The notes below the pieces were generated by a model, which made no database searches, was not told where the DNA came from, and worked only from the letters and a program-made list of their open reading frames with translations. A DNA stretch of 64,000 bases from Pirellula sp. (lineage in GTDB: Bacteria > Planctomycetota > Planctomycetia > Pirellulales > Pirellulaceae): NCBI GenBank assembly GCA_021300155.1, contig JAJTID010000100.1:1-64000 (forward strand), given 5' to 3'. Below are positions 1-64,000 of this stretch, in pieces (positions within the stretch are counted from its first letter, which is position 1; each line of letters begins with the position of its first letter). The translations under genes were made by a program, and so were the position numbers.

Positions 1-662
1 AAGAATACCATTGCGTTGCTGAAGACTTTAGACTCTTGAATCCCAACGAAGACAACTGCAGAAATGAGCACGTTGATCGCGAGTGCCGGCAAATCCAACA
101 GGATTCGCAATCCACCCAATTGGGGCGCAGAGTCCCAGATCGCGATCAGGGCTTGTTGATTGGCATCTGGCGAGGGAGCTTGGGTTGCGAGCGAACATGA
201 AAAGTAATCCGTGATAAGCCATGAAGGAAGTTCGAGCCCCACACCCTTGAGCAAGTTAACGAAGTAATCCGACCAGGAGAAAGCGATCGTACTATTGCCG
301 ATCGCGTACTCAAGGAGCAGGTTCCATCCGATAAGCCATGCGCAGATCTCTCCGAAGGTTGCGTAAGAGTAGGTGTATGCGCTTCCGCTGACAGGAATTC
401 TTGACGCGAACTCTGCATAACAGAGAGCCGAAAACATGCAAGCGATAGCTGTCATCACAAACAGGATACTCACAGCTGGGCCACCGTCGGCGGCAGCTTT
501 TCCAATCGTTGAAAAGATCCCGGCTCCGATAACAGCCGCAATTCCGAAGCATGTCAAATCGAGAAGTCCTAAGCTCTTCGCGAGTCGATGTTCGCTTCCG
601 CTGACGTCAGGACTTTCTTGTAAATCGGAAATGGACTTTCGGCGGAAAATTTGGGAAGTCAT
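1..662 (-). CDS. APC-superfamily amino acid permease (N-terminal part, runs off left edge)
   Basis: This is the first roughly 220 residues of an integral-membrane amino acid transporter of the YfnA/cationic amino acid transporter type. Translating the minus strand from the ATG at 662 gives an open frame to the window edge. A short cytoplasmic N-terminus ends in HRLAKSLGLLDL. It is followed by the APC helix-1 signature GIAAVIGAGIFSTIG, a second helix with ALCYAEFASRIPVSGSAYTY, then a GWNLLLEYAIGNS segment; all three blocks are typical of this family. The start lies 9 bases past the stop of the upstream kinase gene, so the two are probably co-transcribed. Substrate cannot be read from this fragment. 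The C-terminal helices are outside the window. Confidence 0.85.
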   Translation of the reverse strand, partial: MTSQIFRRKSISDLQESPDVSGSEHRLAKSLGLLDLTCFGIAAVIGAGIFSTIGKAAADGGPAVSILFVMTAIACMFSALCYAEFASRIPVSGSAYTYSYATFGEICAWLIGWNLLLEYAIGNSTIAFSWSDYFVNLLKGVGLELPSWLITDYFSCSLATQAPSPDANQQALIAIWDSAPQLGGLRILLDLPALAINVLISAVVFVGIQESKVFSNAMVF

Positions 663-671
663 CGCATCTTT

Positions 672-1796
672 CTATTCAGAATACTCATCAAGCTCTTTGA
701 GTTCTTCGATCCAAACTCGAATATCATTGTCGTACTCGCTTGCAAGATCGCTGAGAACTAGTTGCCGATGAAAGGAAGCGGCCCCTTCTTGCAATAACTC
801 TGCAGCTTCGGCACTCGGGAAGCGCCTTGCAGGGTCTGGAGAAATTAGCCCCCGGCAAAAATTCATCAAGAGCGGATTGCAGCTAACTTCCTGCGGCAAA
901 AGCTCGTGGAGTCGATTCGGCAATGTTCGCTTTTGTTCCAACAGAGATTTGTAGGATTCCGTTTCTGAAAAACAGGGCTGGCCCGAAAGCAACTCTACTA
1001 GAACATAGCCCAAGGATGCTAAGTCACTTCGCGGGGAAACATGGGAGTTCTCTAATACCTCGGGGGCAGCATACACTGGCGTGCAAGTGAAAATACTCGG
1101 TTGCTTGTCCATAGAAAAAGCAGACCCAATATCGATAAGTTTGGCATGCCCTGTTCGTTTGATCATGATATTGGAAGGCTTTATATCGCCATGCACGATG
1201 TTTTCGCGATGGAGCGCTGCCAATGCGGCAAGACAATCTCGAACTACAGCAACAGCAACTCCAGCCTTAAAGCGAGCATGCACTGGGCCCGCAGTCGCAA
1301 TCACGTTGTTGATATACTCCCATCGTTTCGATGGTAATCGGCTTCGGATTTTCGCCAATCGTTCGGAACGCAAAAGATCTCGAAGATCGTACCCATCGAT
1401 CCATTCCATGATGAGCAATCGAATACGTCCTCGATCGATAAAATCATGAACACTGAGTACTCCCTCATGCTGGATTCTTGCTACGGAAGATGCTACAGTC
1501 CCGATCCGAAGCATAGCCTCATCGTACGAGGATTGTGTTCCGTAACGTTCGGGTGAGAACACTTTCATCGCGACCGGTAATGCAAAGCCATCGGCACCAC
1601 GGCGTTCGGAAAGAAATACCACCCCCTGACCACCACTCCCGAGAATCCGATCCAATTTATGGTAGCTCATCCATTGCAGACGTCTACCCTCCAACAAATG
1701 TTGGTAACGCTGAAGCAATTCAGGATTGCAGATGGGTTGGGACTCACCTCCAATCGTTCTCGAACGGAGGTCTCCCGCATAGGTCGTTGTTTGCAT
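672..1796 (-). CDS. Ser/Thr protein kinase with HGD and DIG variant motifs
   Basis: Cytosolic Hanks-type Ser/Thr kinase of about 374 residues. The ATG at 1796 is preferred over an upstream GTG at 1829 because an AGGA stands about 9 bases before it. Visible motifs are the glycine loop GSGGQG (near residue 53), the ATP lysine in VAMKVF (near 78), the catalytic loop VHGDIKPSN (Asp near 204; HRD has become HGD), LIDIGSA in place of DFG (Asp near 222), and an APE block in YAAPEVLE. The key Lys and both Asp residues are kept, so catalysis is plausible. I see no transmembrane segment or sensor domain after the kinase fold, unlike PknB-type receptors. It is followed after 9 bases by the amino acid permease, so a link to transport control is possible but is inference. 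Confidence 0.88.
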   Translation of the reverse strand: MQTTTYAGDLRSRTIGGESQPICNPELLQRYQHLLEGRRLQWMSYHKLDRILGSGGQGVVFLSERRGADGFALPVAMKVFSPERYGTQSSYDEAMLRIGTVASSVARIQHEGVLSVHDFIDRGRIRLLIMEWIDGYDLRDLLRSERLAKIRSRLPSKRWEYINNVIATAGPVHARFKAGVAVAVVRDCLAALAALHRENIVHGDIKPSNIMIKRTGHAKLIDIGSAFSMDKQPSIFTCTPVYAAPEVLENSHVSPRSDLASLGYVLVELLSGQPCFSETESYKSLLEQKRTLPNRLHELLPQEVSCNPLLMNFCRGLISPDPARRFPSAEAAELLQEGAASFHRQLVLSDLASEYDNDIRVWIEELKELDEYSE

Positions 1797-1945
1797 AAAA
1801 TCATCCTTGAGAGGAAAATGTTGGTCCACACAACATTTTTGGCTCTGTTATCCTGATGCAATTCAGTTCCGCGTACAATAGAGCAAAAGGGTTCCGCTCC
1901 ATTTTTGTTGCTTCACGTATTATATACCTCAAGATTCTACTCCCA

Positions 1946-4462
1946 ATGCGGCAGAATGTATGTGCGTTTATCCTATTTCTGGTTTGCCTCTGCGCCCAGA
2001 TTGGAATGGCGCAATCTTCGCCTACTCCTGAGGGCAGTCTCTCCTCGCCCTTTGGAACTGGATTCGTAGATGGACATCCTGATCGGCTTTATGTCGGGCA
2101 ATTGATTGAAAAAGGATTTTACGAGACCGCGATCCAAGTATGTCAGCACAGACAAAGTCTAGCGGAATCGGGACAAAGCTCTATGGAAAAAGCGCAATGG
2201 CGGATGCTGAGCATGGAGTCCACGGCTGCTAAGACGGCAGCACAGTTCAGCAAGTATCTGGATTCCCTGCCTTCGTTGGACACACAATTTCAATCGATCG
2301 TCGAAATCTACCCAGAGGAAGAAAATGATCCGCGATCACTTTGGGGGCAATTCAAATCGTCTTGGTGTCAGTGGTATGTTCTGCGAAGTGGTGTTTCACT
2401 GTTTGTTGCGGCACCCAATCGTACGGCCCTACGAAATTGGTGTTTGAAGCGAATTCGAATCGCACTGGATGAACTAGAGGAACTCGAGTCCCGCGTGGAG
2501 AAAACCCCCACCACAGCAGTCAATTCCTCCGACAAAGTGGAGGCTAACGATTTGAGCTCTCTCATCGCTGAGATAAATCTACTCGCATGCGATCTCCTTT
2601 TACTTCGTGGCATGATCTATCCGGCAAAAAGTGACGAGAGATTGGCTGCCGGTACACAGATGTTGACTGTTTTAGAAAAGGCTGAGCGACGCATTGGCCC
2701 TACTTGGGCGGATCGCCCGAAACTGCAAATTGCAAAATGCAGAGCATTGCTTTTGCTGGATCGCCCCAAAGACGCGCTTTCTGCGGCGGATTCATTTGCT
2801 GCTTTGCCGCATCTTCGACGCGAATGGATAGTGACAATCGCTTCTATTGGTTCAGAAGCGGCCAGAGCTTTAGGTGATTTAGACGCAGCGTTTCGATGGA
2901 TACGGGACGCGGGTGGCTGGGAATCTAATCCTCAGTTGGCAATTGAACAATTTGCAGCAACTCTCGCAACTGAAAAAGCTAGTTCCGCAGACGAGGCGCT
3001 GCGTATCAAAAAGACAATTGCGGAGAGATTCGGAGGGTATTGGGCTAGTCGGACAGATGCGATATTGGTCACGGCGAAAGGTAGTGTTTCCAAATCGAAT
3101 GAAACGATGCCTTCGAACACGTTGGCTATCGAACTGTTGCTATCCGAAGTAAAGCAACTTATGGCCGACAAACGTTGGGAGGACGCAATCGAAAAGCTCT
3201 CGCAAGGAGAAGCGATTGCAGCTAACGAAAAGAATGATGTGTTGGCATTTCAAATGGCAAGGCGAATAGCGGCTATTTGGGGGAGCTTGAGCGATTTCGA
3301 AAATGCTGCAAACGAGTTCCATCGAGCGTCTACGACTTACTCCCACGTTGCAGACGCACCAGGCACTTCGATGACCGCGGTTCGCATGGTTCAAGAAGGA
3401 CTAAAGCGAATCGGGACAGAACGAAATCGAGAGACAGTCGACAAACGAGAGTCGCTGCTATTATTACGTAAACAAATCTGGCTCGATGTTTTGTCGATAT
3501 GGCCGGAATCGGAACAATCTGCGGCGGCAGTAGAATCTCTTCAGGATTTCTATATTTCCAACGATCAACTTTGGGAAACAACTCAGCTTTGGTTTGCGCG
3601 TTGGGATCGACTTCAACAATTATCCAAAAATCGATTAGCAGAGGATCCTGCCTCTGAAAAGGCAAAGCGACAAACTGCGATTCAACGTTCGATAACGTTT
3701 ACGTCGCTCCACTGTTTGTTCGCTCAACAATCCTGGCTTGATCGATCAATGCTTGGTATGGACGCGAGGCAACAAGCGAGTGAAGGAATGTCTCGATTAC
3801 AAGCGGCGATTAGGTCAACGGAGGATGGGAGGTTGATAACGCTAGGGGAACGACTGAAGTTCATGGAGATTGGAACGGGATGGGAATGGTCGGTCGTAGA
3901 ACCGTCACTTTTGCAGCTAGATTCAGGTGATGTTTTTGATCAATGGCTTCGGTGTGAGCTATCGTTTACACAGATAATTTCCTCAACACAGGTACAACGA
4001 GAACAGTTGCAGAGTCTTTCGGATTCTGTGGAACGCCTTGGAGTGTTATCGGCCCGTGAGGAAAATGCTAATCTGGGTACGGCAACAAAAGAGCAATTGT
4101 CTCGTTCCATCGCATTGTACAAAACAGCAATTGCTGGATGGAACGGCGATCTGGCGACTGCAATAGCGGCGTTGGAGAGCAAAGAAAAAGAGTCTTTGCG
4201 TAACGTTTGGTGGCCTTATCAATCCGCCCGCTGGATGCAATCGATCCCGACTTTACGAGAAGAGTCACTAGGTCGCTACCGCCGCATTGCATCGGGATTA
4301 CAGCCAGGAAGCGAAGGGTGGCTAGAAACTCGTGCAAGGACGGTTCAAACCCTTAGAATGCTCGATCGAAACGAAGAAGCGAATCAACTTGCTGCCGTGA
4401 TTGTTGCAACATCGCCAAACATCGGCCCGCTTTGGATTACTCGCATGGAAGCTCGAAAATAG
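1946..4462 (+). CDS. Large secreted helical-repeat protein of unknown function
   Basis: About 838 residues; I do not recognise a named family. The start is taken as the ATG at 1946 because it begins a clear Sec signal peptide (MRQNV, then a hydrophobic stretch ending GMAQ before SSP). The frame is open from 1856, but those extra residues would bury the signal. The mature protein is rich in Ala, Glu, Leu and Arg, with helix pairs such as ALLLLDRPKDALSAADSFAALP that resemble degenerate TPR-like repeats; it has no membrane helix after the signal. Its stop is followed after one base by the start of the bestrophin-family gene, so translation is probably coupled. Role is unknown; the context suggests a periplasmic or surface partner of the channel/carbonic anhydrase pair. 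Confidence 0.75.
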   Translation: MRQNVCAFILFLVCLCAQIGMAQSSPTPEGSLSSPFGTGFVDGHPDRLYVGQLIEKGFYETAIQVCQHRQSLAESGQSSMEKAQWRMLSMESTAAKTAAQFSKYLDSLPSLDTQFQSIVEIYPEEENDPRSLWGQFKSSWCQWYVLRSGVSLFVAAPNRTALRNWCLKRIRIALDELEELESRVEKTPTTAVNSSDKVEANDLSSLIAEINLLACDLLLLRGMIYPAKSDERLAAGTQMLTVLEKAERRIGPTWADRPKLQIAKCRALLLLDRPKDALSAADSFAALPHLRREWIVTIASIGSEAARALGDLDAAFRWIRDAGGWESNPQLAIEQFAATLATEKASSADEALRIKKTIAERFGGYWASRTDAILVTAKGSVSKSNETMPSNTLAIELLLSEVKQLMADKRWEDAIEKLSQGEAIAANEKNDVLAFQMARRIAAIWGSLSDFENAANEFHRASTTYSHVADAPGTSMTAVRMVQEGLKRIGTERNRETVDKRESLLLLRKQIWLDVLSIWPESEQSAAAVESLQDFYISNDQLWETTQLWFARWDRLQQLSKNRLAEDPASEKAKRQTAIQRSITFTSLHCLFAQQSWLDRSMLGMDARQQASEGMSRLQAAIRSTEDGRLITLGERLKFMEIGTGWEWSVVEPSLLQLDSGDVFDQWLRCELSFTQIISSTQVQREQLQSLSDSVERLGVLSAREENANLGTATKEQLSRSIALYKTAIAGWNGDLATAIAALESKEKESLRNVWWPYQSARWMQSIPTLREESLGRYRRIASGLQPGSEGWLETRARTVQTLRMLDRNEEANQLAAVIVATSPNIGPLWITRMEARK

Positions 4463-4463
4463 A

Positions 4464-5324
4464 ATGCCATTTCGTGATACGATTCGCCCGCTTGCATCCT
4501 CGAAGACACTTTCTTCCGTCTCGTTACTCGCGGCAGGCATGGGCCTCTATAGCCTGCTCGCGATGTGGAAAGAGAATTCTCAGTATGGTGAATACTTGGA
4601 CATGCCCTCCGATATTCATGCCGCTCTCTTGGTTGTACTGGGATGGTTGTTGGTCTTTCGAACAAACACAGCATATAGTCGATGGTGGGAAGCCAGGACT
4701 CTTTGGGGAACGTTGGTCAACACCTCGCGAAATCTTTCCATCAAACTGATCGAGTTCGGCCGTCCCGATGAACAAGAAAGGGCGATGCTGGCTAGCTTAA
4801 TCACATCGTTCCCGTGCCAGCTCCGAGATCATTTGCGTGGAATCCCTGCGTCGCGCCCTGAGGATCCGCCCCACTCGGAATTGTACCAGCTTGCACTCCA
4901 TGCACCTATCGCGACTGCACATACGATTTATCGATGGCTTGGCACTCGTATCCCTTCGGAAAAGATGTATGGAAATGAGATGAGAGCAATCGACATGGAG
5001 CTTGCGAAATTGCTCGAAGTTTGCGGAGCCTGTGAGAGAATTGCCAAAACACCGTTCGTTCGAAGTTATCGAACTTTTGTGCGTCAGTGCATTACCCTCG
5101 TCTTGCTCTCCTTCCCATGGGGCATAGCACACGATTTTGGTTGGTGGACTGTCCTGATCACGATTGTTGTTTCTTACTTTATGATCGGCATGGAGACGAT
5201 TGCAGAACACATTGAAGAACCATTCGGCTTCGATGAGGACGACCTAGATTTAGATGAAATGTGTTTGACCATCGAACGTTCCGTGAAGCAGATTTTTGGA
5301 CATACCCTCAAACAGAAGAATTGA
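4464..5324 (+). CDS. Bestrophin-family anion channel (UPF0187/RFP-TM)
   Basis: Integral inner-membrane protein of 286 residues with the hallmarks of bacterial bestrophins. There is an N-terminal hydrophobic segment (SLLAAGMGLYSLLAM). Next comes the conserved block LLVFRTNTAYSRWWEARTLWG, which in this family ends the second helix. A late hairpin reads SFPWGIAHDFGWWTVLITIVVSYFMIGM, and the C-terminal signature EEPFGFDEDDLDLDEMC matches the acidic family motif. Bacterial and algal homologues form pentameric anion channels, some of them linked to bicarbonate. The ATG at 4464 is chosen because it starts one base after the preceding stop; the frame stays open upstream inside the previous gene. A beta-carbonic anhydrase begins 3 bases after the stop, which points to bicarbonate or chloride traffic. 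Confidence 0.9.
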   Translation: MPFRDTIRPLASSKTLSSVSLLAAGMGLYSLLAMWKENSQYGEYLDMPSDIHAALLVVLGWLLVFRTNTAYSRWWEARTLWGTLVNTSRNLSIKLIEFGRPDEQERAMLASLITSFPCQLRDHLRGIPASRPEDPPHSELYQLALHAPIATAHTIYRWLGTRIPSEKMYGNEMRAIDMELAKLLEVCGACERIAKTPFVRSYRTFVRQCITLVLLSFPWGIAHDFGWWTVLITIVVSYFMIGMETIAEHIEEPFGFDEDDLDLDEMCLTIERSVKQIFGHTLKQKN

Positions 5325-5327
5325 ACA

Positions 5328-6188
5328 ATGGACATCATTTACCGTTTTGATCCGCACGCTCCTCTCGAATCCAAAGGGCCGAAGAACAATCGTGAATCGC
5401 TTAAGCTTTTGGCAAATGGTAACGAGCGCTTTGCGAAGCTTGTCGAGCATGTCCAAGATATCGGGAGTGGCAAGCGAGATTTGCCGCCCAAGATCATTCC
5501 GATCAATCCGATTAAGTTAGGTGTACCAATCGTGAGCGGACTGGAACCAGCGCACGAACCCTTCGCGTTGGTTTTGGGTTGCGCGGATGCACGCGTCCCG
5601 CTAGAACACATTTTAGATTGTTCTGCTAACGATCTCTTTGTGGTACGCGTCGCGGGCAATGTGCTTGGGCTAGAATGTCTAGGCAGTGTCGACTATGCAG
5701 CAACGGCTCTTCGAAAGAGCATTCAAAGCGTTATTGTGATGGGCCATACTGGTTGTGGAGCAGTCACGGCTGCTGTCGATATCTATCTTTCGCCTTCTGA
5801 CTTCGCCAACATCGCTTTTAGTCATGCCGTTCGCTCGCTACTGGACCGAGTCATGCTGGCTGTCCGAGGTTCGGCTCGGGCGCTAGAGTCTGCGTTCGGC
5901 AGCAAAGTACAGAAAGCAAAGTACTATCGCGATTGGCTGATCGAAACGTCGATCTACATGAATTCTGCTGTAACTGCTTACGATCTTCAGCGTGAAGTAG
6001 ACGCAGTTACGAAAGGGCTGCACGTGTCCTATTCCGTTTACGATATGGCCTGGACACGTATTGGAGCATTGCCATTTCGTGGCGCGGAGGACTTTGACTC
6101 GACGCCTCATTTCGCCCCCGCTCCCAAGACTTCCGTAGATTTTCCCATTATTGCCCAACAGGTTATTGCTAGGCTTGGCAAAGAATGA
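5328..6188 (+). CDS. Beta-class carbonic anhydrase
   Basis: A 286-residue zinc enzyme interconverting CO2 and bicarbonate, cytoplasmic (no signal). The zinc and catalytic residues of the beta class are visible: C85, D87 and R89 in LGCADARVPLEHI, and H140 and C143 in MGHTGCGAV. The family block VVRVAGNVLG lies between them. The protein is longer than a typical beta-carbonic anhydrase (about 200-220 residues): it carries an N-terminal extension of about 75 residues and a long region between the H..C motif and the end (LLDRVMLAVRGSARALESAFG). Three bases separate it from the bestrophin gene, the clearest functional hint in this operon: the anhydrase would supply or consume bicarbonate at the channel. 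Confidence 0.92.
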   Translation: MDIIYRFDPHAPLESKGPKNNRESLKLLANGNERFAKLVEHVQDIGSGKRDLPPKIIPINPIKLGVPIVSGLEPAHEPFALVLGCADARVPLEHILDCSANDLFVVRVAGNVLGLECLGSVDYAATALRKSIQSVIVMGHTGCGAVTAAVDIYLSPSDFANIAFSHAVRSLLDRVMLAVRGSARALESAFGSKVQKAKYYRDWLIETSIYMNSAVTAYDLQREVDAVTKGLHVSYSVYDMAWTRIGALPFRGAEDFDSTPHFAPAPKTSVDFPIIAQQVIARLGKE

Positions 6189-6611
6189 TTGCGGTATGAT
6201 TCATTGTCCGCAGTGGAGTCCTTTGCCATTCCCTGAGGAACCGTGAAGCGTGAGGGCGCCAACTGGAGTCGCAAGCTTTTGCTTGAGTTTTCGTAGAGAC
6301 ATGAGTTGCCGTTTTTGGTGAGTCCTTCTAGAGAAAATGGTTGAGTATGGGCCAGATGTCACCGCACAACCATCATTGCCTGAATCGTTGTATTCTTTTC
6401 AAGCATTCTCAAGTCGCTTCGTCGTTTGAGAGTCGCAATCATTATGTAGGCAAATGATTTTTGTGATCAAAAATGCAATCTGCTAGTTGGCAGTGGCCTT
6501 AGCATCTCGGATAATTGGGGCGTGGAAATTAAAGCAGGATGCTCGCCCCGAAACATCTCGCAGAGCTGTGGAGCGAGCCCCTTTTTTACGTGGCAGTACC
6601 TGGAGCAATTC
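6189..6611. other. Intergenic region after carbonic anhydrase
   Basis: No convincing gene in this stretch. The only structure I see is a short hairpin at 6272-6285 (CAAGC, TTTT loop, GCTTG) followed by a few T residues, which could be a weak terminator for the upstream operon. The second half is AT-richer and probably holds the promoter of the next gene. A small open frame begins at 6522 but only extends the downstream gene without a sensible signal peptide. Confidence 0.4.
6272..6293 (+). terminator. Possible weak Rho-independent terminator
   Basis: Five-base-pair stem CAAGC/GCTTG around a TTTT loop, followed by AGTTTTCG. It sits about 85 bases after the carbonic anhydrase stop. The stem is short, so this is only a candidate. 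Confidence 0.25.
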
Positions 6612-7829
6612 ATGAGCACCAACCAAAAACCGACTTGGATCAGAAGAGTTCGCACTGCAGTCTTGGGAGCCCTTGCGGGTGTTGCACCCCTTGGCGGAGG
6701 GTCGGAGTGTTCCGCCCACTTTCCTCACCGAAATTGGTGCTGGGGTAGCGGTTGGCATGGAGTATCCTATCTCTCTAGTTTTCCGGCCTACAGGTCCCTT
6801 TACTATCCAACTCACTGCATTCATCACTACCGCCCCGTAGTTCATTACCGACCTGTCGTTCATTACTATCGCCCGATGGTCATGCGGCCATCTTACGTGA
6901 GTCCTTGGTGCTATGCACCGGTTCAATATTACGCTCCATGTGTTTTTGTGACTCCGATCTGCAACACTCCCGTTTACCACGCACCAATTTGTCATCCCAA
7001 TGTGGATTCTATTCAGGTCGGATATGGAACACAGTTAAGGTGTACACCAGAGATTCGCTCCGCGTTGACGCAAAGTGGCCGAGGCTTGGCCAAATCGACA
7101 TGGAACAAACCATCGATTGCTGTAAAGCAAAATCCTCCATCCACTCGGATGTCCGTTGCGAATTGGCTAGATGCGCGAGATGAGTACGCGAGCGATGTGT
7201 TAGTAGAATCGCAAAGACAGTTTGTGAGACCTCCGCTGCGACTCGTTTCAACACAGAGCGATCTATCGGAGGATCGAACTTCCTCAAGGAGCATTGTTGT
7301 TGCGAAGCCGTCGATTCAACTACAAAAGCCGACCTCATTGGCTTGGTCCGATTCGGCGAGTGGGCTCGTGGATGAGATGGTCCTCGCGGGGGATATGCCT
7401 AGTGCTCTTCGTTCTTGTGATGCTATGGCTATTAACCGGCAGCCGATGAACAAAGGGATTTATCTTCGTCATGCTATTCTTAAATTGTTCACACCAGACA
7501 CCGAAACGGATCTGGAGAAAGTTCTTGATCTACTGAACATGTCCGCTGCGGCGGGTGGCGAGATCAACCCATCCGAGCTGGGGGGCACAACGCTTCGTGA
7601 TTACCTTAAGCCTTCTCGGGTTGGTCTTCAGGATAGTCTCAATCAGCTATCGGAGAACGCACTTCAAGGCAAAACGGATGGCGCTGCTGATATACTATTG
7701 ATTGCTACCCTGTTGAAGTTGGATGGTCAATCGGAACGGGCGAGATTGTTCGCCTCGGAGGCGTTTGAAAAGGCGTCTGTTTCGGAAAATTTTGTTTGGC
7801 ACAGCCTACTTGCCGCAGTTTGCAAATAG
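6612..7829 (+). CDS. Secreted His/Tyr/Pro-rich hypothetical protein
   Basis: About 405 residues from the ATG at 6612; an earlier in-frame start at 6522 would precede the basic region (KPTWIRRVRTAVLGALAGVAPLGG) that looks like the beginning of an export signal. Residues of roughly 50 to 125 are dominated by His, Tyr, Pro, Cys and Trp, with near repeats HYRPVV, HYRPVV, HYYRPMV followed by YAPVQYYAPCVF and TPICNTPVYHAPICH. The C-terminal 150 residues look like an ordinary helical domain (MVLAGDMPSALRSCDAMAIN, then LNQLSENALQGKTDGAADILLIATLL). No family recognised. The aromatic and His-rich tract could bind metal or act in cell-surface cross-linking, which is speculation. Confidence 0.7.
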   Translation: MSTNQKPTWIRRVRTAVLGALAGVAPLGGGSECSAHFPHRNWCWGSGWHGVSYLSSFPAYRSLYYPTHCIHHYRPVVHYRPVVHYYRPMVMRPSYVSPWCYAPVQYYAPCVFVTPICNTPVYHAPICHPNVDSIQVGYGTQLRCTPEIRSALTQSGRGLAKSTWNKPSIAVKQNPPSTRMSVANWLDARDEYASDVLVESQRQFVRPPLRLVSTQSDLSEDRTSSRSIVVAKPSIQLQKPTSLAWSDSASGLVDEMVLAGDMPSALRSCDAMAINRQPMNKGIYLRHAILKLFTPDTETDLEKVLDLLNMSAAAGGEINPSELGGTTLRDYLKPSRVGLQDSLNQLSENALQGKTDGAADILLIATLLKLDGQSERARLFASEAFEKASVSENFVWHSLLAAVCK

Positions 7830-8134
7830 GCGATCGATCCCGGTTCAAACCTAGGAATGCGGGATAGCGTTTCCTTGCCGTCCATTCTCGGTGACTGTTC
7901 TTTGGATCAAACTTTCGGTAGCGCCTTTTGCGAGCGCGTCTACGCAGCGCCATTTGAGCTTCAAATTCGCTGGAAGGCCGCTTGGCTTCGACTGGCCTTT
8001 TTTCTTAAAACGCGATTCACGTTATTGTCACTCTTGGCGAAAAGCGTTCTGAACAGAATCATCTCTTCACGTTATATTCATCATTTCTTCACTTCCTCTC
8101 GTTACGATACTCACCCAACTCGAAAGCAGCCGGA
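7830..8134 (+). other. phoU upstream region
   Basis: Non-coding stretch between the His/Tyr-rich protein and phoU. A frame open from 7857 runs into phoU but is low-quality sequence without a recognisable product. The region carries two clusters of TTCAC-type direct repeats spaced by 11 bases, annotated separately as candidate Pho boxes. Confidence 0.5.
8015..8094 (+). promoter_or_regulatory. Pho-box-like direct repeats upstream of phoU
   Basis: Two clusters of 7-base repeats with exact 11-base periodicity. The upstream one has ATTCACG at 8015-8021 and TGTCACT at 8026-8032. The downstream one has TTCACGT at 8066-8072, TTCATCA at 8077-8083 and TTCACTT at 8088-8094, each separated by 4 bases. 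The 10-mer TTCACGTTAT occurs at 8016 and again at 8066. A 7+4 layout of direct repeats is the known architecture of PhoB/PhoP binding sites, and the downstream genes are phoU and a PhoB-type regulator, so autoregulation is plausible. The sequence agreement with known Pho boxes is partial. Confidence 0.5.
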
Positions 8135-8833
8135 ATGTCTCTTCATCTTAGCCAAGACCTAAACGACGCTCACAATTCGCTCCTACGCCTCTCCGGAAGT
8201 GTTGAGGAAATGATTGGAAAATCCGTACAGTCTTTGGTCGAGAGACGTGGGTCGTTGGCCGCGGAGGTTATCGACCGAGACAATGAAGTGGATCGAGGCG
8301 AAGTACGAATCGAAGAAGATTGCTTGAAAATGTTGGCATTGCACCAGCCAGTGGCAGCCGATCTTAGGCGAATCACGACGATGATGAAAATCAACAACGA
8401 TTTAGAACGCATGGCTGATCTTGCATGCAATATTGCACAACGCGCCGACAGTCTATGTCCCCATCCCGAATTTCCGATTCCATCGGGTATCGACCAGATG
8501 GCCAACATGGCGATCTCGATGGTACGACGTAGCCTGGATGCTTTTGTAAATCGCGACACGGAGATGGCATTTCGTGTCATCAAAGACGATGACAAAGTGG
8601 ATGCAAAGAACGTCGAAGTGATTGAAGTACTGAACTCACTGATGTCCCGGGATAGCAGTCAGATTTATGCCGCAATGCATTGTTTTTCAGCCTCGAGACA
8701 TATCGAGCAGATCGCTGACCACGCGGTGAGCGTTGCCGAGGACACAATCTACATGGTGGACGGCGTAATCGTCCGTCACCGAAGACCGGCCATCACCACG
8801 GCCACAGATCCGAATGATTCGGGGAATTCCTGA
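8135..8833 (+). CDS. phoU: PhoU phosphate signalling protein
   Basis: A 232-residue cytoplasmic all-helical protein made of two PhoU repeats. The N-terminal half starts LSQDLNDAHNSLLRLSGSVEEMIGKSV and contains DRDNEVDRGEVRIEEDCLKMLALHQPVAADLRRI. The conserved metal-site block ELER(I/M)xD appears as NDLERMADLACNIAQRA. The second repeat has MVRRSLDAFVNRDTEMAFRVIKDDDKVD and later HIEQIADHAVSVAEDTIYM. In other bacteria PhoU couples the Pst transporter to the PhoR kinase and represses the Pho regulon under high phosphate. A PhoB-type regulator overlaps or closely follows it, but no pst or phoR gene is present in this window. Confidence 0.93.
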   Translation: MSLHLSQDLNDAHNSLLRLSGSVEEMIGKSVQSLVERRGSLAAEVIDRDNEVDRGEVRIEEDCLKMLALHQPVAADLRRITTMMKINNDLERMADLACNIAQRADSLCPHPEFPIPSGIDQMANMAISMVRRSLDAFVNRDTEMAFRVIKDDDKVDAKNVEVIEVLNSLMSRDSSQIYAAMHCFSASRHIEQIADHAVSVAEDTIYMVDGVIVRHRRPAITTATDPNDSGNS

Positions 8834-8861
8834 ATCGTCATTACTCATTTATGGAAAAAGT

Positions 8862-9551
8862 ATGCCTCGCACCAAAGTACTAGTCGTTGAAGATGATCGA
8901 GCTCTCTCGGAGGTTCTTCTGTACAACCTGGATCGCGCAGGATACGAAGTGTTTAAAGCGTTTGATGGGCGAGATGGACTTAACCAAGCACAGTTGCGAT
9001 TGCCGGATGTCATGATCCTCGATGTCATGTTGCCGATCGTGGATGGTGTCGAAGTTTGCAGACGACTGAGAGCCAGTCCAGAAACAAGCAAGATCAATGT
9101 CATCCTGCTTACCGCAAAGTCGGAGGAATCTGATCAATTGATCGGTTTCTCCGTCGGTGCAGACGACTATGTCACCAAGCCGTTCAGTGTTCGGGTTTTA
9201 TTGGAGCGGATCAAATCGCTCCTGCGTAGAAAACAGGGACCGGAGTATGACGATGCCGATGTCGTCTCGCAAAAAGGCATTAGTCTCGACAGAAGAAAGT
9301 ATCGTGTCACAGTCGATGATGTTCCGGTCGAGCTTACTCGAAGCGAATTTCGTTTGCTCGACACATTGATGCGCCAGCCGGGGCGGGCCTTTGAACGATG
9401 CGAACTAATCGACTCTGCCTTAGGGGAAGACACACTCGTACTGGAACGGACCATTGACGTTCACATTCGCGCCATTCGCAAAAAAATAGGCGAAAAATCT
9501 GTTGCCATCGAAACGGTTCGCGGCGTGGGGTATCGGTTTCAAGATAACTGA
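8862..9551 (+). CDS. PhoB/OmpR-family response regulator
   Basis: A 229-residue two-domain regulator. The receiver domain has the acidic pair in VVEDD (residues 9-12), the phospho-acceptor D54 in MILDVMLP, T84 in LLTAK and K107 in YVTKPF. The C-terminal winged helix (about 135-229) has ELTRSEFRLLDTLMRQPGRAFERCELI and ends in DVHIRAIRKKIG...VRGVGYRF, diagnostic of the OmpR/PhoB class. The ATG at 8862 is chosen because MPRTKVLVVEDD is the natural domain start; the frame is open from 8814 inside phoU. No histidine kinase follows; the next gene is convergent. Given its place after phoU it is most likely the phosphate regulator PhoB, but identity rests on context. Confidence 0.85.
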   Translation: MPRTKVLVVEDDRALSEVLLYNLDRAGYEVFKAFDGRDGLNQAQLRLPDVMILDVMLPIVDGVEVCRRLRASPETSKINVILLTAKSEESDQLIGFSVGADDYVTKPFSVRVLLERIKSLLRRKQGPEYDDADVVSQKGISLDRRKYRVTVDDVPVELTRSEFRLLDTLMRQPGRAFERCELIDSALGEDTLVLERTIDVHIRAIRKKIGEKSVAIETVRGVGYRFQDN

Positions 9552-9581
9552 ATGCAACATACTTACCGCCGTTTCGTATCT

Positions 9582-10454
9582 CTAAGAGTATGCTGCGTAT
9601 AGCAGAAGTACTACCAACTGAACCAAGAAGCAATTGGCACCTAAAAAATCGCCAGTAACTCCGCCCACTCGGCACATGACGTATCGCCCAAACAAAAAGC
9701 TTACAAACACACTAGCAACTGCGATTTGAATGCCCAGCCAAAGCGCTTCGCCAAAATGGTATGACATTTGATCCAAAGAAACATAACACGTTTCTTGGAT
9801 GAAGAACAGTTGGCGCCCCCCCACAAACGCCGCCCCGCATACGAACCAAGCCGCAATCGCCACGGCTCCACTCCATAGAAAGATAGCCCAAGTGGTCTGG
9901 CTGCCCACATCTCGCACCATAGTGTGGCGATCTTCGATGGGTGGCAGCAACACCATCATCCACAAGATTGCCCAACGACCCGTCATGGCCGAAATTGGAA
10001 TGGCATACCATCCGATCTGCGGTCCGATCTCTGCGAGTAGTAGCACACGCAAACCGATCCCCAGCACCAATGCCAATACGCCGAAGGTGCCATGACGCGA
10101 ATCTTTCAAGATTTCTAAAACGCGTTCCTTTGTCCAACCACCTCCCAACGCATCCGTGGCATCGGCGAATGCATCTTCATGAAACGCACCGGTTAGCCAA
10201 CTCTCCGCAGCAATCGCAATGCATGCAGCAACAACAGTAGACCAGACAAGCGAAAGCGACGAAAACACAACACTTGTAAAACACCCGATCATTAATCCGA
10301 CGAGGGGAAAGTAACGGACAGAATTCTGCAATGCCAATCGGTGATCAAACTCTTCACTTGGAAGTAATGGTGAAACTGGAATGCGAGTGAGGAACTGAAC
10401 TGCGGCCAAGAACGCTATCCAGTTTGTGATTCCGTTGCTCTCTTTACTTGACAT
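9582..10454 (-). CDS. cobS: Adenosylcobinamide-GDP ribazoletransferase (cobalamin synthase)
   Basis: A 290-residue polytopic inner-membrane enzyme that joins adenosylcobinamide-GDP with alpha-ribazole in the last steps of cobalamin assembly. Family features seen: the early block FLAAVQFLTRIPV, the signature ESWLTGAFHEDAFADATDALGGGW with its Asp/His cluster (metal and substrate site), KERVLEILKDSRHGTFGVLALVLG, and multiple membrane helices. The ATG at 10454 overlaps the last 11 bases of glnE, so the two are probably translated together. An upstream TTG at 10463 is less likely. No other cobalamin gene is in the window, so the gene sits apart from a cob cluster. It converges on the PhoB-type gene with only 30 bases between the stops. 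Confidence 0.92.
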   Translation of the reverse strand: MSSKESNGITNWIAFLAAVQFLTRIPVSPLLPSEEFDHRLALQNSVRYFPLVGLMIGCFTSVVFSSLSLVWSTVVAACIAIAAESWLTGAFHEDAFADATDALGGGWTKERVLEILKDSRHGTFGVLALVLGIGLRVLLLAEIGPQIGWYAIPISAMTGRWAILWMMVLLPPIEDRHTMVRDVGSQTTWAIFLWSGAVAIAAWFVCGAAFVGGRQLFFIQETCYVSLDQMSYHFGEALWLGIQIAVASVFVSFLFGRYVMCRVGGVTGDFLGANCFLVQLVVLLLYAAYS

Positions 10455-13400
10455 ATTGATCAAAAAGTTTTCGATTCATCGACCGGAATCGATCGCACTC
10501 GGACTCTAGCTCTTTTCCCCCAGCAATATGACGAATGTACGCTAATCGTTCTAGCTCGATCGTCTCCTGTGGCAAATCGTGCCTAGCGGCTGTGTTCATC
10601 AATCGCAGTCCAGATTCAACCCCGCGAAGATATTGGTAACTCTCGATGATGAACTTCGATTCCGTATCCTTGAGACTCCCAATTGTGGCAAGGTAACTCG
10701 CCAGCATGGATGTCCCCTTCGCTCGATGGAACGAACCTTTGTTTGCGTTCTGCAAAACAAGCGTTCGGCAAAGCCACTCGATATCAATAGTACCGCCGCA
10801 TCCTCTCTTCAGGTTGCGATGGTGCGCGGTAGACTCGAGTGCGTTGCGTTGGCTACGCAACCATTGCGTATCACTCTCTAGCCAGGGAAGCATCTCCAAG
10901 GATATTTCGACTTGCGATTCGGCGATTTCGGCAAATTCGTGCTCTCCGCAAAAAACTCGAAAATCGACTAGTTCGATACGCTTCTCTGGCGATAGACTTC
11001 CGCTTTCGATCGCTTGAAGAAATGATTGAAGACTCCAGGAGAGAAAATTGGAACGTCCATTCCCAAGGCTCCAAATCTTGGTCTCATAGAGTTTTCCGAA
11101 TCGCCCAACGCGATTCAGCGATTGTGATACGCGCTGAGCGAGCTGTTGAAAAAAATCTTGATTGGATGATGCGATATGGCGACGAGAAATCCCCACGGGT
11201 GCCGTTTCACCGTCGGATTCGTAGAGACACAGAAGCCCCATATCGCTGTGATAGTTTGGTTCTCTAGCTCCATATTTTCCCACGAATGCAAACACGAATC
11301 GACAGGTTCCCGTCGTCTCGGTGCGTGGAACACCGAGCTTCTTAATAAGATTGTGATATTCGTTCTCGATAACTTGATTGACACATACATCCGCGATATC
11401 GGATAACGCGCGATGTGTATCGGCAATACTCTCTTTTCCAAGAACTTCACGGACACCCACGTTTAGGTGCATGGCATTCTTAAAGGACGCGAGAATCAGC
11501 GTGATGTCTTCCGCCCCGCGGCAAAGTTCATAAATCATCGTCTCAAGTTGATGTTCATCCGGCAAGCGATTGAGCATCAATGAATCCAGCAGCTCGTCGA
11601 TCATACCAGGATTGTTAACTAACAAAGAAACCAAATAGGGGCTTGCACCACAAAGTCGAACATAGAGATCCATACTCGGTTCGTGTCGGCTGAACAACTC
11701 CCAAAGGACTCCTTTCCCACCGAGCGATCGACTCGTTTTGGCCAAATTCTCCAAGGTCAAATCAGGAGCCGGAGTCTGGCTTATCTTATTCAACAATTGC
11801 GGCGCAATCGCGGCGAGAAAATGCCGACAGCGTCGCGTCGACAACATCTTGATCTCTTCGCGCGCGAGTTCCATCAGATGTTGATAGGCAGCGTGTGTCC
11901 GTTGAAATCGGTGCTTCGCCAGCAAATCATCTACCCAAACGGGCGAGGGATTCGGATCCAAAATCAAATCGGATTCATCGGCTACGTTTTCTTCACCAGA
12001 AAAAACCTCTGCCTGAAGGTGTTGCTGGATCTGTCGGACTTTGCTTATCGCATCCATAAGCTGCGACACATCCATATCGACGCAACCGTTTACCCTTTTG
12101 CCTCTCTCCGCACCACCTAGAAAAAGGGATACCGATTGCTGTGATTGCATGGCAGCCGTCTGAAATCGACCGAGAGCCGTTGCCAAGATACCTCGTTCCG
12201 ATTCGGTCAAACAACCTTCTTTCGCCAACGCATCAATGGCGCGTAACGTATTGCCTTCTCGGACCGCGAGGGAATCACCACCGTGCAGTAACTGAAGATA
12301 GCCAACAAAAAATTCCAACTCCGTACGCCAACGCACCACCTGATCTTCGTCAATTCGATCGACATTTCCGCCAATCGCCCCCCCTTTGTCATCTCTCCGA
12401 TGAATCCGTCGATAGGCAGCACCTAAACTAGCAACGTCGGATCCAGAGAGATTGCGTTGGAAAAGCAAGGTTGGTACTTCTTCAAGAATACTCTGACTAA
12501 TCGATGCGTCACCGAAAACATGCCGCGCTTTGAGAAGCGCGAACTTATGCTGGGTGCGACCGGCATTCTCAACATATTGAAGCCAACGACGGCCTTCGAG
12601 AACCATTCTCGTATCAACGCGAAAATCTCCTTCGCTAGAGAATGGCTGCTTGACCTCGTATGCAAATCCACTTGGATGCGAAAGCCATTTCACCACACGC
12701 GTCGCAAACCGGTCAAACTCCTCTTGCAGTTTCTCTTGATCAACGGCCGACGCCATGAGTGAACCAGACTCTCGGAAAAAGAGAAGCTCGAGAGGCTGGC
12801 AAAAATCCAACTCGCACCCTCCGTAAGACCCCAACCCGACGACGGCTATTCGTTTCTCCAAATCGTGTGGCGTGATCTTTCGACTGGCAGATATTCTTGA
12901 AGCAACTTGGATGGCTGCAGCGAGAGACGCTTGAGCAATCCAGGTTAACTGGTGTGAGACTTCAAACCATGGCATGCCGTGCAAACAGAATGCGCATAAA
13001 ACCCGGAGTGTTTCGCGACGTCGGAACGTACGCATCGTCGCAAGCAAATGCGTTTCATCCTCGAGTCCCCCGAGCTCTGCAACGATAACATCAGACATGT
13101 GTTCTGCAGGCACCGACTGCCCTGCCGTTAAGCGGAGCCAGTCGAAACTGTCAGGATCCTCGACAAGCCACTCGACCGAAGGAGACTGCAGAGAAAGAAT
13201 GCGCATCAAGACTGGCAGTGAATCTAAGTCTCGCTCCAAAAAGGCGATGAAGCTTCCAGGGCTTCGCGTCCTTTCGACAAATCGAAATAGTCTGTCGACG
13301 CCTACTTCTAGCTCCGGATACTTGGTCAACAACGTGCCAACTTGAGAAAGAAAGTCATGAATGGGGCCCCAATGCGGAGGCTGATTCCACCAGTCTTCAA

Positions 13401-13482
13401 TGACTTTTCGTGTCGACGCTTTGAGATTCAAAGCATGTGTTCGAATCCACTCATCAACGGTATCGGCGATCTTTCCACTCAT
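10444..13482 (-). CDS. glnE: GlnE-family glutamine synthetase adenylyltransferase with degraded active-site motifs
   Basis: About 1012 residues from the ATG at 13482 (a TTG at 13518 is also in frame). The architecture follows GlnE: N-terminal nucleotidyltransferase-like domain, linker, second nucleotidyltransferase-like domain and helical tail. Family blocks include RRRETLRVLCAFCLHGMPW, FVERTRSPGSFIAFLERDLDSLPVLMRIL and GGTIDIEWLCRTLVLQN. The enzyme normally adenylylates and deadenylylates glutamine synthetase. Both catalytic motifs are off consensus: residues 217-236 read GLGSYGGCELDFCQPLELLF where GGxELxxSSDxDLIF is expected, and residues 735-750 read GKYGAREPNYHSDMGLL, with Gly749 in place of the second Asp of the DxD pair. 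Activity of either half is therefore doubtful. No glnA or glnB lies in the window. Confidence 0.85.
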   Translation of the reverse strand: MSGKIADTVDEWIRTHALNLKASTRKVIEDWWNQPPHWGPIHDFLSQVGTLLTKYPELEVGVDRLFRFVERTRSPGSFIAFLERDLDSLPVLMRILSLQSPSVEWLVEDPDSFDWLRLTAGQSVPAEHMSDVIVAELGGLEDETHLLATMRTFRRRETLRVLCAFCLHGMPWFEVSHQLTWIAQASLAAAIQVASRISASRKITPHDLEKRIAVVGLGSYGGCELDFCQPLELLFFRESGSLMASAVDQEKLQEEFDRFATRVVKWLSHPSGFAYEVKQPFSSEGDFRVDTRMVLEGRRWLQYVENAGRTQHKFALLKARHVFGDASISQSILEEVPTLLFQRNLSGSDVASLGAAYRRIHRRDDKGGAIGGNVDRIDEDQVVRWRTELEFFVGYLQLLHGGDSLAVREGNTLRAIDALAKEGCLTESERGILATALGRFQTAAMQSQQSVSLFLGGAERGKRVNGCVDMDVSQLMDAISKVRQIQQHLQAEVFSGEENVADESDLILDPNPSPVWVDDLLAKHRFQRTHAAYQHLMELAREEIKMLSTRRCRHFLAAIAPQLLNKISQTPAPDLTLENLAKTSRSLGGKGVLWELFSRHEPSMDLYVRLCGASPYLVSLLVNNPGMIDELLDSLMLNRLPDEHQLETMIYELCRGAEDITLILASFKNAMHLNVGVREVLGKESIADTHRALSDIADVCVNQVIENEYHNLIKKLGVPRTETTGTCRFVFAFVGKYGAREPNYHSDMGLLCLYESDGETAPVGISRRHIASSNQDFFQQLAQRVSQSLNRVGRFGKLYETKIWSLGNGRSNFLSWSLQSFLQAIESGSLSPEKRIELVDFRVFCGEHEFAEIAESQVEISLEMLPWLESDTQWLRSQRNALESTAHHRNLKRGCGGTIDIEWLCRTLVLQNANKGSFHRAKGTSMLASYLATIGSLKDTESKFIIESYQYLRGVESGLRLMNTAARHDLPQETIELERLAYIRHIAGGKELESECDRFRSMNRKLFDQYVK

Positions 13483-13606
13483 CAGGCATAGTCTACACGA
13501 AAGGACGTGTTCACCCAACCGAGGGCCTTGTAAATCCGAACCGTCACAAAGACTTTTCGCCTATCAAATCTTTGCCTGACAATCGAGTTCTAGAAATTCG
13601 AACTGA

Positions 13607-13670
13607 AAATAAAAAACCCCACTCAACCTAGATCGGTCACGCCCGAAATCCGATCTTGAGCTGAGTGGGG
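13607..13670 (-). terminator. Rho-independent terminator, minus strand, upstream of glnE
   Basis: Outer stem CCCCACTCA (13617-13625) pairs with TGAGTGGGG (13662-13670), and an inner stem GATCGG (13631-13636) pairs with CCGATC (13650-13655). On the minus strand the hairpin is followed directly by TTTTTTATTTT. On the plus strand no T tract follows. It lies upstream of glnE, so it must end a different minus-strand transcript. Confidence 0.75.
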
Positions 13671-13865
13671 AAGTTTGATTTGATTCATCTCATTCGAGCG
13701 CCAGTCGGTCGTTCGCGATTCGCAACCTTCAACCACGCTTGATCTTTTTAAGTTTACCCTTCCATCTAAGATTGCAACCCCCCAATTAAGAATTTTGTCT
13801 TAATTCAACCATTCGAGCTGCGATTTTCTAGAATCTCAGTTTGGGGAACAAAAACTTAGGATTCC

Positions 13866-13937
13866 GCTACCACCCATTGCAATTGTTTTCACGACTGAAA
13901 TGATGGTAGCCGCTCGCAACGGCAGCAGCGTGCTACC
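13866..13937 (+). promoter_or_regulatory. Alternative-hairpin leader of kup
   Basis: TGGTAGC at 13904-13910 can pair with GCTACCA at 13866-13872. Alternatively, GGTAGCCGCT from 13905 can pair with AGCG plus GCTACC (13927-13937, one bulged T), giving about ten base pairs. The two structures exclude each other. The second hairpin ends 33 bases before the kup start codon; no T run follows, so if it is a switch it would act on translation or on processing. I could not match it to a known riboswitch class. Confidence 0.4.
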
Positions 13938-13970
13938 TGTCGCGAATTTCATAATCTTCGGATGTAAGCT

Positions 13971-16214
13971 GTGAATTCTACGACCAACGACGAACAGGAC
14001 GATTCGCTTGAAAAAGACAAGCAGGAAGATCCTCGTAAACCCGTCGAGTACAAGTCAACTAGTCATGGGGCGGGTCTCTTTACCCGAATTCGCGAAGCTG
14101 CCGGAACCGTTTACGGTGACATCGGTACATCGGTTCTTTACTGCGTCATGGAGTTGACTCGAGAAACGATCAAGCTGAATAACCACAACCTTCCTGCCGA
14201 ACAAGTTGCAGGAATGATCGCTACGGGTGGCCCTAATCTTGTATCTACGAATGAGGCCCTCGGCTGTTTGAGCCTCGTCTTTTGGGCGCTGATTTTTTTA
14301 ACCGTCAAGTACGATTTGTTGATCATGCGGGCAGACAATAGGGGCGAGGGTGGCGACTTTGCCCTTTGGGGGCTACTCAAAGGGTACACGGGTAAGATCT
14401 TTGGCATTGGTGTTCTCGGGTTTTTAGTCGTGACTGCCGCAGGTATGCTTGCTGCCGATGGCATCATCACTCCTGCCGTGAGCATGCTCGGTGCCTACGA
14501 ACCGTTAGAGGAATGGGCTGTTCCTGCAACAATCATCAGTCTTTTTATCTTGTTCAAACCGCAATGGCGAGGAACCAGCAAAGTCGGCGGACTCTTCGGC
14601 TGGTTTATGCTTCTCATTTGGTTTCCATGGATCGCGTTGAAGGGATTGCCATGGATTTTCAGGAACCCCGAAGTCTTCAAGGCAGTTAATCCTTACTATG
14701 CGTTTGACTTTGCCGTGAGCTACCCAACACTCGGGATGTTCGCTATTTTTGGTGTCGTTGTTCTGGCTATCACAGGAGGCGAGGCCAAGTACGCTGACAT
14801 CGGTCACTTCATGAAACAAACAGGAAAACATTGCTCAGAAGGAATGAGCGTCGATCCTGCAAACTCCGGCAGACGCCCTGTGATGCTGGCCTGGTATTCG
14901 ATCGTCCTACCGTGCCTTCTCATCAATTACGCTGGTCAAGTAGGATACATTCTAGAAAAGGGGGTACCGCCGCGGTGCAATACCTATTTTGCGCTCACGC
15001 CTCATTTCGATGGCCTCGAAGCCATCAATCAAGCTTTTCATGCATTCGACCTCATCGTTGCAGCTTGCGCAGCATTCATCGCTTCGCAGGCGCTAATCAC
15101 TGGCATGTTTTCCATTGTGAAACAGGCGATCGCACTAGGATTCGCTCCTCGCCAGCTCGTTCGCTACACAAGCCATGAAGCCGAAGGACAAGTTTACATC
15201 CCATCGGTCAATTGGGCTTTGTTCGTGGGTTGTGTGATCGCCACGCTAACTTTCCAAACCGCCAGTAACCTCGCATCTGCGTACGGCATCGCGGTTACGG
15301 CGACAATGGGTATCACGACGATTATGTTTGGCTACGTCGCGTTCTATCGATGGAAATGGAAACTTTGGCTGGTTACCGCGGTATGCTTCCCCATTTTTCT
15401 CATCGACATGCTCTTCTTTTGTAGCAATCTCACGAAGATTGCCAGTGGTGGCTACTTTCCGATCACCATCGCTGCGGTCCTGGTTCTCATCATGCTCATC
15501 TGGCAATGGGGACGAAAACAAATGGCCAAGGCGTTTTACGACTTCGGCTTCCGAGAAGGAAAAAAGATCGATTGGCTTGTTGCTCTCCGAGATAAAGTCG
15601 ACGAGATTCAGATCGCCATTGAAGAAAACCTGCCCTTGGCCAGAACACTTATCCAAGGCCGTCGGCGGCTCGTGGAAAGCGACCGCGCGGCAGTTTTTCT
15701 TTGCTCTCAACCAGTACGTACTTTGAATGACTACACGCCAGTCACCCTTCGTGTTTTTCTCAAGAAATTTGGCGTTCTCCCCTCTCACGTAACCCTTTTC
15801 CATATCAATCAAATATCGAATGCCACCTATGATGACGCCAATCGCTACGAAGTAATCAAACTTGGAAACGACATCTATGCTGTAAACGTAACGTACGGCT
15901 ATATGGAACAAACGGATATTCGAGGCGCACTTAAAGACTTGAGCCGACGAGGCAAAATCAACATAGCAGCCGAACGTTGGATTATCGAAGTGGGCGAAGA
16001 AGAGATCATCAGCCAGCCTGACTTGCCATGGATTCAAGCACTTCGTGTCGAATTATTGCGTTGGGTGCTTCGGCTATCCGCACCCGCTCACAAATACTAT
16101 GGCCTTACCTACGACGCTGGTATTTCCAAAGAATTGATCCCGATCGTGTTTGGCAAGAACGGTGTTAGAATTCGATTGCCCGAACTTGAGGTTAGCGAAG
16201 CAACCAACACATAG
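13971..16214 (+). CDS. kup: Kup-family potassium uptake transporter
   Basis: A 747-residue inner-membrane transporter; the start is a GTG at 13971 preceded by CGGATG. Family blocks are visible from the first helix (AAGTVYGDIGTSVLYCVMEL), through LSLVFWALIFLTVKYDLLIMRADNRGEGGDFALWGLL, AAGMLAADGIITPAVSMLGAYEPL, FAIFGVVVLAITGGEAKYADIGHF, CLLINYAGQVGYIL and NWALFVGCVIATLTFQ. About twelve hydrophobic helices are followed by a cytosolic tail with VFLCSQP and GYMEQTDIRGAL, as in other Kup proteins. It mediates proton-coupled K+ uptake in characterised members. The leader has possible regulatory hairpins. The moaB gene follows after 34 bases and may be co-transcribed. Confidence 0.93.
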   Translation: MNSTTNDEQDDSLEKDKQEDPRKPVEYKSTSHGAGLFTRIREAAGTVYGDIGTSVLYCVMELTRETIKLNNHNLPAEQVAGMIATGGPNLVSTNEALGCLSLVFWALIFLTVKYDLLIMRADNRGEGGDFALWGLLKGYTGKIFGIGVLGFLVVTAAGMLAADGIITPAVSMLGAYEPLEEWAVPATIISLFILFKPQWRGTSKVGGLFGWFMLLIWFPWIALKGLPWIFRNPEVFKAVNPYYAFDFAVSYPTLGMFAIFGVVVLAITGGEAKYADIGHFMKQTGKHCSEGMSVDPANSGRRPVMLAWYSIVLPCLLINYAGQVGYILEKGVPPRCNTYFALTPHFDGLEAINQAFHAFDLIVAACAAFIASQALITGMFSIVKQAIALGFAPRQLVRYTSHEAEGQVYIPSVNWALFVGCVIATLTFQTASNLASAYGIAVTATMGITTIMFGYVAFYRWKWKLWLVTAVCFPIFLIDMLFFCSNLTKIASGGYFPITIAAVLVLIMLIWQWGRKQMAKAFYDFGFREGKKIDWLVALRDKVDEIQIAIEENLPLARTLIQGRRRLVESDRAAVFLCSQPVRTLNDYTPVTLRVFLKKFGVLPSHVTLFHINQISNATYDDANRYEVIKLGNDIYAVNVTYGYMEQTDIRGALKDLSRRGKINIAAERWIIEVGEEEIISQPDLPWIQALRVELLRWVLRLSAPAHKYYGLTYDAGISKELIPIVFGKNGVRIRLPELEVSEATNT

Positions 16215-16248
16215 ATTTAATTGCTCCTAGAAAGCCCCACAAATCTCG

Positions 16249-16761
16249 ATGCCTTCGGAATCCACACAACAACATCGCAAAGAAGCTAACGATTCAGTAT
16301 TCGTTTCCATTTTGACGGTGAGCGATACCCGCACGCTAGAAACAGATTTAGGTGGGAAACTGATTGAAGAGTTGTGCCTAGAACGTGGTTTTTCGATTGT
16401 CGAACGAGCAATTGTCACAGATGATGAAACGCCTATTCGATCCAAGGTGAACGATATGCTGGCTGATGACCAATGCGACGCCGTCTTGATCACCGGCGGC
16501 ACAGGGCTCGCCGCTCGAGACTGCACGGTCGATGCTGTCGAGTCACTGTACGACGGCATGATTCCAGGCTATGGCGAACTTTTTCGCATGCTATCGTATC
16601 ACGACATCGGACCAGCATCGATGCTTAGTCGAGCAAGCGGCGGGCGAGTTGGCCAAAAAATTGTTTTGACGATGCCCGGCTCGACAGCCGGTGTGCGGCT
16701 TGCAATGGAGAAGCTCATATTGCCCGAACTCCCACACTTGGTCTTTCACGCAGGCAAGTGA
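16249..16761 (+). CDS. moaB: Molybdenum cofactor biosynthesis protein MoaB/MogA family
   Basis: A 170-residue soluble protein of the molybdopterin-binding (MoCF) fold. Seen: ILTVSDTRTLETDLGGKLIEELCLERGF at the start, the nucleotide/pterin loop DAVLITGGTGLAARDCTVDAVE (matching the TGGTGxxxRDxT family motif), and GYGELFRMLSYHDIGPASMLSRASGGRVGQKIVLTMPGSTAGVRLAMEKLI. MogA-type enzymes adenylylate molybdopterin; MoaB-type members are close relatives, and the two cannot be separated by eye. No other moa gene is present here. It lies 34 bases after kup and has a hairpin directly after its stop codon, so it probably ends the transcription unit. Confidence 0.9.
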   Translation: MPSESTQQHRKEANDSVFVSILTVSDTRTLETDLGGKLIEELCLERGFSIVERAIVTDDETPIRSKVNDMLADDQCDAVLITGGTGLAARDCTVDAVESLYDGMIPGYGELFRMLSYHDIGPASMLSRASGGRVGQKIVLTMPGSTAGVRLAMEKLILPELPHLVFHAGK

Positions 16762-16806
16762 GTCGGTTGAACTTGCGATCGTACGGCGCACCAACCGACG
16801 TTTCGT
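16762..16806 (+). terminator. Terminator-like hairpin after moaB
   Basis: GTCGGTTG (16762-16769) pairs with CAACCGAC (16792-16799), with an inner TGCG/CGCA pairing in the loop, followed by GTTTCGTT. It starts one base after the moaB stop. The T tract is short. Confidence 0.5.
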
Positions 16807-16976
16807 TGCACGCCCCCACTGCGGTGTATCTAAATCTTACTCTTCGATGGCATTCGTGAATTCTGCACAATGTCCTTGTTCTTGCTGTCCAGAAGCATTC
16901 TACTAGACTCTGAATCGCTGCGATGTGAGAATTGAAAAATCACGTTGAGCCCACCTCTCCGTTTCTGTTTTTAATA

Positions 16977-19325
16977 ATGAACGCCGATCATAATCTCCAC
17001 GGCGATAACCTTCGCCAACCAAGTTTACAAGACGCATCTCGACCGCGAATGCAGCATAAGGGGTACTCTCCACTGGTTACCACTCTTACCATCGTAGGGG
17101 GAGTGCTACTATTTTTGACTGGAGTTCCAACCGTAGCATTCCTTATCGTTCCTCGATTGGTATCGAAAGACGACCTTCAGCGAACCATTGGCAGCACGAT
17201 TCAAAAAGCACTGACGACGGATTCCACCCCCAAAGATACGATTGCTGGAGCTCCGGTCCAAACCATTAATCCTTTCTTGAATAAACAAGATCGCGAATTG
17301 TCATATCGATGGCAGAAAGGGGATAACTTTGCTTATGAGTTTACCTACGAGGCTGTGAAGAAACCGGGTACGACGCATTCAACCTTCAAAGTGGATGGAG
17401 AGTGTCAATACATCGTCGGTGAAGAAAGACCTAGCAAGGAAGAGGTCAATGCTACGGGAACATGCTTTTCTATTGCAAAAGGGTACTTGGTCACATGTGC
17501 GCATGTTATCCAATCTGCCAATCGAATCCAGGTAAAGTTCGGTGAACAAAAGTTCGCAGCGCGCATCGTGGATGTTGACTATAAGAATGATTTAGCCATC
17601 CTCGCTTACCATGGAACGATCGAGCCCCTAGTATTGGCAGACTCCTCTGGATTAGAACTTGCCGAAAACATCCTGGTGATGGGATTTCCGATTTCAGAAG
17701 TGATGGGTGAGAACATCAAAGTTTCCGCTGGAATCATTTCAGGAATTGACAAAAAGCCAGGACGAAATGCCATCGCCATCGATGGTGCTATCAATCCAGG
17801 GAATAGCGGGGGACCTGTATTGAATCAAGCGGGCCAAGTGGTGGGAATCGCGAGCGCGACACTTACAGGTAAAGGTATCAACCCCGTTGGTTTTGCTTGT
17901 CGTGTGGACGAATTGCGAAGCCTCATGAGCAAGAACCAAATCGCCCCAATTGCTACCAAGGAGGTCCATGCAGTTTCGAAAGAAGCAACAATCGAATCCA
18001 AAGAAATCGTTCGCCGAGCGACTCCAGGAGTCGGATTTCTAGAAGTAAGTGGAACAGCCGCGGATCAATTGCGATCGATTCAATATACAGCTGTCTTCTC
18101 GGGTAGTATGCAAAGTCCGATTGTCACGATCAACGGCGTTCGCCAGGACGGCGTCAAAGGAAAGTTATCAGTAGGCAGATTCGGAGACGTAGTCCACTCC
18201 TCGGAACATCAACTCCCGTATCAGTTTGTCTCGATACCCGCATTGATCATGCAGCCCTTTGAATTGATGGACCAAGAACGCTGGTTCAAGAATGATCTTT
18301 TCGTCTTCGAGAGATCTTCCCCTTCACGGTTTAGCTTTGGCATGAATGCTTTCGTTCGATCGCATTTGAATGACATACTCCCAGGGGGACGCTCGAACGA
18401 AGAGGCGCCAAAGATTCATGCGATTTCCGAATCAAAATTCGAGGTTATTGAGCATACCGACGAATCCGTAAGTGTGAAACGAACACGTCGCTTTGCAACC
18501 CAAGATGGTGATAACCCGTCTCTTGAAGTGAAAGGGGAAGGGGTTTGGGTATTCGATCTTCAAAAAGGAAGACCCAGAAGTCTTGTCGAGGATTCAATCG
18601 TAACGCAACGTACCAACGGTGTTGTAACGGAAACACCTTATGTTCTGAAGATCACGCCCATATCTACGAAAACTCTCGAACAGCGCAATCAAGATGCAAA
18701 AACTAGAAGAGAAGAACAAGAACGTATGATCGATAACGAGCGACGTGTTCCCAGCCCGGAATTGGTTGGTCAGCTTCTCGATCAAGTGGCCAAGGTAGAA
18801 TCTCGTTCTATGAGGAGTGCACTCGACAAACTAGCAACAGTGGCAATCGTCGAAGAAAAGCGTGGAGAAGTCCTCAGCTCGTTACGAAAGATTATCAATG
18901 GGAAAGACAGATTCGATCACGATGCCGGTTGGAGAGCTTTCTCGCATTGGGCTGATACGAGCTGCGCGCCGGAATTACGAAAGATCGTTAACGAGAGCAA
19001 GGTACATCGCAAAAACGCTTTGGCAGCGTTACTTGATTTGGGAATTGCAGAAGATGCTGTCTTGTTAATCGAGCATATTGAAGATTTACCTCACGGCGCA
19101 GCTAAGAAATTTGCGAAGTTTGGGCCCAGTGTCGAATCACTCGTATTGCAACAGCTCACGAAAGTAGACAACGTTTTTCAGCAAAGAGACCTGTTGGAGA
19201 TCCTGGAGACTATAGGCACGGAAGACTCGATCAAGCACTTTGAGCAAAAGAGAAGCTCTATGGACCGAAGCCTCGCCCTGCGTTGGGAGATCACGATCCA
19301 ACGTATTCGCATGCGCACGAAGTAA
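16977..19325 (+). CDS. Membrane-anchored trypsin-like serine protease with C-terminal repeat region
   Basis: About 782 residues from the ATG at 16977 (a TTG at 16932 is the alternative). A single membrane helix (about residues 33-58, LVTTLTIVGGVLLFLTGVPTVAFLIV) follows a short cytoplasmic tail. A DegP/Trypsin-2 type protease domain follows, with the triad visible: H176 in VTCAHVI, D205 in YKNDLAIL and S277 in NPGNSGGPV. No PDZ domain is apparent. Residues of about 340-600 have no recognised fold, and the last 180 residues (LDQVAKVESRSMRSALDKLATVA onward) look like HEAT-type helical repeats. It is probably an extracytoplasmic quality-control or processing protease. It stands alone between moaB and a convergent Dabb gene. 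Confidence 0.8.
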   Translation: MNADHNLHGDNLRQPSLQDASRPRMQHKGYSPLVTTLTIVGGVLLFLTGVPTVAFLIVPRLVSKDDLQRTIGSTIQKALTTDSTPKDTIAGAPVQTINPFLNKQDRELSYRWQKGDNFAYEFTYEAVKKPGTTHSTFKVDGECQYIVGEERPSKEEVNATGTCFSIAKGYLVTCAHVIQSANRIQVKFGEQKFAARIVDVDYKNDLAILAYHGTIEPLVLADSSGLELAENILVMGFPISEVMGENIKVSAGIISGIDKKPGRNAIAIDGAINPGNSGGPVLNQAGQVVGIASATLTGKGINPVGFACRVDELRSLMSKNQIAPIATKEVHAVSKEATIESKEIVRRATPGVGFLEVSGTAADQLRSIQYTAVFSGSMQSPIVTINGVRQDGVKGKLSVGRFGDVVHSSEHQLPYQFVSIPALIMQPFELMDQERWFKNDLFVFERSSPSRFSFGMNAFVRSHLNDILPGGRSNEEAPKIHAISESKFEVIEHTDESVSVKRTRRFATQDGDNPSLEVKGEGVWVFDLQKGRPRSLVEDSIVTQRTNGVVTETPYVLKITPISTKTLEQRNQDAKTRREEQERMIDNERRVPSPELVGQLLDQVAKVESRSMRSALDKLATVAIVEEKRGEVLSSLRKIINGKDRFDHDAGWRAFSHWADTSCAPELRKIVNESKVHRKNALAALLDLGIAEDAVLLIEHIEDLPHGAAKKFAKFGPSVESLVLQQLTKVDNVFQQRDLLEILETIGTEDSIKHFEQKRSSMDRSLALRWEITIQRIRMRTK

Positions 19326-19607
19326 GCTTGTTTTCAGAAATTCACTGTTCTGATTCCCAGTCGACTCGGAATAGTGTAATAAGTCCTCTGCTACTTGTTG
19401 ATAGTAGGATCGAAACTACCTATTGCAGTGAGTGATCGCCTCGAAAAGAGTTTTGCGTATAAACCCAGGAACAGCAGGATGATCGTTGCACTCAAAAATG
19501 TGGAGATTCAAAATGCGTTGGATCGAAAAGGAAATGTGACGGCAATAATTGCAAACCTACTCGGTAGTTGCAGCTACTCGAACGTTGAAGTCTACTCGAA
19601 ACTAGGC

Positions 19608-20018
19608 TTATTCGGCCGACCAGTAGTCGATAACTTGAACTTTGTCCAAGTGAGGCTTGAGGATTTCGACGAACTCTGTGTGCTTCGGGTGAGGCAAGTA
19701 GAGTTCGCGATCCTTCTCGTTTTTGAACGACACGAGGAAGCAATGCGTGAAGCCATTCGCTAAATTCTCGGGGCTGTTGTTTGTCCCGTACTCGAACGCG
19801 GCTATAGAAGGGATCGACTTCTTCAACGATCGAAACGCATCGACGACCTTTTGAACGTCTTCTTTGCTACTGCTATCCTTGAATTTAAACATAACAATAT
19901 GGCGGAGCATCGAGTTCGGTTTCTCTTGAGCTTGAGTAAACGGATTGGCTAGAATAACTGCCATGATCGAAAAGGAGGCGAGTACCACGATAAGAGTTGG
20001 TATTCGAAATTTACGCAC
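19608..20018 (-). CDS. Secreted Dabb (stress-responsive A/B barrel) domain protein
   Basis: A 136-residue protein starting with GTG at 20018, which has an excellent upstream Shine-Dalgarno (AGGGGAAG). An N-terminal signal (MRKFRIPTLIVVLASFSIMAVILA) ends near FTQAQ. The mature part matches the Dabb domain: LRHIVMFKFKDSSSKEDVQKVVDAFRSLKKSIPSI, FEYGTNNSPENLANGFTHCFLVSFKNEKDRELYLPHPKHTEFVEILKPHLDKVQVIDYW. The domain dimerises as an alpha/beta barrel. Exported forms recur in planctomycetes and their substrate is unknown. The 255 bases before it towards the DUF1552 gene and the 282 bases after it show nothing I can name. Confidence 0.85.
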   Translation of the reverse strand: MRKFRIPTLIVVLASFSIMAVILANPFTQAQEKPNSMLRHIVMFKFKDSSSKEDVQKVVDAFRSLKKSIPSIAAFEYGTNNSPENLANGFTHCFLVSFKNEKDRELYLPHPKHTEFVEILKPHLDKVQVIDYWSAE

Positions 20019-20273
20019 GATCTTCCCCTGTGAATTGTTCTAGGCGCGAGTTTGAAATATTTATCCTTTAACCGTCTGCTGCCTTCGTACTAACGCCGTT
20101 CGATTAGTGGACGACTAAGGCGTCGCGAACTACAGTTTCTATCCGGATGGATTCGGTTCATCCACTAGCCAAGCGGTCGTTTAACGAATCGAAAGGTTGG
20201 AGTTTAGGTTTATGTTCAGAACTAGGCCGAGTAGCAGAGTCCTTTTCGCATGAGCCTTTCAAATTCTATTTGA

Positions 20274-21647
20274 CTAAGCTAATTGCACTTTTCCCGTACC
20301 ATCGCCAAAAACAACGTTCTCCATTCCGACATGTTCGAGCATCGTCGAGAAGAGATTGTTCATCGGAGTGTATTCAGGGAACTCAAGCAGCCGTCCTGTT
20401 GGGAGATTGCGGCCTCCTTTACCTGCCAAGATGAGAGGTAGGTTATGGTGGTCGTGGCGATTCCCGTCGGAGATGCACCCGCCATATACCACGAGTGAAC
20501 TATCGAGAAGCGAATTACCGTCGGCGTCTTTCGTCGACTTTAGTTTGTTCAAGAAGTACGAGAATTGTTCTGCGTAATAAGTGTCGATCTTGGCAATTTT
20601 CTCAATGCTTTCAATCTTATTTTCGTGGTGCGAAAGGCTGTGATGACCATCCTTGATTTCGATCATTGGAAATGTACGATTGCTGCCTTCGTTGGCAAGC
20701 ATAAAGCTAGCAAGACGAGTGGTGTCGGTTTGGAAAGCCAAGACCATGAGGTCGTACATCAGGCGGATATGTTCGGTTGCATTTTCAGGTTTGGCGGTGG
20801 GTTCAACGATTCCAGCAGGGAGTATCACGGGGGTTGAGAACATAGCGATACGCTGTTCGATCTCGCGAATACTAGCGAAGTATTCTTCGAGTTTGCGGCG
20901 GTCTTCGGAGCCGCTTATTGATTCTAGATGCGTTCGCTGTTCAGAAATAAAGTCGAGAATGCTTTTGCGAACTTTGTGAGCTCTTGGGTCGCCGCTTTGA
21001 CCATCTCCACCACCGAACAATCGTTGAAACGCTTTTTGAGGATTGATTTCCTTCGCTGTAGGCAAATGCTCGCTTCTCCAAGAGATGTTGTTGGAGTAAG
21101 CACAAGCATAGCCAGAGTCGCAGGCACCAGCATCCCTGCCTTGTTCGGTGCCTAGTTCTAGAGAGGCAAGTCTAGTGGACCGCCCGTAAACATCAGCCGC
21201 TATCTGGTCTACACTGCGGCCGGCCTTGATCTTGGCACCTTCGGTTTTGTAGGGGTGCGCGCCCGTGAGAAAAGCAGCAGCGCTTCTTGCGTGATCGCCA
21301 GGACCATCTCCGAGTGATTGTGCATTCACTTGAGCAAGGCCCTTCAAGATGTTCAGATCGTTTCGGTTCTCAGCCAGCGGTGCGAGGCTTGGTGAGAATT
21401 CCCAGTCTTTGCCAGCCCCTTTTGGAAACCATCGTTCAGCGTTGGTGCCGTTTGGGAAAAAGACCCACGCGAGCCGCACAGGCGAGATTGGATTGCTGGA
21501 GACGCTCGCCGATGTGGTTCCCATGATTTGCAAAGATGGAAGGGCGAGCGAAACGCCTAGTGCGCGGAGTGCGGAACGTCGACTGATCGAGTTCGTTCTT
21601 CTGGAAAGATCTAGGGATACCGAGAAATTTTTGGAATCATGGTTCAT
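20274..21647 (-). CDS. DUF1552 secreted protein (Tat-type signal)
   Basis: About 457 residues from the ATG at 21647; a longer frame opens at 21788 but overlaps the upstream gene heavily and lacks a signal. The N-terminus carries RRTNSISRRSALRALGVSLALPSL, a twin-arginine-type export signal. The body has the DUF1552 features: FFPNGTNAERWFPKGAGKDWEFSPSLAPLAENRNDLNILKGL, DHARSAAAFLTGAHPYKT, SVDQIAADVYGRSTRLASLELG, and a C-terminal VVYGGCISDGNRHDHHNLPLILAGKGG. The family is distantly related to alkaline-phosphatase/sulfatase-like folds and nearly always sits beside a DUF1592 cytochrome, as here with an 11-base overlap. Function is not established; export through Tat suggests folding or cofactor loading before export. 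Confidence 0.88.
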   Translation of the reverse strand: MNHDSKNFSVSLDLSRRTNSISRRSALRALGVSLALPSLQIMGTTSASVSSNPISPVRLAWVFFPNGTNAERWFPKGAGKDWEFSPSLAPLAENRNDLNILKGLAQVNAQSLGDGPGDHARSAAAFLTGAHPYKTEGAKIKAGRSVDQIAADVYGRSTRLASLELGTEQGRDAGACDSGYACAYSNNISWRSEHLPTAKEINPQKAFQRLFGGGDGQSGDPRAHKVRKSILDFISEQRTHLESISGSEDRRKLEEYFASIREIEQRIAMFSTPVILPAGIVEPTAKPENATEHIRLMYDLMVLAFQTDTTRLASFMLANEGSNRTFPMIEIKDGHHSLSHHENKIESIEKIAKIDTYYAEQFSYFLNKLKSTKDADGNSLLDSSLVVYGGCISDGNRHDHHNLPLILAGKGGRNLPTGRLLEFPEYTPMNNLFSTMLEHVGMENVVFGDGTGKVQLA

Positions 21648-24018
21648 CGTTTCGATCTCCAGTGGGTGGGGTAGAGGCAGGTGCGGGCGATGGAAGGGTA
21701 GGTGAAGGTTGAATCGTGGGGGATTGCAGAAATGTGTCGCTGAGAACGATGGCTTCCACCATGCCGCGAATCGAACGGTTCCTGCCACGCACGTAATTTA
21801 ACACTTGTTCGATGGCACATCGATCCACTCTCTGTAAGCTGCGGCCGATGGCATAGACCATCATTTTTTTCGTAAGATTCTCCAGGATTTGATCTTTTCT
21901 GGCTCCGAGCAATGTAACGAGTTCGGCAGGGGAGGTGAATTTTGAACCATCGACCAACTCCCCCTGTGCGTCGATCGATTTATCACCCTCCTGGTCTCTC
22001 CATCGGCCGATGGCATCGAAATTCTCCAAGCCTAGTCCGATAGGATCCATGATTTTGTGGCAACCAGCGCAGCTTGGATTGCTACGGTGGACTTCTAGTT
22101 GTTCTCGCAACGACGCCTTTTCATTAGCTTTCGCTTGCTCGAGCGACGGAACGTTGGGAGGTGCAGAAGGGGGAGGATCCCCGAGCATATTCTCCAAAAT
22201 CCACTTTCCTCGTTTCACGGGGGAAGTACGGGAAGGATTCGAGGTTAAAGCCAAAACTGCGGCCTGGGTAAGAATTCCTTGACGATTTTTTGGTAGTTCG
22301 ACGCGAATCCATTCGTCCTCTCGCTCAAAGGAGCCCGAACGTTTCGATTGGTCTGAGTTTCTGCGGGAAGATGAAAGATACAAGTCAGCAGGGTCGGTAT
22401 CCGCGAATGAAACCCCATAGAAATCTGCCATGCGGGGGTTCATGAAGGAGTAGTTCGCGGTGGTCAGCTCATCCACGGATCCGTGTTGCAAAACATGATG
22501 ACAAAAAAGCTCCGTCTCTCGGATCATTGCATCCCGCAGTCGGTTATTCCACAACGTGAACTGTTTCTTGTCGATCTCAATCTTGTTCAGATTTCGAAGC
22601 CCGAGCCATTGTCCGAAAAACCCCTGGACAAGTGCAATTGACTTCGGATGCTCTAGCATGCGATTGACCTGCAATCGCAATACATCAGGATGGCGAAGCT
22701 CCCCTGCGGCAGCTAGGTTCATGAGTTCTTCGTCTGGCATGGATGACCAGAGGAAGTAAGAGAGCCGATTAGCAATCGAGTAATCGTCTAAGCCGAGAGC
22801 AGGATCAAGCTTTTCCGATCGAAACAAAAACTTAGGAGACGCTAAAATACCCTGGAGCCCAAACTGCAAGGACTCCAGATAGTTGAAGCCTTCGTTCTGC
22901 GCGGCTTCGCAGATTTTGACGACGGATTCGATTTCTGCTGCATCCACCGCCCTTCGGTAAGCCTTCGGAAGAAATGCTGTAAAAACACGTCGCGAGGCTT
23001 CGGTAGGACCGATCGCTTCAGAAAAAGGCGCATCTCGTTGTTCTGGATAGGCGACAACGAAAGATCGATGGATCCGTGGAAATGCGGGGTCGCGTTTTCG
23101 AGGACCATTGGAGCGGATATTCTCTATGTACAGTTTGCGTTTGGGATCCCCTTTCTTGTCAGGGGACTCGTCTGATTCGTATTGAATCGCGAGGACATGC
23201 TCACCCTCGGGAACATCCAACGTGAATTCAAAATTCTTTGAGTTAGATTCTACGTCCCATTCCCGAACCGTTTGTCCATCGAGCTTTGCGATTGCAAAAC
23301 ACTTGTCGTTTTGTCCATCGCCAAAGCGCATTCGCACATTAAAGTCATAGGTTCCTTCCGCTAGCAAGAAAGTTGCGGCGTAAGAGGAGCCGAACGCCAA
23401 TGCTTTTCCTTCGTGGCTAATGTTCCTTAGTTTCTCGCGGTCCGTAATGATCACTTGTTTGGCGACTAGCGAGGCCGCCTGCAAATACTTTTCCATCATG
23501 ATCGGCGCGATCGAAAGAACCTCCCCTTGGTTATCGAATCCATTCCCCACGTCATCGGAAACAAAGGCAATTTGCTTTGATGGATACGTGTCGATACCGA
23601 AAAGATCTTGGATCGTGTTGTCGTATTCTATTTGATTGAGTCGTCGAATGGTGACGCCCGGAGTTGGAAATTCACACTGGCAGTCCACATCATGTAGGAT
23701 GGCTTGGATCCAATCCGACAACCTCTTCCTTTCCTCTCCTGACATGTTGGAGTTGTCCGGAGGTGGCATAGCTTCGGCGCGGACAACTCCACGAATCTGT
23801 TCCCAAGTGCTCGTGTGTTCACGGATTTTGTCAATTGTCTTGTAGTCGTCGAAGTTGACGCCCGCTTCGTTTTCCCCGTTCATGTGGCACGATCCGCAAT
23901 GCGACTTCAGTATAGGAATTACTTCTGTATCGAGTGCTTTTTTGAGCCGTTCGTCGAGTGACTCCGTGGGGGATGCTTGAACGGGCTTTGCAAACAATGA
24001 GCAGAGTAAAGCAATCAT
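21637..24018 (-). CDS. DUF1587/1592/1595/1588/1585 cytochrome c protein
   Basis: About 793 residues from the ATG at 24018, giving the signal MIALLCSLFAKPVQA; a GTG at 24105 is an in-frame alternative that would add charged residues before it. Domain order by eye: an N-terminal cytochrome c-like domain with CGSCH (residues 41-45); DUF1587 (VTIRRLNQIEYDNTIQDLFGID); a sugar-binding-like insert (YDFNVRMRFGDGQNDKCFAIAKLDG); DUF1592/1595 (FTAFLPKAYRRAVDAAEIE); DUF1588 (NRQGILTQAAVLALTSNPSRTSPVKRGKWILENMLG); then CAGCHKIMDPIGLGLENFDAIGRWR and DUF1585 (YAIGRSLQRVDRCAIEQVLN). These large haem proteins are a planctomycete speciality, probably on the periplasmic face, with unproven redox roles in polymer degradation. 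Confidence 0.9.
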   Translation of the reverse strand: MIALLCSLFAKPVQASPTESLDERLKKALDTEVIPILKSHCGSCHMNGENEAGVNFDDYKTIDKIREHTSTWEQIRGVVRAEAMPPPDNSNMSGEERKRLSDWIQAILHDVDCQCEFPTPGVTIRRLNQIEYDNTIQDLFGIDTYPSKQIAFVSDDVGNGFDNQGEVLSIAPIMMEKYLQAASLVAKQVIITDREKLRNISHEGKALAFGSSYAATFLLAEGTYDFNVRMRFGDGQNDKCFAIAKLDGQTVREWDVESNSKNFEFTLDVPEGEHVLAIQYESDESPDKKGDPKRKLYIENIRSNGPRKRDPAFPRIHRSFVVAYPEQRDAPFSEAIGPTEASRRVFTAFLPKAYRRAVDAAEIESVVKICEAAQNEGFNYLESLQFGLQGILASPKFLFRSEKLDPALGLDDYSIANRLSYFLWSSMPDEELMNLAAAGELRHPDVLRLQVNRMLEHPKSIALVQGFFGQWLGLRNLNKIEIDKKQFTLWNNRLRDAMIRETELFCHHVLQHGSVDELTTANYSFMNPRMADFYGVSFADTDPADLYLSSSRRNSDQSKRSGSFEREDEWIRVELPKNRQGILTQAAVLALTSNPSRTSPVKRGKWILENMLGDPPPSAPPNVPSLEQAKANEKASLREQLEVHRSNPSCAGCHKIMDPIGLGLENFDAIGRWRDQEGDKSIDAQGELVDGSKFTSPAELVTLLGARKDQILENLTKKMMVYAIGRSLQRVDRCAIEQVLNYVRGRNRSIRGMVEAIVLSDTFLQSPTIQPSPTLPSPAPASTPPTGDRNDEP

Positions 24019-24415
24019 CAAGATTACTTCATACAGCCTGCACAGAGCCTCTACAGACAAAGCAGCAGACCTAGCTTTTGGGCCGGACCAATGGGTTATA
24101 AACACAACGACAACTTTTGGAGGGATACCGAGGCGGGATGTACATTTTACACAATGAATCGCTGAAGAATAACCGCAACTTGGATTTATTTGATCACGTT
24201 AGCGTGACTCCCAATTTAGCGGGTTTTGAGAACTTCGATTCTCGCGGTGGAGCGTCCTCATGTAGAACGCACTCATGAAATCTTCTTCGTATTCTTGAAA
24301 TGTGAGGGATGGATTGGGTGATGGCTGGTAGACATTTTGTTGGCCACCATCAATAATGAGGATCTATCTGGGCGATGCCGCCAATTGAAACTTCTGGAAC
24401 TTATTGGAGACTGCC
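24019..24415. other. Divergent intergenic region between two cytochrome loci
   Basis: No gene seen. Two small inverted repeats are present: TCACG-TTAG-CGTGA at 24194-24207 and GAGAA-CTTCGA-TTCTC at 24228-24243. The first could be a regulator site because it lies between two divergent genes; the second is a short hairpin. The plus-strand gene has a good Shine-Dalgarno (TTGGAGA) ahead of its ATG at 24416. Confidence 0.35.
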
Positions 24416-26449
24416 ATGATTCGACCATGGTTATTGATGGCTGCTGTTGCGTTTGGTTTCCTAGCAGTGGGATGCGGGAAAAAGGAAACGCCGCTGGCTG
24501 TTGATAGTCCATCAACCACGACGGCCGCAGGTTCATCGGGCGGTTCAGGTGGTGGTTCTATGGAATTTGGATCTCCAATTGGCGATTCTGAGGGAGGAGC
24601 AGTACCTCCGGGAGGCTCCACGTCGTTTGAAGGAGGTTATGGCAGTAGACCCGATATGGGGTATGGAGGCGGCCCAGGTTCCTCAGATGGATACGAAGGT
24701 GGACAGAATGGGTCGGGGGGGCAGCCTGGGTTCGCTGGATTCAACCCTGGAGGCCAAATGGGCGGGGGCAATTTTGGTGCGCCGCGAAGGAACTTACCAC
24801 CACCGAAACCAAAAAAACTGACGGCGAAAGAACGAGCTACCATCGCGTTTGAGGCTGGCAACATGACGAGGGCATATAGTCTTTACCATGCATTTGCGAT
24901 CAGCGGGGACGAGGCTCGAGCAAGCGAAATTGCTGACGAAATGCGTTGGGCGTTGCGACGCCCGCAAATCGGTTTAAAGGTTGCCGTTGGGTTGGCGATG
25001 AAAAATCCGGCCAATGTTCCGTCAAGCTCTTTGATGCCGATTGGAACTGACATTCAAAGCATTTTTGGATCCTCTGCAGGCGGGGGAGGCGCCGGCGGCG
25101 AAGGATTGGGAGTAGGAATGGGAATGCCGAGTGGTGGTCTCGATGGAGTGCCTGGTGGAATGGAATCGAATGCACCAGGTGCATTGAAGGGTGTGCGAGC
25201 AAAACCACTGGCAGACGCAGCTGGACTTTTGGCTGAGAAAGTTATAGATGCGTTTCGAGATGAACTGTCGAGCGGAGTATATACAGTCGCATTCAAAGAG
25301 TACCCAATGTCGAGCAGGCCAGGTGCGAGTTTTTTGAAGGGCTATGCGCCGAATGCTCCAGGGATGGGTAACGGCATGGGATTTCCGGGCGGAGAAGGCA
25401 TGGGTTTTCCCGGTGGCGAAGGCATGGGATTTCCCGGTGGCGAAGGAATGGGAAACTTCGGTAACGGTGGTAATGGTGGTGAAGGTGGAATGCGACCTGC
25501 AGGTATGAGGTTCTTTATGTTTCCTCAGCTGAGTGAAGCGGGAGTAGCGGGAGGTGGGGAGGCGATGCCTGGAATGGGAACTCCCTCAGCACCGGGCCCG
25601 GGATTTGCAGGACCGGGAAGAGGTGGGGCAGGTGCGATGCCTGGAATGGATCCGCGTGGTCCTGCTGGCATGCCGGGTGGAATGCCAGGTGGAATGCCAG
25701 GTGGAATGCCAGGTGGAATGCCTGGGCTAGACCCTTCGGGTGATGGGTATTCTGGTTTCCCTGGGCAAGGAGGAGGTGGTGAAGGGTTTGAAGGACAAGG
25801 GGTCGGTGGTACACAAGTTCAAAATCAATTACCCCCTCCGCCGAACATTAGTAGGGAGATTCGTCCACCTGAAGGTGTTACGCCACTAGCCGCTTGTTTG
25901 CACTATATTGGCTCGAACGAGCAAAGCAAGTTAATCAAGAAAGCGTACGAGGAAGGCTATGATGCTTTGCTTGTTTTTGAAGTAGAAATTGCGCAAAACC
26001 GCCAAACTCGTGTTGTAAACAATACGGCTCGAGTCAAAGCGATTATCCCTGCGGAAAGTCAGAAAGAAGCGAAGATCGTTTTTTCAACGAGCGAACTAGT
26101 TAATGTGACTGTTGCAAGAGCAAAAACAAAGAACCAAAACGATGGAGTAGAAGACGCTGCCAGTCGTGTTGTGAAGAAGTTGGTCGAAGCCATTGCATTA
26201 AAGGAAATCCCAGACAAACTCACGCCAGATGCGATTGTTTCGAATCGAATCCCTAAGCTACTTAAAGAAGAAGGTCTTACCAAGCTTGAGAAGCTGGGCG
26301 AGATCAATTTTTACTATTCAAGAGGTTTCATCGACGAGTTACAGCGAGATGAATTTTTCAGTAAAGTTGCAGGCAAGGTTGCAAGTCAATTAATGACTGG
26401 AAGCGACGAAGAAAAAGAAGAAGCGATCGAAGAACTTTTGGGTGATTGA
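24416..26449 (+). CDS. Gly/Met-rich repeat lipoprotein
   Basis: About 677 residues. The ATG at 24416 gives a lipoprotein signal (MIRPWLLMAAVAFGFLAVGC, lipobox Cys20) with a Shine-Dalgarno GGAG before it. Residues of about 30-130 are Gly/Ser-rich, followed by a helical domain (TAKERATIAFEAGNMTRAYSLYHAFAISGDEARASEIADEM) that is TPR-like. A long low-complexity region then holds three GMGFPGGE units and a run of GMPG units. The C-terminal 200 residues fold as an ordinary domain (GVTPLAACLHYIGSNEQSKLIKKAYEEGYDALLVFEVEIA). No named family. The next gene is a DUF1549/DUF1553 cytochrome 15 bases downstream, so it may be a surface partner of that protein. Confidence 0.8.
   Translation: MIRPWLLMAAVAFGFLAVGCGKKETPLAVDSPSTTTAAGSSGGSGGGSMEFGSPIGDSEGGAVPPGGSTSFEGGYGSRPDMGYGGGPGSSDGYEGGQNGSGGQPGFAGFNPGGQMGGGNFGAPRRNLPPPKPKKLTAKERATIAFEAGNMTRAYSLYHAFAISGDEARASEIADEMRWALRRPQIGLKVAVGLAMKNPANVPSSSLMPIGTDIQSIFGSSAGGGGAGGEGLGVGMGMPSGGLDGVPGGMESNAPGALKGVRAKPLADAAGLLAEKVIDAFRDELSSGVYTVAFKEYPMSSRPGASFLKGYAPNAPGMGNGMGFPGGEGMGFPGGEGMGFPGGEGMGNFGNGGNGGEGGMRPAGMRFFMFPQLSEAGVAGGGEAMPGMGTPSAPGPGFAGPGRGGAGAMPGMDPRGPAGMPGGMPGGMPGGMPGGMPGLDPSGDGYSGFPGQGGGGEGFEGQGVGGTQVQNQLPPPPNISREIRPPEGVTPLAACLHYIGSNEQSKLIKKAYEEGYDALLVFEVEIAQNRQTRVVNNTARVKAIIPAESQKEAKIVFSTSELVNVTVARAKTKNQNDGVEDAASRVVKKLVEAIALKEIPDKLTPDAIVSNRIPKLLKEEGLTKLEKLGEINFYYSRGFIDELQRDEFFSKVAGKVASQLMTGSDEEKEEAIEELLGD
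25373..25444 (+). repeat. 24-base tandem repeat, three units (GMGFPGGE)
   Basis: Three in-frame copies at 25373-25396, 25397-25420 and 25421-25444, differing only at third-position bases. Each encodes GMGFPGGE. The synonymous differences show the units are not brand-new duplications. Confidence 0.85.
25667..25726 (+). repeat. 12-base tandem repeat, five units (GMPG)
   Basis: Units start at 25667, 25679, 25691, 25703 and 25715. The three central copies (25679-25714) are identical at the nucleotide level (GGAATGCCAGGT) and the outer two differ slightly. The length is a multiple of three, so copy-number change would keep the frame. Confidence 0.9.
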
Positions 26450-26464
26450 AAGTAGGCGAATCGG

Positions 26465-29275
26465 ATGAAGCTAACGACTGGGATATCATGGTTGGTTTTG
26501 ATGACTTACTGGGGGCTGTCGAACTGTGCTGCTCAAGAGGTTAGTGTCCAGCACGAACGCGAGCGGTTAGAGTTTTTTGAGTCTAAGGTTCGACCGCTTC
26601 TGCTGAAACAATGCTTGGATTGCCATTCACACGATTCGGAATTGAACGGCGGTTTAAGTCTTGATTCGCGTTCGGATTGGGAGAAGGGTGGGGACTCGGG
26701 ACCTGCGATTGACTTGGAGTTGTGGGACAAGAGTTTATTGTGGAAAGCAGTCGAGTATCGCAACCCAAAGCTTCGCATGCCACCTGATGGGAAGCTGAGT
26801 GATCGGGAATTGGATACATTGAGACAGTGGCTTCAAACAGGAGCCATCGACCCTCGCGAGTCAACGCAAGGTTCCGCAAAGAAGCAAATTGGATTGCCGG
26901 TATCGGAAGCAAATAGCCACTGGGCATATCGCCCGGTGGATACTTCGTTGATGCCACCCGATCTACATGCCGGTTCTTCGATCGATGCTTTTCTTCAGAA
27001 ACAACGGCGGGAGGCGGGGCTTTCCGAGTTAGACATTGCTTCTCATGACGTTCTTATTCAACGGCTGAGTGTTGATCTCCTCGGGGAAAGAACATTATCA
27101 GCGGCTGACATTTCAAAACTATCGTTCGAAGATTCTGTGGATCAGTTTTTAGCGTCGCCGCAGTTCGGTGAACACTTCGCAAGGCACTGGATGGACTTGG
27201 TGAGATTTGCGGAATCCATCACGCTTCGCGGCTTTGTAGTGCACGATGCATGGAGGTATCGCCAATACTTGATCGACTCGTTCAATCAAGACAAACCTAT
27301 CGATTTGTTTTTACAGGAGCAACTCGCAGGGGACTTGATGCAGAATGACGACATTCGGATCCGGCAAGACCAATGGGCTGCGACCGGTATGCTGGCTCTT
27401 GGGGATACGAACTTAGAGGAGCAAGACAAAAAGCAACTGGAGATGGATTACATCGACGAACAACTCGATGTAATTGGCAAGGCGATTTTCGGTCAAACTT
27501 TAGGATGTGCACGTTGTCATGATCACAAATTTGATCCGATCCCAACCAAGGATTACTATGCCTTGGCAAGCATATTGAAGTCCTCGGTAGCGCTTGAACA
27601 TAGCAACGTCTCGCAATGGGTTCGAATGCCGTTACCGTTGCCGTCCGAAGAAGCGAGCGACTATGACGATGCCGAGAAAAACCTGAAGTCGCTCAAGAAA
27701 GATCTGGATGCTTTGAAGAAGAGAGTTGGGAAGAACCCGACTTCTGGCAAGATCGTTTCCGCATCTCAATTGCCTGGTATCGTAATCGATGACACAAACG
27801 CAGAGAAGCGAGGTAACTGGACAAATTCTTCGTCAATTGCTGCCTATTTGGAAACGGGATATCTCCACGACTCACATGATACTTCAATGGTTAAGAGTGT
27901 GGTTTTCGAGCCGATGGTGATTCCTCCTGGTCGATATTTGATACGTGTTTCTTATGCTCCAGGAGAGAACCGAGCCACCAATACTAGAATCAAAGTTTTC
28001 AGTGCAGATGGTGAGGATGTTGTCGAGATCAACCAGAGAATTGCACCTAAGGATGGATTATGGCATCCGATAGGAGAATACACCTTCGAAACCGGTGGCC
28101 GCGCGGCGGTTGAAATCTCGACCGAAATGGCAAATGGGCATGTCATAGCAGACGGTGTTCAATTTCTTGGTGTCGCGGAACAAGTATTGCCATCAGATTC
28201 TGGGAAAGTTGCGGCGCAAGAACCGGAGGTTGAACTGAAGGATCGGATTGTTTCCATGGAAAAGAATCTAAAGGAGTACGAGAAGATTGTCAGCTCACGA
28301 CCGATGGTGGTTTCGCTTCGTGCTTCAAAAGAACCTGTCGATTTAAGGGTTCATGTTCGAGGTTCGGTGCATCAGTTGGGCGAGCAATCCGCGCGAGGCT
28401 TTTTGACCTGTCTTTCGTTTGACGAAGATTTTCGCATTGATCCTGCGAGCAATGGACGGTTGGAGTTGGCTCGTTGGGCGACTTCGTCGAAGAACCCATT
28501 AACTGCTCGTGTTTACGTGAATCGTGTGTGGAAATGGATGATGGGGACGGGGCTTGTGCGAACCGTTGATAACTTTGGGACGACTGGGGAGCAACCTACC
28601 CATCCAGAGCTTTTGGATTGGTTGACAACACAGTTTATAGATCAAGGATGGTCCACCAAGTGGTTGATTCGAGAGATTGTCTCATCGCGAGCTTACCAAA
28701 TCGTGTCTAAGACCAGTGACGCGGACTATCAACTGGATCCCGATAATCGTTATTATGGTCGTGCCAACATCCGGCGATTGTCTCCCGAGGCGCTTCGAGA
28801 CAGCTTGCTTCGTTTGTCAGGTGAGCTCGATAGCAATATTCTTCGCGCCACTGCAGTTCCCTCTAATGTGAAGGAAGATTATCGTTTCCAGCACACCGTA
28901 CGTTATCGTTCTGTGTATGGTCCTTGGTTTCGGAATTCGTTGCCTGAATTGTACGCGGAGTTCGACGGAGCCAACCCGAGTTTTTCGTTGGGGCAGCGAA
29001 GTAGAAGCACTGTATCAGGGCAGGCTTTGCTCATGCTCAATAGTCCTTGGATAAGCTTACGTGCGTCAAAGATTGCCAGTCGTTTTTTGGCTAACACGTC
29101 TAATCAAAATGAAGACGCGAGAATCGAGGAGCTATTCCATTGGATGCTAAGTCGACGTCCTTCGAACGAGGAAATCGACTGGGCAAAGTCGATTCTGGTA
29201 GGTGGATCGTCGGAAGCCTACGCGGATTTGGTCCATCAGCTTCTGAGCAGTCTGGACTTCCGATTTGTCGAATAG
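26465..29275 (+). CDS. DUF1549/DUF1553 cytochrome c-domain protein
   Basis: A 936-residue exported protein (signal ending near NCAAQ). An N-terminal cytochrome c domain has CLDCH (residues 50-54) and the family text GLSLDSRSDWEKGGDSGPAI and WLQTGAIDPR. DUF1549 follows with RRREAGLSELDIASHDVLIQRLSVDLLGERTLS, FARHWMDLVRFAES and the hallmark LGCARCHDHKFDPIPTKDYYAL. An inserted domain near residues 455-560 (PGRYLIRVSYAPGENRATNTRIKVF, DGVQFL) resembles the golvesin/xanthan-lyase type carbohydrate-associated domain. DUF1553 closes the protein (NPLTARVYVNRVWKWMMGTGLVRTVDNFGTTGEQPTHPELLDWL). It starts 15 bases after the Gly/Met-rich lipoprotein. The cytochrome plus carbohydrate-module design fits oxidative polymer handling at the surface, but function is unproven. 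Confidence 0.9.
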   Translation: MKLTTGISWLVLMTYWGLSNCAAQEVSVQHERERLEFFESKVRPLLLKQCLDCHSHDSELNGGLSLDSRSDWEKGGDSGPAIDLELWDKSLLWKAVEYRNPKLRMPPDGKLSDRELDTLRQWLQTGAIDPRESTQGSAKKQIGLPVSEANSHWAYRPVDTSLMPPDLHAGSSIDAFLQKQRREAGLSELDIASHDVLIQRLSVDLLGERTLSAADISKLSFEDSVDQFLASPQFGEHFARHWMDLVRFAESITLRGFVVHDAWRYRQYLIDSFNQDKPIDLFLQEQLAGDLMQNDDIRIRQDQWAATGMLALGDTNLEEQDKKQLEMDYIDEQLDVIGKAIFGQTLGCARCHDHKFDPIPTKDYYALASILKSSVALEHSNVSQWVRMPLPLPSEEASDYDDAEKNLKSLKKDLDALKKRVGKNPTSGKIVSASQLPGIVIDDTNAEKRGNWTNSSSIAAYLETGYLHDSHDTSMVKSVVFEPMVIPPGRYLIRVSYAPGENRATNTRIKVFSADGEDVVEINQRIAPKDGLWHPIGEYTFETGGRAAVEISTEMANGHVIADGVQFLGVAEQVLPSDSGKVAAQEPEVELKDRIVSMEKNLKEYEKIVSSRPMVVSLRASKEPVDLRVHVRGSVHQLGEQSARGFLTCLSFDEDFRIDPASNGRLELARWATSSKNPLTARVYVNRVWKWMMGTGLVRTVDNFGTTGEQPTHPELLDWLTTQFIDQGWSTKWLIREIVSSRAYQIVSKTSDADYQLDPDNRYYGRANIRRLSPEALRDSLLRLSGELDSNILRATAVPSNVKEDYRFQHTVRYRSVYGPWFRNSLPELYAEFDGANPSFSLGQRSRSTVSGQALLMLNSPWISLRASKIASRFLANTSNQNEDARIEELFHWMLSRRPSNEEIDWAKSILVGGSSEAYADLVHQLLSSLDFRFVE

Positions 29276-29397
29276 GGCTGGTATCTGTCAAGAAGCCTGT
29301 TGTAGCTCCTACAATCGGAAGACTTTTCGCGATTTCTAGGATTGAGTCCTAGTCTGATCCGCTTCCAATGACTTAAATTACGACAGCGTTGTAGGGC

Positions 29398-30840
29398 ATG
29401 AAGATTTTTGAACCGATTCCGAGGATGAGGGTATTTCCGATGATCAGGGTTTTGACGATTCTCTGGGCCATCACATTTATCTCGTTTGGAGCCAATCGCG
29501 GGCTTGCCATTTGTCCGTTCTGCACTGCGGCAGGGCAAACACTGCGACAAGAGATGCAGTCCATGGATGTGGTTGGAGTTGCGATATTGGTTTCCGACGG
29601 TCGAGACGACATCGATGGAGCGGCGAACTTCAAAATGGAGTCGCTTCTCAAGGGGGATTCGCTGGTCAAGGTCGGCCAGGTTTTTCAGGCAACCTACTTT
29701 GGTCCTGGCAAGTCAACAAAACGATTCTTGATGCAAGGAGTCGATCCCCGTGATTTGGTTTGGTCTTCACCGGTTCCATTGAGCGAAGAAGCCGAGCAGT
29801 ACATCGTCAAATTGACGAAACTACCGGAAGATCCGATTGAGCGATTGGATTTTTTTCAACAGTATTTTGAACATCCCGATCCATTGCTGTCTCGTGATTG
29901 CTATGACGAGTTTGCGCTTAGTCCTTACGAGGAGATCATACGCCTCAAGAGCAAAATGAAGCGGGAGAAGCTCATTGCTTGGTGCAAAGATCCGAAGATG
30001 GCTCCAGATCGCAAAAGACTTTACTACACCATGCTCGGGGTCTGCGGATTACCTGAGGACGTCCGGTGGATGGAAAGCATGATCAAGAGTACGAAAGCGG
30101 AGGATCGTGTCGGGCTGGATTCGTTGATTGCAGCCTATTTGAATCTTCATGGGGATGCTGGTTTGCCACTCATTGTTGAATCTATTCTCAAGAACAAAGA
30201 TTCTCAATACGTCGACATCTTCGCGGCTGTCATGGCGCTTCGATTTCACTCTACGGAGGGAGTTGTCCTTAAGAAAGAGGCAGTCGCAAAAGCAATGTGC
30301 ACGCTTTTAGATCGACCTGATCTCGCGGATTTGATTATTCCGGACTTGGCGAGGATGGAAGAGTGGACGCAAGTCGAGCGTCTTTTTGAATTGTTCCGCG
30401 ATGCAAAAGATGAGTATGTTTGGATACGGATGCCGATTGTCAATTACATGCGAGCTTGCCCGCTACCTGAAGCGAAAGAGAAGATTGCTGAAATGGAGAA
30501 GATCGATCCGGCAGCAGTTAAACGTTCGAAAACCTTTTTTCCAATCCCCGTGCCCGCGGGGCAGAAGAAAGGCCCCACGAGTTGGAATCCGCCTCTTCGT
30601 CAGCCCGGATTACTCGCTCAGTCCGATTCGGAGAAATCCCAATCCTCACTTTTGCTGAGTCGGATTGAAGCACGTCGCACAGTCCGTATTGCTTCGTTGC
30701 CCGGAGTGAGTATTCCAGAAATTGAGTATTTCTCTGCTATGCCTAACCTGGTGAACCAGCAGGCATCGTTGGCCGTAGTCATGCTTGCGACATTAACCTT
30801 TGGATCGGTCCTTTGGTGCCTTGCCACTGCTGGACGTTGA
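29398..30840 (+). CDS. Secreted protein with CPFC motif, single C-terminal membrane helix
   Basis: A 480-residue protein; the start at 29398 is used, but the ATG at 29440 would place the signal peptide (VLTILWAITFISFGANRGLA) nearer the N-terminus. Directly after the signal comes ICPFCTAAGQTLRQEMQSMDVVGVAILV, a CxxC motif at the mature N-terminus that recurs in planctomycete hypotheticals. The central part (about 170-350) is helical and repeat-like (VGLDSLIAAYLNLHGDAGLPLIVESILKNKDSQY). A hydrophobic stretch at the end (ASLAVVMLATLTFGSVLWCLATAGR) could anchor it in the membrane. Function is unknown. A DUF3299-like membrane protein starts 51 bases later and may be its partner. Confidence 0.75.
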   Translation: MKIFEPIPRMRVFPMIRVLTILWAITFISFGANRGLAICPFCTAAGQTLRQEMQSMDVVGVAILVSDGRDDIDGAANFKMESLLKGDSLVKVGQVFQATYFGPGKSTKRFLMQGVDPRDLVWSSPVPLSEEAEQYIVKLTKLPEDPIERLDFFQQYFEHPDPLLSRDCYDEFALSPYEEIIRLKSKMKREKLIAWCKDPKMAPDRKRLYYTMLGVCGLPEDVRWMESMIKSTKAEDRVGLDSLIAAYLNLHGDAGLPLIVESILKNKDSQYVDIFAAVMALRFHSTEGVVLKKEAVAKAMCTLLDRPDLADLIIPDLARMEEWTQVERLFELFRDAKDEYVWIRMPIVNYMRACPLPEAKEKIAEMEKIDPAAVKRSKTFFPIPVPAGQKKGPTSWNPPLRQPGLLAQSDSEKSQSSLLLSRIEARRTVRIASLPGVSIPEIEYFSAMPNLVNQQASLAVVMLATLTFGSVLWCLATAGR

Positions 30841-30891
30841 TTTCCTTGAGTTCGAAATTGTCCTTGTTTACCTGACACCCCACTTTGATAG

Positions 30892-31587
30892 ATGCTACAG
30901 ACTACGGAAACCGTTGCTGGCGAGTACTCAACTCCGTCGGATGATGCAGAGTTTACCTACAAAGCGTTGAGTCGCGCCGCGATTCTTGCAACCAGCTTTG
31001 GCGTGATGGGATTAATGGCATGGGTTGCACCGCTACTAACGTTTCTGCCCTTGCTAGCGGTCATTTTTGCGATCGCCGCGTTTAAAAACTTGAAGAAGTA
31101 CAGTCAAGAGTTGACGGGAACAGTTTGGGCTTGGATTGGACTCGTTTTGGGTAGTGCGTTGCTAATCGCCGCTCCGGCGAAGCATACGTATGTGTACTTT
31201 ACGGAGGTTCCCGAGGGGTACGAGCGCGTGTCGTTTGGAGTTCTTAAGAGCCCAACGGGTGGCCAAGATATTCCAACACCGGCGGCTTTTGAGATGAACG
31301 GCAAAAAGATATTTTTAAAGGGGTATATACACCCAACATCCATTTCAAGCATGAATGCAAAAACGTTTGTGCTCGTACCAGATTGGGCCACCTGCTGTTT
31401 TGGGACACAGCCACCGAAAACGCACATGATCGAAGTCAGGCTGACGAACGATAAGTTTGCTCAAAAGTCGTTCAGGCAACACTCGCTGGCTGGTACATTC
31501 TACGTCGACCTGAACCCGAGACATGTGGATGGGCTTGACGGTGTCTACTACTTCCTCGAGGCAGATCATTTCGAGATGTCGCGCTAG
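30892..31587 (+). CDS. DUF3299-like membrane protein
   Basis: A 231-residue protein. Two hydrophobic helices at about residues 29-65 and 80-98 (AAILATSFGVMGLMAWVAPLLTFLPLLAVIFAIAAF; WAWIGLVLGSALLIAA) resemble a DUF4190-type membrane module. The C-terminal half carries the DUF3299-type text KIFLKGYIHPTSISSMNAKTFVLVPDWATCCFGTQPPKTHMIEVRL, including the Cys pair in CCFG. In proteobacteria DUF3299 proteins are associated with periplasmic lipoproteins and transport systems, with no established reaction. It follows the CPFC-motif protein on the same strand, so both may act in thiol or metal handling, which is inference. Confidence 0.75.
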   Translation: MLQTTETVAGEYSTPSDDAEFTYKALSRAAILATSFGVMGLMAWVAPLLTFLPLLAVIFAIAAFKNLKKYSQELTGTVWAWIGLVLGSALLIAAPAKHTYVYFTEVPEGYERVSFGVLKSPTGGQDIPTPAAFEMNGKKIFLKGYIHPTSISSMNAKTFVLVPDWATCCFGTQPPKTHMIEVRLTNDKFAQKSFRQHSLAGTFYVDLNPRHVDGLDGVYYFLEADHFEMSR

Positions 31588-31629
31588 TAGTCGTCTCGTT
31601 GCGGTTAAAGTGATTGGCAACATTTGACT

Positions 31630-33030
31630 TTATTGAGCGATTACCACTTGGCTTTGGTTGCGAGCGTCTGGAAACCAGCAAAGTACGTAGTTGTTTCGCC
31701 CGTCGAAGACAGTCACGTCAATCTGCTTGGAAGGTCCAACGGGGCGTCCCCCGCGTAAAGGAGTCAACTGGATCGAAGGAGTTCCTTTTGGAGTTTCGAT
31801 TCGCATGACTTGGATATCGTTTGGCAGCAATCCCCAGCACCGAGTATCTGCACCTTCGGTTGCTTCCCATGCGATTCCAGCGATGTCCATTCCTATGGAC
31901 GCAAGCCCATCGGTTTTCATGGTTTCTTTGGCAGCAGCGACGGTAGCCTTCTTGATGACACGTCGGGCGACGGCCCGCGCGACGATCGCGTTGCGGTTTG
32001 CTCGAAAGGAATCCATCGCGAGTTGCCCAACATCTGCAATACTATAGGTTGGTCCAATGGTCGCGCCGGCGACTGAAACGGCGACGGCGTCCACGTCCGT
32101 CGGAGGTAACGCAATGTCTGGCACTTTGATAGGCGCGATTGTAGGAGGTAGTTTGTAAGGGCCCACCGCAGATACGATGCGATCCGCAATGAGAAGCGCG
32201 TCGCTGGTCGGCTGCTCCGAGACTTCGACTTTGTATGGACCACGGCCAACGAGTGCGAACACATAGACGACGCCATTTCCCGGTTGAGAATGTGTTCCAT
32301 ATTTTGCTCGATTCAGATCCCATTTTATGGGTTGGCAGTGTGGCAGAAGGCTAGCCGCTGCTTCGTAGTTGCGAATCGCATCGTCATAGTCACGAAAGGT
32401 AGCTTCTCGGAGCATACCTCGCAGATAGAATCCTAATGGCAGTGGTTTATACGTAGGAGGCGTATTGGATTTTGTTTTCTCAGCGCAGGCTTGTACCAGT
32501 TCTTCGTGTTTGGCTTGGAGCTGGAGTGTGTAGCTTTCTGCATCGGCTCCATCGGATAGCAGATTGGTAAGGGCGAGAAACGCTCTAATCAAGATCTTTT
32601 CATAATCTTCCCCTGCATACGATCTCACTTGATCGTCGGTCCACATCGAAACCGTCTTCTCGGTGAGCGATTCCGATTCTAGTTCTTCGAATCGGTTACG
32701 AGCTAACTTCAGTCGCTGTTCGGCGATCTTTGGTTTTCCGCTCAATAGGTCCACGATGGCCAAATCTAGATTCACCACGTCTTTGTCATGTCGACTCTTC
32801 GATAGTTTTTCTAGTCCTTTTTTGCACTCGTCCAATCGTCCATCAAAGAAATGATTGCGAGGGGTGGCGAGTCTTTTCGCATGGGTCGAGCAACCGACCT
32901 GGCTGCCTATCCAGAAACAGACAGTGCACGCCAAGGTAATTCGAAAGGTTGTGCATGCGAAGAACCACCATCGTTCAAGAACGAAAGGAAAGGAGCAAAT
33001 GAAGGTGGACTCGGCAGCAAACTCTGACAT
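31630..33030 (-). CDS. COG3014-like lipoprotein
   Basis: About 466 residues from the ATG at 33030, which lies 7 bases after the upstream stop; an earlier in-frame start exists inside the upstream gene. The N-terminus ends in a lipobox-like IGSQVGC (Cys47), though the preceding segment is longer than usual. An N-terminal TPR-like region (RLDECKKGLEKLSKSRHDKDVVNLDLAIVDLLSGKPKIAEQRL) is followed by RDYDDAIRNYEAAASLLP. The second half has GVVYVFALVGRGPYKVEV, IKVPDIALPPTDVDAVAV and SIADVGQLAMDSFRANRNAIVARAVARRVIKKATVAAAKE, matching COG3014 proteins of gamma-proteobacteria. There, such genes sit beside LpoB-like genes, exactly as here. Confidence 0.7.
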   Translation of the reverse strand: MSEFAAESTFICSFPFVLERWWFFACTTFRITLACTVCFWIGSQVGCSTHAKRLATPRNHFFDGRLDECKKGLEKLSKSRHDKDVVNLDLAIVDLLSGKPKIAEQRLKLARNRFEELESESLTEKTVSMWTDDQVRSYAGEDYEKILIRAFLALTNLLSDGADAESYTLQLQAKHEELVQACAEKTKSNTPPTYKPLPLGFYLRGMLREATFRDYDDAIRNYEAAASLLPHCQPIKWDLNRAKYGTHSQPGNGVVYVFALVGRGPYKVEVSEQPTSDALLIADRIVSAVGPYKLPPTIAPIKVPDIALPPTDVDAVAVSVAGATIGPTYSIADVGQLAMDSFRANRNAIVARAVARRVIKKATVAAAKETMKTDGLASIGMDIAGIAWEATEGADTRCWGLLPNDIQVMRIETPKGTPSIQLTPLRGGRPVGPSKQIDVTVFDGRNNYVLCWFPDARNQSQVVIAQ

Positions 33031-33037
33031 CCCATCA

Positions 33038-33709
33038 TCATCGCTTGAAGGGATTGTAGTTCCAGACTTTGCCCGCAGCCGTTTTGTGATAGCCCTTTCG
33101 AACTTCTGCCGACTGCTTATCGGTAATACCTGTGTGTACATTCACGAGCTCCAGCGTTAGGTCATAGTCACGCTGAGTCGAGGAATTTCTTTTCGTTGTG
33201 CCGCTCGTTAAGACAGCATATAGCAGATAGTCGAGTGGTGCCCCGTTGCGTTCCAGTACGGCTGTGAAGAGTCGCATGTTGTCAGGGATCATCAGTGAAT
33301 CAGGACGAAGTCTCGTTTCAAAGAGTGCTGCATCCACCATTCGTCGACTAATCGCACGAAAGGTCGAAGCCTCCAATAAACGGGAGTCGATCTGTTGGTA
33401 TAGTTTGTCTTTAAAGTCCCCAATGTCTTCCATACTCTTGTTTTCGATGCCAACAAAACAAATGGTTTTGGGGCAAGGCAATCCATCTGGTCCGCACGGT
33501 GTATCAGGCGTAACGGTTTGTTGGCGCGCCAGTAGTTTCGCTACTGCTTCGTCGACCAATGGATCGAAGACCTCGGCACCTGCTTCGTGGCTTCCCACCA
33601 TGTTTGGTGCATCCGGCTTGATGATATGGCCGTATTGGTACCCTTTGCAGCCAAGGGCGGGACCGCAAACCAAGAAACCAAACATTCCAAGCCATTCTCG
33701 CCGATCCAT
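33038..33709 (-). CDS. LpoB-like penicillin-binding-protein activator lipoprotein
   Basis: About 223 residues from the ATG at 33709, giving a lipoprotein signal MDRREWLGMFGFLVCGPALGC (Cys21). The body resembles the PF13036/LpoB fold: PKTICFVGIENKSMEDIGDFKDKLYQQIDSRLLEASTFRAISRRMVDAALFETRLRPDSL, then LLYAVLTSGTTKRNSSTQRDYDLTLELVNVHTGITDKQSAEVRKGYHK. E. coli LpoB is an outer-membrane lipoprotein that activates PBP1B. The downstream gene is a COG3014-like lipoprotein, the same pairing known from gamma-proteobacteria. In a planctomycete the partner synthase is not obvious, so a peptidoglycan role is inference. Confidence 0.75.
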   Translation of the reverse strand: MDRREWLGMFGFLVCGPALGCKGYQYGHIIKPDAPNMVGSHEAGAEVFDPLVDEAVAKLLARQQTVTPDTPCGPDGLPCPKTICFVGIENKSMEDIGDFKDKLYQQIDSRLLEASTFRAISRRMVDAALFETRLRPDSLMIPDNMRLFTAVLERNGAPLDYLLYAVLTSGTTKRNSSTQRDYDLTLELVNVHTGITDKQSAEVRKGYHKTAAGKVWNYNPFKR

Positions 33710-34127
33710 GGGATTCCTTCCCCGAAACAAGAGCCATACACAGAGCATGCTGAGCATCCTTGGTGTGACACCGAGCCCGCATTATCTGAATACCGTATTT
33801 AACGACTGGAGGAAATATCGGTCGATGTTGAACTCGAAGAATATGCTAGCACGCGGTATTTGCTTTAAAATGGTTCGCACTCAGTGGAAGTCCATATCGT
33901 TACAACCGGTCTGTTCGCTAGCATTCGCTTGCCGTGTGAGGTAGTTTGCTATCTTTATGTTGAATGTTCGAAGTTGTTGCGCGATGCTGGTCGATGAGTT
34001 CCGATGCGAATGGAGGTGCGCGACCGCTGTGGAGCATTTCGTAAGTGCTTGTCGAGGCTCGGAGAGTTTCGTTACCAGATGAACGTCATGCAAGAGTTGC
34101 AAAGATCGTTAAGTTTGGTCCCGATCC
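33710..34127. other. Divergent intergenic region
   Basis: Between the LpoB-like gene (minus) and a hypothetical (plus). I see no gene that convinces me; the open frames here are short or antisense with poor composition. It should hold promoters for both neighbours, but I cannot pick them with confidence. Confidence 0.35.
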
Positions 34128-35201
34128 ATGATACCCAATTTTATTCAGAAGCCATTTGGCGCAGCGGCAGTGTTGGCTGCAGCCATTGGTGGCCCGTATG
34201 CTGCATTTGAAACCGAAACTGGCATGTCGCTTCGGAGGTCCTTGTTCAATGCAGGGAGCGGGCTGAATTCGGGCAGTGCCCAGGAGCAGAGCAACTCCCA
34301 TCCCTCTAACGAATCTTACGCGCTCAATGCGTTGAATGGCAATCTTGGGACTTCATGGCCTTCTAATGGCAATTCAACGTATCCAATAGGTGGTACGTCT
34401 GTGAATGGAGCGACAAACCCGGGGGGCGTTCCTGCAGCAGCAATGCAAACAGGAATGTCAGGCGTACATAGTGCGACCGTTGGTCTACCTGATTCCTACC
34501 GATACGGTTCTTCGTCCATGCCAGCAGCACCTACTATGTGGGGCGCAGGTAATCCCGTTTCGGCAACAATGCCATCGGTGCCATCAGCGGTCCTGGAAAC
34601 ACGGCAAGGCGCATCGAGTGCAATACCAGGCGGGACGAATCAACTCTGGGACTATACTCTTGGAGTTCCGACGATTCAGCAGCTTCAGCAGCAGCCTGCT
34701 TCGGTGGGTGGCGGGGAAGTGCATGATCTGCGCGAAGTTCTGCGTTTTGATATCGCGCCCCAATGGTTGCCACAGCGTTTTTCACGCGTCACTACGGTAC
34801 TGTCCAATGTTCAAATGGATGGGCTTCGAGTGCCGTTGATAACAGGCACGCGACCAACGGATTTGGCTGGCACGTTGACATATTACTTTGATGCGAGTCA
34901 GACATTGCGCCGCATCAATCTCCATGGCTTGACAGGGGATCCGTCGCAATTGGCTGCGTTGATGGTTCAGTATTATGGGTTGCAACCTGAGCAGTCTTTG
35001 GGGGGGCAGCTATTCACCACACGTTGGAATAATCGAATCGCAAACCTATTGCAGTTAGCACCTGCACCTGTGATATACGCTGGTGCCGATCATTCGAAGT
35101 ACATTGTTTTTCTGGAGCTGAATCAGGCATCAACGAATTTCGGTTTAAGCCAAGAAGCTAGCGACATGTTGCAAAATGCCCAATCGACCCGCCGTTGGTA
35201 G
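34128..35201 (+). CDS. Planctomycete conserved hypothetical protein
   Basis: A 357-residue protein starting MIPNFIQKPFGAAAVLAAAIGGPYAAFETETG, which reads as a membrane-inserted or exported N-terminus. Residues of about 40-190 are Ser/Asn/Gly/Pro-rich and low in complexity. The C-terminal half is a folded domain: VHDLREVLRFDIAPQWLPQRFSRVTTVLSNVQMDGLRVPLITGTRPTDLAGTLTYYFDASQTLRRINLHGLTGDPSQLAALMVQYYGLQPE. This layout recurs in planctomycete proteins that I recall only as a domain of unknown function; I do not assign a role. The glutaminyl cyclase gene follows after 159 bases on the same strand. Confidence 0.75.
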   Translation: MIPNFIQKPFGAAAVLAAAIGGPYAAFETETGMSLRRSLFNAGSGLNSGSAQEQSNSHPSNESYALNALNGNLGTSWPSNGNSTYPIGGTSVNGATNPGGVPAAAMQTGMSGVHSATVGLPDSYRYGSSSMPAAPTMWGAGNPVSATMPSVPSAVLETRQGASSAIPGGTNQLWDYTLGVPTIQQLQQQPASVGGGEVHDLREVLRFDIAPQWLPQRFSRVTTVLSNVQMDGLRVPLITGTRPTDLAGTLTYYFDASQTLRRINLHGLTGDPSQLAALMVQYYGLQPEQSLGGQLFTTRWNNRIANLLQLAPAPVIYAGADHSKYIVFLELNQASTNFGLSQEASDMLQNAQSTRRW

Positions 35202-35360
35202 GGGGGAAGCGAATCGTATCGCGTGTTTGCTAGTCTATTCAGAGTAAACAACGGCGAAGCGAGTTGGTATACTTTGGGGAATGATGTGGCGGTAAAGATC
35301 GACTGTGCGTGCGGGCGATCGTGATCGCTTGCTAAATTCACCAGCAACACACTTCGTGGA

Positions 35361-36149
35361 ATGATCTCCAATCTACTCGTCTCGACTCGGTTCGTCGTGA
35401 TTTGGGTTCCAATCCTCATGGCTTCCTGTAGCCCGACCCAAAAGCAGAAGAAGACGCCTGTCCAACGGGGGCAAGTCGTTCAATCGTTTCCGCACGATCC
35501 GTTGGCGTTTACTCAAGGACTGGTCATGCACGAAGGATCCCTTTTGGAGGGGACGGGGCAGAAAGGAAATTCGACGCTTCGTAAGGTCAATCTAGAAGAC
35601 GGTAAAGTTCTGCTGCAAGTTACTCTCGCTCCTGCGTACTTTGGCGAGGGGATTACTGTCTTGAACGATAAGATTTTCCAATTGACTTGGCGTGAGAATA
35701 CATGCTTTGTTTACGACGCGAAGACGATGATCTACGAAAAATCTCACCAATACACATTCGAGGGTTGGGGGATTACGAACAATGGTAAAGAACTCATTCT
35801 CAGCGACGGAACCTCCGTGCTTCGTTTTATCGATCCAGATACATTTCGTGTACTACGACAAGTCCAAGTTTCTGACACGGGTGGGAAAAAGATTAAACAA
35901 CTCAATGAGCTTGAGTTCGTCGATGGTGAAATCTGGGCGAACATTTGGTACGAAGACGTCATTGCTCGAATCTCACCTGACAACGGTCGCATTGTTGGCT
36001 GGATCGATTTAGGAGACGTTTATCCAAAACAGCAACGTGATAAAGAGTCCGTCATGAACGGAATTGCTTATGACCAAGATTCGAAGCGACTATTCATCAC
36101 GGGCAAAAATTGGCCAAAACTTTACGAAATTAAAGTTGTCGATCGATAG
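35361..36149 (+). CDS. Glutaminyl-peptide cyclotransferase (bacterial/plant type), lipoprotein
   Basis: A 262-residue protein with a lipoprotein signal (WVPILMASC, Cys23). It matches the plant/bacterial glutaminyl cyclase family, a five-bladed propeller that makes N-terminal pyroglutamate. Seen: VVQSFPHDPLAFTQGLVMHEGSLLEGTG, LAPAYFGEGITVLNDKIFQLTWRENTCFVYDAKTM, YTFEGWGITNNGKELILSDGTSVLRFIDPDTF, LNELEFVDGEIWANIWYEDVIARISPDNGRIVGWIDL, and VMNGIAYDQDSKRLFITGKNWPKLYEI. The conserved acidic and aromatic blocks of the family are all present, so it is probably active in the periplasm. It precedes the redoxin/monooxygenase gene by 20 bases and may share its transcript. Confidence 0.92.
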   Translation: MISNLLVSTRFVVIWVPILMASCSPTQKQKKTPVQRGQVVQSFPHDPLAFTQGLVMHEGSLLEGTGQKGNSTLRKVNLEDGKVLLQVTLAPAYFGEGITVLNDKIFQLTWRENTCFVYDAKTMIYEKSHQYTFEGWGITNNGKELILSDGTSVLRFIDPDTFRVLRQVQVSDTGGKKIKQLNELEFVDGEIWANIWYEDVIARISPDNGRIVGWIDLGDVYPKQQRDKESVMNGIAYDQDSKRLFITGKNWPKLYEIKVVDR

Positions 36150-36169
36150 GATATCGAGTTTGGATTTAC

Positions 36170-38272
36170 ATGACCTTTTGGATCAATCTAGAGATGCTTA
36201 TTCGAAGTTGGATTGCTGGAATGAATGGAATCAAGAAATCAACCGCGTTGCTGGAGTTGCAAAACCTGTACAAGCTACCAACAGTACTTATCGTTGTTTT
36301 AGCTAGCCCCATTTGCTGGTGCCATCAATGTGAGGCAATCGAATCGAATAATGATGGTCGCTCAGATGTTTATCTCCCCGGCTGGTCGGTGGCATCGGTC
36401 GATGGGAAAACGCATCAATGGAGGATAGAGTCCAAAGCTCAAGTCTTTTGCTTTCTCGGTTGCGAATGTCCTGTGGCGAGATTTTATGCAACAAGATTGG
36501 CATCCCTCTATCGAGACTATAATCGACAGGGTATCGATTTCGTTGGCGTAATGAGTAACAGACATGATTCGAAGGAGGATGTTGTTCGGTTTGCCACGGA
36601 GTTGTCGATACCGTTTCCGCTCATTCTCGATTCGGACCAGGAGATCGCCAGGAGTTTGCATGCATCGCGAACGGCTGAGATTGTTGTACTGGATCCTCAG
36701 TCGTCCATCGTTTACCGCGGGCGAGTTGATGACCAAATGTCTCCCGGTGTCAAACGTGCCGCTGCCAAAAGTGAAGAGCTTCGCGACTTATTGTCGGGGA
36801 TTACTTCTGGAAAAACGCTTTCGTTACCGAATACGACGCCGGTAGGATGTTTGATTACATTCGATCGAACGCCTGAATCCGTATCGGACGTTTCGTACTG
36901 CAAAGATGTCGCGCCAATATTTTACAAACATTGTTACGAATGCCATCGAGCTGGAGATATAGGCCCATTTGATATTGCGGATTTCGATGAAGTCAAAGGA
37001 TGGGCGGAAATGATCGGCGAAGTTGTTACGATACGTCGAATGCCACCGTGGCATGCCAGTGCTGGCCATGTTCCACTACGTAACCAAAGATCGATGCAAC
37101 CTGCCGAGTTAGAAACAATCCAACGTTGGGTCGCTGCAGGCTCTCCCTACGGAAACAAATCTGATTTGCCAGAGCTTCCCTCGTTGCGGCAAGGCTGGTT
37201 ACTGTCCAGAGAGCCCGATCTTGTCGTAGCGATGCGGAACAAACCGTACAACATTCCGGCGGACGGAACTGTCGACTATCAGTACTTTGTCGTGGATCCC
37301 AAGTTAACTGAAGACAAGTGGGTGAACGCAGCGCAGGTCATTCCAGGGAATGCGGGAGTCGTTCATCACGCGATTGTCTTCATTCGGCCACCCGATGGAG
37401 AGAAATTCCAGGGCATCAGTTGGTTGACCGCGTTCGTTCCCGGGCAGCGTCCTTCGGTATTTCCGGCCGGTCTTGCACGGCGAGTTCCGGCCGGCTCCAA
37501 GTTTGTATTTCAAATGCACTATACCCCGAACGGCATCGAACAATCAGACTTAACAAAGATTGGGATGACGTTTGTTAATCCCGGCACATTGACTCACGAA
37601 GTGTCGACAATCATTGGAATCGACCAGTCATTCGAGATTGCCCCCAATGAGGCGAATCACGTGGTCTCACGCGAGGTTCGATTGCCGTCGAGAGACTCGA
37701 TTCTGTTGGCGGTTTCTCCACACATGCACTTGCGAGGCAAATCGTTTCAGTTGCGATCCAAAGGGCAAGATCTCGAGAAGAGAATTTTGCTCAACGTTCC
37801 TCAATACGATTTCAATTGGCAACATACCTACGAATTCGAGTCACCGCTACCTACATCGCAGTTGGATGCTTTAGAGTTCGAGGTCGTTTTTGACAACTCC
37901 GCGAAGAACCCTTTCAATCCGAATCCGAATGAGTATGTCATGTGGGGCGATCAAACGTGGGAAGAAATGGCGGTCGCATTTTTCGAAATCGCAACACCAT
38001 TGGCATCGAAGGAGTCAGAGCCCAACACTCGTAAGGGACGCAGCAGAGAATCGTTGGCAAAGAACGAGAGTTTAGAGACGGGCTCTGCGGCGTTGGAATG
38101 GGCAAAAGAATACATGGGTAGATTCGACAAGAATGGTGATGGACGAGTTTCTTCGTCGGAAACGAATGATCTGATCCGGCGTTATTCCTTTAGCACCATT
38201 GATAAGAATGGTGACGGCTTCCTGACTTCCGACGAACTCGTAAAGTCCTTCGAGGGACGACGTGGACGATAA
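36170..38272 (+). CDS. Redoxin - cytochrome c - Cu monooxygenase - EF-hand fusion protein
   Basis: A 700-residue exported protein (signal around residues 35-55; the ATG at 36221 is an alternative start). Modules in order: an AhpC/TSA-like thioredoxin fold with FLGCECPVARFYA (Cys98 and Cys100) and VVLDPQSSIVYRGRVDDQ; a cytochrome c-like domain with CYECH (255-259), GPFDIADFDEVKGWAEMIGEVVTIRRMPPW; a copper type II, ascorbate-dependent monooxygenase-like region with VVHHAIVF (His399-400), FQMHY (His450) and SPHMHLRGK (His518, His520); and two EF-hand loops, DKNGDGRVSSSE and DKNGDGFLTSDE, at the C-terminus. The monooxygenase copper ligands are recognisable, so hydroxylation chemistry is plausible. 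Substrate unknown. The MMPL exporter gene overlaps its end by 11 bases. Confidence 0.85.
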   Translation: MTFWINLEMLIRSWIAGMNGIKKSTALLELQNLYKLPTVLIVVLASPICWCHQCEAIESNNDGRSDVYLPGWSVASVDGKTHQWRIESKAQVFCFLGCECPVARFYATRLASLYRDYNRQGIDFVGVMSNRHDSKEDVVRFATELSIPFPLILDSDQEIARSLHASRTAEIVVLDPQSSIVYRGRVDDQMSPGVKRAAAKSEELRDLLSGITSGKTLSLPNTTPVGCLITFDRTPESVSDVSYCKDVAPIFYKHCYECHRAGDIGPFDIADFDEVKGWAEMIGEVVTIRRMPPWHASAGHVPLRNQRSMQPAELETIQRWVAAGSPYGNKSDLPELPSLRQGWLLSREPDLVVAMRNKPYNIPADGTVDYQYFVVDPKLTEDKWVNAAQVIPGNAGVVHHAIVFIRPPDGEKFQGISWLTAFVPGQRPSVFPAGLARRVPAGSKFVFQMHYTPNGIEQSDLTKIGMTFVNPGTLTHEVSTIIGIDQSFEIAPNEANHVVSREVRLPSRDSILLAVSPHMHLRGKSFQLRSKGQDLEKRILLNVPQYDFNWQHTYEFESPLPTSQLDALEFEVVFDNSAKNPFNPNPNEYVMWGDQTWEEMAVAFFEIATPLASKESEPNTRKGRSRESLAKNESLETGSAALEWAKEYMGRFDKNGDGRVSSSETNDLIRRYSFSTIDKNGDGFLTSDELVKSFEGRRGR

Positions 38273-40592
38273 GAATCCACGCCTGAGTTCTAGGATGTTT
38301 GGACGCATCCTGGACTTCCCATGGTTTGCAGTTGTCCTTTTGGTGTTAATGACCGCATTGGCAATCGGTGGATACAAATATCCGCGTTGGCCGCGAGACT
38401 TGGCGAACTGGATTCAGGGGACGAAAGAGGCAGAAAAAAGCGACAAGAACCGAGCCGTTGCAAATCCATCGAAGGATGCAAAGTCGCAATCGGTGCCTCG
38501 CGAATCGCTTGGACGCGCCCAAGCGGTGGTCATTATCGACACTCCTGATTTGTTTACGGTAGATGGAGCTGCGGCCTATCGCGCCGTAGTCAAGGCGTTG
38601 CAGGATTTGGATGTCGTTGCAGTCGCTCGCTCGCTGGATGACGTTCCCCCTCTGAATATCTTCGGATTGGCAGAGCCGATCTTACCGTACGGAAGAGCGA
38701 CAGCGCAGCGATTTGCAGCTTCCAAAGAAAAGGCGTTAAACAACCCTCTCGTTGTTGGAGTGGTGCTCTCGCCTGACGCAACAACTGTACTCATCGAGAT
38801 CATGTACGATTTTGTTTTCGTGCAGGACAGTGCCGACTTAATCGATGTGCTTTTGAATACTGCGAAGAAAACTGCAGAACAATTTCCTGCTGTCTCAATG
38901 AGTTTCCAGGTAACGGGGTCTGTTCCTTTCTATCAAATGTTGGATCGCAACAATCGATCGAATGAACTCAAGTATCAGGTGATTGGCTATGGAATGATAC
39001 TCCTCATGGCAATTCTCTTTTTTCGAGGAGTCGCTGTCGTAGCTGTAGTTTCTGCGGCACCTATCACGGGAGTTGTTTGGACGCTCGGAATCGTTCGCTA
39101 TTTCGGATTTGAAGATAATCCGTTCAGTTTTGTGATTCTGCCCGTCATGCTGAGTTTGGTTGGATTTACCGACGGGGTCCACATCATGGTGCATATACGG
39201 ACTCTGTTGCTTGAGGGGCAGAGGCCGTTAGATGCATGCAAACGCACTCTTGAGCTGGTGGGAATGGCATGTTTTCTTACCTCGTTAACCACTGCCATCG
39301 GAATGGGCTCTTTGGTTTTCGCTCACCATGAAGTGGTTCGTGAATTCGGCTGGTCCTGTGTAATCGGTGTGATTTGTACTTGGTTGTCTGTGATGCTCAT
39401 CATTCCACTCGCATGCCGAACATGGATAGGTAAGCGGCTGAAACGCACTTCTAGTCGCGATGCACTAGATCGCTTTCTTGACACCATTGGGCCAGTCGTC
39501 AAGAGTACAATAAACCATTCAAAGGTAGTCAGTTTCTTCTCCATAGTTTTCTTTGTGGTCTTTCTGGGAGTTTCCTTTACGTTGACGCCCGATGACCAGA
39601 AGTCTAGCGCGATACCTGAGGGAAGCGAGATTCGTCGATCACTGGATTATCTCGACAAAAAAATGGGAGGATTGGACATTTGCAATGTCAGCTTAAACTG
39701 GAAAGAAGATGCAACGCTTTCGGAAGAAGAGATTGTGTCTGGCTTGGTAGAACTAGATGAACTGTTGAGGAAAGAGCCATTGATCGCTTTTCCTCTGTCT
39801 TTGCCCAGGCTTCTGGAATCGCTGCCAGGAGACGGGACTGCGATCGACAAGGTGTCGATGATCGAACTCCTTCCTCCCCCGTTGAAGCTAGCTGTATACG
39901 ACCTTGATAACCGGCGTGCATCGATTTCATTTCGATGCCAGGATTTGGGATCGGCGGCTTACGCTGACACATTTGAACGTATCCAGCAGGGTATCGAGTT
40001 GATCGAAAGAAAAATGGCTGGCACTACAATTCAATTGCAAGGCGATCCCGTCAGGCGTTGGCGTGAATTGTACCGCATTGTGACCGACTTAGTTCTTAGT
40101 CTTGGCTCTGCATCGATTGTTATTTTTGCAGTCCTTGCGATTGCATATCGCTCTATTCGCATAGGACTCATTTCGGTAGTTCCTAATCTGATGCCCTTGG
40201 TGGCTGCGGCTTCGTGGATGGCGGTTACGGGACAACCACTGGAGATTGTGAGCGTTTGTTGTTTTACAATCTGTCTGGGAATTGCGGTTGATGACACGAT
40301 TCACTTCTTGTCGCGTTACCAAGAAGAGCGGCGTCGACCTCAATCTATCGATCAAGCGATCGAGCGAGCATTCCAGGGCGTCGGAGCAGGTATGGTGATG
40401 ACGACCGCAGTCTTGGTCGCTGGATTTGCCTCGGTGACATTTAGTGCAACGCGAGACTATCGTGTCTTCGGTTCGCTGGGGGCGATAACGCTCGTGACTG
40501 CCTTAATTTGCGACTTGTTTATGCTGCCTGGATTGTTGAAGCAATTTGATCGCCGCTCGGACGATGGCACGGTACCTAATATCGCTTCCTAA
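38262..40592 (+). CDS. MMPL/RND-family membrane exporter
   Basis: A 776-residue integral-membrane protein. The GTG at 38262 is favoured because GAGGGACGAC precedes it; the ATG at 38295 is the alternative. One helix (FAVVLLVLMTALAIGGYKYP) is followed by a periplasmic domain and two clusters of helices: GYGMILLMAILFFRGVAVVAVVSAAPITGVVWTLGIVRYFG ... FVILPVMLSLVGFTDGVHIMVHIRTLL, and the second copy SIVIFAVLAIAYRSIRIGLISVVPNLMPLVAAASWMAVTG ... CFTICLGIAVDDTIHFLSRYQEE. This two-fold layout with a GxxxD block in each half (GFTDGVH, GIAVDDTIH) is typical of MMPL/hopanoid-type RND exporters driven by protons. The start overlaps the monooxygenase gene, so coupled expression and a shared substrate are likely. 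Confidence 0.88.
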   Translation: MDDKNPRLSSRMFGRILDFPWFAVVLLVLMTALAIGGYKYPRWPRDLANWIQGTKEAEKSDKNRAVANPSKDAKSQSVPRESLGRAQAVVIIDTPDLFTVDGAAAYRAVVKALQDLDVVAVARSLDDVPPLNIFGLAEPILPYGRATAQRFAASKEKALNNPLVVGVVLSPDATTVLIEIMYDFVFVQDSADLIDVLLNTAKKTAEQFPAVSMSFQVTGSVPFYQMLDRNNRSNELKYQVIGYGMILLMAILFFRGVAVVAVVSAAPITGVVWTLGIVRYFGFEDNPFSFVILPVMLSLVGFTDGVHIMVHIRTLLLEGQRPLDACKRTLELVGMACFLTSLTTAIGMGSLVFAHHEVVREFGWSCVIGVICTWLSVMLIIPLACRTWIGKRLKRTSSRDALDRFLDTIGPVVKSTINHSKVVSFFSIVFFVVFLGVSFTLTPDDQKSSAIPEGSEIRRSLDYLDKKMGGLDICNVSLNWKEDATLSEEEIVSGLVELDELLRKEPLIAFPLSLPRLLESLPGDGTAIDKVSMIELLPPPLKLAVYDLDNRRASISFRCQDLGSAAYADTFERIQQGIELIERKMAGTTIQLQGDPVRRWRELYRIVTDLVLSLGSASIVIFAVLAIAYRSIRIGLISVVPNLMPLVAAASWMAVTGQPLEIVSVCCFTICLGIAVDDTIHFLSRYQEERRRPQSIDQAIERAFQGVGAGMVMTTAVLVAGFASVTFSATRDYRVFGSLGAITLVTALICDLFMLPGLLKQFDRRSDDGTVPNIAS

Positions 40593-40634
40593 TGTGGTTT
40601 TCGCCGCGTGAATTCTTGAAAAGACGCGACGCGA

Positions 40635-40931
40635 CTATTTGCTGCGACGTTTTAGTCTCGAAAGCAATTCATACGATTTGGTTGACAATCTTTTTATGAT
40701 CGATGTCGAACTATCCGAAAGTTTTCCAATATCTTGTGAAACAGATTGAAAGATATTGGTGTTCACTTTGTTCTGGGCTGCAAACTTAGATTGCATCTGT
40801 TCGTCTAGCTTTCGGATTTGTTCTTGGACCTTTTCGATAGCTTCTGATGTTGTAGAGATTACGTAAGTCGAGGAGTTTTCGGCTTTTTCGTGGCTAAAGG
40901 AACTTTCGTTACGTTGCAGGTCTTGGGACAT
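40635..40931 (-). CDS. Small coiled-coil hypothetical protein
   Basis: About 98 residues from the ATG at 40931. The middle is a heptad-rich helix (STTSEAIEKVQEQIRKLDEQMQSKFAAQNKVNTNIFQSVSQDIGKL) and the tail is basic (KRLSTKSYELLSRLKRRSK). It lies 131 bases after xseA on the same strand, the place where xseB is often found, but it lacks the XseB pattern (FEEALxxLExIVxxLE) and I do not call it xseB. Soluble; function unknown. Confidence 0.55.
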   Translation of the reverse strand: MSQDLQRNESSFSHEKAENSSTYVISTTSEAIEKVQEQIRKLDEQMQSKFAAQNKVNTNIFQSVSQDIGKLSDSSTSIIKRLSTKSYELLSRLKRRSK

Positions 40932-41062
40932 AGGCGGTCGCTTCCGCAAAAATTTCTAACATTCATTGATTCATGATCCTCGGATCCCTAAAGGATTGCC
41001 CTAAATCGTGTAAAGTCAAGAAAATCTGGAGATACGGATTCCCCTAGAGGCAATTGATTTTG

Positions 41063-42388
41063 TTAACGATTTGCGTGACGAAGCGAAGCCGCTGGTTCCG
41101 TGTTTGTTTCCGTTACAACACTTTCGATTTCGCCTGAAGAAACGCGAGTCACAATGACTTGACCGGCCTTAACGGATTCAACGTCATTAACGAGTTTGCC
41201 GGTTACCTTGTCTCGAGTGAGGGAGTAACCTCTAGCCAACGTCTTGAGTGGGCTGAGCGCCTCTAGCATCTGGGCGTAGCTTTGCAAATTCTGCCTTTTT
41301 TGCTCGAACCATTTGTCCAATGCTAAATCCAGGTCTCGATATACCTCATCGAGCAATTGCGTCGGAGATTCGAGCAAGCGAGCCGGGTCCTCGAGAATTG
41401 CTCTGGTTGCTAACGATCGAAGTTTGGATTCGTTGCGTTGAACGTGGTTTTGCACTAACGAATTGATTCGCGACTCAGTGTTTCTGAAAAGATCTAGCAA
41501 TTCGTCTTTACTTGGTGCAACAATCTCTGCGGCTTCGGTTGGTGTCAATGCTCGCACATCCGCTGCAAGATCGGAAAGTGTAACGTCTATCTCGTGGCCC
41601 ACGGCCGAAACCGTAGGAATAGGACAATCGACTAGAGCTCGTACGACGATTTCTTCGTTGAAGCACCATAGGTCTTCGATGGAACCGCCACCACGTCCCA
41701 CAACGAGAATATCCAGGGAGGGTTGAATTCTGGCCGCAACTCGAATCCCTCGAACGATCTCTTCCGCTGCGCCTTCGCCCTGAACTCTCGATGGTATAAC
41801 GAGCACATTGGCACTAGGCCATCGTCGGCCAAGAACTTGACAAAAATCGTGGATCGCAGCACCGGCTGGACTCGTGACGAATCCAATACGATTTGGAAAT
41901 CGAGGAAGTGTTTTCTTTCGTTCTGCAGCAAATAATCCCTCTCTCTCCAGCTTTTGATACAACCGACGAAAAGCCGCTTGTAATGCTCCAACTCCTTGTT
42001 GCTCGATTCTTTGAATGACGAGCTGGTAGCTACCGCGAGGCGAATAGACGTCGAGACGTCCTTGGACCAAGACAGCCATCCCTTCCGCGATGTCCATCCC
42101 GGTTCGTTCCAAAGTCGATCGCCAAAGTACCGCTGAGATTTGTCCGCTAGGATCCTTTAATGTCAGATAGACGTGGCCTGCGGCCGACTGAGTGAGGTTA
42201 CTAATTTCGGCCGCGATCCAGACCGTCGGAATGGATTGGTCTAGCGCCCTTTTGATCCATTCATTCAGTTGTGAAACGGTAAGCGGCACATCTTGCGATG
42301 TGCCAGGCTTTGATGGCTTTTGCGATTTGCCTTGGCCTGCGTCTCCAAAAAATGCATCCGCATCATCGCTCCAAAGGAAGCCCGTCAT
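41063..42388 (-). CDS. xseA: Exodeoxyribonuclease VII large subunit
   Basis: A 441-residue cytoplasmic nuclease subunit degrading single-stranded DNA. It has the N-terminal OB-fold domain (PLTVSQLNEWIKRALDQSIPTVWIAAEISNLTQSAAGHVYLTLKDPSGQISAVLW) and the catalytic core blocks GRLDVYSPRGSYQLVI, PNRIGFVTSPAGAAIHDFCQVLGRRWP, VLVIPSRVQGEGAAEEIVRGI, LVVGRGGGSIEDLWCFNEEIVVRAL and PTVSAVGHEIDVTLSDLAADVRALTPTEAAEI. The final coiled coil binds XseB in other bacteria; it is present here. The ATG at 42388 overlaps the stop of the DUF374 gene (ATGA), which favours it over an upstream TTG at 42415. No recognisable xseB is adjacent. Confidence 0.95.
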   Translation of the reverse strand: MTGFLWSDDADAFFGDAGQGKSQKPSKPGTSQDVPLTVSQLNEWIKRALDQSIPTVWIAAEISNLTQSAAGHVYLTLKDPSGQISAVLWRSTLERTGMDIAEGMAVLVQGRLDVYSPRGSYQLVIQRIEQQGVGALQAAFRRLYQKLEREGLFAAERKKTLPRFPNRIGFVTSPAGAAIHDFCQVLGRRWPSANVLVIPSRVQGEGAAEEIVRGIRVAARIQPSLDILVVGRGGGSIEDLWCFNEEIVVRALVDCPIPTVSAVGHEIDVTLSDLAADVRALTPTEAAEIVAPSKDELLDLFRNTESRINSLVQNHVQRNESKLRSLATRAILEDPARLLESPTQLLDEVYRDLDLALDKWFEQKRQNLQSYAQMLEALSPLKTLARGYSLTRDKVTGKLVNDVESVKAGQVIVTRVSSGEIESVVTETNTEPAASLRHANR

Positions 42389-43131
42389 GGTTCGAGAGAC
42401 TCTTGTCGAGCGCAATAAAACGGTTCCTCACCGTCCTTGGTCGAGCCGTCGATTGCCCATTCTTCCGCGATGGATGTAACGTTTGACAAACGCCGTTCCA
42501 CTAGCTGCCTGTACTCTTCAACTCCGTCTTTTCCAAGTTTCTTTGGTGCGTGAATGGGATGGTCGAGAACAATTCGAGCTCGAGACCCGAATCGGGGGCA
42601 AGCGAATTGATCCCACGTCCGTCGAAATCGCCATGGTCGATCGTAACCGCAGCCGAGTGGAACTATGGGAATACCAAGCAGGCTTGAAAGATAGATACAT
42701 CCACTGGAGACCTGCCGCCTCGGTCCCAGCGGGCCATCTGGCGTGATCACCAAGCTCTTTCCTTTGAGTTGCCGAACGATGGTAAGCACGGCTTCCGCTC
42801 CTCCTCGACTGGTAGAACCACGAACGGCTTCATAACCAAAGCTTGAAGCTAATCCGAGTAGCCAATCGGCATCGCGATGACGGCTAGCCAAGAGGACTAG
42901 GTCACAACCTCGTCGCGCCCAACATGGAACAAGCATATACTCGTGCCAAAATACAAAGATAGCAGGCCCTTTGAATCCGCGAACGACAGGGTCTGCGAGC
43001 GGGTCGTATCGAATGATCTTACTATCCAGCGTCTGAATCCATCCGACAATACCGGCAGCCATCATGTTGCCAACCGAACGAATGCTGCCGCTTCGCAGAC
43101 TCGCTCGTAATCTTGTTTTCAATCCAGTCAC
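42385..43131 (-). CDS. DUF374 lysophospholipid acyltransferase-like protein
   Basis: About 248 residues starting with GTG at 43131, whose GTGA overlaps the dapF stop; an in-frame TTG at 43149 is less likely. Seen: FKGPAIFVFWHEYMLVPCWARRGCDLVLLASRHRDADWLLGLASSFGYEAVRGSTSRGGAEAVLTIVRQLKGKSLVITPDGPLGPRRQVSSGCIYLSSLLGIPIVPLG. These match DUF374, a branch of the LPLAT/LpxL-like acyltransferases, with the FWHE and TPDGPxGP blocks serving as the acceptor and catalytic motifs. The family is thought to act on lipid A or other envelope lipids at the inner-membrane face. It sits in an FHA-dapF-DUF374-xseA operon with overlaps at both ends. Confidence 0.88.
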   Translation of the reverse strand: MTGLKTRLRASLRSGSIRSVGNMMAAGIVGWIQTLDSKIIRYDPLADPVVRGFKGPAIFVFWHEYMLVPCWARRGCDLVLLASRHRDADWLLGLASSFGYEAVRGSTSRGGAEAVLTIVRQLKGKSLVITPDGPLGPRRQVSSGCIYLSSLLGIPIVPLGCGYDRPWRFRRTWDQFACPRFGSRARIVLDHPIHAPKKLGKDGVEEYRQLVERRLSNVTSIAEEWAIDGSTKDGEEPFYCARQESLEP

Positions 43132-43988
43132 AACGATGCAACCTGCCAACGCCCTGTGAACACCTCGGTGGCTGGGCCTGTCATAAAGACATGGTTGGTG
43201 GACTCATCCCATCGTAGCTTCAATTGTCCGCCGATCAGATTATTGAGAATGGTTCGGTCTGTATGGCCCGTGAGCACTCCGGCGACGCATACGGCACTAG
43301 CACCAGTTCCGCAAGCCCATGTTTCACCTGAGCCTCGCTCCCACGTTCGCTGGCGCACTTCACCACGTGCTAGTACCTCCACGAACTCGACATTGGTTCT
43401 TTTCGGAAATCGGTCGTCTCGTTCGATCAAAGGACCGATTCCCAAAACCAGCTCATCATCTGCTTCTGGGACAAAAATGACACAATGTGGGTTCCCCATG
43501 GAGACACACGTTGCAAAAAATCTCCTTCCCTCGAATTCTACAGGGATGTTCACAACTCGATCATTCGCTGCAACGAGCGTCGTAGGAATCTTTGCCGCTT
43601 CGAGGGCGGGTTCCCCCATATCGACTGTGATTTGTTCAGCGAATCCGTTTTGGATTTCTAGCTCTAAACTTAGTACACCGGCACCGGTTTCGATCCGCAG
43701 CTTATCTTTCCTCGCAATGCCGTGGTCGTGAACATACTTGGCGACGCATCGAATCCCATTTCCGCACATTTCAGATTCGCTGCCATCTGCGTTGAACATT
43801 CTCATTCTTGCATCGGCTTTCTCACTGGGCAAAATGAGTATGAGCCCGTCGGAACCCACACCGAAACGTCGATGCGAGATCTCGACAGCAAGCTTCTCGA
43901 GATCATTTGGCAATAGTGCACTAAACCCGTTGACGTAAACGTAATCGTTCCCTGCACCATGCATCTTCGTGAATTCAATAGATGTCAT
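43128..43988 (-). CDS. dapF: Diaminopimelate epimerase
   Basis: A 286-residue cytoplasmic enzyme turning LL- into meso-diaminopimelate for peptidoglycan and lysine. The start MTSIEFTKMHGAGNDYVYVNGF is the normal N-terminus. Both catalytic cysteines are present in their blocks: SEMCGNGIRCVAKY and ETWACGTGASAVCVAG. Other family features are GSDGLILI, FFATCVSMGNPHCVIFV and PKRTNVEFVEVL. The gene begins 11 bases after the FHA gene's stop and overlaps the DUF374 gene by 4 bases. Its presence fits a DAP-type peptidoglycan in this organism, as now accepted for planctomycetes. Confidence 0.96.
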   Translation of the reverse strand: MTSIEFTKMHGAGNDYVYVNGFSALLPNDLEKLAVEISHRRFGVGSDGLILILPSEKADARMRMFNADGSESEMCGNGIRCVAKYVHDHGIARKDKLRIETGAGVLSLELEIQNGFAEQITVDMGEPALEAAKIPTTLVAANDRVVNIPVEFEGRRFFATCVSMGNPHCVIFVPEADDELVLGIGPLIERDDRFPKRTNVEFVEVLARGEVRQRTWERGSGETWACGTGASAVCVAGVLTGHTDRTILNNLIGGQLKLRWDESTNHVFMTGPATEVFTGRWQVASL

Positions 43989-43999
43989 TCGTAATAGAT

Positions 44000-44671
44000 T
44001 TAACCTGGCAATCGAAAATCAGGATCTGCGATCCCGCGGATCATCTCTGAAATACGACTATACATTTGAAGCATTAATTGCCAAGTGGCCAAGTCTACAT
44101 CAATCTTTGCTCGCTTTTCGTGTACGTGCACCGCATTCACCACTTCACCGAGTCTCATGTGAAAATACTCGAACAGTTCGGCCAATTGAGCTGCTTGGCT
44201 AGGGCTCAATCGATCCGGAAGGGATGGTGGTTGATTCAAATCACGCAACGCGCGTACGGAGTCAGCCAAGCTAGGTGCTAAATCGAAATCTGCCAAATCA
44301 TCATCATTGGCGGTTTTCTTACTCATGTTGGGTTCTTCAATCGCCGTCAAACTATCTTGAACGCGCGAAGCGATCTGATCGTGCGTACCGAACAACAGCA
44401 TGCTACGTCCAACGGCAATGATATCTCCGAAACGAAGAATCCTGAGCTGACAGTCTTGTCCGTTCACCTTGGTACCGTTCGTACTCTCGAGATCGGTAAG
44501 GACTAGGTGCTCGTTGTCTTCTTGAATTTTGCAATGAAATCGGCTAATTCGTTCGTCATTGAGTTGGATTGAATTGCCTTCTTCTCGGCCGATGGTAATC
44601 GGAGTTTTCAGGTCCGAATAAACTTTCCCTCGGTCTGCTCCCTGAACAATTCGGAGCGTCAGTCTAGACAT
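44000..44671 (-). CDS. FHA-domain protein
   Basis: A 223-residue soluble protein. Residues of about 1-100 form a forkhead-associated domain that reads phosphothreonine: TLRIVQGADRGKVYSDLKTPITIGREEGNSIQLNDERISRFHCKIQ with the conserved GR, S-R-x-H (SRFH) and ESTNGTKVNG (the NG pair). The C-terminal region (LPDRLSPSQAAQLAELFEYFHMRLGEVVNAVHVHEKRAKID) is helical and of unknown type. It heads the operon with dapF, DUF374 and xseA. A kinase partner is not adjacent; the only kinase in this window is 42 kb away. The link to cell-envelope synthesis is inference. Confidence 0.88.
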   Translation of the reverse strand: MSRLTLRIVQGADRGKVYSDLKTPITIGREEGNSIQLNDERISRFHCKIQEDNEHLVLTDLESTNGTKVNGQDCQLRILRFGDIIAVGRSMLLFGTHDQIASRVQDSLTAIEEPNMSKKTANDDDLADFDLAPSLADSVRALRDLNQPPSLPDRLSPSQAAQLAELFEYFHMRLGEVVNAVHVHEKRAKIDVDLATWQLMLQMYSRISEMIRGIADPDFRLPG

Positions 44672-44743
44672 ATCTGCCTCATCAGACGAGTAATTCCGCA
44701 GCGCGATTGAAGGGATTAATCATACCATAGAAATCGATGAAGA

Positions 44744-45736
44744 TCACTTCGCCGATTTACTCTTGCCGATTCCTGAAAAGTAATAGACTGCCCCGATGAA
44801 GGGAACCACCATCAGAAACAAACGAAACAATGCGGCCATAATCAACGCCGAATATCCTTCCGGTATCTTCGGGAGTTCCAAAAAAAGCTTGGAAATCGCA
44901 GCTTCTTGCACCCCGATTCCACCAGGGGTAAGCGGAAGGGTCGCTGCTGCCATTGCTGGCGGAATTGTCATGAAGTGTTCCAGCAATGTTGGATGCGAAT
45001 CGTAAATCGAAGCAGAGATCAAGTAGCATGAAACGGTCATGCAAAAGTGAACACACATGCTGGTCCCCAATACTTCCGCCACAAGCCGTGGGCGTCCTTG
45101 GAAAATCATGCATGCTTGCGCGAGTCGATAAACGGTATGACCAACCCAGGGTATTCTTCTCAGCCATACAAACGACACGAATCTCCCACCAAAAACAATC
45201 GCAAGAATAAATAGCAACGCAATCCCAACAAGGCTAATCGCTGCCCACTTAATGGTCAGAAGCCTCGGTGAGAGTTCGTTGGATAGAGACAAACCAATAC
45301 TTGCAACCAACAGCAACCCGAGTAGCCCTATCGCGCGATCAACAAGAACCGATGCCACTACCTCTGTGCGTCTGGTACTCGATCGCCGCGCGGCTTCTAT
45401 CGCTTTGAAGAGATCTCCCCCGACAGATCCGAAGCTAACCTGATTGAGAAGTGTTCCCAAGAATCCTAATCGTATTGCCTCAAGCAAGCGCATTGGGACA
45501 TTCAATGCCTGTACGAGCATCTGCCATCTCCAATAGCTCACTAGATGAGCTATCAACACGAACGACATCGATAGAGATAAAAGCAGCCAATTCTTCTTTT
45601 GAGAATAAAGAAACTCCGCGTCCTTCCGGGGAAAGGTCACAATCAACCAGACGACGATTCCAAACAGAGCCGTTATCTTCAAAAAGGCTATGGCTCGAGT
45701 CGCAGTGAAGGCTCGAGTCGCATTAGTGGATGGCAT
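44744..45736 (-). CDS. Flippase-like integral membrane protein (LPG-synthase TM family)
   Basis: A 330-residue polytopic membrane protein of the UPF0104/lysylphosphatidylglycerol synthase transmembrane type, often called flippase-like. About eight hydrophobic segments are seen. Family blocks are ALNVPMRLLEAIRLGFLGTLLNQVSFGSVGGDLFKAIEAARRSSTRRTEVVASVLVDRAIGLLGLLLVA and PPAMAAATLPLTPGGIGVQEAAISKLFLEL, with the typical PGGIGxxE motif. Only the membrane half is present, without the cytosolic LPG-synthase domain. It may move lipids or precursors across the inner membrane; substrate unknown. It stands between metK and the FHA operon. Confidence 0.85.
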   Translation of the reverse strand: MPSTNATRAFTATRAIAFLKITALFGIVVWLIVTFPRKDAEFLYSQKKNWLLLSLSMSFVLIAHLVSYWRWQMLVQALNVPMRLLEAIRLGFLGTLLNQVSFGSVGGDLFKAIEAARRSSTRRTEVVASVLVDRAIGLLGLLLVASIGLSLSNELSPRLLTIKWAAISLVGIALLFILAIVFGGRFVSFVWLRRIPWVGHTVYRLAQACMIFQGRPRLVAEVLGTSMCVHFCMTVSCYLISASIYDSHPTLLEHFMTIPPAMAAATLPLTPGGIGVQEAAISKLFLELPKIPEGYSALIMAALFRLFLMVVPFIGAVYYFSGIGKSKSAK

Positions 45737-45894
45737 TCTTGCCTTCTGTCCTCGAGGGCTCTACATTGCACATCAACATATCTGAAATCGAATGCTTCTC
45801 TCCAATTGCAGACTTACTCCAAATCCAAAAACTCGATTTGACGTTAGCTTGGGGCTATTAGCCTAAACTGATCGATTTTTTGCGAGTTGTTAAG

Positions 45895-45916
45895 GGCTGG
45901 GACATTGGTCCCAGCC
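45895..45916 (-). terminator. GC-rich hairpin after metK
   Basis: Perfect nine-base stem GGCTGGGAC (45895-45903) and GTCCCAGCC (45908-45916) with a four-base loop, 24 bases after the metK stop on the minus strand. No run of T follows on either strand, so it may be a Rho-dependent or processing stop instead of a classic terminator. Confidence 0.4.
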
Positions 45917-45939
45917 TTCTTCAACTGCGTCCGTTCCGA

Positions 45940-47103
45940 TTACGCCTTCAACGCTGCAGCCAGCTTCGATGCGTTAGCGGTACTTTCCCAAGTAAACTCG
46001 GGGTCATTTCGTCCAAAGTGTCCGCCAGACGACGTCTTGCTGTAGATTGGTCGACGCAAGTCGAGGTACTCGATGATGCCTCGAGGTGTGAAGTCATAAA
46101 AGCTTTGAATGACTTCGCAAATCTTCTCATCCGATATTTTGCCGGAACCTTGAGTGTCAACTCGCACACTCACGGGCTTGCTAACGCCGATAGCATAAGC
46201 AACTTGCACTTCGCAACGATCTGCGATACCGGAAGCGACGATGTTCTTGGCTACGTGCCGTGCCATGTAGGCAGCACTGCGGTCCACCTTGGTGGGATCC
46301 TTTCCAGAGAAGGCTCCACCGCCGTGCCGTCCCCATCCGCCGTAGGTATCAACAATGATCTTTCGCCCGGTCAACCCACTGTCCCCGTGCGGTCCACCGA
46401 CCACAAAGTTTCCGGTAGGATTGATGTGGTAAACGATCTTGTCGCTAACCATGTTGGCTGGCAAGCATGGCTTGATAACCTTCTCGATGACAAAGTTTCG
46501 AATCTCCTCTTGAGAAACCGTTGGAGCATGCTGCGTGGAAACGACCACGTTGTTTACCCCGATCGGTTTGAAGTCTTCGTAAACGATCGACACTTGGCTT
46601 TTGGAGTCTGGGCGCAACCAGTCGACTTCTTTATTGAATCGAGCTTCTGTCAAACGATTTGTGATTCTGTGAGCCAACGCGATGGGCAATGGCATCAACT
46701 CAGGTGTGTCATTGCACGCATATCCGAACATCAAGCCTTGATCGCCAGCACCGACGTCTTTATCTCCAGACGCGTCAACACCCATCGCAATGTCTGGGCT
46801 TTGTTTATCCAAAGCGACCATAACGTTGCAGGTCCGACCGGATATTCCCGACTCATCATCGTCGTATCCAACCGCGAGAATAGCTTGGCGAACAATATCG
46901 GAGTAATCAACGATCGCTTTGGTCGTGATCTCACCTACGATCAGAGCAAGACCCGTTGTAACAACGGTTTCACATGCTACGCGACTCATTGGATCTTGGT
47001 CCAAAAGCGCATCCAAAACGCTATCCGAGATTCGGTCTGCCAGCTTATCTGGGTGACCCATGGAGACCGATTCACTAGTGAAAATGTACTTGCCTGACGC
47101 CAC
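45940..47103 (-). CDS. metK: S-adenosylmethionine synthetase
   Basis: A 387-residue cytoplasmic enzyme making S-adenosylmethionine from methionine and ATP. The start is the GTG at 47103: it gives the usual N-terminus ([26 protein letters not shown]) and has GAGGGAGG about 6 bases upstream. A longer in-frame reading to 47178 has no family resemblance. Conserved blocks seen: GHPDK, GIDxD-type [83 protein letters not shown] (metal and phosphate loops), and ARxxAKN-like [14 protein letters not shown]. All catalytic residues I can identify are kept. Confidence 0.97.
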
Positions 47104-47245
47104 GAACAACCTCCCTCGGAGGAAAATAGGGGAACGGAATGGTAAACGTTTCGGAGAAAGTGTAATCCGCCCGTCCACGGCGTAGAAGTCTTAATGAACC
47201 GATGGTTGGAGATTCGGCGTTATATTGCCCAGATTTAGCGATTAA

Positions 47246-47273
47246 AGCTTAGCTAAAATGCACAATTCGTCAA
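47246..47273 (-). promoter_or_regulatory. Candidate metK promoter
   Basis: On the minus strand TTGACG (47273-47268) and TAAGCT (47251-47246) are spaced by 16 bases, giving a sigma-70-like -35 and a weak -10. It lies about 145 bases before the metK start and would leave a long leader. Confidence 0.3.
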
Positions 47274-47316
47274 ATTTTAGGGGCGACGCTCGGATCGAGC
47301 CGTCGCAGCGACTTCT

Positions 47317-48318
47317 TTAGTCGCAATGGTGCTTCATCGACTCCCAGACATCGCGAATGATCTCGTCCATCCCAAACCGCGGCTGATAGCCAATAGCCTG
47401 CCGTAGTCTACTTAGGTCCGGAACCCTGCGCCGTATATCTTCGAAATCTTCGTCGTACGCTTTCGCGTAGGATTGAAACTCGATTTTTCCGGACGGATTG
47501 ACAATTTCGCAGACCCGTTTGGCCAGTTGCAGAATCGAGATCGGCTGGTCGGCTCCGATGTTGTAGATCTTTCCGTGACAGTGCGGGCTGTCCATCAATG
47601 TCGTAATCGCATGGATTACATCGGAAACATGAGCAAAGCACCTTTCTTGACACCCATCGTCATGAACCAAAATTGGCTCATTACGCATCGCAGACCGGAC
47701 GAAGCGGGGGAGAACCATCCCGTATGCTCCCGTTTGCCTCGGCCCGACCACGTTGAAAAATCGTCCGATGACCACTTTCATGCCACACTCGCGAACACAC
47801 GCCAAACCGAGGAATTCGTCTATCGCTTTACTCGCACCGTAGCTCCAGCGAGGCTTGGTGGTCGCTCCGAATACTAAATCGTCTGATTCTGACCAAATGG
47901 ACTTCGGATTTTTTCCATACACTTCACTTGTGCTAGCCAAGAACAGAGGAATCGACTTGCCTGCCAAATGCAGATGCCGCAATCGTTCCAGCAAAAGCTG
48001 TGTCGGGAATATATTGCGATGAATTGTCTGAATGGGCTGCTTCGCGATCAATGCAACACCGACTGCCGCAGCTAAGTGGTAAACCCGGTCCGAGCTCGCG
48101 CAGACCTCTTCGATTAGCTTTGCGTCTCCGAGGTCCGCGTGGATAATTCGGAGACCGTCGGTAGAGAGAAGATGCTCGAGATTGCGGTTCGTGCCCGTGC
48201 TCAAATCATCTACCACAACGACAGAATCGCCGCGACTCAAGTGGTAGTCTACCAAGTGGGATCCGATAAAACCGCTTCCACCTGTTATCAATACGTTTAT
48301 GTTGGCAACTTGGCTCAA
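47317..48318 (-). CDS. NAD-dependent sugar-nucleotide epimerase/dehydratase
   Basis: A 333-residue soluble short-chain-dehydrogenase-like enzyme. The Rossmann loop is NVLITGGSGFIGSHLVDYHL, with DDLSTGTNRNLEHL after it (NAD-specific Asp). The catalytic YxxxK appears as WSYGASKAIDEF, preceded by STSEVYGKNP. Substrate-domain text GRFFNVVGPRQTGAYGMVLPRFV and HVSDVIHAI follows the GalE/UDP-glucuronate-type families. The start is a TTG at 48318; no ATG is available, and the reading upstream is closed. It probably makes a UDP- or dTDP-sugar for envelope glycans. It converges with nothing and lies between metK and the divergent giant TPR gene. Confidence 0.88.
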   Translation of the reverse strand: MSQVANINVLITGGSGFIGSHLVDYHLSRGDSVVVVDDLSTGTNRNLEHLLSTDGLRIIHADLGDAKLIEEVCASSDRVYHLAAAVGVALIAKQPIQTIHRNIFPTQLLLERLRHLHLAGKSIPLFLASTSEVYGKNPKSIWSESDDLVFGATTKPRWSYGASKAIDEFLGLACVRECGMKVVIGRFFNVVGPRQTGAYGMVLPRFVRSAMRNEPILVHDDGCQERCFAHVSDVIHAITTLMDSPHCHGKIYNIGADQPISILQLAKRVCEIVNPSGKIEFQSYAKAYDEDFEDIRRRVPDLSRLRQAIGYQPRFGMDEIIRDVWESMKHHCD

Positions 48319-48613
48319 GGTGGTGTTCCGAGACTACAGCTTCCAAGGAGTCTGTTCTGAGTAAAAATAGGAGAAATAAGTAGAGAATGAGGATCGGGAA
48401 TAATGGCGAATTGGCGATATTTCGAGCGATTGCAAAACGATTCCAGCCTACCCAAAAACTTTCCATCACCATCCTACTACGGTAAACTACGATTCAGGTT
48501 TGGCCAACGCCGATTTTTAAGCTGCATACGTTGTCATGTTCCGTGAAAAAGTCGATACCAATATGGCCCATTCGTTTAATTCAACCCAAAAGTCGAACGT
48601 TACCAATTCGGAA

Positions 48614-51600
48614 ATGTCGAGATCGCAAAAGAAGAAGCGAGCGATTTTTCTGACCCTGCTGGCCTTGGTAGTATTCCCGACATCGGTGGATGCACAGCCT
48701 CCCAAGGGAAAAGGTTCTGGGAATACGGCTGCACCCCAAAACACAAAGGCCAGCTCCAAGCTCTCTGAAAAAGAAAAGCGTGTGGAGCGAGCTCGTGAAC
48801 TCTATGCCGACGCTGCCAACGCCCAGAACAACGGGGCATTCGAAATAGCCGTCGAAATGTGGTCGAAAATGATCAAGGAGTTTCCAGAAGACGCCTTGGC
48901 TCCGAGCGCTCATCATTTCTTGGGGATCTGCCACCTGCAAAAAGAAAAACCCGAATTCGAGCTGGCGATCAACGAGTTCAAAGTTGCACTTCAAGACCCG
49001 CAGTTAAAGCAGCGCGAGGAATCGCTTGTAAATCTCGGCTGGAGTCTCTATCAGAAGTCATTTCAAGAAGGGAGCGATGCAAACGCTTTTGCTTTGAAGG
49101 AGGCTAGCAAGGTCTTGGCCTTAGTCATTGACAAGTACCCCGACGGGAGCTTTCAAGACAAAGCTCTTTTCTATGCAGCCGAAGCGGAATCTCGCATCGG
49201 CAACAAAGAGAAGGCAATAGGCCTCTACAAGCAATTGGCTGAATCGAAAAGATTCGAAAGCTCTTCCGTTCGGCCTGACGCCTTGTTTGGGTTAGGTTTG
49301 ACATTCGAGGAATTGCAGCAACCACAATTGGCCGCAGAGAATTACGAATCCTTCTTGAGTAAATACCCTTCTCACCCAATCGCTTACTCCGTTCGATTGC
49401 GGGCGGCAGAAGTTGCCTTGCAGAAAGAAGACACGAAACTCGCAATCTCTCTTTTGGAATCTCTCGTCCAGTCCAAGGGCTTCGACTCACTGAACAATGC
49501 GGATTACATTCTGTACCGTTACGGCTTCGCGTTGGCCAAAGCTGGCCACTTCAACGAGTCCGCTTCCATCTACAAACGGTTGGGGGAATCCTTTCCAAAG
49601 TCGCAATATGCCAAGAATTCGTCTTTGGCCGTCGGGCAATCTTTGATACGGGAAAAGAAGTACGACGAAGCGGTGCGTGCATTCGAACAATTGCTCCCCA
49701 ACAAAGATGAACGCGCTGCGGAAGCGGCACATTGGATTTGCCAAGTGAAGACGATGCAAGGCAAAATGGCGGAGGTGATTTCCATCGCTCGAAATGCATT
49801 GGAATGGGGAAGCAAATCTCCTTCCAATATTCTGCTACAAATGGACTTGGCGGATGGGCTGAACGGAGATGCCTCCACGAGATTAGAAGCGAAAGCGATC
49901 TATGAACGGATTGCAACACAGTATCCAGATGATGCGATTGCCCCTCGAGCAACTTACAATGCAGCCTTTAGCTCCTTGCAATTAGGGGCCTTGGCGGATG
50001 CCCAACGATGGAGCGAAGCGTTCGCGAAGAGATTTGCCAATGACCCTCTTGCAGCCGATGTTGCGTATGTTCGCGCTGAATCAACTTTGCAACTGGGGCA
50101 ACACGAATCCGCAGTCAACGCATTCGAACAATTGATCGTTTCGCAACCCAACGATGCGATGCTGTCAACCTGGGAGCTACGACTTGCAACCGCAAAGTAC
50201 CTGCTTGGGCAGTACGACAAGACCGTTGGACTCGCCGAGAAACTTCTCCGACAACCGCTCGAAGATAGCATGCGTGCTGAGGTTTTGTACCTCAAAGGGG
50301 CGAGTCAACTCAAGCTAAAGAAGAATGTGGAAGCAATCGACTCTCTTCAGAAATCATTGACAGCATCGTCCAAGTGGCAGCAAGCGGACGAGGTTTCCGT
50401 CATGTTGGCCGAAGCGTTTACTCAAGAACAAAATTCCAAACAGGCTGCAGCAACGCTGCAAGATCTGATCAAGCGGGAACCGCAATCAAGATTGCGTCCT
50501 GACGCAGAGTTTCGTCTAGGTCAGATCGCTGCCGCAAACGGAGAGCATGACAAAGGAATCGAGTACTTTGACGCCGTTTTGGCAACCACCAAGGTGAAGT
50601 CGATCGTCGAGTATGCAACATACTCCAAAGCGTATTTGCTGATCGAACAGAAAGCATATGATTCAAGCTTGGAACTCCTTAACAAAATTGAGCTAACTGG
50701 TCGAGCGGATAGCTTTGCAGTCGAAGTCAATTTGGCTCGGGCGATTTGCCTGCGTCAGTTGCAGCGCGTCGACGAAGCGATCCGCATCTTGTTGACCCTA
50801 CGTAATAGTGTCGAAGGAGACCAAAAAGGAAATGTTCATTTCGAGCTTGGACTGTGCTATTCCTCAAAAGAGAATTACGCTTTGGCCATTCAAGCTTACG
50901 AACAGATCATTGAACTGATCAAGAATACGAAGGGCCCCAAACTTCCCTCGGGAGAGAAGGTGCTATTTGAGCTCGCCTGGGCTCATAAATTGAACGGCAA
51001 TGTCGCTGAGTCGGTCGAACGCTTTCAGGCTTTGGCCGCCAAGTACCCGACGAGTGAATACGCACCGGAAGCGAGTTTTCTCGTGGGTCAAGCGGAGTAC
51101 GATAGCTCCAACTTTGATCGCGCCATCAAGGCCTACGCGGTTGCTGCAACCAAGAGCGCGAACTCAAGCCTGCAAGAGAAGTCGCTGTACAAGCTGGGAT
51201 GGTCTTTCTTTCAACAGAAAAAGTACGACAACGCGATTGAGCAGTTCCAGAGACAGACCTCTGTCTTCAAAGATGGCCCTCTCTTTCTCGACGGGAAATT
51301 CATGATCGCTGAATGCTTCCTAAAGAAAGAAGCTTACGGCGATGCTTTCGAGAGCTACGTTTCTATTCGAAAGGAAATAGAATCCTTGAAGGATGGAGAT
51401 TCGAAAGTGACCGAACAGGTTGGCGCTCTGGTCTACCTCCATGGCGGACAATCGGCAAGAGAACTCAAGAAATGGAAAGAAGCCGAGTCGTGGGTTTCGG
51501 TGGTGCTCTCAAAGTACCCTCAGTCTTCCTATCGCTCGATTGCCATGTATGAGTTGGCCTACGCTAAACAGAATCAAAAAAAGACAAATGAAGCTGTCAA

Positions 51601-51964
51601 TCTCTACAGTCAGATTGCAGAAGAGTTTCGCGACGAAATCGGTGCTCGTTCCCGCTTCATGATGGGAGAGGTTTTTTTTGCAGACCGCGAATTCGCAAAG
51701 GCAATCTCCGAGTTTCAAAAGGTCATGTATGGCTACAACGGAACTCAAGCCCCAAGTGATATCAAGAACTGGCAAGCTAGAGCAGCGTATGAAGCAGGTC
51801 GATGCAGCGAAGTGCTCGTCGGCGATTTGACGGCAGAACGCCGTCAGAAAGCCGCCGAGATTTCCATCAAGTTCTATGAGTTCGTCGTTCAGAATCATCC
51901 GGATCACGAACTCGCGAAACAAGCCGCAAATCGTATCGACGATCTCAAAGGGAAGAAGTCATAG
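48614..51964 (+). CDS. Giant secreted TPR-repeat protein
   Basis: About 1116 residues from the ATG at 48614, chosen because MSRSQKKKRAIFLTLLALVVFPTSVDAQ is a good signal peptide; the frame is open from 48536 and would add 26 residues. The rest is an almost continuous array of tetratricopeptide repeats of the BamD/YbgF type, e.g. AVEMWSKMIKEFPEDALAPSAHHFLGICHL, IGLYKQLAESKRF, AIYERIATQYPDDAIAPRATYNAAFSSLQLG, SVERFQALAAKYPTSEYAPEASFLVGQAEY and AIQAYEQIIELI. Such proteins scaffold envelope complexes; I see no other domain. A CPBP protease gene follows directly, starting 38 bases after the stop. Confidence 0.85.
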   Translation: MSRSQKKKRAIFLTLLALVVFPTSVDAQPPKGKGSGNTAAPQNTKASSKLSEKEKRVERARELYADAANAQNNGAFEIAVEMWSKMIKEFPEDALAPSAHHFLGICHLQKEKPEFELAINEFKVALQDPQLKQREESLVNLGWSLYQKSFQEGSDANAFALKEASKVLALVIDKYPDGSFQDKALFYAAEAESRIGNKEKAIGLYKQLAESKRFESSSVRPDALFGLGLTFEELQQPQLAAENYESFLSKYPSHPIAYSVRLRAAEVALQKEDTKLAISLLESLVQSKGFDSLNNADYILYRYGFALAKAGHFNESASIYKRLGESFPKSQYAKNSSLAVGQSLIREKKYDEAVRAFEQLLPNKDERAAEAAHWICQVKTMQGKMAEVISIARNALEWGSKSPSNILLQMDLADGLNGDASTRLEAKAIYERIATQYPDDAIAPRATYNAAFSSLQLGALADAQRWSEAFAKRFANDPLAADVAYVRAESTLQLGQHESAVNAFEQLIVSQPNDAMLSTWELRLATAKYLLGQYDKTVGLAEKLLRQPLEDSMRAEVLYLKGASQLKLKKNVEAIDSLQKSLTASSKWQQADEVSVMLAEAFTQEQNSKQAAATLQDLIKREPQSRLRPDAEFRLGQIAAANGEHDKGIEYFDAVLATTKVKSIVEYATYSKAYLLIEQKAYDSSLELLNKIELTGRADSFAVEVNLARAICLRQLQRVDEAIRILLTLRNSVEGDQKGNVHFELGLCYSSKENYALAIQAYEQIIELIKNTKGPKLPSGEKVLFELAWAHKLNGNVAESVERFQALAAKYPTSEYAPEASFLVGQAEYDSSNFDRAIKAYAVAATKSANSSLQEKSLYKLGWSFFQQKKYDNAIEQFQRQTSVFKDGPLFLDGKFMIAECFLKKEAYGDAFESYVSIRKEIESLKDGDSKVTEQVGALVYLHGGQSARELKKWKEAESWVSVVLSKYPQSSYRSIAMYELAYAKQNQKKTNEAVNLYSQIAEEFRDEIGARSRFMMGEVFFADREFAKAISEFQKVMYGYNGTQAPSDIKNWQARAAYEAGRCSEVLVGDLTAERRQKAAEISIKFYEFVVQNHPDHELAKQAANRIDDLKGKKS

Positions 51965-52002
51965 AAGAACGCTTCCATTCGTTCATTGGCGATTCGAAGC
52001 GT

Positions 52003-52704
52003 GTGCCCTTGGGATGGATCATCCTGGGTCTCACGCTACCAACGTTGATTACGTGGGTCTATTTCGATCTGCTGTCCGATGCGGATTCGATCTACCAAAA
52101 AACCGCCTATGCGATCGGCAAAGGCTCACAGTTTTTGCTTTTGTTGATAATTGTCGCGGTGTGGCTTCGAAAGGAACTGTACAACGATCTCTTGAAGACT
52201 TGCGACGCGTTGCTTTTAAGGATCGGTTTCATCTCTGGGATACTAATCGGCCTCGCCATCGCCGGAGCCTATTTTGCGGTTTTGATTCCGTTGGGACTAC
52301 TGGATACCGTGTCGGCACAAGCGAAAGAAAAGCTCTCGGAATTGGGCGCAAATTCGCCTGCCATCCTTCTGTTAATTTCTGGTTTCTATGCACTGATTCA
52401 CTCCGGACTCGAAGAGATCTATTGGCGTTCCTTCGTCTTTCGCGAACTCGCAAAGCGAATACCGCCAGCATTGGCCATTCTCGTTTCGAGCATCGGATTC
52501 ATGGCACATCATGTCATCGTGCTTGCCAAGTACTTTAGTTACCAATCCCCAATGACTTACGTCTGCTCCTTAGGTGTCGCCATCGGAGGTCTTTGGTGGG
52601 CATGGCTTGCTCTGCGATCCAATAGTTTGCTACCCGGTTGGATTAGTCATGCGATCGTCGATGCGGCTATCTTTGGCGTCGGTTTTTTACTGGTGTTCGG
52701 TTAA
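52003..52704 (+). CDS. CPBP-family intramembrane metalloprotease
   Basis: A 233-residue polytopic membrane protein of the CAAX protease/bacteriocin-processing (Abi) family. The start is a GTG at 52003; the frame stays open upstream to the preceding stop, with no better codon. Motifs: EEIYWRSFVF (the EExxxR catalytic pair), GFMAHHVIVL (FxxxH), and SHAIVDAAIFGVGF (HxxxD/N). Six or so hydrophobic helices. Family members cleave prenylated or other peptides inside the membrane, often in bacteriocin immunity or envelope signalling. It follows the giant TPR protein and is probably co-transcribed. Its stop codon shares the TTAA with the opposing pseudogene's stop. Confidence 0.9.
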   Translation: MPLGWIILGLTLPTLITWVYFDLLSDADSIYQKTAYAIGKGSQFLLLLIIVAVWLRKELYNDLLKTCDALLLRIGFISGILIGLAIAGAYFAVLIPLGLLDTVSAQAKEKLSELGANSPAILLLISGFYALIHSGLEEIYWRSFVFRELAKRIPPALAILVSSIGFMAHHVIVLAKYFSYQSPMTYVCSLGVAIGGLWWAWLALRSNSLLPGWISHAIVDAAIFGVGFLLVFG

Positions 52705-53341
52705 CGCGCAGGCCATTTCCAATCGGGGCGATCCAGTATTCCCATCCCCTGCACTTTTGTTACGCCAAATCTCTTAACCAGTTCAAAGTGTTGGCAATCC
52801 GGTAAACCCATGAGCTGTTCAACCAGTGGACGTGCATGCGTCACGAAAATGATCTGCTGATTCTCGGCATAATGAGAGATCAATCGTCCCAACGCGGGTA
52901 GCAGATCAGGATGCATGCTGGTTTCGGGTTCGTTCAGAACCATGAGCTCTGGCGGACGTGGAGTCAATAGTGCGGCAGCCCGAATGCGCTCACAGAAGGT
53001 GTTGGCAGGCCTAAGTCGACGGTATAAGTGAAGTCATCCGCAGAGAACCCTAGCTTCAAACCGATCGGGTTCTTTCGCTTCGTTCCTGGAATGGGTACGT
53101 AGCCCTGCTCCATCTCTCTTGAGATCTTTTCGGGGCCCGCCCAAAGAGTGGATTGCAATCCCCCTTCCTTAGCCAATGCTCGTATCAGTTCGCCATGCGC
53201 AGCACTGGCCAACAATCGAACGGAGCGGTAGATGTTGGATTTGCCGCTCCCGTTTGGACCTGCGATGAGATTCAACGGCCCTATTCTCAACGCGACTTCG
53301 CGTAACGATCGATAGCCGTGAATTGCGAGCGTAGGCAACAT
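52701..53341 (-). pseudogene. AAA-family (RecF/COG4637-like) ATPase, internally deleted and frameshifted
   Basis: Two fragments of one ATPase in different frames. The 5' part (about 53341-52964) has MLPTLAIHGYRSLREVALRIGPLNLIAGPNGSGKSNIYRSVRLLA (Walker A) and runs to DFTYTVDLGLPTPSVSAFGLPHY before a stop. The 3' part (about 52990-52701, another frame) has ALLTPRPPELMVLNEPETSMHPDLLPALGRLISHYAENQQIIFVTHARPLVEQL (Walker B and the switch His). The section between them, about 150 residues in intact relatives with the ABC-type signature, is absent; the frames meet near 52970-52990 at CGGGCTGCC. The remnant is therefore not a working ATPase. Family members are small SMC-like ATPases whose roles are not fixed. 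Confidence 0.85.
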
Positions 53342-53578
53342 GGGGAGCAAGAATTTGGACCGTGGGCAACGCAAGTCTGCGAAATGATAGATCCTGCATC
53401 CAAGACAGTAAACAATTTCTAGGATTAGTCGAGTCTTCATCGCCGCTTAAGGTTTCACTCGTTAACATGCCACTCCAGCCATCGGGTTAATGCCAGTTGC
53501 GAATTCACAAAGACGATAATGCCCAGTGGAAAGCAAAAATGGCAACTTTTCAAAAAGCTCTCCAATGAAAGAACTCCA

Positions 53579-54781
53579 ATGATCCAGTCTTTATTTCGTT
53601 CGAGTCATTCTAAGTTTTGTTCGCTATGGTTAGCGACGCTCGCTTTAACCGTTTACTGTTCGCGCGGAGCGGCCGACGAGATGCTTGAAGGTCTCCGATC
53701 GATAGGTGGAAAATGGTATGTGAAGGAAGGAGCCAAACCAGTTTATTACTACCTAGATGGAGATAACTTTGTTGACCTCTTTGGATATCACGCACTCGAT
53801 TCCAATAAAGATGGAATTGAAAACGTTCGCTTGAGCCACGATGAACGATTCTTAATCCTACAGAGTCAAGGATATCCGAATCATCCTACGGCGATTTACC
53901 CGAATAGCGGGAACCCCAATTCGATCCGCGTTCAGGATTTTATGTTTCGGTTACCATTGGAACCGAAACGTGCAGATCAAATCACACGGTTGCCTATGGG
54001 GCCAATAGGCACCGCTCTCAATGGCGTTGTCTTCTTTAATCCTTTCGAAATGGAAGGCATGAATGCGGTGGAGGGGTATTCGGAAGTGTGGCTCGACTCT
54101 TGCTGTGGGCATCCTCAACAGACAGGTGTCTACCATTACCACAAATACCCGACCTGCGTTCGTTCACCCTTCAAAGACGACAGCAAACAGCATTCACCCA
54201 TTATTGGATTCGCCTTTGATGGATTTCCTATCTACGGTCCCTACGAATCGGATGGTGTCATGGCGATGAAATCAGAGGGGGAGCAAGCGTTGGATGCATG
54301 CAATGGTCACACCGATGAGAAGCGAGGCTATCACTATCACGTGACACCAGGGCGATTCCCATACATCTTAGGGGGATATGCTGGAGTCGTGGAACCGTCC
54401 AACAATCCCGGAATGCGACGTGCAGGAGCAGGTGCTTTGGTAGACAATACACAACCAGGGGACAGTCCTATGGACAGAGTCCTCGTCGATGTTCGTCCAG
54501 GCACAGCATCTCCAGGTACAAAGATTGAAGTGCAACTCGAATTGGATCCACTGAAATCGAAAAGTCGGCCGTTACCGACGGGTGTTCCAACTTGGGCCCA
54601 AATCGGACCATTCGAAGCGACATCGATATCGCGAAACGGAAATCTTGTGAAGATCCAGATTGAAATTCCGGGCGATGCATCTGTTGGTGTCTTTTTGGAT
54701 TGTCATATCGAATTTGAAGGTGACGGTAGACGTGGTCCCATCGTTTTCAAAAAGAACAATGCCTTTCGTATTTACAACTAG
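53579..54781 (+). CDS. YHYH-domain secreted protein
   Basis: About 400 residues from the ATG at 53579, which opens with an export signal (KFCSLWLATLALTVYC...AADE); the frame is open from 53519. It carries two copies of the name-giving block: GVYHYHKYPTCV and RGYHYHVTPGRFPYILGGYAGVVE, plus IGTALNGVVFFNPFEMEGMNAVEGYSEVWLDSCCGHPQ and HSPIIGFAFDGFPIYGPYESDG. The YHYH family is frequent in planctomycetes and other marine bacteria, with paired His/Tyr residues suggesting metal binding; its reaction is unknown. The C-terminal 130 residues (RVLVDVRPGTASPGTKIEVQLELDP) look like an Ig-like module. It converges on the cusA-type gene. Confidence 0.9.
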   Translation: MIQSLFRSSHSKFCSLWLATLALTVYCSRGAADEMLEGLRSIGGKWYVKEGAKPVYYYLDGDNFVDLFGYHALDSNKDGIENVRLSHDERFLILQSQGYPNHPTAIYPNSGNPNSIRVQDFMFRLPLEPKRADQITRLPMGPIGTALNGVVFFNPFEMEGMNAVEGYSEVWLDSCCGHPQQTGVYHYHKYPTCVRSPFKDDSKQHSPIIGFAFDGFPIYGPYESDGVMAMKSEGEQALDACNGHTDEKRGYHYHVTPGRFPYILGGYAGVVEPSNNPGMRRAGAGALVDNTQPGDSPMDRVLVDVRPGTASPGTKIEVQLELDPLKSKSRPLPTGVPTWAQIGPFEATSISRNGNLVKIQIEIPGDASVGVFLDCHIEFEGDGRRGPIVFKKNNAFRIYN

Positions 54782-54803
54782 TTGCACTTGAGCCATCGAA
54801 GGT

Positions 54804-57800
54804 TCAAAGCTCTGACTCCATTCGAAGTCCTCGGGTGAACCATGGATAAATACAGGGGATAACGAGGGAAGTTAGCAACATGGATGTAATGATTCCGCCG
54901 ATGACAACAGTTGCAAGCGGACGTTGCATTTCGGCACCGTCTCCGGACGAAAGTGCCATTGGGAGGAACCCAAGGCTTGCTACCAACGCGGTCATCAGGA
55001 TGGGACGCAATCGAACAAGGGCAGTCTCTTGGCAAACCGCCTGAATCGTAATGCCCGTCTTTCGTAGATGCTCCGCAGCGCTTACCCAAACAAGTCCATT
55101 GAGTACAGCGACTCCGAACAATGCAATGAAGCCAACCCCCGCGGAAATACTGAATGGCATCTGCCGAAAATACAACGCAAGAATTCCCCCCGATGCCGCC
55201 ATAGGAACCGCTAGAAAAATCAACATGGCCAGCCGCAGTGAACCGAGACTCATATGCAGCAATAACAAAATGATGCAAAGAACGATGGGTGCAATGATTA
55301 CCAGTCGAAGGCTTGCCGACTGAAGGTTCTCAAAATCTCCACCCCATTGGATCTCATAGCCGGATGACAAAAGGACTTTTTCTCGAATCGTTTTCCGCGC
55401 CTCGGCGACAAATGAGGCAACGTCTCTCCCTCGAACATTGGCGGAAATAAAAGTTCGTCTTCGAGTTCCTTCGTGTTCGATCGTCGGAGGGGTCTCTTCC
55501 ATTCGGATGGTTGCTAGTTCCTTGAGGGGTACACACTGCCCGTTTACGTCGGCGACGGGGATCTGCTCCATCAAGGAGATTTTTTCGCGCCATGGTTTTG
55601 GAACCCGAACCATGATGGGGTATCGAGCTCTACCCTCGAATATCTGACCAACGGGGTGGCCTCCCAACGACGAAACAACGTCTAGCACGGTTTGAGCATC
55701 GACCCCATAACGCGCGAGTGCTTCTTGGTTGGTTTCGATGGTCAACGTGGTGAGGTTCGACTGGATATCAGCCTTCACATCGACGGCTCCCGGGATTGTC
55801 CGTAGATGACCTTCGATTTCCTTTCCCTTAAGGCTAAGCATCTCTAAGTCGTCGCCGTACAGCAGGACTGCAACATCAGCCTTGACACCCGCGACCAGTT
55901 CATCCACTCTCATTTCAATCGGCTGAGTAAAACCGAATGCAACGCCAGGCACTGTGGATGACAAAACCGAAGACATTTCCTCAATCAATTGATCTCGAGA
56001 TTTGGCGGTAGGCCATTGATGCACTGGATGAAGAAGAACCCAGACGTCGGTTTGATGTACACCCATGACATCGTTTGCTATCTCAGGTCTTCCCGTCTTG
56101 CAAAAAACTGTCTTGACCTCAGGAAACCCCTTGAGAAGCTTCTCGATCTGAGTCGACATCTCAATCGATCCTTCCAGTGTTGCACTTGGCAGCCGGACAG
56201 CTTCGACCAAGAGGTCTCCCTCTTCGAGACGCGGCATGAACTCAGCTCCTAGTTGACGAGCCATAGGTAGACTGATGAAGAAGACGCATAGTGCAATAAA
56301 CACAGTAGTAATCGGGTGCTTCATGGCAGTGGTTACGACTGGAACATATATCCATTTGACCATGCGCATTAACAACACCTCTTTTTCGTCCATCTTCTTG
56401 GGTAGGAAAAGAGATGCCATCGCAGGCATGAATGTAAGGGACAAGACAAGTGATCCTGCCAGGGCGAATAGAACGGTGAATGCCATCGGACGAAAGAGCT
56501 TTCCTTCGGTACCTTCGAGCAATAGTATCGGCAAGAAGACGACGGCGATGATCAGTTCGCCAAACATGGTGGGTTTTCGAACTTCGACGGCCGCGTCCAA
56601 AATGATGCCTTCATGTGGAGTTTTATCATTTTCGTGCGAGAGTTTTCGAATACAGTTCTCCACCATGATGACAGAGCTATCTACGATCAAGCCGAAGTCG
56701 ATCGCACCCAAGCTCATGAGGCTGGCGGTAACACCTGTAAACAACATCAAATTCGTCGCGAATAACATCGAAAGTGGAATAGCCATGGCGACGATGATTC
56801 CTGCCCTTATGTTCCCCAGCATGACCAATAGAATGACCATGACCAACATGCCACCCTCGGTCAGATTGGTCAAAACCGTCTTCAGCGTCCTGCCGATCAA
56901 TGCTGCTCGATCGTAAGTGATCTCTAGCTTGACATCCCTAGGGAGTATGGTTTCAATCTCTTTCAGTCTGCTTTTCGCAGCGGCAACGACTTCTCGAGAA
57001 TTCTCTCCAATCAACATCATCACGAGACCAGTGACGATTTCTCCACGACCATCGCGAGTCACAGCGCCCTGACGTGTCATCGGCTCAATAGATACGCTCG
57101 CAATGTCTCGAACAAGCAGAGGAGTGCCGTTCGACTCACGTCGAATCACAACGGATTCGATTTCTTTTTCATCCTTGAGGAGCGACACTCCTCGGATAAA
57201 TCTTTGCTCACCATGATGAACCACGTAACCGCCACCCGAAGTGGAGTTGTTGTTCTGCAATCGCTGAAACAACAATTCCATGGAGACACCATAACTCGCC
57301 ATTCGATCTGGATCGGGTTGGACTTCAAACGTCTTGTAGTATCCTCCGTGGGTGTTGATTTCTGTCACCCCGGATACTTGTCTCAGTCGAGGAGCGATCT
57401 CCCACTCCAACATCGTGCGCAGTTCCATCGGTGTATGACTTGGGCTGCGTACTTCGAACTGTAGGACCTCCCCAAGGGCTGTTGTTAACGGGCCAATACC
57501 GGGTGTGCCGTATCCTGGTGGAATCTTGCTCGCAGCGTCTGGCAATCGTTCTGCGACCAGTTGCCGTGCTCGATAGACATCGGTTCCTTCTCGAAACACA
57601 ACGGTTACGACGGAAATTCCAAACTTTGACACACTCCTCAATTCTTCGATATTTGGTAAACCCGCCATCGTTCCTTCGACCGAGTACGTAATGTAGCGTT
57701 CCACTTCGATCGGTGACAAAGACCCAGAACTGGTGACAATCTGTACCTGCACATTGGTCATGTCAGGAACCGCATCGATGGGGAGTTTCCACGCGGAATA

Positions 57801-57884
57801 AAGCCCTGCGCTCGCCATGAAGAGGGTGAGGATGATTACGAGCCCGCGATTGGCGAGCGAAAATTCAATAGTCTTTGTTAACAT
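54804..57884 (-). CDS. Heavy-metal-efflux RND transporter (CusA/CzcA family)
   Basis: A 1026-residue inner-membrane RND pump. N-terminus MLTKTIEFSLANRGLVIILTLFMASAGLYSAWKLPIDAVPDMTNVQVQIVT, the family pore text YSVEGTMAGLPNIEELRSVSKFGISVVTVVF, a helix cluster AIDFGLIVDSSVIMVENCIRKL with the proton-relay Asp, a second one VGFIALFGVAVLNGLVW, and RPILMTALVASLGFLPMALSSGDGAEMQRPLATVVIGGIITSMLLTSL near the end. The classification as the heavy-metal (HME) branch is secure; the metal is not, since key periplasmic Met residues of CusA cannot be checked by eye. It is 19 bases from the adaptor gene, and no outer-membrane factor gene is nearby. Confidence 0.92.
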   Translation of the reverse strand: MLTKTIEFSLANRGLVIILTLFMASAGLYSAWKLPIDAVPDMTNVQVQIVTSSGSLSPIEVERYITYSVEGTMAGLPNIEELRSVSKFGISVVTVVFREGTDVYRARQLVAERLPDAASKIPPGYGTPGIGPLTTALGEVLQFEVRSPSHTPMELRTMLEWEIAPRLRQVSGVTEINTHGGYYKTFEVQPDPDRMASYGVSMELLFQRLQNNNSTSGGGYVVHHGEQRFIRGVSLLKDEKEIESVVIRRESNGTPLLVRDIASVSIEPMTRQGAVTRDGRGEIVTGLVMMLIGENSREVVAAAKSRLKEIETILPRDVKLEITYDRAALIGRTLKTVLTNLTEGGMLVMVILLVMLGNIRAGIIVAMAIPLSMLFATNLMLFTGVTASLMSLGAIDFGLIVDSSVIMVENCIRKLSHENDKTPHEGIILDAAVEVRKPTMFGELIIAVVFLPILLLEGTEGKLFRPMAFTVLFALAGSLVLSLTFMPAMASLFLPKKMDEKEVLLMRMVKWIYVPVVTTAMKHPITTVFIALCVFFISLPMARQLGAEFMPRLEEGDLLVEAVRLPSATLEGSIEMSTQIEKLLKGFPEVKTVFCKTGRPEIANDVMGVHQTDVWVLLHPVHQWPTAKSRDQLIEEMSSVLSSTVPGVAFGFTQPIEMRVDELVAGVKADVAVLLYGDDLEMLSLKGKEIEGHLRTIPGAVDVKADIQSNLTTLTIETNQEALARYGVDAQTVLDVVSSLGGHPVGQIFEGRARYPIMVRVPKPWREKISLMEQIPVADVNGQCVPLKELATIRMEETPPTIEHEGTRRRTFISANVRGRDVASFVAEARKTIREKVLLSSGYEIQWGGDFENLQSASLRLVIIAPIVLCIILLLLHMSLGSLRLAMLIFLAVPMAASGGILALYFRQMPFSISAGVGFIALFGVAVLNGLVWVSAAEHLRKTGITIQAVCQETALVRLRPILMTALVASLGFLPMALSSGDGAEMQRPLATVVIGGIITSMLLTSLVIPCIYPWFTRGLRMESEL

Positions 57885-57903
57885 CGTGCAGGAGTTTGGC
57901 GAA

Positions 57904-59361
57904 CTACTCGGTTTCGCCTTTCAGTAGCAATTCCGACTTAAGAAGAAATGCCCCGCGTGTGACTACTAATTGCCCTTCTTTCAATCCATGGGTTACTTCG
58001 ACCCAGTCGTCCGTAGAATTCCCCAATGTTATGTCAACCTTTTTGAAGCCATCCCGCTTCATGTCCAAAAATACAAACGGCTGATTGTCATGCTGTACGA
58101 CGGCCTCTTGCTTTATGGACAATCCATATCGCAAGGGACCTTTCGGAATCGTGACTCGGACGAACATTCCAGGTCGAAGCAAACTGTCGCAATTCTCAAG
58201 CGTAGCGACCAATGGAATCGAGTTTGTCTCAGTCTGAACTTCACGTCCAACATAATGGACCTTTGCCGGAAACAATCGATGATTCAACGCTGGTATCGAG
58301 ACCGACAAAACCGTACCTCGTTGCAACGATACCGCTTCCCATTCGCCCTCTCGAATACTAGCCGTTACAGAAAATGAGTCTGTATTGGCAAGCACGAAAA
58401 GTGATTCTCCTCGTGAAATTCGCTCGCTGTTTGAAAAAGCACGAGACTCCAGGTACCCTTTTATCGGGGCTCGAATTTCAAGTCGCGAAAGCTGCGCCTC
58501 GCTGTCGAGACGAACATTCCCTCGATCTTCTTTGTAGCCTAAAAGGTCCTCGACCGTTTTCCAGGCAAGATCACACTGGCGCTCCGCTTCGGCTAGATCC
58601 GCTGCTGCTTTCAGCTTTGCTTGCTCAGCTTGATACATGGCTTGGTCGCGAGCCGTTCGAAAAGCGGTCTCTGCAAGTTGACGCTCTGTCTCACGTTCTC
58701 GAAAGAGACGACCTGCAATCGAACCAGAGTTGGCCAGCGGTTTGATCTTTGCCAGTAGTTCAGAAGCTAGAAGCATCTTGGAATAGCTAGAGAGAATCTC
58801 TTGTCGATAGCTCCCCAGTTCCAGACTGTTCAACGAGTCTCCAATCGACTGAATAGACTTCCCTTCATCCAACATGGATGTCAACAGACTCAAGTTGTTC
58901 GCTGTCGTTGTTTCCCGTTGCAGGGTACGAGTCGCTATCTGGCGTTGCTGCTCCTGTTTCACGATTGCTGCTCGCGATTGGCCGATTTCGGCACTTCTGA
59001 TCACGGCAATCAATTGCCCTAGTTCCACCGGCTGACCTGGTAATACAAGGACTTCAGCTAGGATTCCATCCATGGGAGCCTTTACCTCGATATGCTTTGC
59101 CTCGTCATATTGGATTCGACCCGGCACAACGAAAACTTCCTGTATCGGTTGCGATTGGGCAGGTTCGGACTCCAGATTGGCAGCATCCAGTTTTGCTCCC
59201 GAAAGCATCACTACGTCAGGCGAATGAATCTCCATTTCTTCCTGTGATATATGCTCCCCTTCCTTGAATCGATGGATCAAGAACCAGCAAGCTATCGTCG
59301 CTAAAGCGATCGTTGCCGTCGGGATGATGTTAACAAGGGGACGAAATTTTTGGGCAATCAT
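57904..59361 (-). CDS. RND efflux periplasmic adaptor (CusB/HlyD family)
   Basis: About 485 residues from the ATG at 59361; an upstream GTG adds three residues. An N-terminal membrane anchor (IIPTATIALATIACWFLIHRF) is followed by a biotinyl-lipoyl hairpin (DEAKHIEVKAPMDGILAEVLVLPGQPVELGQLIAVIRSAEIGQSRAAIVKQEQQRQIA), a long alpha-helical hairpin with repeats of Ala/Gln/Glu, the barrel region LEIRAPIKGYLESRAFSNSERISRGESLFVLANTDSFSVTASIREGEWEAV, and a membrane-proximal part ending LSIKQEAVVQHDNQPFVFLDMKRDGFKKVDITLGNSTDDWVEVTHGLKEGQLVVTRGAFLLKSELLL. This is the CusB type of fold. It works with the RND pump after it, 19 bases away. Confidence 0.92.
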   Translation of the reverse strand: MIAQKFRPLVNIIPTATIALATIACWFLIHRFKEGEHISQEEMEIHSPDVVMLSGAKLDAANLESEPAQSQPIQEVFVVPGRIQYDEAKHIEVKAPMDGILAEVLVLPGQPVELGQLIAVIRSAEIGQSRAAIVKQEQQRQIATRTLQRETTTANNLSLLTSMLDEGKSIQSIGDSLNSLELGSYRQEILSSYSKMLLASELLAKIKPLANSGSIAGRLFRERETERQLAETAFRTARDQAMYQAEQAKLKAAADLAEAERQCDLAWKTVEDLLGYKEDRGNVRLDSEAQLSRLEIRAPIKGYLESRAFSNSERISRGESLFVLANTDSFSVTASIREGEWEAVSLQRGTVLSVSIPALNHRLFPAKVHYVGREVQTETNSIPLVATLENCDSLLRPGMFVRVTIPKGPLRYGLSIKQEAVVQHDNQPFVFLDMKRDGFKKVDITLGNSTDDWVEVTHGLKEGQLVVTRGAFLLKSELLLKGETE

Positions 59362-59581
59362 AGAAGACACGACGGTCGGCTCTGGCGTAGAGAAAAAACA
59401 AGCGATGGATCATAAAGCCAAGGATTTAAACGGGAATCGTCTGTGCGAGCAAATCGCGAGCCAATTATGAACTCTAACGACGTCTCATCCGTAGAGGGAA
59501 TTCCAAAACCATAGATGAGAGCTTTTCACAGGTGAGAATTTCCTTTCCGTCGTGTGGAAAGAACCTGTCCACTTCCTTCGT

Positions 59582-60946
59582 CTACGACTCTGCTTCCCTG
59601 GATCGAAAAAAGTTCCAGATCCAAAACGCGACGACGCCGCTCAACAACACATAAAAACAGGGGGCAATCAATCCGGACGTCGACCAAAGAAAAACCCATC
59701 CGATGAATGCAACGAACGACGGAATCGGATAAAGCCACATGCGAAACGGCAGTGACACTTCGGGGCGGCATTTTCGAAGTATATGAAGAGCGAACAACTG
59801 GCCGATGAACTGCACAAGGATTCTAACCGTTACGGCGGCATCAATAACAATCTGTAAAGGCAGGAAACAGAACACTGCAGTCAACATCCCTAGTGCTAAC
59901 AACGAGTTCACTGGATATTTGCCGTTCTTACTTACCCTGGCAAAGATGGAAAAGAAGTCTCCATTTCGGGCGGCAGCAAACGGAATGCGTGAATACCCAA
60001 GCATGATGGCAAACGTGCTCGCCAATGCTGTCCAAATGATAAGCCAAGTAAAGAAAACTGCGACCTGCCTACCATAGACCTGTTCCATAAACAATGCCGC
60101 AATGTTTTTAGATTGCATCGCTTCTTGCCATGGGACCACTGCTATGATACATACGTTCATCGTGAGATAGATTATCGCAATGAGGCCAACAGAAATTAGT
60201 ATAGCTCTTGGAATGGTCTTTGCCGGATCTCGAACTTCTTCACCGAGATGACAAACGTTGTAGTAGCCTAAATAGTCATAAACAGCGATTCGCATGGCCG
60301 CACCGAGGGCTATAAACCATGCCAAATTGAGCTGAAAAGCGTTTTCGGGCATCGTGAGCAACGAAGCATCAAAGTGCATAACCCCAGTCACGATGATGAC
60401 AAGAACCGTCAATAGCGTTCCAGCGCAAAGAACAATACTCAACCAGCCTACCACGCGGATATTGCGACACAAAACCAGCGTAATCGCAATACAAGCGATC
60501 GCGGCGATCATATTCATTCCGAACGGTAAACCCCAGCTCTGCAATGTTGGTTCCAGATTAGGAAGAGCATATCGAAGATAGTCGACCGCACCGATGTAAC
60601 CCGATGCAATCTCCAGTGTTCCTCCAACCAAGAACTGCCAGACAAACAAGAATGGAACGACTCGGCCCCATCGAGTTTTCCCAAATGTCTCGCTTAGAAA
60701 ATGATAAGAACCTCCGCTGCCGGGCAAGGCTGCCCCCAACTCTGCCCAGACCAATCCGTCGCACAAGACAAGGACCGCTGCAATCACCCAAGCAACCATT
60801 GCCTGCGGTCCATTCATCGTTCCAATAAACAATGGAATCGTGATGAAAGGCCCGATTCCAACCATGTTGGCTAGATTCAATGAGGTCGCAGATACTAACC
60901 CCAAGCCGCGATCTAACTTCTCTGCCTGTAATTCATCGCTCTTCAT
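59582..60946 (-). CDS. APC-superfamily amino acid permease
   Basis: A 454-residue polytopic inner-membrane transporter with about twelve helices. N-terminal text LDRGLGLVSATSLNLANMVGIGPFITIPLFIGTMNGPQAMVAWVIAAVLVLCDGLVWAELGAALPGSGGSYHFLSETFGK is typical of the family, as is RIAVYDYLGYYNVCHLGEEVRDPAKTIPRAILISVGLIAIIYLTMNVCI. Substrate is not readable. It lies 220 bases before the CusB-type gene and 160 bases after the sulfatase; a terminator-like hairpin separates it from the sulfatase, so it is probably its own unit. Confidence 0.9.
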   Translation of the reverse strand: MKSDELQAEKLDRGLGLVSATSLNLANMVGIGPFITIPLFIGTMNGPQAMVAWVIAAVLVLCDGLVWAELGAALPGSGGSYHFLSETFGKTRWGRVVPFLFVWQFLVGGTLEIASGYIGAVDYLRYALPNLEPTLQSWGLPFGMNMIAAIACIAITLVLCRNIRVVGWLSIVLCAGTLLTVLVIIVTGVMHFDASLLTMPENAFQLNLAWFIALGAAMRIAVYDYLGYYNVCHLGEEVRDPAKTIPRAILISVGLIAIIYLTMNVCIIAVVPWQEAMQSKNIAALFMEQVYGRQVAVFFTWLIIWTALASTFAIMLGYSRIPFAAARNGDFFSIFARVSKNGKYPVNSLLALGMLTAVFCFLPLQIVIDAAVTVRILVQFIGQLFALHILRKCRPEVSLPFRMWLYPIPSFVAFIGWVFLWSTSGLIAPCFYVLLSGVVAFWIWNFFRSREAES

Positions 60947-60983
60947 GCGTCAATCGAATCCTTCGATAGAGTGTTTACAAAAA

Positions 60984-61012
60984 TAGAACTTAGCGGTGGT
61001 ACTGATCTAAGT
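60984..61012 (-). terminator. Candidate terminator after sulfatase
   Basis: ACTTAG (60988-60993) pairs with CTAAGT (61007-61012). On the minus strand the stem is followed by TTCTATTTTTG. It lies about 95 bases after the sulfatase stop. Stem is only six base pairs with a large loop. Confidence 0.4.
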
Positions 61013-61106
61013 CTTTATTTCTAAATGGCTTGTTTGTTCGCTGCATTCCTCCTAGAAAGAGTCATTTCGTATCTCGGAATCGCGGCTAGCTGCTAGAACC
61101 AAAACC

Positions 61107-62987
61107 TCACTGGTCTTTCTTTCGAAGAACAATCTTTCGTATGTCCATGACTGCAATGGTTGCTTTCGTTTTGGGACGCACTTCGAGCCGATTCTTTCCT
61201 CGGTTCAGCGTTAGCTCGCCGATCGGTTCATAAATCATGCTTTGAAAGTGACCAGTGTCTCGGACTTTCCACTCTTTTGTCTGCTCACCCACGACCACGC
61301 TGGCAATAGAACCACCATGCCCCTTACCACATCCACATTGGACTTCAACTTCGTAGATACCATCGGATGGAACATCGAAATCCCAATGCGCCCAGTCTTC
61401 AACCTCGGTCCAAAATCCAAGAACGTTCTTTTGAGGTTCCGCTTCGTATCGCAATTTTTTGCCATGTACCTTTGCATCCGAAGCCCACAAAGTGACCTCG
61501 CCTGCAGGATCCTTCAGAATGGCCTTCGCGCCTTGCGATGCTTGATTCATGAGCTTACGCCACGGTTTCCATTGCTCAGCAATTGCGTCCGCCGTCTTGT
61601 CGGCTCGTAGTTGCGAAGGATCGAATGCTTTATAGATGGCGGCGTGTTTCGACAATTCAAAATTTGGATTCGGCTGACATCTTTGAGCACCTACCGATCC
61701 TAACCAGGAATCAAGCTTTTCACGCAGCCGCTTCGTTGTCTCTGGATTGCTAAATGCTAGATTCACTCGCTCCTCCTTGTCTCGGCTCAGGTCGAAGAGC
61801 TCCAGCTCATCATCCTCATACGAAACAACTAGCTTCCAATCTCCTTCGCGTATTGCGCCGGCTGGCCTGCTTCCCTGATTCGTATAGTGCGGCATATGCC
61901 AAAACAATGTTCGATCATCGCGAAGCGGCTTCCCCTCAAGCCAACTGCCTTGCAAATCTATACCGTCTAATGGTACTATTGTTTTTGAGGCCTCGACTCC
62001 AGCGAACCTAAGCAATGTCGGATAAAGATCGAGTAAACTGACTGGTTGTTGAACGACACGAGGCTCTCCTAATCGGTTGCGAGTCGAATGAACAATCAAA
62101 GGAATTCGAAGGCCACCTTCATAAAGGTATCCTTTGCCTGCTCGAAACGGAGTGCAATGGGTCATCGGCTGGTCATGTCCCTCGGGGACATGCAGACCTC
62201 CATTGTCACTAGTAAACAACAGGATCGTGTCCCGTTCTCCCTTTAGATTCTTTAACGCGTCCCGTATCATCCCAACAGAACGATCGAGGGAAGCGATGCT
62301 GGCGGCATAAAGTGGATTAAATGTCTCTCGAAACTGATTCATGGCTTCAGGAGTTGCATCCAATCGAATGTGTGGGGAATGGTGCGGAACATAACAGAAG
62401 AAAGGCTTGTCGCTGGCATCCTTAATAAAGTCACAAGCAGTTTTTGCAATCAAGAATTCGTTTTTCGCACCGATCGAATCGTTCAACTGCCCCGTGGCCC
62501 CAGGTTCGAAGACAACATCAAACCCTTGCTGTTGTGGGCTACTCGCTCCAGATCCCAAATGCCATTTTCCGAATATACCCGTGCGGTACCCGACTTTTTT
62601 TAGTTCCTCTGCGATCGTTCGTTCCTCTGGCGGCAAAGCACTGTGGATTCGCGCATTCAATAATTTTTGACTCGGGGCGTCTGGTCTGCCCGACAAAAAT
62701 GTAGTGAGGTGCAATCTCGCTGGAGATTTTCCTGTCATCAACGCAACGCGCGATGCGGAACAAATCGATAGCCCGCAATAAGCATTGCTGTAGCGAATCC
62801 CTCCCTCGGCCAATGAGTCCAACACAGGAGTTTTATGCTCCTTTCTCCCAAAGCACCCTAAATCATTGATTCCGAGATCGTCAGCGAAAATCAGAACGAT
62901 GTTTGGCGACTCTTGGGCTCCCGCGATCGGTCCCAATATCATCATGCAAATAAAAAGGCATAACCGAATAGAAAATGATTTGTTCAT
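61107..62987 (-). CDS. Formylglycine-type sulfatase with C-terminal extension
   Basis: A 626-residue exported sulfatase (signal ending PIAGAQ). The catalytic signature is C76-S-A-S-R80 in ICSASRVALMTGK, where Cys76 would be converted to formylglycine by a maturase not found in this window. Metal-site text NIVLIFADDLGINDLGCFG, GIFGKWHLGSG, VPHHSPHIRLDATPEA and DTILLFTSDNGGLHVPEG agree with active members. The last 140 residues (KDPAGEVTLWASDAKVHGKKLRYEAEPQKNVLGFWTEVEDWAHWDF ... VVGEQTKEWKVRDTGHF) look like a carbohydrate-binding-type sandwich, unusual for a plain sulfatase. The substrate is probably an exported sulfated polysaccharide, as for many planctomycete sulfatases. Confidence 0.93.
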   Translation of the reverse strand: MNKSFSIRLCLFICMMILGPIAGAQESPNIVLIFADDLGINDLGCFGRKEHKTPVLDSLAEGGIRYSNAYCGLSICSASRVALMTGKSPARLHLTTFLSGRPDAPSQKLLNARIHSALPPEERTIAEELKKVGYRTGIFGKWHLGSGASSPQQQGFDVVFEPGATGQLNDSIGAKNEFLIAKTACDFIKDASDKPFFCYVPHHSPHIRLDATPEAMNQFRETFNPLYAASIASLDRSVGMIRDALKNLKGERDTILLFTSDNGGLHVPEGHDQPMTHCTPFRAGKGYLYEGGLRIPLIVHSTRNRLGEPRVVQQPVSLLDLYPTLLRFAGVEASKTIVPLDGIDLQGSWLEGKPLRDDRTLFWHMPHYTNQGSRPAGAIREGDWKLVVSYEDDELELFDLSRDKEERVNLAFSNPETTKRLREKLDSWLGSVGAQRCQPNPNFELSKHAAIYKAFDPSQLRADKTADAIAEQWKPWRKLMNQASQGAKAILKDPAGEVTLWASDAKVHGKKLRYEAEPQKNVLGFWTEVEDWAHWDFDVPSDGIYEVEVQCGCGKGHGGSIASVVVGEQTKEWKVRDTGHFQSMIYEPIGELTLNRGKNRLEVRPKTKATIAVMDIRKIVLRKKDQ

Positions 62988-63153
62988 GATTCATCACGTA
63001 CATGGAGGGAGGATTTGACAACCACATTGTACGACGATTCCTCGAGTTCGTGTTGCGAGGAACAAAATGAAATGTCATGACGCTCCTCGCAAAGCACGAC
63101 CAGAAATTCGCCATCTGGATCGCCCGTCAATCACTTGATCGAGAAGCTCGGTC

Positions 63154-63187
63154 CAAAAAATAACTGCGTCTCCGTGAGACGCAGTTA
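63154..63187 (-). terminator. Rho-independent terminator of the aldehyde dehydrogenase gene
   Basis: A perfect twelve-base stem TAACTGCGTCTC (63161-63172) and GAGACGCAGTTA (63176-63187) with a three-base loop. On the minus strand it is followed by TTTTTT. It lies 36 bases after the aldehyde dehydrogenase stop. Confidence 0.9.
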
Positions 63188-63222
63188 CGCATCATTCGAT
63201 TTGTAGAAATCCAAAACAGAGC

Positions 63223-64000
63223 CTAGACTTTTTCAGCAACCTTCAACGGTGCCAACTGGTAAGCTCTCGATCGGAACAAAAAGTCGATGAGATTGCCTTC
63301 GTGTGGCTGCAACCAGTTGAGCCGACTTGTTGGAATGGGACCGATGTTCAATCTGTCGATGTGAGTTGCGTTGGTCAACTCGTCAATCCAAGCTTCGTCG
63401 CCTGTGAGGGCGGTTCCGACGAGGGTCGACCCAATCGACTTGATCATCTCTTTCTGTGGACATTTTACCACAGAAACAAATGGAAACATGTATTCCTTCA
63501 TTGCAACTCCACGTGAAGGTGAATCGGCATGCAGCACCATTGGGCGAAGATAGGCACATCGCTCTCGCTCAATCAGGCGTTCTCCGTAACTCGCCGTCAT
63601 GTCGGTCACGCCCGACTCCGCAAGATCCTGTTGGACCATGCCCCATGTTCCCTTTGCCATTTGAGGATTAGTAAAGGCGGCCAACGCCGATTTGGGATCC
63701 GTTGGTGAGGTGACGTCGATAGAACCCATCTTGGCAGCTAAAGCCTCGGCAATAGCTTCCGTGTGGCGCGACGCCCAAATTCCAGAACAATTGATGCAGC
63801 TTCTGCCCGAATTGCTTAGAACGCTTTCGACCATCATGTCCAGATAATCTTCCCAAGAATCAACGATATCATCACCGATGAGAATCTTAGAGAACCCAGG
63901 GCCATGCGCTTGAACACGTGGATTGCCAGCGTACTGAGCGACCGTTTGCGCACTACCGAAAATCATACTTCTCTGACATTTGGCCATCAACGTTGAGCCT
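63223..64000 (-). CDS. Aldehyde dehydrogenase family protein (C-terminal part, runs off right edge)
   Basis: The last roughly 259 residues of an NAD(P)-dependent aldehyde dehydrogenase; the frame stays open to the window end. Seen: HGPGFSKILIGDDIVDSWEDYLDMMVESVLSNSGRSCINCSGIWASR, where the Cys in GRSCINCSG is at the catalytic position; MKEYMFPFVSVVKCPQKEMIKSIGSTLVGTALTGDEAWIDELTNATHIDRLNIGPIPTSRLNWLQPHEGNLIDFLFRSRAYQ, which resembles the end of the family's fold. Substrate unknown. A strong terminator follows 36 bases after the stop. The N-terminal cofactor domain is outside the window. Confidence 0.85.
   Translation of the reverse strand, partial: GSTLMAKCQRSMIFGSAQTVAQYAGNPRVQAHGPGFSKILIGDDIVDSWEDYLDMMVESVLSNSGRSCINCSGIWASRHTEAIAEALAAKMGSIDVTSPTDPKSALAAFTNPQMAKGTWGMVQQDLAESGVTDMTASYGERLIERERCAYLRPMVLHADSPSRGVAMKEYMFPFVSVVKCPQKEMIKSIGSTLVGTALTGDEAWIDELTNATHIDRLNIGPIPTSRLNWLQPHEGNLIDFLFRSRAYQLAPLKVAEKV

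Follow-up and report, generated by a model that had tools for sequence, protein, structure and literature searches.

In the planctomycete genus Pirellula, GlnE and a GlnA-derived remnant are probably both pseudoenzymes kept by selection, with GlnE now working by binding alone. Judging from the sequences, an enzyme and its regulator may have turned into a non-catalytic device in this one genus. Textbooks present the GlnD-PII-GlnE-GlnA cascade as a bicyclic control circuit. In the genus, loss of both GlnE activities is well supported at the sequence level: the C-domain would no longer attach AMP to glutamine synthetase (GS), and the N-domain would no longer remove it. The target, GlnA (type I GS, GSI), appears to have lost most of its active site, the tyrosine that is modified, and part of its ring-stacking tail as well. 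The gene that led to this reading lies in a 64,000-nucleotide stretch of a Pirellula contig, referred to here as the window.

The metal ligands of GlnE

The window encodes a GlnE homologue whose reading frame is open throughout, with the following features:

10444..13518, minus strand: GlnE homologue, 1024 aa from TTG, with two stretches of PF03710, with PF08335, and with Foldseek matches to 3k7d and 1v4a
12781..12831, minus strand: N-domain (deAMPylation) metal motif, residues 230-246, reading GSYGGCELDFCQPLELL in place of GKLGGxELNYSSDIDL
12640..12666, minus strand: N-domain third-ligand region FAYEVKQPF, with K290 at the Asp of VDLRLRP
11359..11838, minus strand: helical stretch (residues 561-720), one of the most conserved regions of GlnE in the genus
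11230..11280, minus strand: C-domain (AMPylation) motif GKYGAREPNYHSDMGLL, residues 747-763, with D759 kept and G761 for the second Asp
11065..11097, minus strand: C-domain third-ligand region GKLYETKIWSL, with K814 for the third Asp and W816 replacing the first RLRP arginine

Residues are numbered from the TTG; the initial annotation started the protein at the ATG at 13480-13482 (residue 13), which would give 1012 aa, so that its Gly749 is G761 here. Matches to PF03710 (172.2 bits in two stretches) and PF08335 (GlnD_UR_UTase; 34.7 bits) placed the protein in the GlnE family by homology, and its scores fell below the NCBIfam equivalog cut-offs (NF008292, 243.8 versus 487; NF010706, 201.4 versus 724; NF010707, 168.6 versus 625). 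The GlnE fold was kept in the predicted model (pLDDT 80.8; alignment of 45 of the 58 prepared GlnE sequences), for which the best PDB matches found by Foldseek were the AMPylation and deAMPylation domains of E. coli GlnE (3k7d, E value = 2.9e-16; 1v4a, E value = 2.4e-15). A cobS gene adjoins glnE in the window and was seen in 6 of 17 genus genomes, once as a fragment.

The initial annotation described the N-terminal SDxDL motif as degraded and the C-terminal motif as SDMGL, with glycine for the second Asp, and both descriptions were borne out by alignment. P242 and E244 stand where SDxDL is expected in the N-domain, and G761 follows the retained D759 in the C-domain. The third acidic ligand, which had been overlooked, is also gone from both domains and is replaced by K290 (YEVKQP for YRVDLRLRP) and K814 (YETKIW for YEIDPRLRP). 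Where a bifunctional GlnE carries Asp, Asp, and Asp in each domain, the window protein reads Pro, Glu, and Lys in the N-domain and Asp, Gly, and Lys in the C-domain. Chance or a sequencing error, the latter raised in the initial annotation, was rejected because the same losses were found in genome G024, whose GlnE (locus L004) is 92% identical, and in 25 further genus genomes. A record of an uncultured Pirellula sp. (ErkenSummer_bin-0307) appears to represent the L004 contig itself and therefore was not counted as an additional witness. The suggestion that other Asp residues might substitute was rejected for the C-domain because the third position is basic in 27 of 27 genus genomes; in the N-domain, no genus member has a full triad.

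GlnE across the genus and its relatives

Alignment of planctomycete GlnE, proposed earlier as a check, showed that both metal triads are lost in all 27 genus genomes and mostly intact in 33 relatives outside the genus. The C-domain pocket is patterned in the genus: the first Asp is present in 27/27, the second and third are lost in 27/27, the second position is mostly Ser or Thr (22/27), and the third is Lys, Arg, or His (27/27). The Arg adjoining the third ligand is replaced by Trp in 25 of the 27 proteins and by an aromatic residue in every one. The N-domain alignment is insecure for the members that have diverged furthest; its first two ligand positions could be read in 26 of the 27 proteins and its third in all 27. 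Asp was found at the first of these positions in only 2/27, and Glu or Asp was found at the second in 10/27 and 5/27, respectively. Among the relatives, the C-domain triad is Asp, Asp, Asp in 28/33, and for those the N-domain triad is Asp, Asp, Asp in all 26 that could be read. Five relatives have an altered N-domain (G027, G028, G031, G036, and G038), and that of G038 is accompanied by an altered C-domain. Both of the other altered C-domain triads found outside the genus (G038 and G069, the latter at locus L109) occur with a GSI that has no loop Tyr, and in G032 the GSI Tyr is replaced by Phe though GlnE is canonical.

The claim that the protein is maintained was supported by the rates of change. 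Identity to the window protein over the main match is 39 to 51% in the genus, G024 apart, and no internal stop was present in any GlnE match row; one of 125 sequences was omitted from the GlnE tree as too short. Among 10 chosen close pairs per gene, dN/dS for GlnE was 0.046 to 0.211 in 9 pairs, well under 1, and the tenth pair was saturated. Conservation in successive 40-residue blocks of the helical stretch was 0.70, 0.85, 0.72, and 0.73 in the genus versus 0.85, 0.81, 0.74, and 0.68 in the 28 canonical relatives, a set that is conserved partly by choice because the five altered relatives were excluded; block 961-1000 was kept as well as the helical stretch (0.76 in the genus versus 0.67 in that set). 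GlnE has lost its catalytic motifs and retains its predicted fold under purifying selection, and PMC10211241 defines a pseudoenzyme as a protein in which the catalytic motif is lost and the fold and constraint are kept.

Glutamine synthetase and the other nitrogen-control proteins

Canonical GSI was found in 0 of the 27 genus genomes (best PF00120 match, 84.6 bits) versus a full GSI of 426 to 460 bits in 31 of the 33 outside relatives. A GlnA-derived remnant was found in 25 of the 27; the two genomes in which none was found are G003 (77% complete) and G013 (93% complete). The 25 remnants are monophyletic (support, 1.0) in a tree whose outgroup comprised 2 of 4 fetched GS paralogue loci and one from another search. 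With the remnant of the window's own genome as the query, canonical GSI was found at 133 to 158 bits and none of the roughly 300-bit GS paralogue loci was found at an E value of 1e-3. A profile of 23 of the 25 remnants (A1; two cut at contig ends were left out) likewise scored GSI far above the GS paralogues. The remnant is homologous to GlnA over nearly its whole length, the best match of the profile is 3ng0 (E value = 7.9e-62), and its N terminus, MKPKAVLAYCRE, resembles that of the GSI of relatives (MKPKEVLALCRE in L039).

Four of the six residues that bind metal in GlnA are missing from the remnant, as are FDGSS and the tyrosine of the Tyr397 column. In Salmonella GS numbering (E129, E131, E212, E220, H269, and E357), E129, E131, E212, and H269 are replaced in 24/24 copies that reach those columns; the other two positions are often kept (E220 in 20/25 and E357 in 18/25). 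No Tyr stands in the Tyr397 column of the 24 readable copies, and a Tyr occurs elsewhere in the loop region in 10/25. The C-terminal segment has 12 to 22 residues (24 measured) versus 28 to 35 in GSI (27 of 31 measured), and the full C-terminal thong is gone. The remnant is nonetheless under purifying selection (dN/dS, 0.072 to 0.206 in 10 pairs, one of them nearly saturated). The initial annotation had supposed that GS might not be adenylylated and had pointed to the adenylylation-site Tyr as a check. Support for that supposition is stronger than could have been known from the window, because no canonical GSI with a Tyr397 loop is left in any of the 27 genomes to be adenylylated. Its wider suggestion is likewise supported: GlnE is maintained, as dN/dS well under 1 indicates, and its role would have changed.

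GlnD, PII, and type II GS (GSII) served as same-genome controls, and GlnD and one of four PII paralogues appear intact. GlnD has SD[IL]DL in 20 of 20 genus copies read, and the PII that adjoins GlnD keeps the T-loop YRGTEY. GSII keeps EQE, EVxxGQWE[FY]Q, GMH, and RGASIRIP in 21/21 copies read and the exact YLEDRRP in only 13 of them. Glutamine in the genus is presumably made by GSII, which would have taken over its synthesis.

Possible roles of the retained proteins

From the constraint on GlnE we infer a non-catalytic function. The helical core and C-domain would grip a partner, in the simplest case the GlnA remnant, PII, or both. The rebuilt pocket, in which Asp and Ser/Thr are joined by Trp and by a basic residue at a former metal-ligand position, would bind a ligand without catalysis. 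GlnE and the remnant perhaps work as a pair, perhaps controlled by PII. A more specific proposal, that the two were converted jointly into a signalling pair in which pseudo-GlnE with its metal-free pocket binds pseudo-GlnA and reports the state of PII or the ligand to a new target while GSII makes glutamine, is possible but tentative.

Rate covariation was considered as evidence for such a pair and was not decisive. The partial correlation between GlnE and the remnant was strong with two controls (r = 0.74; 17 of 27 genomes) and not specific with four (15 of 27 genomes; partial r = 0.51, residual r = 0.69), with unrelated pairs reaching 0.67 and 0.62, respectively. In the only single-contig genus genome (G006), about 3 Mb separates glnE from the remnant gene. 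Conserved neighbours gave no clue to function at the genus level: clustering, in which many frames overlapped the target gene itself, identified no genus-wide shared neighbour, and the only subclade-level neighbour of the remnant found was an AMP-binding enzyme in five genomes.

The unspecific rate covariation also fits a rather unlikely alternative in which the job of GlnE is separate from the remnant: a second PII-linked target, already present in the ancestor of this branch of Pirellulaceae, would still be AMPylated in Rhodopirellula and only bound in the genus, the remnant having been repurposed separately. Eleven genomes of the Rhodopirellula/Rubripirellula clade (completeness given for G036 only) carry neither GSI nor remnant, yet the C-domain triad of their GlnE is intact; GlnE therefore can have a role without GlnA, and, from G003 and G013, may not need the remnant in the genus. 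We know of no second PII-linked GlnE target, however, and the constraint on the remnant in 25 of 27 genomes would be left unexplained.

It is improbable that the C-domain is still an enzyme of changed chemistry, with migrated or substitute residues that would allow a new substrate to undergo nucleotide transfer or hydrolysis. D759, the scored residues of EPNYHSD (E, N, Y, S, and D), and a basic third position are each found in 27/27, and PMC12409994 offers a precedent in SelO, a pseudokinase with a kinase fold that performs AMPylation. Against this, all 27 proteins have lost both RLRP arginines and two of the three acidic ligands, along with the Trp of WER and the Lys or Arg of ALCKAR, each present in 28/28 canonical C-domains. 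It is very improbable, and already disfavoured, that the two proteins are leftovers of a lost pathway that are decaying and have yet to be deleted: the N-domain shows little conservation in the genus, and the GlnE frames of one subclade are shorter (691 to 985 aa between stops, with contig ends truncating some), but the uninterrupted match rows, dN/dS of 0.05 to 0.21, deep divergence (39 to 51% identity), and new genus-specific consensus residues argue against decay.

The preferred reading, of two pseudoenzymes kept by selection, has partial counterparts in known systems. Like E. coli GlnE, the genus protein has two homologous nucleotidyltransferase domains of the same fold; unlike it, the genus protein lacks either metal triad, scores below the equivalog cut-offs, and has no canonical GSI in its genome. 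Lengsin (GLULD1; 2j9i) is a vertebrate GS relative without synthetase activity, and the remnant would resemble it as a GS-derived protein in a proposed non-synthetase role (weak profile match to A1, E value = 1.2e-4); its origin is separate, however, and in the genus the modifying enzyme has lost its catalytic residues as well. As in pseudokinases and other pseudoenzymes, GlnE and the remnant lack the catalytic motif and keep the constraint, but here the loss affects both the enzyme that modifies and the enzyme that is modified. No description of this double loss was found in the open-licence PMC literature, represented mainly by titles and abstract openings.

For planctomycete genomes, an annotation of glnE as present does not mean that GS is adenylylated. 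A genus in which the lower GlnE-GlnA cycle has been stripped of its catalysis and not of its proteins would, if this reading is true, reveal the functions of these proteins beyond catalysis and would allow a direct test of whether non-catalytic roles exist for GlnE and GlnA.

Metal-binding sites of GlnE

The glnE gene of the window was examined as the following open frame, with residues numbered from the TTG start.

10444-13518, minus strand: glnE, 1024 aa with the TTG start, 1012 aa with the ATG at 13480-13482

The protein was matched by PF03710 (two stretches) and PF08335 in Pfam, and its only PDB sequence matches, 3k7d and 1v4a, are E. coli-type GlnE domains. The same entries were the top Foldseek matches of its AlphaFold2 model (pLDDT 80.8; pTM 0.61), the N-terminal half of which was poorer than the C-terminal half. 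Scores were far below the NCBIfam equivalog cut-offs. The initial annotation reported two degraded motifs, CQPLEL (N-domain) and SDMGL (C-domain). Both were confirmed on re-reading the frame, and the third acid was also gone from both sites (K290 and K814, respectively). Section 3 of PMC12409994 assigns deAMPylation to the N-domain and AMPylation to the C-domain. The gene for CobS (9582-10463) overlaps the end of glnE; a search of 17 genus genomes recovered it in 6, in one case as a fragment.

GlnE was compared across 60 genomes, comprising 27 from the genus (the window's own included; all that were returned by a search with room for 150) and 33 relatives, together with 65 loci from named genome records, some of which share a genome (L069 is apparently a contig of G024). 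Both metal-binding Asp triads were missing in all 27 genus genomes, which excludes sequencing error as the source of the losses. Outside the genus, the C-domain triad was intact in 28 of 33 relatives, as was their N-domain triad in the 26 that were readable; altered N-domains were found in G027, G028, G031, G036, and G038, the last with an altered C-domain as well (D to N). FastTree grouped G028, G031, locus L109, the Rhodopirellula/Rubripirellula clade, and the genus on one branch, with N-domains altered in all. The timing of the loss, for which the initial annotation had looked to an alignment of planctomycete GlnE, could be mapped for the C-domain triad to the base of the genus and, independently, to L109, but this order of events is tentative because the branches are long and one tree method was used.

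The C-domain nevertheless retained D759 in 27/27 genus sequences, with most of the surrounding block. The second acid position was occupied by S (16 sequences), T (6), G (2), N (2), or P (1), the third by K (18), H (5), or R (4), and the first arginine position of RLRP by W (25), F (1), or Y (1). Conservation of helical block 601-640 was 0.85 in the genus versus 0.81 in the 28 canonical relatives (the five altered ones left out), most other blocks were less conserved in the genus than in these relatives, and conservation of the N-domain was far weaker. Values of dN/dS (Nei-Gojobori) were 0.046 to 0.211 in nine of ten close pairs; the remaining pair was saturated. The GlnE finding in the genus is real, and the sequences argue that the change was not random decay.

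Glutamine synthetases and the GlnA remnant

A PF00120 search of the same 60 genomes found no canonical type I glutamine synthetase (GSI) in the 27 genus genomes, the best match reaching 84.6 bits. Full GSI (426 to 460 bits) was present in 31 of 33 relatives; it was split across two contigs in G038 and was not found in G036. The adenylylation Tyr was present in 30 of 31 canonical GSI proteins, the exception being that of G032 (L189), which has Phe and occurs with a canonical GlnE. The type II enzyme (GSII) was seen in 23 of 27 genus genomes (frame of 337 aa; 417 in G009) and was not seen in G003, G004, G012, and G026, which are 76 to 83% complete. GSII of the window's genome matched type II-length glutamine synthetases in PDB (4bax; E = 9.4e-98), and four motifs were intact in all 21 sequences read, with exact YLEDRRP in 13. 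PMC2978018 already records GSIIB of the bacterial kind from Planctomycetes.

A short GlnA-like protein (the remnant) was found in 25 of 27 genus genomes, in the window's genome on another contig.

L154:7405-8556 (contig G000:C105): GlnA remnant

Used as a query, this remnant matched canonical GSI at 133 to 158 bits without matching any paralogue locus of the searched set; a profile built from the remnants (A1) scored full GSI at 290 to 319 bits versus 28 to 43 for paralogues, and the remnants were monophyletic in a tree. E129, E131, E212, and H269 were replaced in 24/24 remnants reaching those columns, with E220 kept in 20/25 and E357 in 18/25. The adenylylation Tyr, which the initial annotation had proposed to look for, was absent from the Tyr397 column in 24/24 remnants; Tyr occurred elsewhere in this poorly aligning loop in 10/25. 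After the DVF motif, the C-terminal segment was 12 to 22 residues in remnants (24 measured) versus 28 to 35 in GSI (27 of 31 measured); for the Helicobacter pylori enzyme, PMC6076278 describes contact between the two hexamer rings through the C-terminal segment. Remnant dN/dS values were 0.072 to 0.206 (ten pairs, the lowest value from a near-saturated one). A gene for an AMP-binding (adenylate-forming) enzyme (L154:8547-10199) overlaps the end of the remnant, a pairing seen in five genus genomes.

Relatives outside the genus and the upper cycle

A changed C-domain triad was found in two genomes outside the genus, both with a GSI that lacks the loop Tyr (NTHEL in G069/L109; NINEM in G038). The G069 GSI, read by eye, kept several motifs and had lost the flap Glu. 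In this planctomycete (L109, JABAAE010000010.1, and L197), both GlnE domains were altered, and it seemingly shows the same process at an earlier stage.

In Rhodopirellula/Rubripirellula, the C-domain triad was intact in 12/12 sequences (L070-L076, L079, L103, L106, L128, and L169) from 11 genomes (G036, G060-G068, and G070), in which neither GSI nor remnant was found (completeness is given for G036 only); GSII was present in 9 of the 11. An intact C-domain triad in genomes where neither GSI nor remnant was found counts against a simple GlnE-GlnA link, and this anomaly lends support to the alternative of a different, PII-linked target for GlnE.

GlnD, with a metal motif of the same kind as that of GlnE, kept SD[IL]DL in 20/20 sequences read from the same genomes, and the PII gene adjoining glnD in the window's genome encodes an intact T-loop (YRGTEY). 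The picture is therefore one of an apparently intact upper cycle and a seemingly dead lower one. Four PII-like genes (L035-L038) were present in the window's genome; the three others had as neighbors, named by eye, a fragment of a P-type ATPase gene, an ABC ATPase gene, or an ORF left unassigned. Outside the genus, a putative PII gene, also named by eye, lies beside glnE in G030, G051, G053, G057, and G059 (L187:916-1287).

Pairing of GlnE with the remnant

Branch rates of GlnE and the remnant covaried across 17 genomes (partial r = 0.74; controls, GlnD and GSII). In a second test, with two further controls and a controls-only tree (15 genomes; 27 branches), GlnE-remnant ranked first of 15 pairs by residuals (0.69, against 0.62 for GlnD-TPR and 0.59 for GSII-XseA), but by full partial correlation GSII-XseA (0.67) exceeded it (0.51). 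Rate covariation is thus a hint of cooperation and no more. The two genes lie on separate contigs in the window's genome and are separated by about 3 Mb in G006, which is a single contig, and no neighbor common to both was identified genus-wide.

Among the open-licence papers searched, we found no description of a GlnE/GlnA double loss. The best explanation of these sequence patterns would be that GlnA and GlnE were jointly turned into retained pseudoenzymes in this lineage, in which glutamine is presumably supplied by the type II synthetase and the role retained by the converted proteins is probably one of binding.
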